A stretch of DNA of 64,000 nucleotides, taken from NCBI RefSeq assembly GCF_030463535.1, contig NC_132899.1, positions 20,675,990-20,739,989 on the forward strand, given 5' to 3'. Positions 1 through 64,000 of this stretch are shown piece by piece (within the stretch, counting starts at the first letter, position 1; each line of letters begins with the position of its first letter). The notes beneath the pieces were generated by a model, which saw only the letters and a program-made list of their open reading frames with translations, did not search any database and had not been told where the DNA came from. This stretch comes from Salminus brasiliensis (Eukaryota; Chordata; Actinopteri; Characiformes; Bryconidae). Both the position numbers and the translations under genes were made by a program.

Positions 1-2029
1 AAATAAAATACATTTGTGTAATCATAATAATATACAATAGAATATGAAAATAAATAATAATAACATGTATATTTTTATATTTATTAGGTTTATTTGTTTG
101 TTTTTTTGAAGAAGCCAATGCCTACGCAAAGTAACACTTTCGGCCTGCAGACGGGCCATAGGCTGTTCACGTGATTAATTCACATATGTTGCCATAGAAG
201 GATTTCATATAAAAACAAATGCCTTCATCAGTTGGGCACTAAATCTAGCAAATGACCCTAATGACCAAAACTGTGACTTAAACTGCTGTAAACTACAGTG
301 GTGAACTAGTCACTGAGATAAAGATATCTGTCTTTGTACTGTGAGAATGTCCTCTCCTGGCTTTGTGGAGTGCTACCAGGGACAGATTGCTGACCAGGTC
401 AATAGGCCCTGTGCCCATGGGCCTCAGACTGCCAGAGGCCTCAGGGGGCCTCAGACCACCAGGTACAAGGTGGTTCAAATACGTAGGGCAATGCACTGCA
501 GCTGTGGAAAAATACATGAATGAGCAGCCACTGTCACGCAAAAACTTGTATCTCCGAAATGGCAACTATACAGGAGAAGGAAAAAACCTTCTTAACTCTG
601 GTAGTCAATGTCAATTTTGACACATAGTGAAGAACAACAAAGAGTCAAACTGTCAGAAAGGGGAAAAAAGGCAAAGATAGAGATACAAGGTTTTTGTGTG
701 ACTGTCAGGCACCTCATGTTAGGTCTTATTATTGTTATTATTAACTCGGGGGACATTGTTACTGCCATTCACATGGGTTCAAAGATCCTGAAGACTAGGA
801 GCTTCTCAATCCCAAGATCCCTGCCTGAGTGGAACTGAAGTTTTGAACCTGACGAGCCCGATCACATTACAAGCATTACAACTGGTTCCTCTCTTCCAGA
901 AAAAAACATCTGAGCTGTTCGTTCACTGTATGAAGCGAATCCCACCACACACCTTTCTCATGTTTGAGGAGCCGGACAGGGAATTCATTAACCTGCTCTG
1001 TTTTTGAACAGCGCCCACTATATGCTGTGAGCCATACTGTGTGTAACATGCTTTGCCCTCTATTGCTTGATTATCTGTTAATCCCAGTTGTCCTGAAGGC
1101 CCACCGGTTTCTGGAAGACGGCAGTATTGCTGAAACATGAGAAATTGTCAATGCAATTTAACTCAATCAGAAGGCGTTGAAAGTGTTAGTAAGGAGTTTG
1201 TCCTTTCTTTGCTACAGTAATAGCCTCTAATCTACCGGCAAGGCTTTACACTGGATGCTGGAACATTGCTGTAAACAATTTGATTCGTGAGGTCAGATAC
1301 AGATAATGATGAGTCTGGATCACAAACACCACACCTGATACTGAGTTATATTTCTCCTGTATATATATATATATATGACAGCTGGCTTTGGGTGTGGTAC
1401 CCTTAGGCTCTTGTGTGTGGCTACTACCCAGATGTTCTTCTATGGAGGTTACACAAGCAGTGTGACGGTCTAGATTCTATGAAACACATAGTATACGAAT
1501 CTTAACCCATCATTTCAAATCAAAGGGAAGCCAGTGCGTTTTTCAGCTTTTTTTTAGATGTCACCTCAGGAAGGAAGCTTAAGATTGTGGTGTTTGATAA
1601 GATTGGGCTGACTTTGCACTGATGCATCTGCACCCACCTTACTGAGGTTCTGATAGGGGAAGCTTTGTCTTTGGGCAGCATGTTAGCCTTGTGTCCTCAG
1701 TATATGCTGCACATTCTGATCACACTGCTCGCACTCGAAGCTGGGGTTACACAGTTAGACATGTATGCCCTCTAGAGGTCACATTTGCTCGACTGGCAGA
1801 AGCGGATGTATCTGAATAATGGGTTATATGTGTTCTAATCTGGGTTCTACCACTGCTGTGACCACTGCTGTCATAGCACATAGCACGTGTGGGCTGCAGG
1901 TCTGTCTACTGAGGAGCGAATTCTACTGCCTGAGTGGTTTATAGTCCCCTAGGCTCCATCAGTTGTAGTTTAGAGAACGTAGACTGGTTGGTTTTAATGT
2001 CCAGAATGTTGAACAGAGCTGTAGTTGAT
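1..2029. other. upstream intergenic, no gene seen
   Basis: AT-rich single-copy sequence with short non-convincing frames, two partial copies of the TTGTATCTCC repeat (531-720) and an (AT)n run at 1360-1376. Nothing here looks coding. Confidence 0.6.
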
Positions 2030-2340
2030 TGACACTATGTGCACGAAAGTATTGGGACAGCTGCTCATTCGTTGTGTCTTCTGAAATCAGGGGTATTAAA
2101 AAAGAGAGAGAGTTTATCCTGCTTTTGTTTGAGTAACTGCCTAGGGTAGACCTTCTACTAAATTTCTGAACATTGCTGTGAAGATTTGATGAGGTTAGGA
2201 TGTTGGTTAAAAAAATAATAATAATAAATAAAAAAAAAATATATATATATATATAAACATTTTTTTAATCAATAACCTGCTGTTGCTGGAATTATTCTTG
2301 TACTGTTTTATAGCTTTAAAGGGTTTATAAAAGTGCTATA

Positions 2341-2393
2341 ATAATAATAATAATAATAATAATAGTAGTAGTAGTAGTAGTAGTAGTAGTATT
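2341..2393 (+). repeat. (ATA)n(GTA)n compound microsatellite
   Basis: About eight ATA followed by about nine GTA units. A G-rich run (about 2515-2532) and (AT)n (2237-2256) are nearby. Confidence 0.9.
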
Positions 2394-2595
2394 ATGTGAG
2401 TGTGAGTGAATGGGTATGTGTGGCAATCTGCGATGGACTGTTAAGAATGATCCATGACCTAAATAATATCTCATCAGCAGTGGTGCTGTGGTCAGAAACT
2501 GACCAGTGATGAATGGGGGGTGGGGGGGGGTGGTATGCTGTTAAATTCCGATGATGGACAGGCTCTAATCTGTAACAGGTACAAATAAGGTACGT

Positions 2596-3062
2596 TATAT
2601 GAACAAAAGTATTGGGACTCACAGTTCACAGTTTCTTCTAAAATCAAGGCTATTAAAAATAGTATCCTGTTTTTAGATTTTGGAGCATTGCTGTGAGGAG
2701 TTGATTGCATTCAGGCACAGGAGCATTCCGGAGCTCAGGATTTTGGATGATCCCCACCCACCTCATCCTTGACTCCACCACTCTTCCCTGACTCCACTAC
2801 TCAACCCTAGCACCATCATTCCAAGGAACACAGTTCCACTGCTCCGCGGCTCAATGAGCTTTATACCTCTCTGGCCCACCCCTGGCATTAGACATGCTGC
2901 CTGTAGGTTCATGTTTTTCTGAGTCCTATTCTTTTGGCAGTGCTTCTCAACAGGGACTAGACAAGTTGTGTGTGAGCAATGAGTGCTTAAAGTAACCTTA
3001 AAGTAGCTGAATTCATTCAGTAGAAGGGGTGTCCACAAACATTTAGACATTTCGTGTGGAAG
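2596..3062. mobile_element. MITE, near full length, with second partial copy at 2030-2210
   Basis: Starts ATGAACAAAAGTATTGGGAC and ends GTCCACAAACATTTAGACAT, imperfect inverted ends. The interior (GAACACAGTTCCACTGCTCC, GCAGTGCTTCTCAACAGGGA) is the common fish non-autonomous element of this type. A 5' fragment of the same family occurs at 2037-2205 in the same orientation. The 130-codon minus-strand frame inside it is not a gene. Confidence 0.75.
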
Positions 3063-4289
3063 CACAAGCCAGACGTTTCTGACACAGTGCAGGGAGCCGG
3101 TCAAGTTGGTGTGTGAATGGTCATGAGGTGACCAGAGGGGGGCGCACTTTTCCAACAGAGCAGCTTTATGTACTATGATTTATTAGCTGGTAAAAAGTTG
3201 CAATTTCCATTCTAGCATGATGCCATGAGGAAAATACCAGACATTTAGATACTGGGAGTCTCGTTCAGTCCTCAAAACACGGTCTCAGACATGGTTCAGT
3301 TATTTCAATTTTCAGCAGAGAAACTATTAGAAATGCACTAATATTCATATTGTTTTAATTAGCCATCCTGTTGTCCGCTAAAATGACTGGGTAACGTCTC
3401 TTAAAGAAAGCTACTACTGCTCTGATGATTGCTGATACATGGTCAATGTAGGATATGGGGTATAGGGCGGCGGGGGGAGTTAGGACGAATCCAAGGGCCC
3501 GTGACTCACAGGAGCCTTAAAATGTATTATTATTATTTTTAAATATATATTTTTTATTTTGCATATTATTATTTATTTTGTATTTAAATAATAATCAATT
3601 TAACTCTCCTATAATTTTTTTTAAAACGTTAAACGTCAAAACGTAGGATATGCTACCAACTCAGTCAGGATTATGAGGCAGGAAGGCACCCAGTCACTCA
3701 GTCGGGGTTCAGTACTCTGTTGAATTGGGCGAAAATGCTAATGGCTAATGCCAACACAGCTACCCGCTCATGTCCCGCAGCGAGCTGCCCATACACTGAC
3801 AATGTCAGGACGTATTGCTGCCTTCGTGGCTCGGTTACAGAGACCTTCATGACTACACTGCCTTTGTGAGACAGGCAGCAGGGCATCAGATCAGCTAGCT
3901 AAGCTAAGCTAAGCTAGATACCTCCAGTCGCAGTTTAAATGCCTGGGGTGTAAACAAAGGCAGGTGCCCCTGACTCTAATTGTAGCCACTTTACGTAGTA
4001 ATGCATGTGGGGGCTGCGGGGACGTTTTCCTCACACGAAAGCTACATATCTATTAATTACATTTTGCAAAAATGATTTTTTATAAGGCTTCTTCAGTGTT
4101 ATGTGTTTAGTTATATTACATATATTTTGTTATTGTTAAAATTTAGACCAAGTACCCGTATGTTGAACACGTTAAAAAGGACACGGGTTTTATGGGTTGT
4201 CCTCATTTTCTCACACGGATGTAGTTTCGTAGCTTTCGTACAGTTTATTTATATGTAATATGTCTTTATTTTTATATTCTGACTCATAA
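3063..4289. other. upstream flank of rasip1, no gene seen
   Basis: Holds a G-rich CCAGAGGGGGGCGCAC string (3132-3147, weak CTCF resemblance), an AT-rich patch (3530-3625) and a short (AGCTA)n run at 3894-3917. The rest is unremarkable and may include distal promoter. Confidence 0.5.
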
Positions 4290-4948
4290 AGTTGCTTTTT
4301 CCTTGTTTTGGAGAGAAATAAAGGAGATTTCGGTCCTAAATATCTCTAAATGGACAGAACAGAAAAAGCCTCTCCAAAGCTGACGTGAGTGAAGAGAGTT
4401 TCGCAGATAGACCCTCCCTTTAGCTTCAGCATCCCCCCACCCCCCGACACACACACACACACACACACACTCACAGTCCAGGGCTGTCAGAGAAGCGAGC
4501 CGGGTCACAGGAGAAGTTTAGCCGAAGTTGAATTCAGCTTTTCTAGCGAAACATCAGAAACTCTGTGCTCTCGTTCTTCGGACAGAAAGAAGCGTCCCGG
4601 GGAGCATGACCCTGCCCTGCGCTCTTTCTGGGTGAAACCGAACCCGCCGAGGCTCTCCTCCCTCAGGTCATGACTGCTCTCTGGAGTCGACTCATACAGA
4701 CGAACGCAGACGCCGTGGCTCTTTTCTGCAGGATGTTGACCATTAAAGGACACTGGTCATTCTGAAAGACCTGCTCGGTTCAGCCTGGCCGGCTCTACAG
4801 GGCCTAACAGTGAAGTTATGATATCAAGTGAGGGGGTTTTAATGCCATCCCGCAGTCACCCTCCATCACCTGCGGGCATCTCCCTCCACGCAGCAGCCCA
4901 GAGGTCGTTCTCCAAGGCCCGGAGGAAGCAGAGCAATGGGTCTGTGCA
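4290..4948 (+). CDS. rasip1: rasip1-like first coding exon with 5'UTR/promoter area
   Basis: The ATG at 4818 opens MISSEGVLMPSRSHPPSPAG and is followed by a basic stretch (KARRKQ). An in-frame TGA lies upstream, so this is the first usable ATG of the frame. The donor gtaagt at 4949 leaves phase 2, which is completed by the first base of exon 2. The coding part is 4818-4948. The upstream 500 bp is richer in CG dinucleotides than the flanks and has a (CA)n run near 4446-4470, consistent with a promoter and 5'UTR. No TATA box is obvious and the transcription start is not determined. The short N-terminus is low-complexity and has no recognised domain. Confidence 0.72.
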
Positions 4949-7900
4949 GTAAGTGATCTGTTCTGCTTCACTGAACAAGTGGTTGAGTTTTACTGCTGTG
5001 CAGAGTTTCTACACGTGTGACATGTTTTATGTGCTCTACAGCATCGTCTCTCAGACAGCAGTGTTGATGGCCTTTACTCCATTAGTGAGGAGATAAGGAA
5101 TCTAATCAATTTAATTAAATGAAGAACTTTTCTAGTGCAGGACTTTTCCTTCTCTCCTCTTCTCTTCTCTTCTCTTCTCTCCTCTTCTCTTCTCCTTCTC
5201 GTCTCTCCTCTTCTATTCTCTTCTCCTCTTCTCTCCTCTTCTCTTCTCTTCTCCCCTCTCCTCTTCTCTTCTCCTTCTTCTCCCCTCTCCTCTTCTCTTC
5301 TTCTTCTTCTCGTCTCTTCTTCTCTTCTCTTCTCTTCTTCTTCTTCTCGTCTCTTCTTCTCTTCTCTTCTCTTCCCTTCTTCTCGTCTCTCCTCTTCTCC
5401 TCTTCTCTTCTCCCCTCTCCTCTTCTCTTCTCCTTCTTCTCGTCTCTTCTTCTCTTCTCTTCTCTTCTCCTTCTTCTCGTCTCTCCTCTTCTCGTCTCTT
5501 CTCTTCTCCTTCTTCTCGTCTCTTCTTCTCTTCTCTTCCCTTCTTCTCGTCTCTCCTCTTCTCTTCTCCTTCTTCTCGTCTCTTCTCTTCTCTTCTCGTC
5601 TCTTCTTCTCTTCTCTTCCCTTCTTCTCGTCTCTCCTCTTCTCTTCTCCTTCTTCTCGTCTCTTCTTCTCTTCTCTTCCCTTCTTCTCGTCTCTCCTCTT
5701 CTCTTCTCTTCTCCTTCTTCTCTTCCCTTCTTCTCGTCTCTCCTCTTCTCTTCTCGTCTCTTCTTCTCTCCTCTTCTCTTCTCCTTCTTCTCGTCTCTTC
5801 TTCTCTTCTCTTCCCTTCTTCTCGTCTCTTCTCTTCTCTTCTCCTTCTTCTCTTCTCTTCTTCTCGTCTCTTCTCTTCTTCTTCTCGTCTCTTCTTCTCT
5901 TCTCTTCTCCTTCTTCTCTTCCCTTCTTCTCGTCTCTCCTCTTCTCTTCTCCTTCTTCTCTTCCCTTCTTCTCGTCTCTTCTCTTCTCGTCTCTTCTTCT
6001 CTTCTCTTCTCTTCTTGTCTCTTCTTCTCTTCTCTTCCCTTCTTCTCGTCTCTCCTCTTCTCTTCTCTTCTCCTTCTTCTCGTCTCTTCTTCTCTTCTCT
6101 TCCCTTCTTCTCGTCTCTCCTCTTCTCTTTTCCTCTCCTTCTCTTCCCTTCTTCTCGTCTCTCCTCTTCTCTTCTCGTCTCTTCTTCTCTCCTCTTCTCT
6201 TCTCCTTCTTCTCGTCTCTTCTTCTCTTCTCTTCCCTTCTTCTCGTCTCTCCTCTTCTCTTCTCTTCTCCTTCTTCTCTTCTCTTCTTCTCGTCTCTCCT
6301 CTTCTCTTCTCTTCTTCTTCTTCTCGTCTCTTCTTCTCTTCTCTTCTCTTCTTCTCGTCTCTCCTTCTCTTCTCTTCTCTTCTCTTCTCTTCTCTTCTCT
6401 TCTCTTCTCGTCTCTCCTTCTCTTCTCTTCTTCTCTTCTCTTCTCTTCTCGTCTCTCCTTCTCTTCTCTTCCCTTCTTCTCGTCTCTTCCCTTCTTCTCA
6501 TCTCTTCTCTTCTCTCATCTTCTCTTCTCTTCTTCTTCTTCTCTTCTATTCTCTTCTCTCCCCTTCTCTTCTTCTTCTCGTCTCTCCTCCTTCTCTTCTC
6601 TTCTCCTCTTCCATTCCTTCTCCTCTTCTCTTCTCTTCTCTTCTCTTCTCATCTCTCCTCTTCTCTTCTCTTCTCTTCTCCCCTCTCCTCTTCTCTTCTC
6701 GTCTCGGTCTTGGTCTCTTCTCTTCTCTTTTCTTCTCGTCTTCTTCTCTTCTCATCTCTCCTCTTCTCTTCTCTTCTCTTTTCTTCTCTTCTCAGTTCAT
6801 CTCTTATCTTTCTGTTTTTCTTTTGTCTTTTCCATTCTTCTCTTGTCTTCTCGTCTCATCTCTTCTCTCTTCTTCTGTTTTTGTCTTTGTTCTGTCTTTG
6901 TCTTGTTCTTCTCTTCTTTGTCCTTCTCGTCTCATCTTTTTTTTTAATTTCTTCTCATCTCTTCTCCTTTCCTCTCCTTTCCCTTCTCATGTTCTTATCT
7001 CACTGTTTCACATTTGTCCGATTTTAATTGGATGGTGGACCTTGCTTGACATGATCTTGACTAGGTAAGCCTTTTGGAATGGAAAGAGTTATATATTAAT
7101 TACTGGAAGGAAACATGCAGAGTGCGGCTCATATATGGTGCTGATGCAGGTCTTAAGGCCAAACAGAGAGACCCTTGTGGTTCTTAACTAAGCAGATTAC
7201 AGGCTCAGTGGTAATCTACAGACTGTTCTTTGATTTGCTCAGGGGTAGATTGGTGCAAGGTACAGAGTTTGTGCATTTTCAGATTTGCCTCAGCTGCCTC
7301 AGCTACCAGCAGGACCTAGGCTGCTGCTGTTCAGCTCATCAGAAGGACATTGCTGGAGTTGGGGGGTCAACAAGAGACATGATGCAGTTCTGAGCTGCCA
7401 CTGGCAGATGTGGTTCTGTACGTTTGTGCTACCAGTACTGTTCCATCACGCCTGCCCTCTTTTGCCCAGGTCCAGTTCATCCAGTGGCACGGCCAGGTCG
7501 GCGGAGAGCGTGGGCATCAGACAGCCGGCCAAGAGCAAGATCCGCCGGCATCAGCACCGCTTGTCCTCTGTTTTCAACCGTGGCATGCTCAGGGCCCGCG
7601 GAGAGATGGCCTCAGCGGGGGAAGAGCCTGCAGTGACCGACGACCCCTCCGAACTATCCAACCACGTCACGGCACCTGGCATTCTGAAGATTTTTGGTAA
7701 CGAGATCTGTGAAGGTGCCAACTATAAAAGTGTCCTGGCCACAACCCATTCCAGTGCCAAAGAGCTGGTCAAAGAGGCTCTAGAGAGGTGAGGGCAGCTT
7801 TGGTATGAACTCTATGGTGATACACGTCACCACCTTTGGAATGTGGGTGTTTTACTAAATCTAATTTACACAACTTTTAGATTTATCTTTAAGACATTGT

Positions 7901-10900
7901 TGGCATCAGAAGTTTGCTTTTTAAGTTGTTAGCACTGGGGCTATGAGGCTAATGTAGCTAACAAGTAATAGAAGCTTTTAGCCACTTAGGTGCTTTCTGG
8001 CAGCTTTTATAGAGCTCTATGAGAATGGACAAATGTACATTGTGTAGGTGATCTGTAATCCTACATTACTTACATTAGTGTTAAAGAATCATTATGCAAG
8101 AATTGGTATTTCTTGCTCTTGGCCTCATCCTACAGTTCCGGTAGTGTATTTTGTGTTTTGAGCCACCACTAAAGGAATCGCTGTACACATGCATTTCTGG
8201 ACAAGCTGGACAAGAGATACAGAGACATCACTGAAGCTAAATATGAGTCGGTCGTGCAGAATTGCTCTGTTCTCAAGAACATTGTCATGTCCGCTGCAGC
8301 AAAGTTACATGGCAGTGGCAGTAGTAGTGCAGTAGTAGCATTACAAGCCCAGAGTGGTCAGTGTGATTTTGAAGCTGTTATTTGAAGGTAAAAATGCCAC
8401 ACAATTCCCATGTAATTCTACTGGATGAGCAGAGGCTGGAAAATAGAAATATCAATTAAGACTAACTACACAGGATGGCCTGTTGAAATATATGGGGATG
8501 CTCTAAATAGTTTTAGTGGAATTAGCAAGCACTCACCAGCACTTTGATTATCTATCCCTCTCTGAACCTGCTTTGTTTACCTGTGTATGTAGGTAATAAC
8601 TAGTCCTTGGCAGGAAGAAGCTTATAAAACATCCTAAAGTCCTACCTGTCATTGTGTCATGTACCCACACCAGCAGATGGCTGTGAATACTGAAACTCCC
8701 CCTTGTCCTCCTATTACATATAGGGCAGAACAGGACTAGAACAAAGACGTTATCCTGTGCGACTGCAGGCTTGTTACTTTGATTGTTCGGAATATTTATT
8801 AATTCATTACTTAGTAACTAATGTGAATTATTCAGAAACTACAACTAGTTTGTATGTATTCATGAGGGTCAGGAGTGAGTATAATAGGGTAGACCCTACC
8901 AGACAATCTCAGACATCCCTTATCATATTAGCTTATCATATTAGTTTTGAAAGCACAGTATTAGTACATTAGAGAAAGAGGGCTGTGGATTATCGTCTCT
9001 ACGAGATTCACATCACTGTAAAGTTCATAGCTGTTGAAAGTGAATGAGCATTACTAGTAATGACGGCGTGTAGCTAAATACTGTTAAAAGATTTCAGATG
9101 TAAAAAAAAGAAAGAAAAAAGCATGAAACAGGCCGTGTGTGTGTGTGTGTGTGTGTGTGTGAGTAGACGTCTGTTAAAGCTACAGTGGTGAATGTCTCAT
9201 TTGCTTTGGGGATGTGGGAAACTGTAGCTGCAGTGAATTCCTTGGTGAATGCAAACCGCTAAGATGCTGACTCTGATCTTTCAGAAACTGGATTTCGTTC
9301 AGTTTTCAAATATTTCACAACCAGACGTATTTGATGTGTGTGTGCGGGTCTGTTTTTTTTCTATTTACTTTCTATTACTGCATATGAAAACAGTAAATCT
9401 GACAGAAGTATAAAGCAATATACAGAAACCTAACCTGAAACGTATTTTTCTGAAATGTATTATTTTTTATGACTTGTATGTTATGTATTTAAAAGAGTAC
9501 AGAAGGGAAGTGTGGATCCACACAGAGTTTAAAAGTGCCATAGAATGTCAATTTACTGAACTGTTAAATTGCCTGAGAATGAAAACAGCTGATTTTACTT
9601 TTACAGTGGGCTTTTTGTTTTTAAAAAAACCTTAGCTCTGTTGTTATTGGCTGGTTTATGGCACTGCAACAGCTCACAGAAGCCACATAGTGTAGCATAG
9701 TATAGCATAGCATAGCTTTGTTTATCATTGTAGATATTCTTAGTTATTATTCCAGACTCATACCGGATTGTGTTGCCGTCCTCTCTGTGTTCTCTCGGCA
9801 CAATGTGCGGTTAGCTAGCCGAAGAGATTTTTGCAAGAGAGCGGAAGCTAAAAGCAGGTTTGCCAGGAATATTGCCTAGCATAGATACCTGTTCACTTCC
9901 TCAGTGGCACAGGAAAAGCCACAGTCATGAGCCCTGTGCATGTAGCAGCCTGTATGTGAATAACTAGCAGAGTCTGGTGGTAATATTCATGCTTGTCTCA
10001 GAAAACTGTCTGAAAGTGTCAGAAACACCATATTCTCCTGCAGCGGACGTTGTGTTTGACTACATCGCAGCTTTAGGTGTTGAAAGGCTTGCACTTGGAC
10101 TGGATGTATGTACATTTTAGCTGTGTAAATATGTGTAAACAGCTTGGCGCTTTTGTAATTGGCTATTTTACAGCTCTGTTTTTGCTGGATTTTCTTTCCA
10201 GTGAGGACACAACAGTGTTTGAGGTTTACGGTTTGTCCTCAATTTGCTTGGATCAGATTCAGCTGCTGACAGTTCGATTCTTCTACTGACCATTACTTTC
10301 AGTTGTTCAGTTCAGTACTTTAATTGTAGAATGGCTAAGAGTGTTTATTGTGTTTTCACAGATACTCTCTGAGCAAGGCTGAGGCTGATGCCTACGTGCT
10401 GTGTGATGTCATCGGCCGCATCAGCGAGCAGGAGTGGAGGACAGAGTGTGTGCGGGTCGTTGGGGACAACGAGCGGCCGCTCCTCCTGCAGTCACTCTGG
10501 AAGCCCAGAGAAGGCTACGCCAGGCGCTTTGAGATCCAGCGCCGAGCCACTGTGGAAGAGAAGTGCTCCAGAGACAAAGATACAGTGACCGCAGGTACGG
10601 CGCAACTTCATTTAACTACTGTGAATCCTCCTCAACTAAAGTCACCACGGTCAGATGTGTGTATGTATATACCTCTGTTTCCTGGCAAGCAACTACTTGG
10701 CCCACTTTTAATCTGTGCTTACTTATTTATTTTTCTTAGCTGTCCCAGTTGAGCTTGCTTCCTGCACGCAGTCCATTTCACATTCTTAATGACCTTGGCT
10801 CATGCACAAGATGCCACTTTTCACTTTGGGACCATCTCAACATCAACAGCAGAAGATCTCAACATCAACATACACTGCCCATCTAACACATGGGGACAGT

Positions 10901-13900
10901 TTGCTGTCTTTTGAACTTTGTGTTGCAGTTCATTTCAGCAGCAATAGCTTTGAATAGGAATTGCTGGTCCACAGACATTCCTCTACAACATCAAGAAGAT
11001 CCAACCCTTTCTCTCTTGGAAAGCCTCCCAGGTCTCTTATTATCTCAATGCTTGCCTACCGCAACTCCCTCCTGGCAGGTCTTCTTATGTTCCAGGCCCT
11101 TGCAACTGATCCAGAATACAGCAGCACGACTTGTCTTCCAAGTTTATTCATGTCACTGAATGTCGCTGCTTCATTCCCTTCATATCAGATGAAGCCCAAA
11201 ACCCTGACGCTGGTCTACAAAACAAAAAACAGACAAGCACCATATTTAGAGCTCTCTGAGCCTTAAGTATGGTCCATCTTGACCCCCCACCCTTCTAGAT
11301 ACATGGAAGACCAGCATCAAGACTCTTTCCCTCTGGTAGTGGAATAAACTTTTCCTTGTTGTCCAAACAGCGAGTGACAGTGAGTTCCCCACTGTCTTCA
11401 AGTGCTGGCTGAGGAGCCATCAGTTTGAGAAGCACCTACATCTTTAAGTTCCTGGATTGCATTAATGTAATGTCTTATTTTTGTATTGTGTATCTTTCTA
11501 TCTGACCTTTTGTTGCCCCAAAGGTGGTTTAAATAGCTGAGATGCCCAGTTATTAGGTTAATGCATATGCCAGTTTGATGACACTTAAGGAACTGGTCAC
11601 TGGTTTCTGTCATGACTGACTTCTTAGCATCTATTCTAACTTCCCCTTTGTGCCCCTGTGTTCCCCAGGGATCAATGCTCAGGCCCGTAAGCTGCAGAAG
11701 ACACGCTCGCGGGGCAGGTCCATGGCGCTGGTCGGAGGCGTGTTGGAAAGTGGTCTCTGGAGGAGCCGCAGTGAAGCGGACCTAAGGGCCGACAGCCAAG
11801 GCCAGCACGGGTCCTCCCCTGAGCCCCAGAATGGCCTTAAGAACCAATCACAGGGGGAGAAATCAGGCCCCCACAAAGCACTGCACTGTCCAGTCGGCGA
11901 AAAAAAGGAGACAGAGAGCAATGATGACAACTCCACACAGTATTCCATTCACCCACCCCTGCACTTCCCCTACTTCCTGCTACTGCAGGGCTTCAGTTAC
12001 ACACAGGTAGTACAGATCACCCCCCTGAAAACACACACACTCACACACACAGGCACACTTCCCTCTGCTTTTCTCTCCCCTGCCCTGTCCAATATTGCTA
12101 CTGTTTTTGTGGAATTCCTAGAATGTTTTTTGGGGGTTTTAGGGCAGCAAGCTTGCAGATTTAGGTGCCTCCCTCAATCCCTTTATCAGTGTGCACTATA
12201 AAAAGTGCTTTGTTGGATTTGCTTGATTGAAATGTGGAGTTAAATCTAGTCCTGGGTTATTTTTCTCTATTTTGAATACTATGTAGTAAAAGACTATGCT
12301 CAGTCCCCGTCTGGCGAAACTGATCCTAAGACAATTCAGGGTTTTCACATATCCTGCTCACTCTAAAGCCATTCTGTTTGTTAAAGCCATTGCCATTGCA
12401 GCTCTTTCTTTCTCTCTCATCCTTGTGCCAACTTAAAATCTTAGTTTCACACAAAAATATTTTGAGTAGTGCCAAGTATAAAAGTAAATGATGTACTGTA
12501 CAATAGAGTTTGCTAGCATAAAACAGCATTAGCCATTTTAGCACAAATTTTCAACCCTGTCACATTCACTCTCATTTAGTTTTCAAATGTGACGGGGTTG
12601 GATGGCTGTTGTATCTGTAAATGAGTGTCACTTTCTGGTCTTCACAAAGTGCACCCAGTTCTGGGTGACTTGGCGAGATGAATCTGACGAGTGGGAATCT
12701 TTCTATTGTCTTGCAGTTGGCAATGCTGAAGTATCATTTGAATCATTTACATTAAATACGTTGAATTTTCATTCCGCCATCTGTTTTCCACTAAACCTGA
12801 CTGAAAAATGCATGTCCATAGCGCTGATGTTTCTTTAATGGTTCTGCTTCTGGTATTTTAGCAAATGCTAATCAAACGGGGTGCGTGCTTCTCTTGCCTC
12901 ACAGAGCGTTTGACCCTCTAGCTTTGGGTCACCACAGCCGATGTGACGTCAGTGTGCCATGGAACAAAGCTTTATTCCATAACACCTCAATCCCAATTGG
13001 AAAAGAACACAGAGACATGCTGAGTGCCAGGCAGAGGGGAAAATCCCCTGAAAAAACAGCCATGTGTGCAAAAATCAGCTGGATATAAACACAGCACAGG
13101 AAGTAGTGTGTCGAATGCGAGGTGTCCAGAGGGTGGACACACTTCCTGACAGATTAGCTTTACCCGTTGAGTGACCAGCACCACACAATAAAAAGACTGT
13201 AATATAGGACGAGTATGTACTGAACTGTGGAAGTACTTATCAGTTTGCTAACAGCACATCATGCTAAGGGGACACTCCATGAAAGGACAGCAACACTATG
13301 CGGCAAGAATCACAGTGTTTCTGTTACAGATGTTATTAATATCCAGGTTCTGCATGGTTTACCGTTCCGTAAACTAGACATGTCCTGATCAGGTTATTTT
13401 GTCCCCGGATCTGATTCGAGTCTCTTAATGCTGAGCATCAGCCGATATCGATCCGATCTTTTTGTTTGTATAAATAATACAGCCACACAGTTAAGATAAG
13501 ATGTGTTGCTGATTATAAAATCCTCTTCAGTGCTGGTTTAAAAACACAGAAAGACGTGAGGTATTATGCTATGTTATGTAAAACAGTTTCACGCTGCACA
13601 CTGTAAACTCTTTTATAGTGCTGCTGGCTAGGCAATAATGTCTGTTAATTGCACCTTGAGGACAGGAGCTCTGAACACCGAGGTTAAAAGAAAGTGTTAA
13701 AAATTGGAACTGGATTGGGATTAAATAGTCAATACCCAATGCGATAAAATATACCGGGATTGGGACACCCCTACCGTAAACCATCCTATAAAAGCAGACC
13801 TATATAATACTGTGGAATATTTTATGCATGTTTTAATCTTAGGCAAAATAACAGGGTGTGTTAAACAATATATATGAGCATTTTCATCCTAACCAAAATC

Positions 13901-16900
13901 ACATAATTGACATACATATTACGACTTTAAATATATTTAGACTTCAAATCTTAAAATAGGAATAATAAAAACATTATTTGGTACTTAAAGCGAGTTAAGT
14001 TTAAGAGACATGCATGATATCAAAATAGAAACTTGAACTAAAAAAATACTTGGAAATGCTCATTTTAAAAAGTCTCACAAGTTGTCATAGAATCTACTCT
14101 ACTTTGATGTGAGGTTGGCATATTGTGTATGTCAAGTGAAACAGTCAGTTGAGGTCTTTTAGTGAAGTGTTGCCATTTACTGATTATTAAATTGCTTTTA
14201 AGTGACTCACATAAATCACATAGGGGGCAGTGAAGGCTATTGGGTGCTTCAGCAATACACATAAGCACACATGAGCACATAAAGTACAACCACAGATCTG
14301 AGCCAAAAATAACTTATTTGATGTATTTGCTTTATGTTTATGTGGATTCTGACAGCAGATGACAATGTTATCTATAAAAAACAGACACGTTGTAAACAGT
14401 TTTTTTTAATATTACATTTTGTTTGTACATGTTTGTAACAGTGTGTCATACAGTGGCATAAACCATATAAACAAGTCTCAGATTAGTCTTTGTTGATTTA
14501 GGCCTGCAGTTTGGTGGGGCATAAGCTGATGTTCATTTTTAGAAACATTAGCCTGGTGGCTCTTGTGTACATTTAAAAAAGAAAGATTCATACAGATTCA
14601 GAAGCTTATAGAAAAGAAATCTAACTTCAAAGTATTAAAGATTGTTCTTAGTATGAGATTGGTAGTCAGCTGAGGAACTCCAGTTTGTTTTCAGTGGGGC
14701 GGACAATGGAGAGAAGAGATGGTAAAAGGCTAGGGTTAGCTCTTACCCTTGTGCGGATTCCTGTTTGCCTCCGTGGCTTTTGCTCCATCACATGCCGAGT
14801 CTGAGCTCTTCTTCAAGAATAGCTCAACACAACTAATATAACAAGTGCTTTCTCCAAATTCAACACCAAATGCTACTTTCAATGACACTCCAGTCTCGGA
14901 ATTATTCAATCCTTTCGCTTATCCATAGGCCCAAAAAGGTGCCGTTTTCTTTCATTGTTCCACAGAACAAAATCGGAAACGGCGGCGGCTCAGTGATGCT
15001 CTGGGGCTGCTTTGCTTCCTCTGGTACTGGAAACCTGCAGCGTATGCAGGACAAGTTGGATTCAGTCATTTATCACAAAATCCTAGAGGAAAACATCATG
15101 CCTTTTGTAAGGAAGCTAAAGCTTGGGCGTCATTGGACCTTCCAACAGGGCAATGATCCCAAGTCCACTAAGGATTTGTTTCAGAAGAAGTCCTGGAGGA
15201 TTCTGGAGTGGCGATCACAGTCGACTCACTTAAACCTCATAAAAAAACTTTGGTGGGGTTTGAAGAAGGCGGTTGCAGCTTGCAAACCCAAGAATATTAG
15301 TAAACTGGAGGCCCTTTCCTATGAAGTATGGACTCAGAGTAAATCATTGTGATTGCAACTGTATGTATGTAAATCAGTCAAGCCTGTTATGAAACTGGTC
15401 TGTTTTCCAGCACTATTTTGGCTAGTGTTTGAGGTTCACTGTATATCACTTCCGCATAGCAAACTCTCATTATTCAACTATGCCAAGAGAAATACAGTTT
15501 TCCATTCTAGGGCCTAAACTGAAACTGAGTATTATCAGATGACATAGTACCAATTCACTGAGAACAGCCAAGGTGAAAACACTGTTTACTGTAGCTGTGT
15601 CCCGTTAGGTGAGTGATGGACAAATGCAGCAGCCACTGTGGGCTCATTAGCAGGACTCAAGTCTCCTTTGCATTGGGAGCAATTCTGCCTCAGCTCAGTC
15701 TAACAAGCTAACTGACTGTAACACGGCTTTGAACTGCACGCTTGTCAGAACAGCATACACATCATAAGGTCTGACTTTTCACCGCTGTCTCATTCCCCAG
15801 TTCTCCTCCTGCTAATCTTGCTCATTTGCATCGAGGTTCATCTGAGGACGGAGAAGAGAGCTGCTGTCAGAGCTCTGGTGTTCAGTCTGCTGGACTGACT
15901 ACCTACATGTTTCAGGCGTTAGGGATACAGCATGTGAGGCTGTGCATTGTTTGTAACACCCGCACGGTGGAACAGTGACAGAATTAGCGCTACAGCACGT
16001 GACCATGTGCAATTAAAGTGTTTATGCCCTGAAGCAGGCACTGAATCAGTGCTTAGTGGCTAAATCTATTTACAGGCGTGTTTACAGAACTGGGGCAAAG
16101 AAATCAACTCAGTTTCTTGTTTGTGAGCAGTGTGAAAATCTGACAAACTATCAAATAAATTTTTTTTCTCTTACCTTAACTTCATTAGATCAGCTAAGAC
16201 TTGGTTGATGTTCAAAGGTACCTGTTTTAGGTTTGCACTGGAGCTATGAAGCTAATAAAGTAATGGAAACTTACACCCCAACACTTAGAAATGCAAACGG
16301 CAGGCCTAAATCATCACACACTTGCCTTTAACAGTGTTATATAATCCTTTAACAAAGTTATATAATCTCAGATAGACTGTATGACAAACCAATCCAATAA
16401 ATTAGCTAAAAGATTGTTACCAACCTGAGCCAAAATCATATTTCTGTCCTTTTACATTGTGGCTGTCACACAAAATCCATGTAATTCTATTTTGACATTT
16501 TTCACTTTTTGACAAAGTGAAATTGGCAGTTTACATTGTGTAGTAATGTCATGAGGAATAGATCAATAGAAATCCTCCAAAATGACTTGATTTCCATTGA
16601 AAGTTTTTTTTTTTCCTGCTCCTGTAAATTCTCTTGCCATTTTAAAGATACAAGGTTTTTGCATGTCAGCAACTATATGTTAATGTAAGTCATAGAGCCG
16701 TTGGCAAAAACCTAATTTAATTAATTGGAGCAAACAAAAACAATCAAATGGATCCAAATCAAGCTTCACCTCTCTCTCAGACCCTCACATATCTGAACTG
16801 AAGCTTATTTGAATACATTGTGAAAAGAACCAGTCTATTGGAGAAGACAGTTATGCTCGAAACAGTTGAAGATTAAAGAGGAGGAAGACGGGCAGGAAAA

Positions 16901-19900
16901 AGATGGATGGACACAGCAAGAGATAATATGAACAAGCCATTAAAAAGACTAATGACCAACAGCTGTACATCTTCAGGGATCTGGAGTTGTGGAACTGATC
17001 GATCCTCACTTAGTCTGTTTGGTGTGTTTTCCTTGAGTTCCCTTCACTCTTTAAAATTAAGCTGCTACAAAGGGTTCTTTGAGCAGTGCCATAGAACAGG
17101 GGTGGGTAACAGGGGCCACAGTTTGCTGATTTGCAGACCTACTCAAACTGGCAATTAACAGATGAGATGAATACGATGTTTTTCAGCAGGAAAAGCACAA
17201 ACTGTGCAGGAATCCGTCCCTCCAGGATTAGAATTGCCCACTCCTGGCATAGAAGGGAAACTTTTGGTTCCATAAAGTTGTTTATGCTCTTTTATGAAAC
17301 TAAAAGTTGTTAATCTTTGGCACTGCTCAAAGAACAGTATACGGGTATTCCAATTTCCTCCCACCTCCCAAAAACACATGGTAGGTGAACTGGATTTGTC
17401 AGACGTCCCCCCTAGGTGTGTGGTACCCTCCAATAGACTGGTGCTCTGTCCAGGGGCATATTCCTGCCATGGGTCAATGAATCCAGGTAGTCTTTAGACC
17501 CAAGAAGCAAATAAGGCAGTGAATGAATGAATTATGATAATGTCATAGTGGTCACCAACCCACCTTCAGATCTTGCTGCAGGTTTTCACCTCCAACCTAG
17601 CACACCCCATTGAACTAATCAAGCACTTCTGAAACATTTGGATGGATCAAGTAGAGATTACTAGGGATGGAGCAGGGTTGGTGACTGCTGTCACTTTAGT
17701 GTCAGAAACCAGTGAATATTTGACAGCTTGATACACTTTAAGGCAAGTGTGTAATAAATGTAAGCTTCCATAAATTGTTAACTACAACTTTGTACATTTT
17801 AGCCGCACATAGTTTGGGATTGGGAATCCTCTGCTTTTATTAGTTTGGGTTGTTACTGAAATTTCATCTTATTCCATCTTCAGGATTTCATCATCTACTC
17901 GCTGAGCGGGGGCAGCACTGTTTTTGGCCGGTGTGAAGGTGTGAAGCTCTGGGCCCCTGACATTAAGCAGCAACACTGCTCTGTGCAGCGCCTCGAGACT
18001 GGTCCAGCTTCCGACCCTGACCAAGAGCTCAAAAGAGAAGTGTTGGTGACAGTGCTGACACCCCTGCATGGGGCTGCGGTCAAAAGGAACGGAGCCATCA
18101 TCAGGGAAAAGACAGAGCTACGGTCAGGAGACATTATAGGCCTGGGTGACCATTACGTCTTCATGTTCAAAGACCCTGCCACTGAACGTCTGAAAAGTGA
18201 TCCTCCTGCTGCGGCCTTGCCTTGGCTGGCTCAGGCAACCCAGCCGCCGCCTCCCCTGTGTAAGTCATGTGTGTTATCTGTGTCAGAGGGACCACTAAAC
18301 ACCCTGCCGTGCCTGCGGGATGCTGGCGGGAGGGGGCTCATCCTTGCCTACGAAGTGGAACATGAAGAACGCATCCTGAAGGAGATATTCACAAGGGCGG
18401 ACAGCCATGACGGAGCACACAAAGTAACCCCGTCTTTCCTGCTGTGCTTATGCCTCCAGCAGTCAGCCACACATTTCCCCATGACTGACCTGAGACGACT
18501 TCTCCTGCACATAGCCAACGAGGTTCAGGTGGCTGTGTGGGTAAGGATTCAATTCTAAATGTCCATACAACTAGGTTTTCCTCTCCTTGTCAGTGTTTTT
18601 GAGGTCCTCATATGTGTGCGCTGTCGGGTTCTTTTGCTTATGCAGGAAAAGGCTAAGGAGCTGGCAGCAGTTCAACCTGAAGGGTAAGTATCTCTTGTGG
18701 GTGAATTTTTGGATCTACTAACTAAGTAAGCACTACTAACTAACTAAGTATTTCAGCATCAACAACATTATATGTCAAACGGCAAACAAACTAAATAGGT
18801 TCAGACTACTGACGAACACTCTGTAGTTAATAAACTTGGTGAACTCAGAGTTGCCTTTAACTCAGCTTCACTGGAGGCCCATTCTGTGCCTTCACACAGA
18901 CACCCAGCTAGACATTTTTGCTTAGTAGAACAATATGTGAATGTTGTGAACGTCACAACTATTGTGTCTTAGAATGTTCAATGTGTCTTTATTTACCTTT
19001 TTTATATTTCTTAATTTTTTCTTACAAAAATCTACATCTGGGCTTTTCATATTTCATAGGCATATTAAAAAAATGCAAGTTATTTATTGAAACTTTTTCA
19101 TTATCAGTGAAAATTCTGAATTTCAAAATTTATGTTAAAATAAGTGCTATAATTATAAGTTTGGAAAATGTTTTATGACACATTTATTAACTTTTATTTA
19201 TCAGTGTGATTATTGTATTGTATTTTAGTTTGGGAAAAGTTACTTTTGATGTTTCCATAGTGGTCGTTTTTATTAACTGGGATTGTGTAAGAAACTACGT
19301 TAATTAATAACGTTGTGATAAAAAGCATTTTCCAGAACATTATTTTGGTAACATTACAAACTAACCTCCCTGGAACCTTCTCAAATAATTTCTGAACATT
19401 CCCATAATGTTCTCCACTAACTGTGCAGCCACACTTGTGGAATAGTCACAGTCAGGGGGAGGAGAAGAAACAACCCATTGAGAAGGACCTGTATCAATGA
19501 GGAACAGTTCTTCTCAGCAAGCTGATGCATATTGCCCCTCACAAGCTTACCCAAACCACTGTTAAAGAATGCTGTTTACATTGGACGCATTCTCTCAGTT
19601 TCTCAGTTGAGCTCATACAATGTACAGACAGGTGATATTTTAGAAGTATTCTAAAACATATTTCTCTCCATACCTAAACACCTGACCATCAGTTTTCTCT
19701 TAACAGTGGAGATGATGCAGACCCCGTGGAGCTAGTCAGCACAGAGAAGCTTCTAGATGGTCTACAGCCACTTGTTCTGTGGATGGCAAACTCCATCGAG
19801 CTTCTCCATTTTATCCATCAAGAAGTGCCTCGCTTACTGCATGGGATCTCGCGAGAGGAGGAGGAAGAGGAAGAAGATTGCATGGGTAATAAAGCAGTAA

Positions 19901-22900
19901 AACGTGCTAATTGCTAAAAGCTTTCTTTAGCATATACTTTATTGTATACTGTATTTAACTGATGACATCTCTGCTACTATGTTCCTCATGGACGTTTGTA
20001 AAGCCGTGCTGGAGTTGCGCTTATCCACTGTACGGCCAGCCAGCGAGGAGGCCATGACCGTCCTGGAGGAGGTCATTATGTTCACCTTCCAGCAGTGTGT
20101 CTATTACCTTACCAAGGTCAGTGGTGCTGCACTCTTTATGCTTTTGCCTAGAGGTTTAGTACCTTACTAAGGGCAGCTTGCTACAAATGACTGCTTATTT
20201 CGTCACACTGAGTCTGTTGTTTGTGTAGGGATCAGAATTAAGAAAGAAAAATAATCCTGGGCTTACCTTACCACAGCGAGCCATGTGAGGTTGTTTTGAA
20301 TTGCAGTGGCCGTAATGAATGAGACATTATCAGGAAAACCAACATCAACTCTGTAAGCCGCAGCTACATAGCAGTCTCACTGTGTGCCTGGTAAATATGC
20401 AGTGTTTATGTAGTGAGAAGCACTCACCACTTACAGATGTATACTGTTGGCCTCGGGTGCTTCCAGGTGGCAAGTTTACAGAGACGTTTGTCAGAATAGT
20501 GATGACTGAAGTTGTTTATATCATATAAACCTATTATACAGTGATTAGTTAAGATTAGAGTCTGCTTCCAGAATTGAATTGATCCTTCTCTCTACCAGTA
20601 CAAATGTTTCCTGCGACACTGGCTGCAACACAAACCCAAAGCAAGATCAATCCATCAAATTGATTAGAGAGATTGGAGAGGTGTTCTATTCATGAAATTC
20701 TGCACCCTTTTTTTCTCAAAGCATGCCTTTGCTCACAGCAGCCACAAAATCCTATTTAAACTTTAGCAGTACACAGGACATGTGACCCAAATGCATCAGG
20801 CTTGTTTAGATGCTCTTTTGAAAGTGTCTGACATTGAATTTTATGGTAAGGATGCAGGAAAGCTTTTCCTCTGATGATTTTTCCATGAAGGTCATATTTG
20901 TGCAGGTGTAACTGCACAGTAGAAAAGTGCACAGCCACTTCAGAGTTGGTTAAACCTTCCTGAAAAGTCTTTTGCAGTCCATGGGTTTTGATATGCCCTA
21001 CTAGCAGTCCTATGAGCAGTTCTCTTGGAAAGATAGATAGAAATAACCTCCGTTTGACTTCCACCAATCCTGTTAACTGCCATTTCGTAATTGCATCACA
21101 AACTGAGGAAACTACTGTCTAAAGATACTTTAGGCATCAGTTATTGACATTTTCAGTAATTGAGTGCTGACCAGCTGCTTAGAGGAGACCACATATGCAA
21201 ATTTTTGGGACAAGGTTTGAGGAGTCTGAGCATTTATATAGGTTTGGAATTTGCTTCACCTCACCTTTCCTAATAGTGATTGTGACCTTGGTGGAAGTTA
21301 TCTATCAAGCTCAACTTTTTGCATATTGCTTCCTTTTGTAATTTTACATTGTACTTTTTACAGGTAAAATTGTAAACAATAATACACTAAGCTTGAACTC
21401 TTAACAATAAAAAGAGATGAACATTTTGCATGCACCTGTATTAGCTGAGGGCTAACATAATAGCTTGTGGCTAGTGTGTTATAATTAAAACTATTTTTGT
21501 AGATGACTGACTTTTATGGGGGAGGCAAATGAAGATTACAGAATGTAAACCAGTGAACTAACATAAAATAAAACATTGTTACATTGGCAGGTTGCAGATT
21601 GCTTGTTTGGAGGGAAAACATCAATGTGTTAGCCACTCTTTTATTCTCCTGTATTAAAAATTCATCATATTGACGTGACTGCTGAATCAAATCAGTACAA
21701 ACTACCTACGCATTTTGTGAACTGTTACTGGCCTGAAAGGAAACCTCCACTGATCAGCGTCCTGACCTGAAATGAGGTCACGTGCATCCATATACTGAGA
21801 GGGCTCTTCTCATAGCTCTCATAGACTCTTTAGGCATTTCAGTAGTCATTGTTATCCGCCACAGGCTCCATGTCCTGACGGCACTGCTCATTTTGATTGA
21901 GGTTATTTCATTGAGTCATGGTCAGTTTTATCGCAGTTTCCTTTCCCCTCAGCACAGAGGTCAGACGAGTGTTTTCAAATGATAACTGCCCTTCACAAAG
22001 TGATTTGCATGTATTTTAAATGAATTTCTCTGCTCTGGATAATTACATATTTGGTTTCGCTGTAGGCGTATGGAGTGAGTGATTTCTTTTTCTGTGTTCT
22101 ACACAAAGCCATAAAGCCTCTTTTTTAATCTATTTCAGAAATTTTCATTTGAACTCTTATTTGTGGGCCTTCGCAGTTTCAAAGCTCCATCCGAGCTTAA
22201 GGTGTACTTCATTTGAAAGCTTTCGCTTAATTTTGAGTTCTCACAGCCTTTCCGTCTCCCGTTCTAGACGGTCTCTTGTAACTCCTCCGACAGCCATGCT
22301 GGATAAAACAATGTGAGGAATCTGGTCTGACAGCAGCCTAGCCCACAAGTTAAACTTGCTGAGAGAATGGCTCAGAAACCCACAGTCTGAAGGAAAGTGC
22401 CTTGGCTCAGGCCTGTCAGGGCCATTATGAAATATAGAGGCTGAATAAATCATAGCCTTAAAATGTGTTCCTCAAACCACAAGAAACAGTGGGCATACCA
22501 GTAGAGGATCTGGGGTAAGGGGAGATGTTTTATAGTGAATGTTCCTTGCTGACAGAAGTAGACCCAGATTTTCCCCTCCAACCCCACCCTTCCCTGTCTC
22601 CCGATCCTTCAGACATAATTCCGTAGAGCCTGGATTTGGGACTGATCCATGTTCCGTTTGTAAGGTTCCTTGAGGCGTCACTTCTCTGGGAAATTTCAAT
22701 TCGTCCTTGGTCAGAGAGACCGTTTTTCATGGGAAGAAACAATTTCCATGGACGTAGGTTGATTTGAGGGATTGCACAGCTCAGAATATGGACATGCCTT
22801 GCCTGCGTTTGAGCGTTTGACAGGTTTGCGATTGGAATGTAGCTGTCATCAGGCTCAGTAGAAAAGGATGTGGCGATTGCGGTTCCTTGGGAGAATACGC

Positions 22901-25900
22901 TCCACTAAATCATGAACGAGGCAGTATTTCCAGCAGTAGCCCACATGGATGGTGTAAACAAAGCCTGATTCTTTTTTTGCCCAGTTAACCCTTAACCAAA
23001 CCTAAATGATCTCAGCTTTGAATGCTGGTAGATAAGGATGCCTTCAGGTGCATATTGGACTCAGACGTGTCCTTCAGAGGTTCAGAACCTACAGGTAGAG
23101 GCTGGAAATAAAACCCCCAAGGTTTGACCTTTGGTAGGGTCAAATCTAATGTCATTGGTAAGATTTATTCTGTTGGAAATGTGTTTTTTGACATTGGATT
23201 TTGGTGATCTTTGTATTTCTAGTGTTATAAATTCTAAGTTATAAATCAAATGATCATCAGGGAGCTGAGGAAAGAGCGGCACATTTAGCCTACTATTTAC
23301 CCCATTAGCTTATTGCCCACAGAAACATTATTTAGGCAGATCACAAATTTGTTGACTGTAGTTTCAGAGGCTAAATAGCATTAGCATTGCATGACATTAG
23401 CTTTACGCTGGAGATGAGTTTGTATGTGTTTTTTACAGCACTTTAGACTTAAATCCAATGACTTGACATTCATTTATGATGGATGATAAACCTATGCACA
23501 TATATTGTTTAGCTTTACAATAATGGACATTGTTTTTAGGAGGAGCATTTCCATCCATTTCCTCTACTTATTTGTAGCAGGGCAATTAGTTTTTCCCACA
23601 TTACGTTCTTTATTTCTACAATAATGGAAAAATACGATACTGTACATAGTGCCAGTCACGCATGGTCAATATTTTTAATAGGAAAGTTTAACCAAATGCA
23701 AACATGGTTGCTAGGAAAGCCAGCAGACGTTTTACAGCTAGAATAACATATCCAGAGCTGTCTCTCGTGTTTTCAGGCCTGTTATGCCATTCTATCCAGC
23801 AGAAAAGGAAGCAGCTGTTAGTAGGCTTAGAAAAATAAAAGCATGGTGTGTTTGTGGGCTCAGGATTCCCTGAGGTAAACACACACTGATTTAACGCTTC
23901 TGAGATCATTATAAATAACCTATTTTGTATTTAAAATACACACTGCCTGTCACACTTTGGGAGCACCCTGCCTTCTTCTGAAAATGTTATAGAACTTTGC
24001 GAACATTAATATGAACTTTCAACTAAGTGAGAAAACGTATTACTGCAAAGCTAGTATGTAAAGGTAAAAGTGTCTGTCTTGGCACTTAAAGAAGCTTGTT
24101 AGCAATATACAATGATATTATCAGATCCGTATTGACATTGGCAGATGACTGCATCAGACAGATGCACAGATCTTAGATGTCACAGATATTTCGGACTGAT
24201 ACTTGATAACATATTCACTAACCCTCTGCAAATAACCGTACAGCAGCTTCTAGTGCTTTCAAAAGCATAGACTGTACTCAGGGTGAGGCAGTAGTAGTTT
24301 ACAGTGGTCCTGTAACGGACACTTCATGTCGTAATGGCAATAAATAAAAAGCCCAATGTATGGAGTGTGGTCTGGCTTTATCAAATGAGGCGCTAAAACC
24401 CTGAAAATAAAAGGTTTTAAGTATCAGCACTTGAGAAATACAAGAATTTATTAGAATTAGAATTTCGTTATTCACAGGTAAGACTAGAGTTGGATCAGAA
24501 CAACTGGTTTAAATACCCTAAAGGTGAAGGTGCACGTATTTGTCACTGTACAGTGAAATGTGTCCTCCACATTTAACCCATCTGGTAGTGAATACACACA
24601 CACCTGTGTGTTAGGGGCAGTGAGTACACACACACACCCAGAGCGGTGGGCAGCCAACTCCAGTGCCCAGGGAGCAGAGAGGGTAAAGGGCCTTGCTCAA
24701 GGACCCAACAGTGGCAGCTTGCCGAGCCCTGGAATCGAACCCACAACCCTATTATCGATATCCCAGCGCTCTAACCGCTGAGCCACCACTGCCCCAACAG
24801 CTACCACTGCCCCTACAAAGGCTGTTTCCTGACCGGGAATCAAACCCGGGTCGCGGCAGTGAGAGCGCCGAATCCTAACCACTAGACCACCAGGGAAAAC
24901 CCTAGAAGGTTTGAGTGATGAGAGAGATGAGAGCTGACGTCACACAATGATGAATTTGAAATATGACGTGAATTATTTAACTGTGATTTTGGCTAGGATA
25001 AGAAATGACCAGATGCATTTTTTATACATCCATAAAAATAAAAAATAAAAACAAAAAAATAAGTCTGCTAAATGTGACTTAAAACAGTCGAAAACACTCC
25101 TGAAGTCATTGACTTGACTTTGTGCTCAGATATGAGACTTTATTCTCACACATTTGATTTAAGCCACAGTTATCTGGAACACTGTCTGTGCTGTGGTGTT
25201 TAGACTCCTAAGTAACTTATCACAGCCGGTGTCGTGACACATCCTATTCCCCCCAGACACATCCTATCCCCCAGACTGTTCCATTGGTTAAAATCATGCA
25301 CATGATTAATTTCAGTAATCTTCACGAGACTGTCACACTTGCCAGATATTAACTGATCATTATGATAAAGTATTGCTATTTAACTTTCTTTATTAAATGT
25401 GAATCACATATTAGCAAATTCAACGATTTTAATATTGCTTTTGCCACGCTGGCATTTAAAGCTGATACCAACAGGTAAAGCTAGCTATCATGCACTTGCT
25501 ATCCGCAATCGAGCTAGTTCCTTTAGTGTATGCTAGCTTGCTAACAAATATTAGCAACAGTTATTTACATCCTATTCCCCTGACATGTCATCTCTCCCGA
25601 CTATTTCATTGGGTGAAATGGTCCACGTGATTAATCTCCTATTCACGATTGAAATAAATGGAAATATATTTTTTTATTACTGAGTTCTTGTCTTGAAAGT
25701 GTTGCAGTTTACATTTATTACATGGAAACCACATATTACCAAATTCAGTTGCTCTGTTTGCAAAATACAGCATTAAATATGTCCTAGTAAGCAGTAAGCA
25801 TTGCTCACTTTATTGGGTCCAAAATTGTCCTTCCTGTAACATGATGTCAGAGGGGATAGGATGTGTCACGACATCGGCTTTAAATCCAAACACAGCAGAA

Positions 25901-28900
25901 CTGGTCTCCTTTTATCTTTCTGTTACACCAACACCAGTCCCAACAACTTTGCTCTCTCAGACACAAGGTTTTTATAAAATGTACCTGAGCTAGCTAAGCA
26001 AGGACTAGCTTAGTGAATGAGCTACAGTTTCAAAACCATGGAAATAAATACCCTCTGTAGTGTCATATACCGCGGCCATATTGTGAGACAGCATGACGGT
26101 ATTAAAAAACGTGGATGCCAACCCTAATGCAAATCACTTCGTGAAGAACACTTATCATTAGAGAACACTCGTCTGACCTCTGTGTTGAGGGGAAAGGAAA
26201 CTGTGATAAAACTGACCATGACTCAAAGGAGCATTCTCTATCAAAATGAGCAGTGCAGTCAGGACTGCTCACAGTCTGTGGTGGATAAAAATGACTATAA
26301 GAATACTATATTCTTGGTTCTTGGTTCAGTGAGGGATGAAGATATGTTAAAGCCGGTCAACTGGGGTTAGCTTTTCGCCAAGCAAAAGTGGCTCTTCCCA
26401 GAGGGGTGCTTTCCTGATGGCGCTTACTCAAGGAGCGCTTTCCCAGTGGCACACATACCCATTTGCTTTTCTAGCTTTAGCTTCCTGGCTTGTCGGGTTA
26501 CCCTTTTCCGGACAGTGCCGTCTGAGAAAGCCAAGGTCATGAGGCCCAGGTCGAGAAGCAATCCATTTTCCAATAACTTGCAAAGTCTGGTGCTGATGTG
26601 CTGCTATCCAGTGTTACACATATCAACACCACCATGTTCTCCTGAAGTGCTCGACATGGGTTTTTTTACAGTTGTTTTTACAGCAGCTTTAGGTGTGGAA
26701 AAGCTTTCGCTAGTGGGCTGAGTTTATGTACTTTTTAAGAGGGCGTAAATAAAAGTCTGGCAAACTGGCCCCATTTACAGCTCTGTTTTGGTAATGCCCG
26801 ATTTTCTGTTCAATGCCATTCAGCTATGCCAAGATAAATACAACTTTTCATTCTAGGGCACCTGTAATAGTTATTATTACCAATTTGTAATTGGTGTTAA
26901 TATGCTTGTTATAAAAAAAAAACCTATTCAAAAGCTAGGTGTCTCCAGACTCGTGTTCAGATCTGAAGCAGTACATGCATAGCCAGGAAAGTGAAATTAT
27001 ACTATTTACATTCTTGGCACAGACCCATAATTAGGGAGACATTGTTGAGTCTTCTTTTTCTTCCCTCTCCGTATTTATGCATTGAGTTGAATGATGTGCA
27101 GGATATTTGCTATGCGAGCAAGTTGCCAAAGCAGCCAGCAGTTGCCAAGAAGTCGTCCATGCACGAGTGATGCAGCTTTTTGAGTATGTATACTGTACAT
27201 ATGAAGGATTGGGCTGCGCCTGCCAAAAGCGGACTGGCCACAGCTGTCCATGGGCCGAACAAAGGCAGCGTTGTTGGGCCCTGGCACACGGAGCATAAAG
27301 GAGCGTTGAGCTGGAGAACGTGGGGGCAGCACAGAGGCCAGCGGTGATGATCTCTCACACACACAAGGCTGTTCTATCTGACCTGCTTCTGCTGGTCACT
27401 CGCCATGGGGCCTGACGTTCTTTCAGCAACCAAAAACATCTCTACATCAGGGATTCCCCTCTTCTGTATCAAATACACCCCCACTGGCCAGATGTGTATT
27501 CTTCCTAACTGATTAGCATGACATGGCATTTAGGCTATTGGAATGCGTGTGTAGTTTTGACTACGCCATCTGACTTTTTTACGATTTTGTTCTGCTGAGA
27601 ACTTGTTGCTAAGTAACACCAGTGGTCAGTTTACTCTTTAAACCATGTATTCTGTAACATTACTACCTTCAATTAACAGCTTCATAATCATTCTAATGTT
27701 CATAATGACTTAGCGAGCAGGACAACATCGCAGAGGACTGTGAAGCGCTGCATAACCCATATTTGTCATATTTGTGTAAAAATCCTGTAATATTTCACTT
27801 TCAAATGCATGTATTGATCAGCTAGTCTGGAAATGTCTGGAGTGTGCCCTTTGGGGATTCTTGGGCCCAGGAGTAAGAAATACCAATTCTCGTACAACGC
27901 TTCTTTGAGTTTACACTTCAAACCTCTGGAAGTCCTTTTTGGTTGGAAGAAATAGGCAGTGTGTACTGCATGTTTTCATTGCTTAAATGAATGACTAACA
28001 GATGGGTTTTATTTTTCCTATGCATTCCCTTTTTTAGTCAGGACATAGAAGGAAAGAAGAGGACAAAGTTTGAGGAATGCGTATTGTTTTGACATTTCGT
28101 GGGAGGGTTGACCAGAGAAGTCTGGTCAACCTACTCATTTGGTTCACTAACCAGAGAAGGCTTATCACACATTCCTGTAAGGCTCTGACTAAAAAGAAGA
28201 GATAGGATGATCCTCAGATTTTACCAGAGCAGCTGTATTCTCAAGGAGTATAGAAGTAAAGAAGTTCCTCATGTTCTGCAAGCTACTCTAAGGATTGGAC
28301 TTGGTGTGCGCTTTCTATTACAACACTTCTAAATAAAAAGCAACAGCTACAAGATATAGATATAGTTTCCTTTTACTCCGAATGTAGTCAATTGGCCCTT
28401 TTGGGGGTCTTTGGATTGAGCTGGAGCTTGGAGACTAATACACCATCCATTAGCAGCGTTAAGTAGTAATCTTGAGTAATCCCAAGCTGTTTGTCAGTCT
28501 CAAGTGGACTTGCTTTTGTGGATTCTTATACAGTATGACACTGGCTCCTAAAATGGGCAAAATTCAGGCATCTGAATAGTTGCTTGTGTATTTTCTCTGA
28601 TAGAGGAAGGCTTGTATGGTAAACTGGGGAAAGCTAGTATGTACAACATAGGTTGCTATCATATTCAGTACTGTTTCTGCTGGTTTTCATATTGTTCAAG
28701 TATGAAAAGAGTTACATCAGTTAGCAGTGATGTAATGCACTCTGTAGAAGACTACTGCCTACTCTGTTAGCCTATATGTTGTTAGCCCAAATTATTTCTG
28801 GCTCTTGAATTTTTCCTGACTACACCCCAATGAGCAGTATTGGGCAAGCTACAAGAAATGTAGCTAAGATAAGGTAGTAACTCCACAAAAATATATTGGC

Positions 28901-31900
28901 TATATAAAGGCAATGCTACTACCACACTACAGGTAATGTAGGCAATGTAGCTTTGCCTAGGCACCACTGGCCACCACTGTCTGTTGCTCCAGCACTACTG
29001 TTTTCAGCCATACATGTACCAGATACATAATTAAAAATGTGCTTATTCTCATAGTGTAAGACTCATGTAAGTCTTGTAGTGTTAGCATTTTCACTCCTGC
29101 TGTGTATTGTCCTGTTTCCCTCACAGCTCCTGTACCCAGTACTCCCGGGCCTGTTAGACAGTAACCCTTTCTCAGAGAATGGACAGGTGCGAGTACCGGA
29201 GGCCGTTGGCAGTGTGTTGGCCATTTTTACAAAGACGCTAAATCTTGTCAAAGACTTCCACGTGCACCCCGAAATCTCCTTACAACTGTTCACCTACCTC
29301 TTCTTCTTCATCAACGCCTTCCTCTTCAACCTGCTCATGGAGAGAGGTAGTAGATTCACATTTTTATTCACATTGTTGGATGTAAACAGAACAAGCTGGG
29401 CTCAATTATGACATTCGGTTGCAGGATCAGGCGGGAACTTTTACCACTGGTCGTGTGGGGTTCAGATCCGGGCTAATTTGGATCTGTTGATGGACTGGGC
29501 TTATGCGGCCGGGCTGGGGGAGCTGGCACAGAACTACCTGATCAAACTCTCCTCAGCTGTCAATCTGCTAGCCATGCCCAGAGAAAACCTGCTACAGGTC
29601 AGGGGCTTTTTTGTGTTTTTTGATGACTGTGATTTAAGGCCTATTTATATGTATTTGCAAACATGTGCTGTTGTAGTATGTGTATGTGTCTGCCAGCATA
29701 CTTTATTGCTTTTCTTTAAAGACAGGTCAGATAAATGTTTATAATGCCCACTTCTTAAGTCAGACTCCAAATAGTTTCTATCAGTGATCGTTTGGTGCAC
29801 AGCTCTGAAGTAACACGTCATGGCCTTAGCAAGCTTCGTGCACCTTCGACAAATACGTGCACCTTTACCTTTACCTTTACCTTTTCTGTGAGCTAGGCTT
29901 AGTCATGATGCACTTCTTTGCTTGTGTCACAATGTAGATACAAAGACGTACAGCTATAACTTAAAGTGTAAGTCACACTCAATCTTCCCAGGTTCCACAT
30001 GATGAAACACCTCATCTCGCATTTTAACACTCTTAGCTAGTGAGCATTGAAAGCCAATAAATGTGCATGTTCCAAAATCTACACTGCTGATTGGTTGTCT
30101 TAGTGCACCTTATTAACCCCTTAACACAGTGAGTATTGTTTAGTAACTACAGGGGCTATTCTTTGGTGAGAGTTTGTATAACTCTTTTGGCCTGTCAGTG
30201 GGCCATAGACTGTTTAAGAGGGTTAATGTCTATCTTTCTTGACCTTGCAGTCTAGTGCATATCCACACTTCCAACATATTAAGATGTAGACAGAATCCAC
30301 ATCTACAACAAATCACATAGATAATTATGATTTGAATCTGAAGTCTAGGTCAAGCTGGATTAGGGTTAAATATATATATTGCTTGTATTAAATGTTTTGC
30401 AGGAGTTTTTGTCTGTGTCTCCTCCCCTTCAGTTTGTTTCTATCTGAACTTCTCCTAGCATGTGATGTCCCCAGACTGGGAGGCTTTTGACCATGGAGCT
30501 CTGAACCCTTGCTGGGATTTAAAGTTATGATCTCCTCACACATGATGAGCAGGCAGTTAAGACTGCTTATTACATTTCATAAAACTAGGGCTTCCTTTAT
30601 ATTTTTTTTCTATCAATTAGTTGATTAATCTAAACGATTCACTTTCCTCCAAAAGGTCTGAGTTAGCATGTCAAGTTTATTTTATTTTGGAAATCAAACT
30701 AAGTGTATGCCGTTATATAATGTAAAAGTTTGAAACTATATGATGAAACTGGCAAATACAGCATGCTAACAAAAAAAGTCAGCAGTGCAGTCCAAAACAA
30801 ATCTTTTCTAGTTTCTGATTTGAAGTATTTTACAAATAGGAAAAGCCAAATTAATAAAAAAAAACTAATAATAATAATGAAACACTGCATTGGTTTAATG
30901 TATTGATTTTGCTGCATTTTCAGGGTCAACATCATCAGTTGTTGTGGCAGCCCTTCTTTTCTTTCTTAAAAATGTGCTTACAGCTATAGAGTGGTGTACC
31001 TGTTGGGATTCAAATTTAAGATCATAAATTTGAATCCCAACAACACCACAGCCATCCATGATCAGGAGTCTGGAAATAGGAAGGCCTCCCCTCACATGAT
31101 GCGGGGAGTTCTAAAGCTGCAGGTGGGAGTAAACAGTAAACTAATTTAGGGGGAGGAACACAGACTAAACATCTTATACAATATTTAAGCCATTTCAGCT
31201 GCAGCTCATGCAGCTCATGTTTTTGAGATGGCTCTGAGAACCAGACCTAGCAAATGTGGGTTTGAAGACGACCGCTGCAGTGTTCATGGCTGCCATAAAG
31301 CTCCCTCATCCAGTTACCAGTTTACATTGACCTTTTTTTTGCATTATCTGTGCAGACATCAGGAATTAGTCTAGTCTTCAGAAATGATTAACAGGAAGTA
31401 TTAATCATTAAAGGATTAAGCCTTATGAACACAAAGTCTCTTTCATTCCAGCAGATAAAGATGACAAGGCGGATAAGTCTTGACTGTGTGTGTAAAGCTG
31501 TGTGTTTCATGTTCTGCAGTATGGGGACATTGTTCTGGTGTGAATATCACCATTCATACTATTCAGTTCGTTCTACATTCTACAAGCTGTAGGTTTCGCA
31601 AATCCTTTTTTGGGATGTGTCTTTTTGGATGTGGCTAAATTGGGCTGGAGCGCTACAGCACATGTGGTTTATGGGACAGGCAAGTACAGCTGAGCTCTGA
31701 TACAATAATGCTAAGGATATGAAAATCATTCCTATTGCAGTCTATGTGAAATCCAACTATTTACCGTGAGAAACCACACCTACTGACTACCCCTAGACAG
31801 CTACACTCCAGGCCGTTTAGGCTGGATCAGATCACGTATAGATTTTACATTTGGCTTGACCACATGGCTCAAATCCCAATGGTATCACCCAGACCTTATT

Positions 31901-34900
31901 AGGAGGTGGTCAGAGACTAATCTTGACCACAGTCCACACAAGTTTAAATGGAATGCGTTACCTAAGCAGAAATGCATCTACGGAGGGCTGACTAGCAGGT
32001 GAGAGGATAATTGTCCACTCATGCAGACGATAGGTTGCCTGTTTTTAAAGTTTTTAATGTTTCTTCTGCTATTTGACTGTGTATAATACACTGGAAACCA
32101 CAGATGACAGAAAAAAAACATGCTGGGATGCCCTTCGTATGCAGGAAAGTACTCATCTCAGAAAAAAACACACCTGGTCACACTGGGGATGCATTTAAGT
32201 GAAAAGTGAAAAGAATTTGAAGCATATTCAGATACGATCCCTACATGCAACACGTTCATGCAAGGTGTTCTCTCTGAAACCCCATACGTAGGCCTACACT
32301 TCAGTAGTTTTTGTAATTAATACATTATTACATTAAGAACATTATTACATTATTACATTTATTACATTAAAAACTGTATTAAGTTATTAATTAATAACTT
32401 AATACAGTTTCTGTATTAATAACATGATTAATAACAGAAGAATAAATCTAGGGTTCAAAGGTAAACAAACCCTATGATTTTATGCTGATGTTGATGGCCT
32501 GATGAAGGTATGGCTCCCCCACCTCCTAAATCAGTTTGACCATGTCTGAGGCTCACATGTGAGGAGAGGTGGGTCTTGTCTGTTACTGATACAGCAAGAT
32601 TAATATTAATATTTTGAGTACACCATTTACCATAAGGTGTTTGAATAGGAAAAAGGCATGGGTTCAGATCTAGTTGTAAATGTGGCTTTGGCTTCTTTGA
32701 AGCAGTTTTGTTAGTGCGAATTCAAGGTGATTCAGCAACTCAGCATTAATATTAAACATATTGAAGGGGCAACTGAAAGGCTATTAAACACTTATATTTA
32801 AAAGTTACCATTTGCATTCTTTCATTCTGCTTTTTCAAACTGGCTCCTGCTACATGTTGACTGTCTAGAATGTCTTTGAGCTTAGAGCTGATTTCTTGTC
32901 TTATTTCTTGCTCTACAGCATGAGAAGTGTATTACACACAACCACTCGGTCCAGTTAAAACATAAAGGGCCTATATCCAACGTTTTATTTCTTTCACACA
33001 AGGTCAACTTATGATGTCTGTGTGAGCCATAATTTGGTTTTACATGGCTGTTTTTCAACCTCTCTTTGTCCCTCAGAATTGAACAGGCTGTTTTTGTTAA
33101 GACTCATGTGAATACTATTTCTTTTTGGTTTGGCTGCACTGTATTGTGTTGCATTCAAAAAGCCTGAAACTCTTTATAACTTCAGTATGAATGTGTTATG
33201 CTAAAATGCTGTAGACTGGATAGATGGACAGAGATAAATAAGCAGATTTTTGTGACTTAACAAAACATAACAAATACATTCAAAATGACCTGGTTTTGCA
33301 GCCTGGGTTCCATATACAGTCATGTAAATGTAAAATTTAAACAACTAATAAAAACACATGTAAACATGTACATTTGATCTTTTTTTGATTAATATAGAGA
33401 GATTGAGATTTTTAAATTATAAAAAATATAATCCATAGAAATATGCAATTTTCTGACACCCTTATTTTCCTTTTTGGCTGAAATAGGTCTAAAGTTTTCA
33501 CACTTTCAGCTGTGTGATGTTTAAGCACAGCCGGTTTCACATCAACCCGCAGCATCTCAGTAGGATTAAGATCCGGGCTTTGACTTGGCCATCCTAGAAC
33601 TCTCCATTTCTTTCTTTTGAGCCATTCCATGGTGGATCTACTGTAGTGTTTTTGGTCACTGTCATGTTGCATCCACCATCTTTAAGAGTTTTCACTTCAA
33701 GAGTTTAGGTTTCCGTATTAAAGGCTGTTTAATTAAAGCATTTGCTGCAATAACAATTTGTATCAGTGTATGTTAATGTTCTCGGGCACAGTTAAAGCCT
33801 GAGCAAGTAACTTTGTGTGAATTATCCAGGCATCTTGGGCTTCTTTGCGGGTGGAGTTTGCTTCCCTGAGCCCCGCCCAGCTGCACCACATGCTAAGAGA
33901 GTACAGCCCACGCCAGTCCTGTCCATCCACCTGGATGCCATCAAGCGACGAGGCCAAAGCTGCTGTCCATACTGGTGAGCAATAAACAAAGCTGCCGTTG
34001 CCCAGCTTATAGCCCATAATGATACAGGAAGCTCTACAGTGAAAATAGTGATGTATTGAACTTACTTTGAATGCGCTGAATTATTCAGATGTGGACACAT
34101 TCATATATGCATGAATAACAGATCGTTGCTGTCATGCAAAAACCTTCTATTTTTGCTGTTTGTTTTGTTGGCATAATTTGAACATGGCAGATGTTTGTTA
34201 CATTATGTGAATATTTCATGATGAATGGACCAACAGAAATGCTCCAGAATTACTTATAGGCCTATTTATTTCTTCAATTGATAGATATAACTTTTTTTAC
34301 TTCTCCTGTAAAGTTGTCATTTTATAGATACAAGGTTTTGGGTTCCATATACAGTACATGTAAAAAAAAAAACATATAACACCTCATAAAAACATTTGAT
34401 CAGTATGGAAAAATCTACTTTTTTAAATTCTTTTTTTAATTATTTGTAAAATATAATTAATAGAAATGCAATTTTCTGACACCCTATGCCCTAATAGTCT
34501 GTATTGTCTCTAACATTGACTGAGTGAGTTTCCCCACTTTTAGCTGTGTGATGTTTGAGGGGTCTCTTGCATGCAAAGCCAGTTTCACATCACCCCACAG
34601 ATGTTCATTGCATTGTGTCAAAATTTCATGATAAATGGACCTATAGAAATGCTCCAGAATTACTTCTAGGACTATTTTTTTACACTGACTTCTATTGAAA
34701 GATAAGACTTTTTTTCCTTCCTAAAGTTGGCATTTTGGAGATACAAGGTTTTTGTGCAACAGTGACAATATATAACATCAGTACATTTCTTTCGTTCTTT
34801 TTATTTGCTTTTGGCAGTTACTGTGTCTATATCATAGTTTTTTTTTGTATGGAAATTATGTACACATTTGAATCAAGACAATTCAGTGCATCCCCCTGCA

Positions 34901-37900
34901 GAACTATTGGCACCCATGGTAAACAAGAGCAAAACGACTGTGCTTGTTGGCCACTGTAAGTCAAATGCAGTGAAGTCATGGTGCACCAGCCAGAATGAGC
35001 CAACAGCGCGTTCCACAAGGTTTGGCACCCTTAGTGAGCAAAAAAGCCCCTGAAAGATGCCTTTGTTATTTATTAGCTTGATCTAATACTGAAAAATGAG
35101 GGCTATCTAACCCCTCACTGAGGTAAACATTCAGGCCTATCACTCAGTAATAAATCTTAAGACATATTATTCAGTAGCTACTACAAATTATTCAGTAACT
35201 CATACAAAATGAATGTGTGAGTAATGTACGTATAGTAGTGAGGCACAGAAGTAGGATTCACACACAATTTTCCCTTTGGAAGATTTTATGGAAGGGTTAG
35301 ATCTCTCATGTATTTTCAGTATTAGATCAAGTTGATGAATAACTAACATGTCTTTCATGGTCTTTGTGCTCACCAAAGGTGTCAATAATTCTGGTAGGCA
35401 CTGTTGGCTTATTCTGGCTGGTGATTTAATTTGCAGTAGCACCAGACCAGCCAAGTTCGGCTGGACCAGTTTTGCCTTGCGTCCAGACATCTGTATGTGT
35501 GGGTGCATGAAGCGATCCTCTTTTGCCTGTTGTATAACAAACAATGCCCCCTTCTTTTCTGCCCTCTTAGCTGATATTCTGGAGAGTTTTGATGACCATC
35601 CTCCTCTTGTTCTGCCCATTGATGGCTTTCTGTTGGACTTAAAAAGGCCTATTAGAGAGACAAGTCTTATAAAACAGCTCACCCAACTTCAGACCATTCT
35701 TAAGAAGGTGCAAGATCCAGAGCCAAACAAGCAAACATCTCAGGTAAGCAGCTGGAATTTCAGGGAGAAATTAATCAGATCAGAAAATAATAGGCAGGCT
35801 TTATTGTATTTAATGAAGGGATTTTTCATAAGGGCAAACACTTGCTGGGCTGCATCAGTTCTTCTTCTAATATTTAACTAGCTTTGGCAACCGTGTCAGA
35901 GGATAACATCAGTCTCCAGAGAGAGTTCCTGTCTGTTTTAGCCTTTTTGTCTACAATTTTTATGCTTCATTTCAAGCAGAACACAGCACTGACACTCCCA
36001 CAATGACCACTCTGGGGTTCATAGGTCCAAATCCACACAATCCACCACATCTGCACAATCACCAGGTAACTGCTAAAACAGTTACACAAATTCTAACTGA
36101 AATGTGCTCCTACTTTGTAGAAAATGGGGGCCAAAATGGACAGGAACATCTCAAGATCCTTACCTGACAGGACTGATGCTGTTATTATAGTTAAGAGGAC
36201 ACATAACCAAATATTTGATATATTAATGATGATGATGAGCTCATTTTGAGCTTTGTTGCATTACAAAAAATCTAGTATTCATCAAAACGCCTACAGAAAG
36301 GTCCTGAAGTTCAACATGCACAGTAAAAACCAATAGGATTGACTCGTTTACATACTTCAGCCTCGTGTGACATCATTATTGCATGGGCAGACATCTTGAT
36401 AATGATTAGCGAGCGATCTCTTGCATAACCATACCGTTTATTGTTTGTTGTTTGGTTTGTAGAGTGAATCTGCTGTACCCCTAGAGGCCAAACGCACCAA
36501 AATGGAGGTTCTCCCAAAAGCTCACCTAGAGCCTGGGCACACAGAGGTAGTACTGCCTAAGAAAGGTGTCCCGGCATACTCTACAGGACCAGGTCACTTG
36601 GGCACTTCAGAAGCCCTTCTCACCCAAAAGCTAAAGGCTCTAGAACTACAGGCCAAGCAGACTAATTACAATGGCAGTAATAGACGCCTAGCACTGGACC
36701 CCTCATGCTTGCTGACCCCTCCCAACACACCACAGAGTGTGGATCTGCTGGAGTCAGAAGCTGAATGCCAGTATCCGGGTCCAAACCACCAGACTGCTCA
36801 GTGTGGCGATACACTGAAACAAGAGGAAGGTAATGAACAATAATAGATTAGAGATAATTAGAGAGAGGATGAAATGTTGTGCTTTTAAATATTGTGATAA
36901 GGTGTCCACTCAGAATCCATGTTACACTCACTGGCCACTTTATGACTCCACTTGCTTTATAGTTTACTTGGATCAGTTACTGACTATTTGTTATATTCAG
37001 TGTATCAACCAGATTCCACCTATTTCAACACTGGTCCATTTCCAACCACAGGACCACTGTTGACTAAATACAGTTATGTGGGTAATGGATATGGATGTGA
37101 TGATGCACACAATGCAGAACTTCATTTTTATTTAATTTTTAATACAACAAAAATAAGGAGTAACTAAGAATGTACCTTACATTAAAGATTTTTGTATGTT
37201 TTTGAGCTCCACTTATGGTGTTTGTGTAATTTTATGAACCACAAACTGTCATTGAATGACCTGTATTATAACTTTAGCATGAATGTGCAGAGCTAAACCC
37301 CAGTTAGCTGAGTAGGTGGATGGTACTGTATGTAAACACGCTGCAGACCAAAACTACCACACCGACACCCTTGAGAGGAGTTGGTCTCAATATCAGGTTG
37401 GATCAGTCAAGTCAAGTCAAGTCAAGTGGGTTTATTGTCATTTCAACTACATACAGAGTACACAGTGAAACGAAACAACGTTCCTCCAGGACAGGATGGA
37501 TCATCAGGTTGGATGTGGTAACCAAATATATTGCCCTGATCATTTCTACAGCTATGAGTAAAAGCCATCTCTGCCGTTGCTCTGTGTTAAATTGGACAGA
37601 AATATGCAACAGTCCAGAATGCAGGACCTTTGTCCTGTACTTACTTTCTTGCTCCCACCCCAGACAGGTCTGACCAATAAGCGGAGAGATTATTTTGTGG
37701 GTTTGTTGTGATGCATTTTGATGTTCTTGAATCCCAATGTAAAAACCAAGGGGAAAATGCTTCAAGTTACAAACTCATTAACTGATTCAGGGACCATAGC
37801 AAACAAACTATAGGTGTTTCCATATGCATATCCATATCCATACTGTATGGATTTGGAAATGAACTGTTTGCTATGAAACGTTTACAGTATTTGTACCTTA

Positions 37901-39764
37901 TCAAATTCTTGTATATTAAAAAAAGGCGGGGTGTCCCAGTCTGATTGGAAAGAAAATCTGCATCCACACCAATCCGTTGTGGATAGGACTGGACACCCCT
38001 GCTCTAGATAAAAAATATGTTAAGCCCCAAGATGACACATTAGCCACAAGCTCGCATACTAGTCAAAATACAATATGATATGCTGTGATCTCTGACATTC
38101 TGACCCTTTCCATCTTCTTTCAACTCATAAAATCACGATGGATCCAACAGCTGTAGGGTGTGTGTGTGGAAACATCAAATATGCTAACATCTACATTTTA
38201 CTGCTTAATTGGCTACAGGCTTAAAGCAGCTACCTCAGGGGAAACTATACAACACTAGGCAGAACAAATCGGAGCTTGCACGACAGTCTGCCCAAAATCA
38301 ATGGAAAGAAACCTGGGTTAGCCCTATGTTTTTCGAGGGAGGGTGGGGTGGGGTGGGGTAGGGGTTGTTGGCTTGCTTATTTCTCCTTATACCAAGCCGG
38401 TGTGAACCGTGCAATAATGACCCCTAATGCAAAGTGATACACTCTTTCACTCTTTAACAGGTTCACTCTTTAACAGGTTTACTGTCTCTGTTTCACTCCT
38501 TAACTGGTTCACTCTTCAACTGTCTCTGGTTCACTCTGGTTCACTTTTTAACTGTTTCACTCTTTAACTGTCTCTGGTTCATTTTATAACTGTTTTACTC
38601 TTTAACTGTCTCTGGTTCACTCTTTAACAGGTTCACTCTTTAACTGTGCTGTTGTACGTTTTCTGAACATGTCAGCATTACTGCTAGGTTGACAGTGGTC
38701 CAGCATCCAAAAATATTAAGACAAGATTGACAGAAACTGTGGTAGAAATTGGTAGAAACTGACAAAACTGTGGCTAAACTGTTCATAGCAACAACTGTAC
38801 ACCAGCAAAGTGGTGCTAGAAGGTAGGAGTTTGTAATAAAGTGGCAAGTAAGAGTATACATCTTAAACACAGAACTACAAGAAGGATGATATCCTCTTTT
38901 GGACATAATTTCTGCATTTATTCTCAGTGCCAATTATGTTTTCTGTTTGCTATTATAGGTGGATGTGAAACACATGACGTTGGAAATGATGAGGTGTTTG
39001 TGCTGGAGTTGCAGAAGGGTGCTGGTGGACTGGGTCTGGCTCTGGTTGATGGGATGGTAAGTACTGGAATACATTGTTCCATTACAGAAATCTGGTATGG
39101 GGTTTAAGCTTGGCGCTTGACCGATTGCAACTTAATGCAGAAAAAAGACCCTGTTTAAACTGCTGTTTAACTATCTAATGCGGTTTGTTAAACCATTTGC
39201 TGGGTAAATGGCTCCCTCAAGTGGTCATGGAATGAACAACTCATTGACTGCATTATCTACTCTAGTTGTTTTTTCAGCCATATATACAGAATATTTGTCA
39301 GTGGTCATAAAATAATTTCCTCTTTGTCCTGTTTACCAGGAAACACCATTACAAATCAGTGGAATTTACATTAAGTCTATTCTACCTGGATCTCCAGCAG
39401 CTCTGAGCCAGAAACTGAGACCAGGGGATCGAATCCTAGCAGTGAATGGCCACAGACTGGTAGGAGTGGACTACCATATGTGAGTTGAGTTAAATGACAA
39501 CAGTTCCCAAGAATAACAGCAATAACTGAACAAATCACTGATTCGTTAATAAAAAAAGACTTTCAGAGCTGTAACTTTCATTTAAAATCGATTGCTGTTG
39601 CTAATTTACATATTTTAATTGTCTAACGATTCGTTTACAATTCCAACACAGTTGTTGTTTTCTCTCCTAGCGGCAGGGAGCTCATTCAGAAGTCTGGGGA
39701 CAGGCCTCAGTTGCTGCTGTCCCGGACTGAACCAGGTTACACAGATAAGATGCCTAAACACTGA
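4818..39764 (+). CDS. rasip1: RASIP1/RADIL-family Rap1 effector, complete, 16 coding exons
   Basis: Exons read by eye: 4818-4948, 7470-7787, 10362-10594, 11669-12006, 17884-18540, 18646-18683, 19707-19885, 20004-20116, 29127-29346, 29425-29597, 33830-33974, 35571-35743, 36463-36829, 38959-39056, 39340-39479, 39671-39764. All have GT donors and AG acceptors and join in phase to 3417 nt, about 1138 aa plus TGA. Domains in order are RA (about 113-218), FHA-like (341-440), DIL (about 575-840) and PDZ (about 1040-1130). Family members are cytoplasmic Rap1/Ras effectors that control junctions, adhesion and, for RASIP1, blood-vessel lumen formation. The DIL and FHA stretches resemble RASIP1 (LLDSNPF, MERG, VQIRANLDL, ASWASLR), and the sulfotransferase neighbour supports that. 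The linker and PDZ resemble RADIL. Family assignment is firm; orthology to rasip1 rather than a radil copy is about 65 percent. The exon 8 acceptor is the weakest boundary. Confidence 0.93.
5145..6800 (+). repeat. 1.65-kb pure-pyrimidine TTCTC satellite
   Basis: Almost every base on the + strand is C or T, in TTCTC/CTTCTT units. CGTCTC interruptions recur every 15-50 bp, and larger blocks repeat (for example CTTCCCTTCTTCTCGTCTCT). A degenerate tail continues to about 6990. Long open frames through it on both strands (up to 649 codons of Ser/Leu/Phe or Arg/Glu/Lys) reflect the absence of stop codons and are not genes. It lies 200 bp into rasip1 intron 1. Confidence 0.97.
7470..10594 (+). CDS. 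rasip1: rasip1-like exons 2-3: Ras-association (RA) domain
   Basis: Exon 2 (7470-7787) encodes a serine-rich and basic leader (RQPAKSKIRRHQHR), then the RA ubiquitin-like fold starting GILKIFGNEICEGANYKSV. Exon 3 (10362-10594) completes it with YVLCDVIGR, ERPLLLQSLWKPREG and RRFEIQRR. The split Arg codon at the junction (AG|A) confirms the splice. This domain binds GTP-loaded Rap1 in the family. The GANYKSVLAT string is the RASIP1 form; RADIL has a THY variant, as I recall it. The intervening 2.6-kb intron has no other recognised gene. Confidence 0.92.
7788..10361 (+). other. rasip1 intron 2
   Basis: No gene is seen. It contains (GT)n at 9137, a TAGCATAGCATAGC patch near 9690-9715 and the repeat fragment at 10025-10200. 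Confidence 0.6.
9137..9163 (+). repeat. (GT)n microsatellite
   Basis: About 13 GT units in rasip1 intron 2. Confidence 0.9.
10960..11460 (+). pseudogene. L2-like LINE reverse-transcriptase C-terminal remnant
   Basis: Frames around 10961-11266 give AYRNSLLAGLL, a frame-shifted LQLIQNTAARLVFQ, and KPKTLTLVYKTKNRQAPYLE, matching the end of L2-type ORF2. Several frameshifts are needed. Lies in rasip1 intron 3. Confidence 0.75.
11669..12006 (+). CDS. rasip1: rasip1-like exon 4: linker between RA and FHA
   Basis: Starts GINAQARKLQKTRSRGRS, close to the segment after the RA domain of RADIL. It continues through a polar, low-complexity stretch with a phospho-site-like SRSEADL motif. It ends YFLLLQGFSYTQ, the conserved lead-in to the FHA-like domain. 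The exon 3 end (GCA G) plus exon 4 start (GG ATC) gives Ala-Gly-Ile in frame. The exon ends exactly in phase 0 at 12006 before gtagta. Confidence 0.88.
14930..15352 (+). pseudogene. decayed Tc1-like transposase fragment, + strand
   Basis: The frame encodes GGGSVMLWGCFASSGTGNLQ, KLKLGRHWTFQQGNDPKST, SWRILEWRSQS and KKLWWGLKKAVAACKPKNIS, the C-terminal half of a Tc1 transposase. The second catalytic Asp is replaced by Gly (QQGND), and the catalytic Glu is lost (LIKKLWW). No clear inverted repeats remain. It lies in the intron between rasip1 exons 4 and 5. Confidence 0.88.
17090..17262. mobile_element. MITE-like fragment
   Basis: Left end ACAGGGGTGGGTAAC, right end GGATTAGAATTGCCCACTCC TGGC. 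This partially inverted arrangement is typical of the fish caggggtgggcaat family. It is decayed. Confidence 0.45.
17535..17692. mobile_element. fold-back MITE
   Basis: The ends AGTGGTCACCAACCC and GGGTTGGTGACTGCT are inverted repeats. The interior GCAGGTTTTCACCTCCAACC and AATCAAGCACTTCTGA is a common fish MITE. Lies 190 bp upstream of rasip1 exon 5. Confidence 0.65.
17884..18540 (+). CDS. rasip1: rasip1-like exon 5: FHA-like domain and start of DIL region
   Basis: A single 219-codon exon in phase 0 at both ends. It encodes DFIIYSLSGGSTVFGR, then HCSVQRL, VKRNGAIIREKTELRSGDI and GLGDHYVFMFKDP, an FHA-like beta sandwich with the GR and N-G positions kept. A Pro-rich linker with CKSC (zinc-knuckle-like) follows, then the helical SFLLCLCLQQSATHF segment that leads into the dilute domain. 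The HNG/RNG and GLG-H-FMKDP pattern resembles RASIP1 most. Confidence 0.92.
18646..33974 (+). CDS. rasip1: rasip1-like exons 6-11: DIL (dilute) domain
   Basis: Exons 18646-18683, 19707-19885, 20004-20116, 29127-29346, 29425-29597 and 33830-33974. They encode EKAKELAAV, LQPLVLWMANSIELLHFI, an acidic EEEEEEED run, EEAMTVLEEVIMFTFQQC, YLFFF, LLMERG, VQIRANLDLLMDW, KLSSAVNLLAMPRENLL and SWASLRVEFASLSPAQLHH. This is the helical DIL domain of the RASIP1/RADIL/afadin/myosin V group. Exon 11 follows a large intron and was found by frame and homology. Exon 8 uses the weak acceptor tttgtaaag at 20003, so its first few residues are uncertain. Intron 8 is 9 kb and intron 10 is 4.2 kb; both are filled with repeats. 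Confidence 0.9.
20745..21070 (-). pseudogene. decayed Tc1-like transposase fragment, - strand
   Basis: Minus-strand reading includes STVQLHLHKYDLHGK, HPYHKIQCQ and SKEHLNKPDAFGSHVLC, the junction of DNA-binding and catalytic domains in another Tc1-like family. The first catalytic Asp is lost (CTAKV where WTDEV is expected). Lies in rasip1 intron 8. Confidence 0.75.
21835..22012 (+). repeat. inverted repeat pair, copy A
   Basis: Contains GTTATCCGCCACAGGCTC, TTTTGATTGAGG, GAGTCATGGTCAGTTTTATC and CAGAGGTCAGACGAGTGTTT. The reverse complement occurs at 26127-26305 with roughly 80-85 percent identity by eye. Lies in rasip1 intron 8. Confidence 0.85.
24538..24796 (-). mobile_element. tRNA-derived SINE copy 1
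   Basis: On the minus strand the head has an A-box-like GTGGCTCAGCGGTTAGAGC and a B box GGGTTCGATTCC. It is followed by the body containing GGGCAGTGAGTACAC and GAGCGGTGGGCAGCC (plus-strand form). A second copy with the same architecture is at 48945-49215. Confidence 0.82.
24825..24896 (-). tRNA. tRNA-Glu (CTC)-like
   Basis: The minus strand reads TCCCTGGTGGTCTAGTGGTT, anticodon loop CTCTCAC with anticodon CTC, T arm GGGTTTGATTCCC, and ends AGGAAA. All 72 positions align with vertebrate tRNA-Glu, with about four changes. One of them makes an A71 opposite C2 mismatch in the acceptor stem, and another is G-U in the anticodon stem. It may be a weakened gene or a tRNA pseudogene. It lies 29 bp upstream, on the same strand, of the SINE head at 24796. 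Confidence 0.75.
25224..25879. mobile_element. 656-bp element with 28-bp terminal inverted repeats and duplicated core
   Basis: The left end AGCCGGTGTCGTGACACATC CTATTCCCC is repeated inverted at the right end with two or three differences. Inside, two diverged tandem copies of about 310 bp begin CATCCTAT.CCCC near 25257 and 25567 and share GTGATTAAT.TC and CACATATTA.CAAATTCA. No coding capacity is seen. I do not recognise the family. Confidence 0.65.
26127..26305 (-). repeat. inverted repeat pair, copy B
   Basis: Reverse complement of 21835-22012, with AACACTCGTCTGACCTCTGT and GATAAAACTGACCATGACTC conserved. Confidence 0.85.
26620..26875 (+). repeat. unrecognised interspersed repeat
   Basis: Shares CACCA..TTCTCCTG, GCAGCTTTAGGTGTGGAAA, TTTACAGCTCTGTTTT with 10025-10200, and ATGCCAAGA.AAATACA.TTTTC with 15470-15515. 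Likely one old family in three pieces. Confidence 0.6.
31001..31042. repeat. perfect 18-bp hairpin in a SINE-like fragment
   Basis: TGTTGGGATTCAAATTTA, a six-base loop (agatca), then its exact reverse complement. The stem continues outward with GGTGT/ACACC after a 3-base bulge. It lies in a larger fragment (about 30980-31130) with weak tRNA-like B-box resemblance. Related pieces occur at about 30460-30575 and 57555-57655 (TATGATCTCCTCACAC shared). Confidence 0.8.
32371..32410. repeat. perfect 40-bp palindrome
   Basis: AAACTGTATTAAGTTATTAA followed directly by its exact reverse complement, with no spacer. It sits in (ATTAC)-rich sequence in rasip1 intron 10. Confidence 0.95.
33412..33672 (-). 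pseudogene. Tc1-like transposase C-terminal remnant, - strand
   Basis: Minus-strand frame reads MQHDSDQKHYSRSTMEWLKR, then RVLGWPSQSPDLNPTEML, the second Asp and the Glu region of a Tc1 transposase. It is truncated on both sides, 160 bp upstream of rasip1 exon 11. A related non-coding stretch recurs at about 34340-34600. Confidence 0.82.
34340..34600. repeat. diverged copy of the Tc1 remnant flank at 33309-33560
   Basis: Both have TTCCATATACAGT.CATGTAAA, AAAACAT, TTGATC, GAAATGCAATTTTCTGACAC CCT, then AGCTGTGTGATGTTT and TTTCACATCA. This indicates two copies of one element or a local duplication, about 1.03 kb apart, flanking rasip1 exon 11. Confidence 0.7.
34885..35405. mobile_element. short Tc1-derived element (solo ends)
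   Basis: The left end near 34893 reads CCCTGCAGAACTATTGGCAC and the right end near 35378-35404 reads GGTGTCAATAATTCTGGTAG. Both are diverged versions of the inverted-repeat ends of the element at 52863. About 470 bp lie between, without a transposase. It ends 166 bp before rasip1 exon 12. Confidence 0.6.
35571..36829 (+). CDS. rasip1: rasip1-like exons 12-13: post-DIL linker
   Basis: Exon 12 (35571-35743) encodes ADILESFDDHPPLVLPIDGF followed by LIKQLTQLQTILKK, a conserved family segment just C-terminal to DIL. Exon 13 (36463-36829) is a long low-complexity exon with a LALDPSCLLTPPNTP motif. RADIL carries a near-identical SSCLLTPP motif before its PDZ, and human RASIP1 ends before this point. 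The motif is a good candidate phosphorylation or docking site, but that is inference. Confidence 0.88.
36830..38439 (+). other. rasip1 intron 13, left part
   Basis: Contains the (TCAAG)n retroelement end at 37398 and a G-rich tract at 38338-38364. No gene is seen. Confidence 0.6.
37398..37512 (+). repeat. interspersed repeat end with (TCAAG)n tail
   Basis: Four to five copies of TCAAG at 37407-37427 lead into GTGGGTTTATTGTCATTTCA, then CACAGTGAAACGAAACAACG TTCCTCCAGGA. This string recurs widely in fish genomes as the end of a retroelement. It lies in rasip1 intron 13. Confidence 0.55.
38440..38646 (-). repeat. minisatellite array A, inverted relative to array B
   Basis: CACTCTTTAACTGTCTCTGG TTCACTCTTTAAC units, about nine copies. 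This is the reverse complement of the 40284-41532 unit. Lies in rasip1 intron 13, 310 bp before exon 14. Confidence 0.92.
38959..39764 (+). CDS. rasip1: rasip1-like exons 14-16: C-terminal PDZ domain and stop
   Basis: Exons 38959-39056, 39340-39479 and 39671-39764. They encode DEVFVLELQKGAGGLGLALV (GLGL carboxylate-binding loop), GIYIKSILPGSPAAL, LRPGDRILAVNGHRLVG and GRELIQKSG, then RTEPGYTDKMPKH and TGA. All PDZ strands and the GDRILAVNG signature are intact, so the domain should bind C-terminal peptides. In the family this is a RADIL feature that human RASIP1 lacks. The three exons lie between inverted minisatellite arrays. Confidence 0.92.
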
Positions 39765-40100
39765 GAGTGCCTGAACTTTTCCTCTGCCTCACTCACAAGT
39801 GCACTTTGAAACTGAAGTGGGATAATGCAAAGCACACAGTGTCCTGATTTAAGAATCAAGTTTTCTAATGTATTTGATTTTCTAATGCTATTTGTATTAT
39901 GTTATTGTATTCTGTTGACTTTTGTGATTTAATTCTGCTTTGATATCAGATTGGGAATCTGTTTAATGACTAACGTGACCATAATGTAGTACAATTGATA
40001 AATAATCAGTACAACATGTTATGTGTCTCAGAACATGAAGACTTTTCAGATTTACTCCAATGACTCTCTTCATTCAGAATAATAAACCGGAGTCAGTTTC
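39765..40100 (+). promoter_or_regulatory. rasip1: rasip1-like 3'UTR and poly(A) signal
   Basis: A non-coding AT-rich stretch follows the stop codon. A canonical AATAAA occurs at 40081-40086, about 320 nt after the stop, with a T/G-rich stretch 20-40 nt further on. This is the first good signal after the stop. The minisatellite array starts about 200 bp beyond it. Confidence 0.65.
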
Positions 40101-40283
40101 TCTCATGTCTATTAATTCTGGTCTTGTTATTGAAGTAGTATATCTCATGATCTTATGATTTGCTGCTATCTAAGGATTTGTGAGATTGTGAGATTTATTT
40201 TTAGTGTGTCAGTGTAGTCAAATTTACTGAGCTCCTTTAGGGTAAACAGCTCTCCCAAGTGGCGTGATGGAGGAAACTGTGTA

Positions 40284-41532
40284 AAAGAGTAACACAGTCA
40301 GAGTGCAAAAAAGTAAGAGTGAAATAATGTTAAAGAGTAAAACTGAAAACTGAGTGAAACAGAGACAGTGAAAGAGTGAAACAGACACTTAAAGAGTGAA
40401 ACATAGACAGTTAAAGAGTGAAACAGTTAAAGAGTGAAACAGACACTTAAAGAGTGAAACATAGACAGTTAAAGAGTGAAACAGTTAAAGAGTGAAACAG
40501 AGACAGTTTAAGAGTGAAACAGTTAGAGTGAACCAGAGACAGTTAAAGAGAAAACCAGTTAAAGAGTGAAACAGAGACAGTTAAAGAGTGAAACAGTTAA
40601 AAAGTGAAACAGAGACCGTTTAAGAGTGAAACAGTTAGAGTGAACCAGAGACAGTTAAAGAGTGAACCTGTTAGAGTAAAACAGTTAGAGTGAACCAGAG
40701 ACAGATAAAGAGTGAAACAGTTAAAAAGTGAACCAGAGACAGTTAAAGAGTGAAACAGTTAAAAAGTGAACCAGAGACAGTTAAAGAGTGAAACAGTTAA
40801 AAAGTGAACCAGAGACAGTTAAAGAGTGAACCAGAGACAGTTGAAGAGTGAAACAGTTAAAGAGTGAACCAGAGACAGTTAAAGAGTGAAACAGTTAAAG
40901 AGTGAACCAGAGACCGTTAAAGAGTGAAACAGTTAAAGAGTGAACCAGAGACAGATAAAGAGTGAAAAAGTTAAAGAGTGAAACACTTAGAGTGAACCAG
41001 TTAAGGAGTGAAACCTAGACAGTTAAAGAGTGAACCAGAGACAGTTGAAGAGTAAAACAGTTAAAGAGTGAACCAGTTAAGGAGTGAAACCTAGACAGTT
41101 AAAGAGTGAACCAGAGACAGTTAAAGAGTGAAACAGTTAAAAAGTGAACCAGAGGCAGTTTAAGAGTGAAACAGTTAAAGAGTGAACCAGAGACAGTTTA
41201 AGAGTGAAACAGTTAAAAAGTGAACCAGAGGCAGTTTAAGAGTGAAACAGTTAAAGAGTGAACCAGAGGCAGTTTAAGAGTGAAACAGTTAAAAAGTGAA
41301 CCAGTGGCAGTTTAAGAGTGAAACAGTTAAAGAGTGAAACAGAGACAGTTAAAGAGTGAAACAGTTAAAGAGTGAACCAGAGGCAGTTTAAGAGTGAAAC
41401 AGTTAAAGAGTGAACCAGAGGCAGTTTAAGAGTGAAACAGTTAAAAAGTGAACCAGTGGCAGTTTAAGAGTGAAACAGTTAAAGAGTGAAACAGAGACAG
41501 TTAAAGAGTGAAACAGTTAAAGAGTGAAACAA
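40284..41532 (+). repeat. minisatellite array B, about 37-bp compound unit
   Basis: More than 30 copies of alternating AGAGTGAAACAGTTAA and AGAGTGAACCAGAGACAGTT units, with variants such as GAGGCAGTTTAAG. It fills the interval between the rasip1 poly(A) signal and the sulfotransferase promoter. It is the reverse complement of the array at 38440. Confidence 0.95.
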
Positions 41533-41657
41533 AGAGAGAGGGGAGGTGGAGGGGAGGGTGGATGATGAGCAGCGCCCGGAGGCGAGGGAAGCGTCTACAC
41601 TGAAGTTAACCCGAGGCTAACCCTCCTGTCCCGAGCTTTCTCACTACACCTGCGAGA
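41533..41657 (+). promoter_or_regulatory. sulfotransferase proximal promoter/5'UTR
   Basis: The 125 bp between the end of the minisatellite and the ATG is the only single-copy sequence immediately upstream. It contains a G-rich tract (41539-41562, several GGG/GGGG runs) and a GC-rich GCGCCCGGAGGCGAGG block. No TATA box is visible. The ATG context (gagaATGa) has a purine at -3. Confidence 0.45.
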
Positions 41658-44600
41658 ATGACAGAAGCGGAGTTATATGACGTCTACAGAGGGGTTTACG
41701 TCCCTAAACATCTCCACCCTCCAGAAAGCCTGAAATACTACGAGGACTTCACCTTCCGGCCGGACGACGTGCTTATTGTGACCTACCCGAAGTCTGGTAA
41801 GAGCAACCCACCAACCCAGTTGTGGAGCTCCGCTACAGAGCAGTGTGAGCCCACACTCCACTGTGGGAGCTGAGGGGAATGACCGTGATCCAGTGACAGA
41901 TTTACTGTAACAGAGAACTTTATAAAGTACATACTGCTTTTACTACACGAATAGTCCTCGTCTGATAGCGCTGGAGCTAATGGTTAAGATAATTAGGATA
42001 ATGTTGACCTTTTACCACATTAGGTTTCAGGTATGCAGGAATGTAGGAATATAGCCTGGGGCTTTTTTAAACTACTGTTTCCTCGCAAAACGGCTTTTTA
42101 CAGGCTGTTATGACCAAAGGAAAGGGGCTAAACATGTCCTCCTCTTGAACACAGCTGTACTGGTTAGTGGGAGTTTCTGAGGGGGTGTTGTGGTTGCTGC
42201 AGGGACGACATGGCTGCAGGAGGTCGTACCACTGGTCCTCAGCGGCGGCGATGTCGCCTCGGTTCGGACCGTACCAAACTGGGACAGGGTGCCGTGGCTG
42301 GAGGAACATCGAGCAATCGTGTTGAATCTGGAGCAAAGACCCTCGCCTCGAACCTTTGCCACCCATTTTCACCGCGATATGATGAACGAGTCGTATTCCA
42401 AAGTGAAGCCAAAGGTAAAGAGATTGTTGAGCAATCAGTTGGCTAATGTGTCACCCATCTCACCAGCCATAGTCCCTCCCATAGCCTGCTTCTGTTAGTC
42501 CATGGGGGTTTATCAGAGATTCTGGACTTCTGACTGAAAATTAGCTTGGAAAAGCTTTTTTATTTTTTATCACCCTTGTACAAGGTCATGATGACCCTCA
42601 TCAGTGATGAGTTCATAAATCTACCACACAGTTAAGTGACGCCTATCACTGGCCTATCAGTCATTGACAGACCTAGGCTCATTTGATTCTCTGGTCAAGG
42701 CTGTTCGGTCAGTTAGTGTGTACCGTACTGGTTTTCTGTCTTCGAAAGTTGCTAACAGGCAGGGCAGCAAAAACAGGCTTATCTGTTTTCGTTAAGACCG
42801 TAAAACGGCTAGCAATCCACTTTCTGGATTACTGTAGGACTACATCTTCATCTGTAAAACCTAAAGCTAAAATCCATTTGTAAAATCTTGCTTGAACCCT
42901 GTCCCAAAGGGGATCCTAACCTCAAACTTTGAACACGACGCAGGAGTCAGCTTTAAACTGACTGGTTCGTTAAATCCATCAACTGATTACTCTTCCCACA
43001 ACATACAGAGCATCCCTCAAACACCCTAAATGGTGCTGAAAAGAGCTCACTCTGGGTGGACCACTGCAAGTAGCCAGAACTTGAATGCTGCTATGCTAAA
43101 CATCCCTTTGATTGATTACAGACAGCTCACGCTTGCTGTTAGGACTGTGTTGTCACAGTCTTTTGGTTCATATGTAAATAAATCCTGCACCCATGTAATG
43201 TCTGTGCGCTCCGTAGCCTAGGTATACACACTTACGCCTTAAACAAGATGACAAGGTGACAATATGTAAGTAGGAGGTTGCAGACAGCAATGATAGCATT
43301 CCAGCTTGTTGTAGCCAGGCTGGATTAGTGTACTAGAGTCTGCATGGCATTCTTGCTGAGCTTGTCTCAGTGTGGTATGCTTTCACATTGCTTCTGCTTC
43401 TCCAGATTGATTGCTTTCTATGCTACCAAAGATGACAAAAGGAGGTTATTTTCTACCAGTCTACCAAAGGGACACACACATGACTGACAAAGGCTGATAG
43501 CTCCAAGGGAAAATAACTAGTAATTGTACTTATTATATCCTTTCTTCAGGTTATTTATGTAATGCGGAACCCCAAGGATGTCTTCACATCTTCCTTCCAC
43601 TACTATGGAATGGCTTCCTACCTGGTAAATCCAGGCACTGCTGACGAGTTCCTGGAAAAGTTTCTGAATGGCAAAAGTAAGGCTTCCTGTCACCTTCTCA
43701 CACCCTGTGCCCTTGCTTCTTCCAGGCCGTCATAAGAACAGTAGCCTTTACTTTTATTAGATTTACAAGGACAGTCAACATTTATATACCTCCCTAAATA
43801 AGCCTGATTTTCAGCTGTAGTTCTTGGACTGCTCTGCCGAAGAAAAAAAACAGGCTGGCCAGCTCAAGCTGGTTAAGCTGGTTGCCCAGCTCAGCTCTTC
43901 ACCAGCTTTAGTTGCTTTCGTTTGTGTGGTCTACGAGCATGAGTAACCTGACCAAGCTAGACCACCAGTTTGACCAAGCTGGTTGACCTGCATGAGCAGC
44001 ATCACACAAGCTCCAAGCTGAAAGACTAGTATGACCGGGCATGACCACAAGTACATGCAACACACACTATGCTGGTCAAGCGCCGGTTAACTAACTAGCT
44101 TACCAGCATAGGATATGTTGGAGGACTTGCTTTTTAAGCACCTTGACCATCACATACCAGCTTGGACCATCTAAAACCAGCTGAAAGCTGCACAAGAGCT
44201 GGGGTCTGCAGCAGGGTTGCCTTTTCTGTTGCTAAGATCTGACAAGATCATCTAAAAGTAGGGTATTATGCTCATTAAGGACATGTGCATTGATTAGTAA
44301 TGTAAACAACCAATAATACTGATGATCCATTCCACATGTCTTTACTCTGTAAACAGACTTCAGTGTATTGCTTCAGGCATTTAGTTCGCATAGGAAGGAT
44401 TCTGCTCTCAATAATGTCAACATTTTCTCTATCCACAGTCATGTTTGGTTCATGGTTTGACCATGTGAAGGGTTGGCTGAATGTTAAAAATGAAGATCAC
44501 ATTTTCTATATTTCTTATGAGGAAATGATACAGGTTAGTAGTACATATTGCACATATTTTTGATACAGATTTTACACCACTGAGCCAAAACATCATGACC

Positions 44601-45642
44601 ACCTGCATAACATGCTGTTGGTCCCCCACACGCTGCCATAACAGCTCACGCTACAGGACCTCAGAAGGTGCCCTGTGGGTCCTGACCGTGAGATGTTATA
44701 GTTGATCCTTTAAATCTGGGGAACTGTAAGGTGGAGCCACCATGCATTGGACTTGGCCAGGACTTATCAGACCAGGCAACGTTCTTCCATTGCTCCAAAG
44801 TCTATTTCCAACACTTGCAAGTCCCATAGCTGCTTTCACCAGTGGACAGGGGTTTATGTGCGCAACCCAATGTGATGCACTTTGTGTTTTGACACATGAG
44901 CCTTTCTGTTGGTTTGAACCAAACGGGATTGCTATTGTTGGTCCATGTTACTGGTTTGTGGTCTGACCAATGTTGTGACCCAGTTATTTGGCCATAACGC
45001 GTTGGCCTTATCAAATTTGCTCAGGCCTTAATACCTGACCGTTTTTCGCCCACACCTAACTATGTCAACTATGAAAACTGAATCTCCAAGTACTGTCTAA
45101 CATATCCCAGACCTTCACATTCATCCAGACATGTCGTAATGTTTTGGCTCATTGTTGTGTAACAGCATGATTTCCTACGTATAGGCATGAAGCATCGTGT
45201 CTGAGACTGTGTCTGTGGTATGTGTGTGATTGGAAATACTGCAGGACTTGAAAGGATCTGTGTCGAGGATCGGCCAGTTTCTTGGGAAGTCTCTGAGTCC
45301 AGAAGTGGTGGAGAAAATAGCTGACAACTGCGTGTTCAAAAACATGAAGCAGAACCCCATGTCCAACTTTTCTCTAGTTCCAGCAGAGTTCATGGATCAG
45401 AAGAAATCAGAATTCCTCAGGAAAGGTAGAATACACTAATTGCACAGTAACTTCCAAAAAGCAGATTCCTTTATTCCTTTATTTAGACTTTATTCCTGGA
45501 TCTGTAATGCTACGTTCATGTTTTGTATGTTTTAGGAGTTGCTGGTGACTGGAAGAACCTTTTTACGGAGGCCCAAACGGAGAGATTTGAAGCTGTTTAC
45601 AAAGACAAAATGAAAGATGTGACGTTTAAATTTGCATGGTGA
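41658..45642 (+). CDS. cytosolic sulfotransferase, SULT2-like, complete, 6 exons
   Basis: Exons 41658-41796, 42203-42414, 43550-43676, 44439-44533, 45245-45425 and 45536-45642 join to 861 nt, 286 aa, the usual SULT length. The enzyme should transfer sulfonate from PAPS to hydroxyl groups of small molecules, with steroid-like substrates expected for SULT2. The 5'-phosphosulfate loop YPKSGTTW is at residues 43-50, catalytic His is H101 (ATHF), the 3'-phosphate motif with R123 and S131 is YVMRNPKDVFTSSFHYY, and the RKGVAGDWK signature is near 250-258. The dimerisation KTVE-type motif reads K258...T262-E263...E267, with Glu where Val is usual. The 127-, 95- and 181-nt exons are standard SULT exon sizes. 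Neighbouring rasip1 suggests the fish counterpart of SULT2B1, but the exact subfamily cannot be fixed by eye. Confidence 0.93.
42415..43549 (+). other. sulfotransferase intron 2
   Basis: No gene or clearly recognised repeat. Short open frames here do not extend known families. Confidence 0.6.
43830..44200. repeat. AAGCTGGT/ACCAGCTT repeat cluster
   Basis: Many short direct and inverted copies of AGCTGGTTAAGCTGGTT, ACCAAGCT and GACCAGC spread over 370 bp. This is the common fish imperfect repeat able to fold back on itself. Lies in sulfotransferase intron 3. Confidence 0.7.
44568..45162 (-). mobile_element. internally deleted mariner/Tc1-like element
   Basis: The ends read TGAGCCAAAACATCATGACC and, inverted, ACATGTCGTAATGTTTTGGC. 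The interior matches the well-known fish element with ATCAGACCAGGC, TTCTTCCATTGCTCC and GTGGACAGGGGT, in the order seen when a transposase is encoded on the minus strand. It is about 600 bp, much shorter than a full element, and lies in sulfotransferase intron 4. Confidence 0.75.
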
Positions 45643-46254
45643 TTAATGGAACTAACCATATCCACCATAAGCACTGTTATGATGGTAGAACTAGCCACAC
45701 AGTCCAGCAGGGTGTTATACAGGAAATATAATATTAACACTAGTAATGTTTTGGTTTATAACCAGTGCATAAACCCTTTACTGCATAAACCCTTTACAAA
45801 TATGAAATATATGTTTTTTTATTAGAAATGATATAATTCAGAGGTGTCCAGTCTTATCTCAAAGGGACACTTTGAGTGCATATTAACCTGTTTGTACTGC
45901 CCTGCCTAGGTGTCTGTTTACTAGCAAGGTTAATTCAAAATAAGGCATGGATATAACATTAACAGTAGAAGACAGACAACCACCACAGCAGGCGGCTCAA
46001 GTTGACTACAGAATAGTTTAACACAGAATGCTTCCAAAATAACGCTAACCCTAAAATTCACTTCAGTTTCATATATCTGTCAAAGACCAAATGGATCACT
46101 ATATCGTTCACTGCTTGTTGCCAGAAATACTGCATGAACACTGTATTTGTCATGTTACTGTACGCATGTGATTCGGTAAGAACAGGAAATGACTGTATTA
46201 TATATATAGACAGGCCTCTGGTTCTGTCTGCTTTCTTTGGTTTTGCCATATATG

Positions 46255-46262
46255 TAATAAAT
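46255..46262 (+). promoter_or_regulatory. candidate sulfotransferase poly(A) signal
   Basis: An AATAAATAA string lies about 610 nt after the stop codon. It is the best candidate I see in the single-copy 3' flank before the 71-bp minisatellite. The transcript end is not otherwise supported. Confidence 0.35.
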
Positions 46263-46444
46263 AACCTTAAGAGCCTCTGTGACCAAATCATCTCCTTTCA
46301 TTTAAACTTCTGTGTCCTAAAATTAAATAATTGCAAAAAGTTTTAAAAAAAATACCACATTTTACATTTATTTTTTATGCCAATGTAAAAATTAATGAAT
46401 AAATACATGAATAAAAAACTAACTTGATTTATGTTAATCAACAC

Positions 46445-46860
46445 GCTGTTTTGGTTTGACTAATGGTTGCTGTAGATGCCTGGACATATCGGCGTTGAGA
46501 AGGCGGGACTTAAGCAGTTTGACCAATCTGATGTAGAAGGAGATACATGTAGACCAATACCGGCGGTTAGAAGGCGGGACTTAAGCAGTTTGACCAATCT
46601 GATGTAGAAGGAGATACATGTAGACCAATACCGGCGGTTAGAAGGTGGGACTTCAGCAGTTTGACCAATCTGATGTAGAAGGAGATACATGTAGACCAAT
46701 ACCGGCGGTTAGAAGGTGGGACTTCAGCAGTTTGACCAATGGTTGATGTAGATGCCGGACATGTAGGCCAATAGCGGCAGTGCGGGGGCGGGGCGTAAGT
46801 AGTTGATGTAGATACGGTGACATGTAAACCAAGACGGGACTTAAACAGACGCATTGAAAT
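46445..46860 (+). repeat. 71-bp-period minisatellite
   Basis: The unit starts AGGCGGGACTTAAGCAGTTT G and includes GACCAATCTGATGTAGAAGG and ACCAATACCGGCGGTTAG. Copies begin at about 46501, 46572, 46643 and 46714, exactly 71 bp apart, with degenerate copies on each side. The copies are nearly identical, so the array is recent. The minus-strand frames through it are repeat artefacts. Confidence 0.93.
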
Positions 46861-47279
46861 TAATGTGAAATCCTGGACGTTTTACACAATTTAGAAATCC
46901 TGACCAGGCGAACTTTTCCCTTCCCAAAAAAGAGGACATGTGCGGAAAAAGGGGACGATTGGTCAACCTAAATAAAATATGATCCTGGCAGTATGGCTAG
47001 TAAAATAGCTTAATGAATCTGTAGATCTGATAGCAAACATATTAGAGGTGATGTGAGGGTGTGAATAGCTGGAAGCACTTATTACGAAAAAATAACATTT
47101 GCACTACAAAACTGAAAGTGGACATATGAGACTGTTAAGCCTGCGTTTGTGACTGGAATTACTGGGGTTAGCAGGAGAAAATGCTTCAGTTTCTTAAACT
47201 GAATTTTGTTGGTGGAAAAACTGCCTTCATTTAAGAGCAAGGAAGGAGAGTCTTCTGAAGATAATAAATAAAAAGGTGG
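46861..47279. other. intergenic between sulfotransferase and LOTUS gene
   Basis: AT-rich, with no gene or recognised repeat. Confidence 0.6.
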
Positions 47280-47923
47280 CACATAGCTACATATTTCATT
47301 TTATTTTAAATGAACCTCCTTATGTACTGTCTTCAGCCGCCTGCTGCGCGCATAAGCACGCCTCCAGTACAGCAGGGGGCGACATGTGTGCGCTTTCCTA
47401 CGCAGCCGATCCGAGGACGCGCAAAAGGCGAACAATAACAATAACAGCAGTCAGAAGAGCTTCAGAGGAGCGGAGACCCTCTCCGAGTGAATTAACATTA
47501 CAGTGGAATTAAAACAATAATAGTAATATTCAGAAAATATAGCTACATTTTGTCCACTGAAGTTGACACGAACACCCCGACTGTAGTGGCACAATAACCG
47601 GCGTTTTTTAACACAAACACAGCCCCCAACTGCCAGGTCTGCCCACCAGTCACCAGAGCTCCGTTTGTTTACTAAAGCTACAGGGGTGTCGGAGAGCAGA
47701 AAAGCGCCCCGATACAGAAACAGCAGCACACAGCAGCAGTAAGGACCTTTACAGAGACTACAGGCTCGTACAGGGAGCGAGTGATGAGCTGAGGACGAAA
47801 TCATGGTGCACGGAGGGGATGGTGTGTGCAGGCAGCATGGCAGTCCAGCACAGAGACCCACACACACCCGACTGGCTGGTTCTTCAGCTCAGAGGGGGCT
47901 TTCTAGCCATGCCACAGCATCAG
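47280..47923 (+). promoter_or_regulatory. CpG-rich promoter and first exon of the LOTUS gene
   Basis: This is a CG-dinucleotide-rich island in AT-rich surroundings, with CGCGCATAAGCACGCC near 47346 and GGACGCGC near 47414. It ends in a good donor, cag|gtacaa, at 47923/47924. An ATG at 47803 with A at -3 and G at +4 opens 40 codons plus one base. Joined to the next exon at 54599 (AT CAC AAA ATG), it stays in frame and adds 43 residues before MDKTSK. Either ATG could be the start, and an intermediate exon cannot be excluded. Confidence 0.55.
47368..47385 (+). promoter_or_regulatory. CTCF-like motif
   Basis: ACAGCAGGGGGCGACA matches the CTCF core (C-A-G-C-A-G-G-G-G-G-C-G) closely. It lies in the CpG-rich promoter of the LOTUS gene, between it and the sulfotransferase. 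Occupancy is unknown. Confidence 0.5.
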
Positions 47924-50900
47924 GTACAATACACTAGTAGCTAGCTAGCTTCTCTTCCCACATCCTTCCCTCCCTGTTCTCCTCAGTGTTTGTCTGTGAG
48001 GCTCCAGACAGGTGATCAGGCAGAGGAAGCTGTCAGCCTGCAGCCTGTGAGAAACTAGTGATGCTTTGTTGGGGAGCTGCTAGTGCTGCTAGCTTCATTT
48101 TCACTAACACGTTGAGCCACTGGCTTATTATTCAAGGATTAATCTTAAGGCTTATTGATCAGTAACTACTGTGATTTTATTAGTATATACTCTAGTTAAA
48201 GTATTCAATAATTACTATGAAAGGTAGCGCTAGCTAGATAAACATGATGCAGTTTTGATGATGACGAGGAACCAAGATGTTGACATGTATGCAGGCCTTT
48301 AAGGAGCAATGATAAGTCTTGCATAATTCTTCAGTTAGGGGGACTCTATTAGGGGAGTCCTAAATACTTTATTACAAAATAAATAGCCTAGTTATTAAAA
48401 ATGTATTGCACCACCCATAAAATAATGCACCAAAATCATATGTTTTTTTTTTTATGATTTAAGCATCAATACTTTGGCCTTGTTTCCCAACCCAGCCGTT
48501 GACACTTTTATGCTCTTCTCTGCATTCCTTAAAAAAGCACAGTGTTTTTTATAATAACAAATATGATCATAAAAAGAAAGTTTATTACTCTCCCTAACAT
48601 CCCCTCCCCTCCCCTTACCGCCATTGCCGTAACAGCTTATTGATGTTTTAGGATTTTTTTGAAGGTAAGACTTGTTTAAATCGTAGCCTGACAGGAGAGC
48701 ACATGTCAGCCATGAACAAACAGTGACGTTATAATGTGTGGAAAAGTGAGTAATTTAATCCTGATTTCTTTCTGATCATGGAGTAGGTTTATTCTGCGTC
48801 ATAACCGGTAAATAATAAATAATAAATAGTAATAAATCCCCTTTACTGCAACACGTCATTACCAACACAAAACGTATGACACTCAGTAATGGTAATGACA
48901 GGTTTTCACTTTCATCATCAGAATATTTGAAAGGAATTCATTCTAAATGTATCTGTCACTGTACTATGTACAGCAAAATGTTTCCCCCCATTTTACCCAA
49001 CTGTGGTAGTGAACACACACACACTAGTGAACTAGGGGCAGTGAGCAAACAAACACCCAGAGCAGTGGGCAGCCAACTCCTGCTCCCGTGGAGCAAAGAT
49101 GATGAAGGGCCTTGCTCAAGGGCCCAACAGTGGCAGCTTGCCAATCCCGGGAATCGAACCCACAACCCTGTCATCAGTAGCCCGGTGCTCTAACCGCTGA
49201 GACACCACTGTCACTTCTAGCTAATTCATTTAACAAATTATTTTTTAACCAATTCTAATTCTAGTTCAGTCATGGCCATCATTAACTCTGTGCTTTAACG
49301 CAGGTAAAACTCCTTCGTTTCGACGTAATTGTGCAGTTGAAGAATCACAGTTCACTAACCTGTAACACACTTTTAAACTGAGAGCACCCACGAATGAGTG
49401 AAATTTTCACTCAAGTAACTTATTCATAGATAATAGAAAATATTAAAACTACATTGAGGAACCCAAGCAAGAATATGGGCAAAACTCCTAATGCTTCATT
49501 CTCCAACCTTTGTAACTTGCCCACAGGCCTGCCCCTCGGATGGTCATAGTCAAAACCTCATCCCTATCTAAAGACCTTTGAGCTTTGTTTTTGCAAGCAG
49601 TCCACTGAGTGTTTTGCCGCTCCCTTGCTGCCTTCGCACACAGCCTGAAGACCTGTCGGTGAACAGGTGTATCATCATCACTGACTCTTATTAGCGTATT
49701 ACCTAGAGGGATGCTTTAAATGGACAGTGATGCCTCTTGGTAAAGCGCTCTGGATAAGAGTGTCTGCTAAATGTCATACATGTACATTAGCCTGGGAGAC
49801 ATAATGTCTGCATCTCTCTGAGGTACAAGAAATACACTCATCTACAAAGGTCATGAAAACATCATGAACTAGGGATGTGCCCTGGTTCTCGAGTTCGAAA
49901 TGAAGCAGTGGCTGGTTGCACGTGTCCTCACCCACTCATAACCTGTAATAGGGGGAGAGTACTAACGGGTGGGCTGAGTAATTGTCTGTTTAGATTGTCA
50001 GTCTTTTGCCTCCAGCTGTAAATGACGTGAACGTGTAATCATGGTGTCTCTCTGTATCAGTGTCAGTGTTGGTTGGATATGTAAACAGTGTGGGGAAGGG
50101 ATTAGTTTCATTTTCTCACACACTGAGCTCAGTCGTGCACAGGGTTAACTGCTGGTCAACAAGCATCGCTGTGCACAGTCCTTACTGAACCATTCAGCAT
50201 GTCAGTATGTCTGGATAAGTCCTCCGTTACTTATCCAGCAGAAAAACTCCAGACTTCCCTTGGCTGTTTGGCCATGATGAAAAACTACTTTCTGCTAATT
50301 GCGTGTGCCAAATTATCTTCTTTTATCAATCAGCCAGTGTGGCATGTGCAAATCAGTCCTGAGGCATGTAGCTAGACTGTAAGAATAGAAAAGTTATATT
50401 GATGTTATAAGGCTTATGTTGCTACATAGTACAGTTGCACAGTATTGGAAAGAATTGACACTGCAGTATATTTTTCTTCTGTGGCCTGTATTGCAATATT
50501 AAAAAACCCAGCAGATTTCACCAGATTTCACCAGAACCAATATATCATGATATGAATGACTAAGATTGAAGTACAATAAATGATATTTAAATATAGATCT
50601 TTCCTCTAGTAGATAGATCATGATAAATTCATATGACATTGCACGTCCTGCCATGTGATTATTGCGCATGCAAACGATATACTGTACTGTTGCTAGATCG
50701 GCACTATAGTGTTGCTTAGTGGTAGGTAGAGTGTTGCTAGGTTGTTGCAAAACAGTGTTGGTAGTTGTCTCTTTGGGGTCAAATTGGGTAAAAAATGATG
50801 GCTAAGTGTGTCCAGTCTTTTGCCTCTAGCTGTAACTAATATGATCGTGTAATCATGGTGTCTCTCTGTATCAGTGTCAGTGTTGGTTCTGCAGATGAGC

Positions 50901-52829
50901 AGGATATGTAAACAGTGTGGGGAAGGGATTAGTTTCATTTTCTCACACACTGAGCTCAGTCCTGCACAGGGTTAACTGGCCTCACCAGTTTAGGTATCGA
51001 GTTTCAGGAATGGAAGCATTATCTCAGACTCCAGCTGGTCACTAAACAGTCTGTGCTCTTGCCGAGGGCTGGGCCACGTGACTCCACTCCCCCCCTGCCG
51101 CCAGCAGCCAGGATTAGATCAGCTGAGAGCCAGAGCAGGAAACTGAAACCTAAGGACGTTAGAACTGTCTTGTCTTAACATCCGTTGCCATTGCAGTAGG
51201 GTCCGCGCTGAAGCAGACCTGTCAGTCACGATCAAAAGTGGTGAAATGTAAAGTGCTTCTGTTATTGTGTGAGACTGGAGTCTCTCTCTCCCCCCTCTCT
51301 CTCTCGTTCTCTGTTTCTCTAGAAATGAAAGTTGAGGGCGAGTGCTGGGTGATGTTGCGTGTTACTTTCTGTTTCCTTTTTTCACTTGATGAGCAACACA
51401 GCTCTTATTGGCTGTTTACTAAAGGGTGAGGGGAGGAGAGTGCTATAAGCCAACAACAGGCAAATGCATTACTTAGTTGGCAGACAGACTTAACAGTGTA
51501 TAACCCATCATCATTTATGGTAAGTCTGACTTTTGCACTGCTGTAACTATGCTTACTCTAAGTGATGGTATTGATGTGCTTTACTTGCATTTAGTCACTG
51601 TCAAGCACGAGCCTTGTATCTCCAAAATTGCAAATTGCAATTTAGAAGGACACAACCTTTCAACTTTCAATAGACGTCAGTGTAAAAAGATGTAATTTCA
51701 AGTCATTTTGGGGCATTTCTATTGGTTGGTTCATCATAAACGTTGGACACGATATCAACAACAACTCCTCGATTTAAATTGTATCAAAAGTGGGTTGCAC
51801 TGTTTGTCATGGTACTGTTATGTTGGTCATGATGGGTGAAAGTTACTGAATACTCAACATCCTAAACGCAAAGCGTCAGCACTTCATTTCCTCGCGTTTT
51901 AAGCTGCATAATATTCATAGCGGTTTTACTGTAGTTACTGCATATATACAGCACAGTATACAGTGCTTGCAGTTTAAATGGCTAAGCCTTTATACTTGCA
52001 GTTTAAAGGGCTAAGTCATTGAATCTTGTTTCACTGCATGTTTGAGAAGGGTGGGAGCAGAATCATGTCAACAATAATTTGCTGTGCTGTAGAATCGAGA
52101 GTGAATTAAAGTCTTCCTGGAATCAAAATGACCTTTTTTTTACCTTGTTAGTTTATTTCTCTGCTCATATTTAAACAAATTCTCATTTCCCTCCTAAAAC
52201 TTTTTTTTTTAATTTCCGAACCAGTGGGCAGAGACAAGTATTATGAATCATTAATGTCATTACACCACCCCCACATATCAGGGGTCAGAATTTTTCAGAA
52301 TTTCCTGGATCGCTGGGTGGTTACTGGGAGTTGTCGTTCTTGCTGTATTAACAGGCCAGCGCTCAAAAAGGTGTCTCATGACCTTCCTTTTATTCATGTT
52401 TAATAGCATTTGCTTTCCATCAGATCGAGTACACTGTATAAAGTATACGTTCCTTGAGGTCCTTCAATTTCACACTGTGGAGGAACCTCTTCAGGTGCTT
52501 TAGAGGAACCTTCAAGGAATCTTTTTCTTGAAAAAAAACTTTTCTTGAAAGTTCCTCAAAGTTTCAAATCGAAGAAGCTCCACTTTTCACAGCGTAGAGT
52601 CAGTATATACAGTGGCGTGCCAAAGTTTAGGCATCCTGGTCATAATAAATGTAAATAATGTTGACTTGTGGAGTCGTTGCTAAAGTTACTTATCATAAGC
52701 TTCAATCATAAATCATAGACAGAGGTGAATCACTGACTCCTGTACAGACTTGTGGGGCTGTTCTTTGGTAATAGCCTGTGGCAGACATTTTAATATTACT
52801 ATATATATATACATATACATATATATATA

Positions 52830-52865
<36 letters not shown>

Positions 52866-54433
52866 TGCCCTCCATAATTATTGGCACCCCTGGTTAAGAT
52901 GTGTTCTTTAGCTTCTAATAAATAGTTTTTCTCTAAATAATATAGGACTATGATGGAAAAAAGAGTAAAATCCAACCTTTAACTCAAGTGAATTTTAAGG
53001 GGGAAAACAAATCCCTGACTAAGAAATAATTATTCTTCATAAAATCACCTGTTCCACAATTATTGGCACCCCTAACATTTCTTAGGAAATAAATGTAATT
53101 AAAGTATTTCTGTCAATTCTACAGTAGTTTACGAAGTTGATCAGAGTATGTAGGAACATTTCATTAGTAATTCACAACTTCCTGTTTCCCTGGGGTATAA
53201 ATATGACGTGACACAGAGGCCATTTCTCTTCAACATGGGAAAGACAAAGGAACATACCATTCAAGTAAGGCAGATGTGTGTTGACCTCCACAAGTCAGGC
53301 AATGGCTACAAGAAAATAGCCACTCACCTCCACCTGTCCATATCTACTGTCAGAGAAATTATTAAGAAGTTTAAAACAACTGGAACAGTGGTAAACAAGC
53401 CTGGACGAGGACGCAAGTTTATTTTGCCACCCCACACAGTGAGGAGGATGATAAGAGAAATAAAAAGGTCTCCAAAGCTCATTGTTACAGATTTGCAACA
53501 AATGGTAGCTTCTTGGGGTCACAAAGTCTCCAAAACAACCATCAGGCACTATCTGCATGCCAACAAGCTGTTTGGGAGACATGCACGGAAAAAACCTTTT
53601 CTCACTCACAATCATAAACGCAAACGTTTGGAGTTTGCTAAGCAGTACTGGAACTTCAGCTGGGACCGTGTGCTTTGGTCAGATGAAACTAAGATAGAGC
53701 TTTTTGGCAACAAGTGCTCTAAGTGGGTCTGGCGTAACACAAGAGCTGAGTATACAGAAAAGCACCTCATGCCCACTGTGAAATATGGGGGAGGATCAGT
53801 GATGCTGTGGGCCTGTTTCTCTTCCAAAGGCCCTGGGAACCTTGTTAGGGTGCATGGCATCATGAACATTTTAAAACAAAATCTGGTGGCTTCTGCCCAA
53901 AAGCTGAAGATGGGTCGTCACTGGGTCTTTCAGCAAGATAATGACCCAAAACATATGGCCAAATCTACACAGAAATGGTTCACCACACACAGAATCAAGC
54001 TCCTCCCATGGCCATCTCAGTCCCCAGACCTCAACTCCATTGAAAACCTGTGGGGTGAGCTGAAGAGGAGAGTGCAGAGGAGAGGACCCAGGTCGCTGGA
54101 TGATTTAGAGAGATTGTGCAAAGAGGAATAGTCAAAGATCCCTTTATCTGTATTCTCCCATCTTGTGAAACATTATAAGAGAAGATTAGGTGCTGTTTTG
54201 TTGGCAAAAGGGGGTTGTAGAAAGTATTAACATCAGGGGTGCCAATAATTGTGGCACACATGATTTGATGTTAAACAATTATTTCTTAATGTGGGATTTT
54301 TTTCCTACTGAATAAATTCTTTAAAGAAGTTAAAGGTTGGATTTTACTCTTTTTTCCATCGTGGTCCTATATTATTTAGAAAAAAGCTAAAGAACACATC
54401 TTAACCAGGGGTGCCAATAATTATGGAGGGCAC

Positions 54434-54511
<78 letters not shown>

Positions 54512-57500
54512 ATTTCCCAATGTCAGTTTTGCTCTAATTTTAACTGTGTTATATTTGTGGGTTTCTGTTCTAACAAGCCTCAATTGAAATACTTGCAGAT
54601 CACAAAATGGATAAAACCAGTAAGAACGTTGTACGTCTACTAGAACATCACCCTCAAGGCATCCCTCTCTCGAAGGTGGCTGTGTTCTACAGTCAGAGGT
54701 ACCATCGTAACCTGACCGTGGCAGACCTAGGCTTCACCTCTATTGCTGATTTCATCGCCTCTTTGTCTGAAGATCTGGAGGTCCAAGATGGAACAGTCTT
54801 CCACAGGAAACACGGGCCACAGAGGCAGGATACAGAGGACATGGTCCAGCTGCTCAAAAGCTGTCCAGCAGGCATTCCACTCAGTAAGCTAGCGGTCACT
54901 TTCAGTCAGAGGTATAAAAGAAACTTCACCCTGTCAGCTGTGGGCTTTCCCACAATGGCCACTTTTATTGACTCTCTAAGCAACGAGCTGTGTGTGATGG
55001 GTACCGTAGTGTACCACAAGAGCCACACTGCATTCACAGGTAATGACTCCCTTAATGGAAATGCAATTCTGATGTGCACTGATTGCATTGGTTGCTCTTG
55101 TTTCCTTTCTGTGGTTTTACAGGGCTCAGACGGAGCATTTTCAGTCAGCACTAATGATTAGCCAGGCTTGATGGATTTCCTCAGTTTAGCAAAACACATT
55201 TTCACACATGAATATGGCCAGTCAAAGGTCACTTGATGAGCTAATGTCAATTAGTGGCCAATGCTCTTCCCGTTTGCAAGCAGGAACACACCAAAAACTC
55301 AAACTGCAGTGTTTTCTTATGGTCTTACTTGGTGATTGCTGTGGAGTTGCTAAGTAATTGGTTGGCAGTTGCCATGCTGTTCTATTGGTGGTTGTTATGG
55401 GGTTATAAAAAGATGGGATATCTCATACCTCACAACTGAGTTGTGAATTCTCACTCTAACTGTCGGCTTTAAATGTAAAAAAAAAAAAAAAAAAACTGAA
55501 AATTGCATAGTGGAATCCTGGCTTTAGTGGTTGCTAGGGTCCTTTAGGGTGTTACTAGGTGGTTGGTTAAGCCATGTGCTAAAGTTTTCCTGGTGGTTGC
55601 TATAGGGTTGCTAGGAATTTACTAGTTGAGTAACATGGTGTTGTGTGGTGGGTGCTATAATGTTGCTAGATGGTTAATATGGTATCCCTGGTGGTTGCTA
55701 TGATGTTGCTAAGTGGTTGCTAGTTGGGTGCTATGTGCTAGTGTGTTGATAGGTGGCTGCTACCCAGATGCTATGGTATCCCAAGTGGTTGCTATAGTGT
55801 CTAAGGGGATTGCTAGGGGTTGCTGCGTTACCCTATGGGGTTGGCTTGCTGTTACTAGTGTATTTGTATCATTCAGACATGAGATGGTTGTGCAAACTCA
55901 TGCACCCTATTCAATTTTATGGGGAAATAATGAATTGCTATGTGGAAACCATACATCCAACTTAAGAGTTAGCAGAAATTCCTCAGAAAAAGAAGAAATC
56001 GGATGATTATGCTTTGCAGTGTGTATCTATAATAATCTTAAACATGAAGCGCTAGCCTACGTTAGAGCCCTGGCTTGGTTGAGATGTAACCACAGTAAGT
56101 TAACAAGAAATCTGAGTGTCTTTTCTTGATCATAGAATTGAACTGTTGCTCTACGGACATTCAATGCTATCTTTTCCAGGTTCAGGTAAAGACAGAATTT
56201 CTCGAGAAGTGGTGGACATGGTTAAAGAGCACCCAAAAGGCATCCCCCTCAAGAAGCTGACTGTATCCTACAGTCAGCAGTACAAAAGAAACCTGACTGT
56301 GTCCGAGCTTGGCTTCTCCTCAGTCAGTGCCTTTGTTGACTCTTTGTCCGAGGACTTGTGTGTGGAAAATGAGAATGTCTTCCACAGGACACACAGGGCC
56401 ACTCCTGGGCCCTCAGCACCATCCAGTCAAACCCCACCTCCTCTGATGTCTAGTACCGGAATCTCCTTTGGTGCTACTGCTACTAGTTCTGCACCAAAGG
56501 TGGACGAAATGACACAGGGTGAGCTGCTTACAAAGGTTAAGGAGGTCATCAGGGTCTACCCAGCTGCCGCGACCTCCATCACCCAGCTGCAGAATGGCTT
56601 CTTCCTTCTTTTCGGCGCAATACTGCCGCTGAAGCTCTATATGTCGCTCTATGATAGTCAAGCCAAGAAACAGCAGGCATCTCCTAGCCAAGCGCTGGTT
56701 ATGGCAGAGCTGGAAACAGGAAGATCTGCTAGTACGTAACATAATGATCACCAGAACTTTCTCACTCCTTACTCCACAATATGACTTCCAGCACATTAAG
56801 AACATCAGCTGAACATTAGTGCATGACTCACTTGAATCACTAGCTGCTAACTTTAGTGTTTTTCCAACTGAACCACAGAGGCTTAACGTTATAGTTTAGT
56901 TCCCTCTTAGTGTAAATGTGGTTAACTAGATAAGGTATGTTTGGTCCAACGTCTACCTTGTATGTATAATATATGCATATATATATTATACATAAAATGT
57001 ATATTAGCTGCAAGGTTATTACAGCTAACAAGCAATATATAAATGAGCCTTGAATGCATGAATACATTCTTTTGCACACTGCATAGATCAGTGGTTCCCA
57101 ATCCTGGTCCTGGAGGATCATTTTACTGTTTACTCTGATCCAGCCATTTAGCTAATTAACAAGCCTTTAGGTGGTTTGCTAGAGCAGGAAACCACTTATA
57201 TATGCAAGACAGGTTTGGGAACCACTGCTATAGATAACAGCATGATATCAAGAGTGGAAAGTATTTTCAGGACTACTATTTTCAGGGCTTTATGGGGTAT
57301 ATTGGCTTTTAATGTAAAAAAAAATCAAGGCAATTTAAACAAATTAAGACAGGCTAACTAAAATGGTAAAGTAGCTGGTATTTCAGAGCTAGCTTTTTGA
57401 GTTAACTCAACTTACTTTAGTCAAAAGTTTTCCTAACTCACTTTTTTTTTCTTCTGTATCAACAATGCTTTTTAAGTTGTGCCTCAAAAACCTTAGTAAA

Positions 57501-60050
57501 TGAGCTGCAGATGAAATTGCTTAATAATCAGCAATTATTGATTTTATTATGTGTTGTTCCTCCAGGATCCTTGCCAGGATTTTAACCTATGATCTCCTCA
57601 CACTTTTAATGGGCAGGCGATCAGACTGTTGTGCCACTCTAGAGCTTTCCCCCAATTTGGTACTGTTCATAAAACCCTCAAACAGTACTTATGTTCCCCA
57701 CTCCCGACACTAGGATAGTAAGGGTAAGGACACATGATACCTGCAAAGTCAGCCATCGCCTTTTTTCAAACTGACACTAATGCGGCATTGTGACACAGCC
57801 GAAATGCTCTAACAGACGCCTGTGCTTGCCAGCATTGCTTAAGAATAATATGGGGAGAGAGCGTCATCTACCCACCGAGGGACCTCTGGGCCTTAGCAGT
57901 AGCATATTAGACCCCTAAGTCACTCAGAGCCCTCTTAATATGTATTGTTGACCAAACTGAGATGCAGAAGTAAAAAATGTGAGTTAGGAGAACTTTGTGT
58001 TTTTGACAAAACTAAGTTGAGTTATCTCAGAAACGCTCAGTAGTCAGTTACGTTATCATTTAAGTTGGCCTACAGAGTAGCTACATTAGCTTTATGGCTC
58101 CAGTGCAGAACTAAGGAAGAGAACAGACACCAAACATGTCTTGACTGATTACCTACATGCAGGATGAGGGAGGCATTGTGTAAATTATCATTAAAAAATT
58201 TTTTTTCCAGAATTATTGCATTTATACTACTACCTCTGTTGCTGTTTGCACTGTTAACTGAATTGCCCATGTTCCTTTCGGCCTAACAGCAACGCCAGCG
58301 AAGACAGTTACTGGAACCTTTGTGAGCCCACAGCCTGTGCAGGTTTCTAACGGACCGGCTGAAGAAGTGGTCCGTTCCAAGACTGGCTCTCCTCTGCGAC
58401 CGCTCCAGCCCACTGCGGCTGCTGCTACTGCTGCTTCTCCAGCGGCTTCTTCTAGTGCACTTCTGGAGAACTTCCCAGCCCTCGGCATCAGGCTGTCCAG
58501 ATCTGAGCAGAGGAAGCTTAAGGGGAACCAGGAGGGGAGTGCTCTGGTGTTCCACGAGGACCATCATGCCCAGCTGAGAGAAGTGCATGGAGCGAATGTT
58601 CGGGCAGTGGAGGCTTTGGAGGAGGAAGAGGAGGAAGGAAGTGTGGGGAGGCGCAAGAGGAAGTTCATGAACCCAGACGACGTGAACAGTCTGGCAGAGG
58701 ATGCTATCCGAGCCATTGCAGTGGAGGGGGAACATGTGACTTTTGAGAAGGTGCGTGACTTCGTAATCCTTCCCTTTAGCTTTATGTTTAGGGTTAGATT
58801 TAAGATTTAGGTTAAGGTCAGAGTTAGGTTTTAGGGTTGATTTAAGGGTAAGGTTCAGGTTAAGTGTCCATTCAGTACACAGTCATTTACACTCAGCTTA
58901 GAGGTCAGCTGCATTTAATAGATTTTCAGTTGAATGTTACTTGAATGTAAGGTGAGAATCTATGAGCCATCTATAATGGACCAAGTAAAGTGATACTGTC
59001 ATTTTAAGAAAAGTCTCTACTAAACTAAATCTGTCAGTCCAGAATGTCTCACTATAGAAACTGTTACTAAAAATGAAGTGATTTTACTGAACGTATTAAT
59101 CAACAGCACATCTTATCTAAACTACACTATGTGACTGTATTATTTATACAAACACAAAAACTAGATCGTTGAAAAATGTTGAAAAACACATCATGGGGCT
59201 CGGAGTGACTGCACTACCACTGTGGGCAGGAGGTTGCGAGTTCAAGTCCCGAGCCATGGCACTTTACCGGACTCCCTAAAGCACAAGTGGCCGTATTCTC
59301 TCCCCTCATCGCCCCTAAAGTGATGTTGGATGGTTCAGGTGTCTGTTAGCTGGTCTGACGGAGCTGGGGACCCGTCGCTTTCCTCAAAACGCGCCGGCTG
59401 CCTGACAATGCTGCATCAGCAGCAGTTTAAAAAAAGAGAGAATGTCCTGGAAAAGTCCTGGAAAGCGTATTACTAAAAAGAACATGAACCCCATTTGAAT
59501 ATAATATGAATGTAGAGTAAAAATGAACACTGCATTCCTGTTATTGCATACTCTAATGAGACTAAGGCTGGGAGGCAGGAGAAGTGTGGCGCATCACATG
59601 ACTGTGCTGGAGTGCTGTGTTGAATTATTACACAGCACACTTTATTAGACATAATAATAATGAGAATTCGTATTGCATAATGCACAATGTCACATTTGTA
59701 CACATGCTTCAATGTTGTGTTACACTCCAGAAGAGCAGCTACGCATATATTAGTATTTGTAAATAGCATTGTAAATAGTTTAATTTGAACAAAGCATTTA
59801 CTGGTATTTATTTACAAATAAAAAAAGCTACTCCCTAATATTTCATCAGGCAGTGGTAAGGGTGAGACAGTGTATTGTAGTTATAAAGTCATAAAATCGC
59901 AAGGTAAAAACACAACATTGTGCATTGGGGAGATGTGATTGTGCATTGCAAAGTATGGGCAAGCATATATAATGCAATATCACCAATATATCAATATTGT
60001 AATGCGTTGTTTCACCAGTTTTGAGTGTGACTTCAGAATTGACTTGTGTT

Positions 60051-60111
<61 letters not shown>

Positions 60112-61149
60112 AATAGGTGATAAGCAAAGTATGCACACTCCTGCAAGTGCCCTCTTTGTACTCAGTGAGGATCGACCCTCGTTGGCAGCTGCCTGCTGTG
60201 AAAGAGCTCACACGCACCATTAAAGAGATCAACCTTTTTATTCAGGTGGGGAGCTTTTAATAGATTTTATTAAAGACCTGAGATAGACTTCCAGTCAGTT
60301 CTCTGTCAATTAGAACAGGAGGAGACCTGAGGCCTTATTCTCCCATCTTTGTTCAAAAAAAAAGTAGTTTTCACAAAGATTCTGACATCCCCCCATGTGT
60401 TTTCTTATTTGAGATTTGCTCAATTTATGAGCACAGTGGGATCCATCAAAAACACATCATGAATCTGACGTAGACTTCTTGTTAGGGCTTTTTTTCAAGA
60501 GCAAATAAAAAATACTGGAGAATGAGGCCCCTGGAGGCCCCCTAAAGCAACTATTTAACCTTAAGCTTGTGTGAGTGATGCAAAGTGGTTACATGTACAT
60601 TTACATTTACATTTAAGGCATTTAGCAGACGCTCTTATCCAGAGCGACTTACAAAGTGCTTTGCTATTTACCCAAGAAAAAGCCTTAGCTAGACTTAGAC
60701 TAATAATTCAAAAGAAACCTCTAAGCTTAGACATTACTAAACACAATACAATAAGGCGACCATAGTACTCTATTCGTCCAAGTACTCTCTGAAGAGGTGG
60801 ATCTTCAGTTTGCGTTTGAAGACAGCGAGCGACTCGGCCGTTCGGACACCCATGGGAAGCTCGTTCCACCACTTTGGTGCCAGGACAGAAAAAAGCCTGG
60901 ACGCTTGTCTTCCGTGGATTTTGAGGGATGGCGGGTCGAGCTGAGCCGTACTTGAAGCTCGAAGGGCTCTTGGTGCAGACCGACTTTTGACCATTGCCAT
61001 CAAGTACTGGGGGCTGGTCCGTTCTTAGCTTTGTAGGCCAGCGTCAGGGTTTTGAATCAGATGCGGGAAGCAGCTACAGGAAGCCAGTGAAGAGAACGCA
61101 GCAGTGGAGTGACATGGCTGAATTTAGGGACATTGAAGACGGTTACTGA

Positions 61150-61206
<57 letters not shown>

Positions 61207-63316
61207 TTATATACTTATATATACTTTTTAGTAGAAAGTTTGTAAGATGAATGCTAAACAGTTGCAGTTTAAGGGATTAAATCCATCTGTGTGAAATACT
61301 CTGGACTAACAGTTTTATCTGATCTCTGTTTCCTCTGTTGTCAGTCAATAGAAGCCATCTCCAGCGTGTGCACTCTGTATGAGCTGGGTCAGTCCATTGC
61401 CAGCCTCAAGAACAAGAAACGATTCGAGGAGCTCCACCTAGGCCCTCTCTGCAAGTTCCCACTCGTTCACCGGCTGTTCAAAATAGACAGCAACACTAAA
61501 GATGACGATATACAGCAGATTGAAACTGTGGATATCCTTAGGGTAAGGCATTTTGGCTTCTGGTAGCTGTTGAGTCACAGCTGCCTTGCAGTGCAGAGCT
61601 CTGGAAAGAACAGCTCTGAATTGACGTGGTTTTATATGTGTGGAAAAAAAGAGGGGTGGGGTGCGAGGCCCAAGTTCAGGCCAGTGCCTTCCTACCTGGG
61701 GTAAAAAACTGATGAATTGTTCATGAATTTGTTATCTAAGCTTTACAAAATTTCAGTTTTATCATTTTTGCGTATTCTAATATTTGCTTTTTTTTCTTTT
61801 TTCTTAATTTTTTCTTTTGGAAATTATATACACTTTTGAATCAAGTAGATTGACATGCAGTCAGGTCCATAAGTATTTGGACAGTGACACAATTCATATA
61901 CCTTTGTCTCTGTACATCACCTCACTGGATTTGAATATAAAGCAATCTAGATATGATTGAAGTATAGAGTCTCAACTCTAATTCTAGAGGTTTAACAAAA
62001 ATACTCCAGCAATAGTTAACAGGAGTAACAGCCCCACTTCAACAGGTTTAAAAGTAATTGGACATACTAACATAGTTACAAATATAAGGGTTATTTCTAA
62101 TATTTGTATGCATATGCTTTAACTGTCGGACATCACCAAATGCTGAGTTTCCTGGTTTCCCAGGCCTTTACTGCATCGGCCTTTAGTTGCTGCTTATTTG
62201 TGGGTCTTACTGCCTTTTGTTTTGTCTTAAGTGACAAAAGTAAAAAAAAAAAGCTGCTCAATTAGCACTCGGCCATGTAAGAACATGGGATGCTTTAATC
62301 ATCAGTGAACACCAGTGACCCAGTTCCATCAGCATCTATACATGCCTGTACCATAACTGTGCTTATATCATGTTTGAGAAATGATTTGGTCTTCTTCGGA
62401 TCATGAACCTTTCCTTTCCTTCTCTGTAAGTCGGTTTTGGTTTCACCTGACCAAAGCACTTTTTTAACTGGTCTGGCAGTGTTTTTTCAGACTTTTTATC
62501 TCCTTTATTTAACAGGCCACAGCTGGCAATGAACCTTGCCTACCAGTCTTCTGTCCAATTACTTATGAGTCAGTGAAAACGTAGGGTCTAAGTAAAAATG
62601 GCTGTCATTTTGAAATGGTTAATACAATATTTTATAAAACGTCTAGAATTAAAGCCAAAAGCAGGCACTTCAATCACATCCTGATTGCAATCATTCCACT
62701 GCTCATGTCCGATATACCCATGGCCTACATGCCTTTATATAGGATGTGATTCTTTTTCTGCTCAGTCGTGTTTGACATCTAATTTACATTCATGTTGCTT
62801 TCTGTAGAGTCTTCGTAACTTCAGGCGAACCCAAGGCAAACCTAAGGTGGACCTTGCCGAGTTCATGCAACACCTTGCAGACCAGTACAACTGTGAATCA
62901 CCTTATGAACTCGGCATTAGGATCCAGAGCGTTGGCCTACCCATATCGGTAAGGCGTTAAATTACAAACAAGACTCACTATGAGAGTCACTATGCATGCT
63001 CTGGAAAGTCAGTTGGTGTCCGTCATTACCTGTTGTCTTTTGGATCTTCTGTCAGACATTGTCAAAAGCACACGGCTGTGAGAGCGCTTGCATGGACAAA
63101 GCCAGAGAGGCCATTCAGAAGGAGATTGAAGAGGAGGTGCAGGCCAGACTGTTTAAAATCAAAAAGAGCCTGATGGAGCCAGCCCAGGGAATGCCACTCT
63201 ACTCCTCCGCTGGCAACCTGGAGCTCAGGAAGAAGTACGCCAGTCTCACCGCTGCTGAGGCTGTCATGGAGGTCTTCAACAACTCTGTGGGCATTTTTAA
63301 TCAAAGGATGACCAAG
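47803..63316 (+). CDS. LOTUS/OST-HTH triple-domain protein, 5' part (runs off the right edge)
   Basis: Exons: 47803-47923 (first exon, tentative), 54599-55039, 56180-56731, 58290-58750, 60117-60245, 61345-61542, 62808-62948 and 63056-63316. From the ATG at 54607 the chain is 725 codons with no stop, and the gene continues past 64000. It carries three LOTUS domains (about 3-68, 75-138, 148-212), a helical segment TQGELLTKVKEVIRVYPAAA, a Pro/Ala-rich linker, an acidic EEEEEEG stretch beside RRKRK, and a long helical region with conserved-looking FPLVHRLFKID and YASLTAAEAVMEVF. LOTUS domains bind G-rich or G4 RNA, and some bind DEAD-box helicases; most known members act in germ-line RNA control. 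The C-terminal half resembles what I remember of vertebrate NO VEIN-like proteins (ATPase fold and DUF3883 further downstream), but that is a weak recollection. MARF1 and TDRD5/7 are less likely because no NYN, RRM or Tudor segment appears. Confidence 0.85.
48945..49215 (-). mobile_element. tRNA-derived SINE copy 2
   Basis: Same family and orientation as 24538-24796: it shares GGGCCTTGCTCAAG, CAACAGTGGCAGCTTGCC and GGAATCGAACCCACAACCCT in the plus-strand form. It lies in LOTUS gene intron 1. The short frames through it on both strands are not genes. Confidence 0.82.
49500..49790 (+). mobile_element. LINE 3' tail fragment
   Basis: AAGCGCTCTGGATAAGAGTG TCTGCTAAATG at 49742-49772 is the same 3' tail as in the LINE at 60592, in the opposite orientation. 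About 240 bp of probable 3'-end sequence precedes it, without a clear frame. Confidence 0.6.
49998..50153 (+). repeat. direct duplication, copy 1
   Basis: Shares with 50813-50980 a nearly identical block: GTGTAATCATGGTGTCTCTC to CACAGGGTTAACTG. The second copy has about 15 extra bases (ctgcagatgagcagg). Lies in LOTUS gene intron 1. Confidence 0.92.
50813..50980 (+). repeat. direct duplication, copy 2
   Basis: Copy of 49998-50153, about 815 bp downstream in the same orientation, including TATGTAAACAGTGTGGGGAA and CACACACTGAGCTCAGTC. Confidence 0.92.
51595..51745. repeat. TTGTATCTCC short interspersed repeat
   Basis: One of at least six copies sharing TTGTATCTCCAAAATTGCAA, CTTTCAATAGA.GTCAGTGTA and AAGTCATTTTGGGGCATTTC TATTGGT. 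Others are at about 531-600 (partial), 656-720 (partial), 16530-16700, 34195-34365, 34615-34770 and 63585-63745. There is no coding capacity. Confidence 0.75.
52608..52790. mobile_element. Tc1-like terminal fragment
   Basis: CAGTGGCGTGCCAAAGTTTA GGCATCCTGGTC at 52611-52642 matches the inverted-repeat end of another Tc1/mariner family. No partner end or transposase is visible before the (AT)n tract at 52799. Confidence 0.5.
52799..52862 (+). repeat. (AT)n tract left of the Tc1 element
   Basis: Interrupted (AT)n. It continues on the other side of the transposon at 54436-54506, so the element inserted into one longer AT tract. Confidence 0.95.
52863..54435 (+). mobile_element. Tc1-like transposon, near-intact, one premature stop
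   Basis: Both ends start CAGTGCCCTCCATAATTATT and are flanked by TA (52861-52862 and 54436-54437), the Tc1/mariner target duplication. The inverted repeats are about 110-120 bp and contain inner copies of the ATTATTGGCACCCC box (near 53058 and 54235), an IR/DR layout. The right repeat lacks about 14 bp present in the left. It lies inside (AT)n in intron 1 of the LOTUS gene, same orientation as the host gene. Confidence 0.95.
53235..54230 (+). pseudogene. Tc1-like transposase with a single nonsense codon
   Basis: Starts MGKTKEHTIQVRQM; the upstream in-frame ATG at 53208 is less likely. It has paired-like helix-turn-helix units, a GRGRK linker, and catalytic Asp (WSDETK), Asp (QQDNDPKH) and Glu (SIENLWGELK), the last two with 34 residues between. 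TAG at 54129-54131 follows CKEE, where the family has Trp (TGG). The same frame then continues 32 codons to RKY and TAA at 54228-54230. The only visible lesion is this one base change, which removes the last tenth of the protein. Confidence 0.9.
54436..54506 (+). repeat. (AT)n tract right of the Tc1 element
   Basis: Nearly pure AT for about 65 bp, ending about 90 bp before the acceptor of the first LOTUS exon. Confidence 0.95.
54599..55039 (+). CDS. LOTUS gene exon: LOTUS domains 1 and 2
   Basis: Two LOTUS winged-helix repeats in one exon, both with the GIPLSK, SQRY, RN and GF hallmarks: LLEHHPQGIPLSKVAVFYSQ and LLKSCPAGIPLSKLAVTFSQ. Each ends in a turn and an FHRK/YHK strand. The acceptor is cttgcag at 54598 and the donor cag|gtaatg at 55039, leaving phase 1. 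The exon lies 164 bp after the Tc1-like element, with only (AT)n between them. Confidence 0.9.
55510..55865 (+). repeat. degenerate GGTTGCTAGGGTGTT minisatellite
   Basis: Repeated variants of TGGTTGCTA(T/G)(A/G)GGTGTTGCTA with drifting period, starting weakly near 55330. It lies in the LOTUS gene intron between exons 54599 and 56180. A small related patch is at 50690-50760. Confidence 0.8.
56180..56731 (+). CDS. LOTUS gene exon: LOTUS domain 3 and helical segment
   Basis: Third LOTUS repeat (VKEHPKGIPLKKLTVSYSQQ, RNLTVSELGFSSVSAFVD, FHRTHR), then a Pro/Ser linker (GPSAPSSQTPPPLM). A separate helical unit follows, TQGELLTKVKEVIRVYPAAA with FFLLFGAILPLKLYMSLYDS, which may be a degenerate fourth winged helix. 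Acceptor ttttccag is at 56179. Donor gtacgt at 56732 leaves phase 1, matched by the next exon. Confidence 0.87.
57085..57232. mobile_element. fold-back MITE
   Basis: AGATCAGTGGTTCCCAATCC at the left and TTTGGGAACCACTGCTATAG at the right are inverted ends of the same broad group as the element at 17535. Lies in the LOTUS gene intron after exon 56180-56731. Confidence 0.65.
58290..58750 (+). CDS. LOTUS gene exon: Ala/Pro linker, acidic run and NLS-like block
   Basis: Encodes TTPAKTVTGTFVSPQPVQV, an Ala-rich stretch, then ALEEEEEEGSVGRRKRKFMN. The acidic block next to RRKRK looks like a nuclear localisation signal, but that is inference. The exon ends NSLAEDAIRAIAVEGEHVTF-EK in phase 0. Its splice sites are standard (gcctaacag / gtgcgt). 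Confidence 0.85.
59195..59430 (+). mobile_element. SINE-like element, different family
   Basis: GGTTGCGAGTTCAAGTCCC near 59230 is a B-box-like site. It is followed by the GCACTTTACCGGACTCCC, GGTGTCTGTTAGCTGGTC and GGCTGCCTGACAATGCTGCA body, then an A-rich end. Lies in the LOTUS gene intron before exon 60117. Confidence 0.6.
60050..60110 (+). repeat. (TG)n microsatellite at a splice acceptor
   Basis: About 28 uninterrupted TG units up to 60109, followed by TTAATAG and the exon at 60117. Confidence 0.97.
60117..60245 (+). CDS. LOTUS gene 129-nt symmetric exon next to (TG)n
   Basis: Forty-three codons, VISKVCTLLQVPSLYSVRID through TIKEINLFIQ, in phase 0 at both ends, so skipping would keep the frame. 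The acceptor tttaatag is separated from a (TG)28-type tract by only a few bases, leaving almost no pyrimidine tract. Coding identity is supported by frame continuity with the exons on both sides. Confidence 0.82.
60592..61145 (-). mobile_element. LINE 3' end, 5'-truncated
   Basis: The minus-strand frame 60770-61003 reads LKIHGRQASRLFSVLAPKWW, VRTAESLAVFKRKLKIHLF, the end of an L2/CR1-type ORF2. Beyond its stop is the GCATTTAGCAGACGCTCTTA 3' tail (plus-strand form) and an (ACATTT)n end at 60597-60616. The 5' truncation point is next to the (AT)n tract at 61148. Confidence 0.75.
61150..61206 (+). repeat. (AT)n microsatellite
   Basis: About 27 AT units between the LINE fragment and the exon at 61345. 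Confidence 0.95.
61345..63316 (+). CDS. LOTUS gene exons: unassigned helical region
   Basis: Exons 61345-61542, 62808-62948 and 63056-63316, all in phase 0. They encode SIEAISSVCTLYELGQSIAS, FEELHLGPLCKFPLVHRLFK, SLRNFRRTQGKPKVDLAEFM, a YNCESPYELGIRIQSVGLPI segment, and a charged helix KAREAIQKEIEEEVQARLFK. They end in LRKKYASLTAAEAVMEVFNN. No catalytic motif is visible. The region could be the N-terminal helical part of a larger enzyme whose catalytic domain lies beyond this window. Confidence 0.83.
61855..62745 (-). mobile_element. decayed Tc1-like element
   Basis: The left terminus reads CAGTCAGGTCCATAAGTATT TGGACAG, a widespread fish Tc1-type end. On the minus strand a stretch near 62430 gives KVLWSGETK, the first catalytic region with Asp changed to Gly. 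The CAATTACTTATGAG motif near 62555 belongs to the interior. Lies in the intron before exon 62808 of the LOTUS gene. Confidence 0.7.
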
Positions 63317-64000
63317 GTGAACAACTTACCCTGTAGCTCTAGCGGGGGAATCTAGGTTGAATTATGTATTATGAAATGAATTGTTCTGTATAGTGAACCC
63401 TTTAGGCCAGGGAAAGGCTGTAAGTGCATCTAACAAACTAGTGCATATGAATGCAGTGTTATTCTTCTATGTGACATTAAGCAGCATATCAATGCTGTCC
63501 AATGAAAAATGAGTCTTCAAAATGCTGACTTCACAGGAGAAGGCAAAATATTCTGCACTTTGAATGGAAGAATGAAATAGTTTTTAGTTTTATTTCAAGT
63601 CATTTAGAGCATTTCTATTGGTCTGTTTATCCAGAATTATTTATTTACACAGTGTACAGAGCAGCTGCAGGGTTCAAATGGAAATGGACAGAAAAACAGA
63701 CAGAAATGGAGATACATGTTTTTTATTGCACAGCAGCGATATAGCCTGACCTCCAGACTGACATTAGATGTTCTCCATGTTTCGGATTTGCCTTTTTCAG
63801 TCTAAAAGTTCTAGTAAGTTTTTACTGAACCCTGTTATTTCTCTAAAGGCTTATTCATGTCTCTGTTATCCCATTATGGCTTCATTCTCTCTCAAGCGTG
63901 ATGAGCTTTTTTTACCAGACCGAATTCACTGTCGCCTACAAGTTGGGTAGGAGTCTACATGTCAGGGATTTGAGTATATTATCCCTTAAAAAAAAAAAAA
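63317..64000 (+). other. LOTUS gene intron, to window end
   Basis: Begins with donor gtgaac. Holds a TTGTATCTCC repeat copy (63585-63745). The next coding exon is not visible. Confidence 0.55.

Follow-up and report, generated by a model that had tools for sequence, protein, structure and literature searches.

The stretch of DNA analysed here (the window) comprises 64,000 nucleotides, C26:20675990-20739989, and the genome searched together with it comprises 1.07 Gb in 103 contigs and, judged from its content, appears to be that of a fish. A preliminary description of the window had placed a protein with three LOTUS (OST-HTH) domains, an acidic/basic linker and a "helical C-terminal half" in the interval 54599..63316. 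The outer borders of this interval are exact: a splice acceptor directly precedes position 54599, and a donor directly follows 63316. The six exons implied within it have AG/GT borders throughout and compatible phases, which confirms the observation. Their list needed amendment at two points: a probable exon at 60166-60245 had been overlooked, and the donor at 56731 is rivalled by one at 56518. The features of the gene are as follows, with the evidence for each given last:

54599..55039, + strand: exon 1, with an ATG at 54607, LOTUS 1 (~54613-54789) and LOTUS 2 (~54826-54999); AG/GT borders, OST-HTH match, 78.6 and 78.1 bits against the LOTUS profile
56180..56731, + strand: exon 2, LOTUS 3 (~56197-56367) followed by a Pro/Ser-rich stretch, donor 56731 (preliminary description) or 56518 (gene finder); splice borders, LOTUS profile
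56519..56731, + strand: optional extension of exon 2, LOTUS-like sequence; LOTUS profile 2.5 bits, 8 of 500 shuffled versions as high
58290..58750, + strand: exon 3, low-complexity linker with an acidic run and a basic GRRKRKF patch; splice borders, gene finder
59230..59338, + strand: doubtful exon in a stretch that resembles a tRNA-SINE (by eye); gene finder
60166..60245, + strand: the probable overlooked exon (RIDPRWQLPAVKELTRTIKEINLFIQ), helical region; gene finder
61345..61542, + strand: exon, helical region without family match; splice borders, gene finder
62808..62948, + strand: exon, helical region without family match; splice borders, gene finder
63056..63316, + strand: exon, helical region without family match, last exon inside the window; splice borders, gene finder
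74365-81678 (extended window coordinates), + strand: sacsin/Hsp90-like ATPase exons, outside the window; model, Pfam
109425-109995 (extended window coordinates), + strand: NOV_C exon, outside the window; model, Pfam

Elsewhere in the window, an open reading frame of the Tc1/mariner transposase type (by eye) lies at 53154-54131, just upstream of the first exon. A 38-bp tandem repeat with about 32 copies occupies 40329-41535, and a CTTCT-type pyrimidine tract of 1.8 kb, accompanied by local strand skew, occupies 5149-6966. An exon-like frame at 17860-18555 resembles, by eye, an FHA domain as in genes of the RADIL type.

The preliminary description had suggested following the gene beyond 64 kb. 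For this extension 60 kb from C26:20735990 onward were taken, and a splice-aware gene finder was applied that combines codon log-odds with generic splice matrices for vertebrates. The first chain had 43 exons and 2,641 aa. As prokaryotic relatives contain two conserved blocks that were absent from this chain, the two blocks were added to the training set and the splice thresholds were relaxed. The refined model has 46 exons and 2,840 codons, spans 54607-109995 (extended window coordinates), and thus runs 46 kb past the window. Since other intron penalties shift the counts to 43-54 exons and 2,784-3,028 codons, the small exons are uncertain; those at 59230-59338, 85607-85656, 104163-104236, 105037-105073 and 108689-108719 are weakly supported and could be incorrect, and the one at 59230-59338 is probably a placeholder for a phase change that was not found. 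With a free start, the gene finder chose the same first and last base at a score of 665.7, compared to 87.1 when it was run on the complementary strand; window positions 1-54500, which may hold other genes, scored 224.4 (+) and 38.5 (-). Because this gene itself supplied the training data for the codon table, this control speaks for coherence rather than being independent proof. Independent support for the predicted gene is protein homology, and it is a prediction of the model that the LOTUS and ATPase portions are continuous in one transcript.

The three OST-HTH domains of the preliminary description were recovered by Pfam as three stretches, with E 1.5e-24 in the exons of the interval and 1.9e-22 in the full model. 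They form an array at residues 1-207 of the predicted protein and reach 78.1-78.8 bits with a LOTUS profile for which ten such domains of the same genome, these three included, were used; a single-sequence search of the PDB with LOTUS stayed at chance level (best E 0.77). In pairwise comparison LOTUS 1-3 have 30-36 of 65 aligned residues in common, while only 8-16 of 56-64 residues are common to them and the LOTUS domains of one TDRD7, one MARF1 and TDRD5 of the same genome (names by eye). This higher likeness among the three fits tandem copies within one gene. The other LOTUS loci of the genome lie on C7, C9, C17 and C28 and resemble MARF1, two TDRD7 genes and TDRD5 (by eye). A fourth, degenerate LOTUS domain in the optional part of exon 2 was considered and set aside as possible at most, given its score and that of the shuffled versions. 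The ends of the profile matches are 13 residues apart between LOTUS 1 and 2 and 19 residues apart between LOTUS 2 and 3, and LOTUS 3 runs into the Pro-rich stretch. The LOTUS extension of Oskar, as defined by the constructs described for it, has 18 residues. The gap after LOTUS 1 would leave little room for an extra helix, the one after LOTUS 2 may accommodate it, and the array is probably of the minimal kind.

The linker with acidic and basic segments described after the LOTUS domains is present in exon 3. The helical part that follows is predicted to be coding, and the helical stretch at 63.3-73.5 kb has a gene-finder score of 130.2 versus 29.3 on the other strand; in the model the protein does not end there but continues far beyond it. 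No Pfam family matches the helical region at E<=0.1, and a SulA match in a later part (E 0.13, first model) is at chance level. Residues ~450-1180 are without family assignment, and for residues ~450-1168 no relative was found in the PDB, viral contigs, PHROGs or prokaryote ORFs. The single PDB match has an E value of 1.9, a 501-aa query against viral contigs gave 17 pattern matches with none confirmed, a 139-aa part gave no match in PHROGs at E<=0.01, and none of 98 alignments to 463 prokaryote ORFs begins before residue 1169 of the fish protein.

Only three Pfam families, OST-HTH, SACS and NOV_C, match the 2,840-aa model at E<=0.1. SACS covers residues 1224-1355 (E 3.1e-15, 57.1 bits, cut-off 32.8), and the sacsin N-terminal ATP-binding family of NCBIfam (NF047352) matched the first model with E 3.5e-19. 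NOV_C (PF13020, DUF3883) covers residues 2722-2818 (E 5.8e-14, 52.4 bits, cut-off 22.1). A C-terminal NOV_C domain with an Hsp90-like ATPase upstream is characteristic of the NO VEIN family, and both are present in the predicted protein, in line with the earlier conjecture that the LOTUS exons might lead to a NO VEIN-like ATPase with DUF3883 downstream. Tudor, NYN and RRM domains, which would have made this a known TDRD or MARF1 gene, were looked for downstream; no such family matches the model at E<=0.1, and identity with TDRD5, TDRD7 or MARF1 was rejected. A genome search with NOV_C, in which the best candidates were scored, gave one match, which is this gene. With a piece of the ATPase from the first model the PDB search returned sacsin and mitochondrial Hsp75 (E 0.0064-0.25), and with NOV_C it stayed at chance level (best E 0.71).

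The part of the protein from the ATPase onward has counterparts in prokaryotes. The PADLOC profile TmtA (PDLC03972), which we take to represent a protein of the Tiamat anti-phage system and which is listed among the anti-phage proteins of this library, matched five stretches of the first model, in which two exons were still missing, with E 1.1e-103, starting from about residue 1174. Residues ~1186-2840 are a collinear, near full-length relative of TmtA, with the ATPase, a long middle region and the NOV_C end in the same order. To collect relatives, contigs were scanned with the fish ATPase (first model) and four plasmid relatives as seeds. Out of 472 confirmed loci the best 80 were kept, and with the plasmid loci added the set has 84 loci and 463 ORFs; at E<=1e-3, 86 of these ORFs align to the fish model, in the 98 alignments mentioned above. 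The refined model aligns to a protein of a Leptospiraceae MAG (L019) over residues 1186-2612 (14-1352 of L019, 25%, E 2e-96) and again at the NOV_C end (2717-2837 to 1351-1484, 27%, E 4e-6). The Calothrix brevissima protein (L020) aligns over residues 1186-2044 (28%, E 7e-86) and then in two weaker pieces, and L034, L032, L028, L021, L022, L024 and L025 rank next.

For the comparison of individual residues we used an alignment of 16 of the 84 loci, chosen for length; L043, L047 and L057 were excluded as divergent and L017 is absent. The TmtA profile matches all 16 members, NOV_C 8 and SACS 14, the last count being lowered by the trimmed row of L020, which is without the ATPase. The ATP residues of Hsp90 have been mapped on sacsin, as presented in PMC9880540, and via this map R1495 is the equivalent of the catalytic arginine. 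This residue and E1233, N1237, D1240, F1271, G1296, G1299, G1301 and F1302 are identical in all 16 prokaryotic relatives, and N1267 is kept in 13. Residue 1281, marked for the lid lysine of sacsin, lacks conservation (3 of 16), and this position is probably misplaced. At the position of Hsp90 Ala41 the fish protein has Asn. Both points were counted against the reading preferred below.

The fish NOV_C domain contains the motif D2756...E2774-V-K2776, and in the alignment 14 of the 16 relatives agree with it in D, 8 in E and 9 in K. Using patterns of our own making, we found a PD-(D/E)XK pattern at the C-terminus of 8 relatives, a Cys/His HNH-like pattern in 6 and neither in 2; Pfam detected NOV_C in 8 of these C-termini, NucS_C in 1 and HNH in none. 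The HNH-like Cys/His end stands in place of NOV_C in L024, L031, L032, L033, L035 and L037. This distribution suggests that the nuclease-type end can be exchanged while the ATPase body stays the same. Because either of two nuclease-type patterns sits on the same body, the C-terminal end may be regarded as the effector, and DUF3883 is termed a novel restriction-endonuclease domain in a published analysis (PMC3710099). The limitation of the PD-(D/E)XK pattern to half of the relatives and the counts for D, E and K in the alignment speak against the preferred reading.

Genes next to the prokaryotic relatives were scanned for domains in 8 ORFs from 8 loci, chosen by size. Helicase, HEPN, NERD or methylase domains occur in 6 of them: an SNF2 helicase with a Swt1-like HEPN domain (L031 and L035), SNF2 (L027), a UvrD helicase with PD-(D/E)XK (L024), NERD with a Schlafen-type helicase (L025), and an Eco57I methylase (L036). 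L019 and L020, the nearest relatives of the fish protein, show no defence domain in the one neighbour scanned for each, and this was counted against the interpretation. Of the plasmid relatives, L016 adjoins qatABCD and L015 adjoins helicases and a restriction endonuclease; the annotation around L017 and L018 contains no clear defence genes. Among 50,697 phage records one was matched. In this faecal phage record of 16.8 kb (MT835838.1, 3449-3730, H17) about 100 aa have 37% identity to the fish ATPase.

The relationship to TmtA and to sacsin was also followed in phylogenetic trees. In a quick tree that contained all 84 prokaryote rows besides the fish gene, the latter fell into a group of 21 rows (SH-aLRT 92), nearest to L019 and L020. 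A careful tree was calculated from the fish gene, 31 of the 84 prokaryote loci and five sacsin modules (10 sacsin loci were available, of which 5 were used); it places the fish gene in a TmtA clade of 10 rows (bootstrap 95, SH-aLRT 94), and the nearest rows are the same in both trees, with a weaker fork in the quick one. A topology that unites the fish gene with these five modules, which come from the same fish, is rejected (AU p 0.00017), and by this result and its domain content the gene is not a sacsin paralogue. The terminal branch of the fish gene is long (1.06), and a tree of prokaryote rows and proteins of this one fish does not show the direction or date of any transfer. The genome has 16 SACS matches: three sacsin-like genes (two on C8, one on C11) account for 15, and the last, which falls short of the cut-off, corresponds to an exon of the gene described here. 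The two sacsin-like genes C8:2589200-2605366 (-) and C8:2653954-2665261 (+) are opposed and about 50 kb apart (L100-L103), and the ATPase modules L100 and L101 are nearly identical, by recent duplication or as an effect of assembly.

The best mechanism we can offer for this combination of domains is held tentatively, at somewhat less than even confidence. It says that a vertebrate gene of the NO VEIN type begins in the window with its first exons, that the predicted protein fuses a LOTUS array and a helical adaptor to a near-complete TmtA relative, and that the LOTUS array would select structured RNA or RNP targets for an ATP-gated nuclease. The tandem LOTUS domains would bind structured (G-rich) RNA or an RNP; binding of the ligand would lead the Hsp90-like ATPase to close around ATP, with the arginine of its own middle domain, and this closure would position or release the C-terminal PD-(D/E)XK-type domain, which would cut the bound nucleic acid. 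The likeliest setting would be surveillance of RNA or mobile elements in the gonad or early embryo. What the analysis shows directly is anatomy: the domains and their sequence in the model, the conserved residues of the active sites, homology over nearly the full length and a single genomic NOV_C match; a common transcript, binding of RNA, the ATPase and nuclease activities and a role in the germline are inferred. We favour this mechanism because minimal LOTUS domains are reported to bind G-quadruplex RNA, because MARF1 provides a precedent and because the spacing after LOTUS 1 is short. Extended, Vasa-binding forms of LOTUS domains are distinguished from minimal ones in published work, which reports binding of G-quadruplex RNA for minimal forms and coupling of minimal LOTUS domains to a nuclease in MARF1 (PMC5458760, PMC8331183, PMC6294520). 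By analogy, the array of the fish protein might be coupled to its C-terminal domain as that of MARF1 is to NYN. The possibility that the ligand of LOTUS is a protein (Vasa) instead of RNA, raised by such reports, counts against RNA targeting.

The main rivals of the nuclease reading are a developmental scaffold and a chaperone. In the first case the protein would regulate RNPs or cell fate in an ATP-dependent manner and would use the nuclease fold for binding only. Such a role would be in agreement with the description of plant NO VEIN as a nuclear cell-fate factor rather than an immune nuclease, which also counts against nuclease activity, and with a report of a female-biased NO VEIN homologue in an acanthocephalan; the intact D...ExK motif of the fish protein argues against it, and we consider it rather unlikely. 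The preliminary description had spoken of a chaperone-like ATPase. In that case a sacsin-like, Hsp90-like module would fold or clear proteins in RNP granules and the NOV_C end would be structural, for which the SACS score well above its cut-off and the agreement of most ATP-site residues with sacsin can be cited. However, the protein has a single ATPase stretch where sacsin has three, Pfam detected neither DnaJ nor HEPN nor a ubiquitin-like family in the model at E<=0.1, and the D...ExK motif is present at the C-terminus. Together with the nearly end-to-end alignment to TmtA, the domains of the neighbouring genes and the separation from sacsins in the tree, this makes the chaperone the weaker reading and an unlikely one.

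Two explanations concern the identity of the gene itself. The LOTUS domains and the NO VEIN part could belong to two neighbouring genes on the same strand, one ending near 73 kb and the other starting near 74 kb, and the stretch without profile match between them would allow for this. The model is nevertheless phase-compatible throughout, the flanking intron has only 0.94 kb, and the helical stretch scores as coding on the strand of both parts. Moreover, exon 74365-74555, with which the TmtA-like part opens, has no ATG before its conserved GIG...LERLS block (translation might start in an exon farther upstream), and the Calothrix protein begins just upstream of this block. We therefore regard two genes as quite improbable. 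The three LOTUS domains would also suit a TDRD5, TDRD7 or MARF1 gene, to which we assign hardly any probability: the lack of Tudor, NYN and RRM families at E<=0.1 excludes it if the model represents one gene, and the other LOTUS loci of this genome already resemble these genes.

Fusion of LOTUS domains and a TmtA relative in one vertebrate gene provides a concrete biochemical hypothesis for the NO VEIN family of animals, and adds one more candidate to those genes of eukaryotes that have relatives in the defence systems of prokaryotes. Animal LOTUS proteins that have been characterised are described as mostly germline RNA regulators. Vertebrates might even keep a complete, active Tiamat homologue, re-aimed by an RNA-binding LOTUS array, which would guard germ cells or embryos against viruses and mobile elements; this broader idea we rate as rather unlikely. 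In plant-associated metagenomes all Tiamat calls are reported to lie on plant DNA (PMC12409356). The TmtA profile may detect plant NO VEIN and this may explain these calls.

Among named genes, the vertebrate "protein NO VEIN-like", represented by wu:fj29h11, presumably a zebrafish gene, is presumably the orthologue; it was compared by name and not by sequence. A paper of 2025 equates NO VEIN with wu:fj29h11 and knows of no characterised animal homologue (PMC12690905). In the open-access literature no paper was found that combines NO VEIN with a LOTUS domain (subscription papers and protein databases were outside this search), and none for NO VEIN-like and zebrafish; the sole match for OST-HTH and DUF3883 lacks OST-HTH in its main text, and Tiamat occurs with NO VEIN, LOTUS domain or sacsin in none of the matches listed. 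A term search in the main text of the founding paper on OST-HTH found no "ATPase", "HSP90" or "sacsin". The LOTUS-NO VEIN architecture may already be in a database.

Plant NO VEIN (NOV), set beside the fish gene by description and not by sequence, has NOV_C in common with it, and an Hsp90-like ATPase domain is reported in a protein annotated as NO VEIN. Sacsin has a similar Hsp90-like ATPase module (SACS domain) with common ATP-site residues, but is described with three such modules, DnaJ and HEPN, while the fish gene has a single SACS stretch and belongs to a separate clade. Human and mouse MARF1 likewise couple a LOTUS array to a nuclease domain, which in the fish gene is predicted; the NYN nuclease and RRMs described for MARF1 were not found in the fish model. 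Prokaryotic TmtA aligns with fish residues 1186-2840 over nearly its whole length, from the ATPase to the nuclease-like end. None of the 463 ORFs from the 84 prokaryote loci is matched by the LOTUS profile at E<=10, whereas the fish protein has three LOTUS domains.
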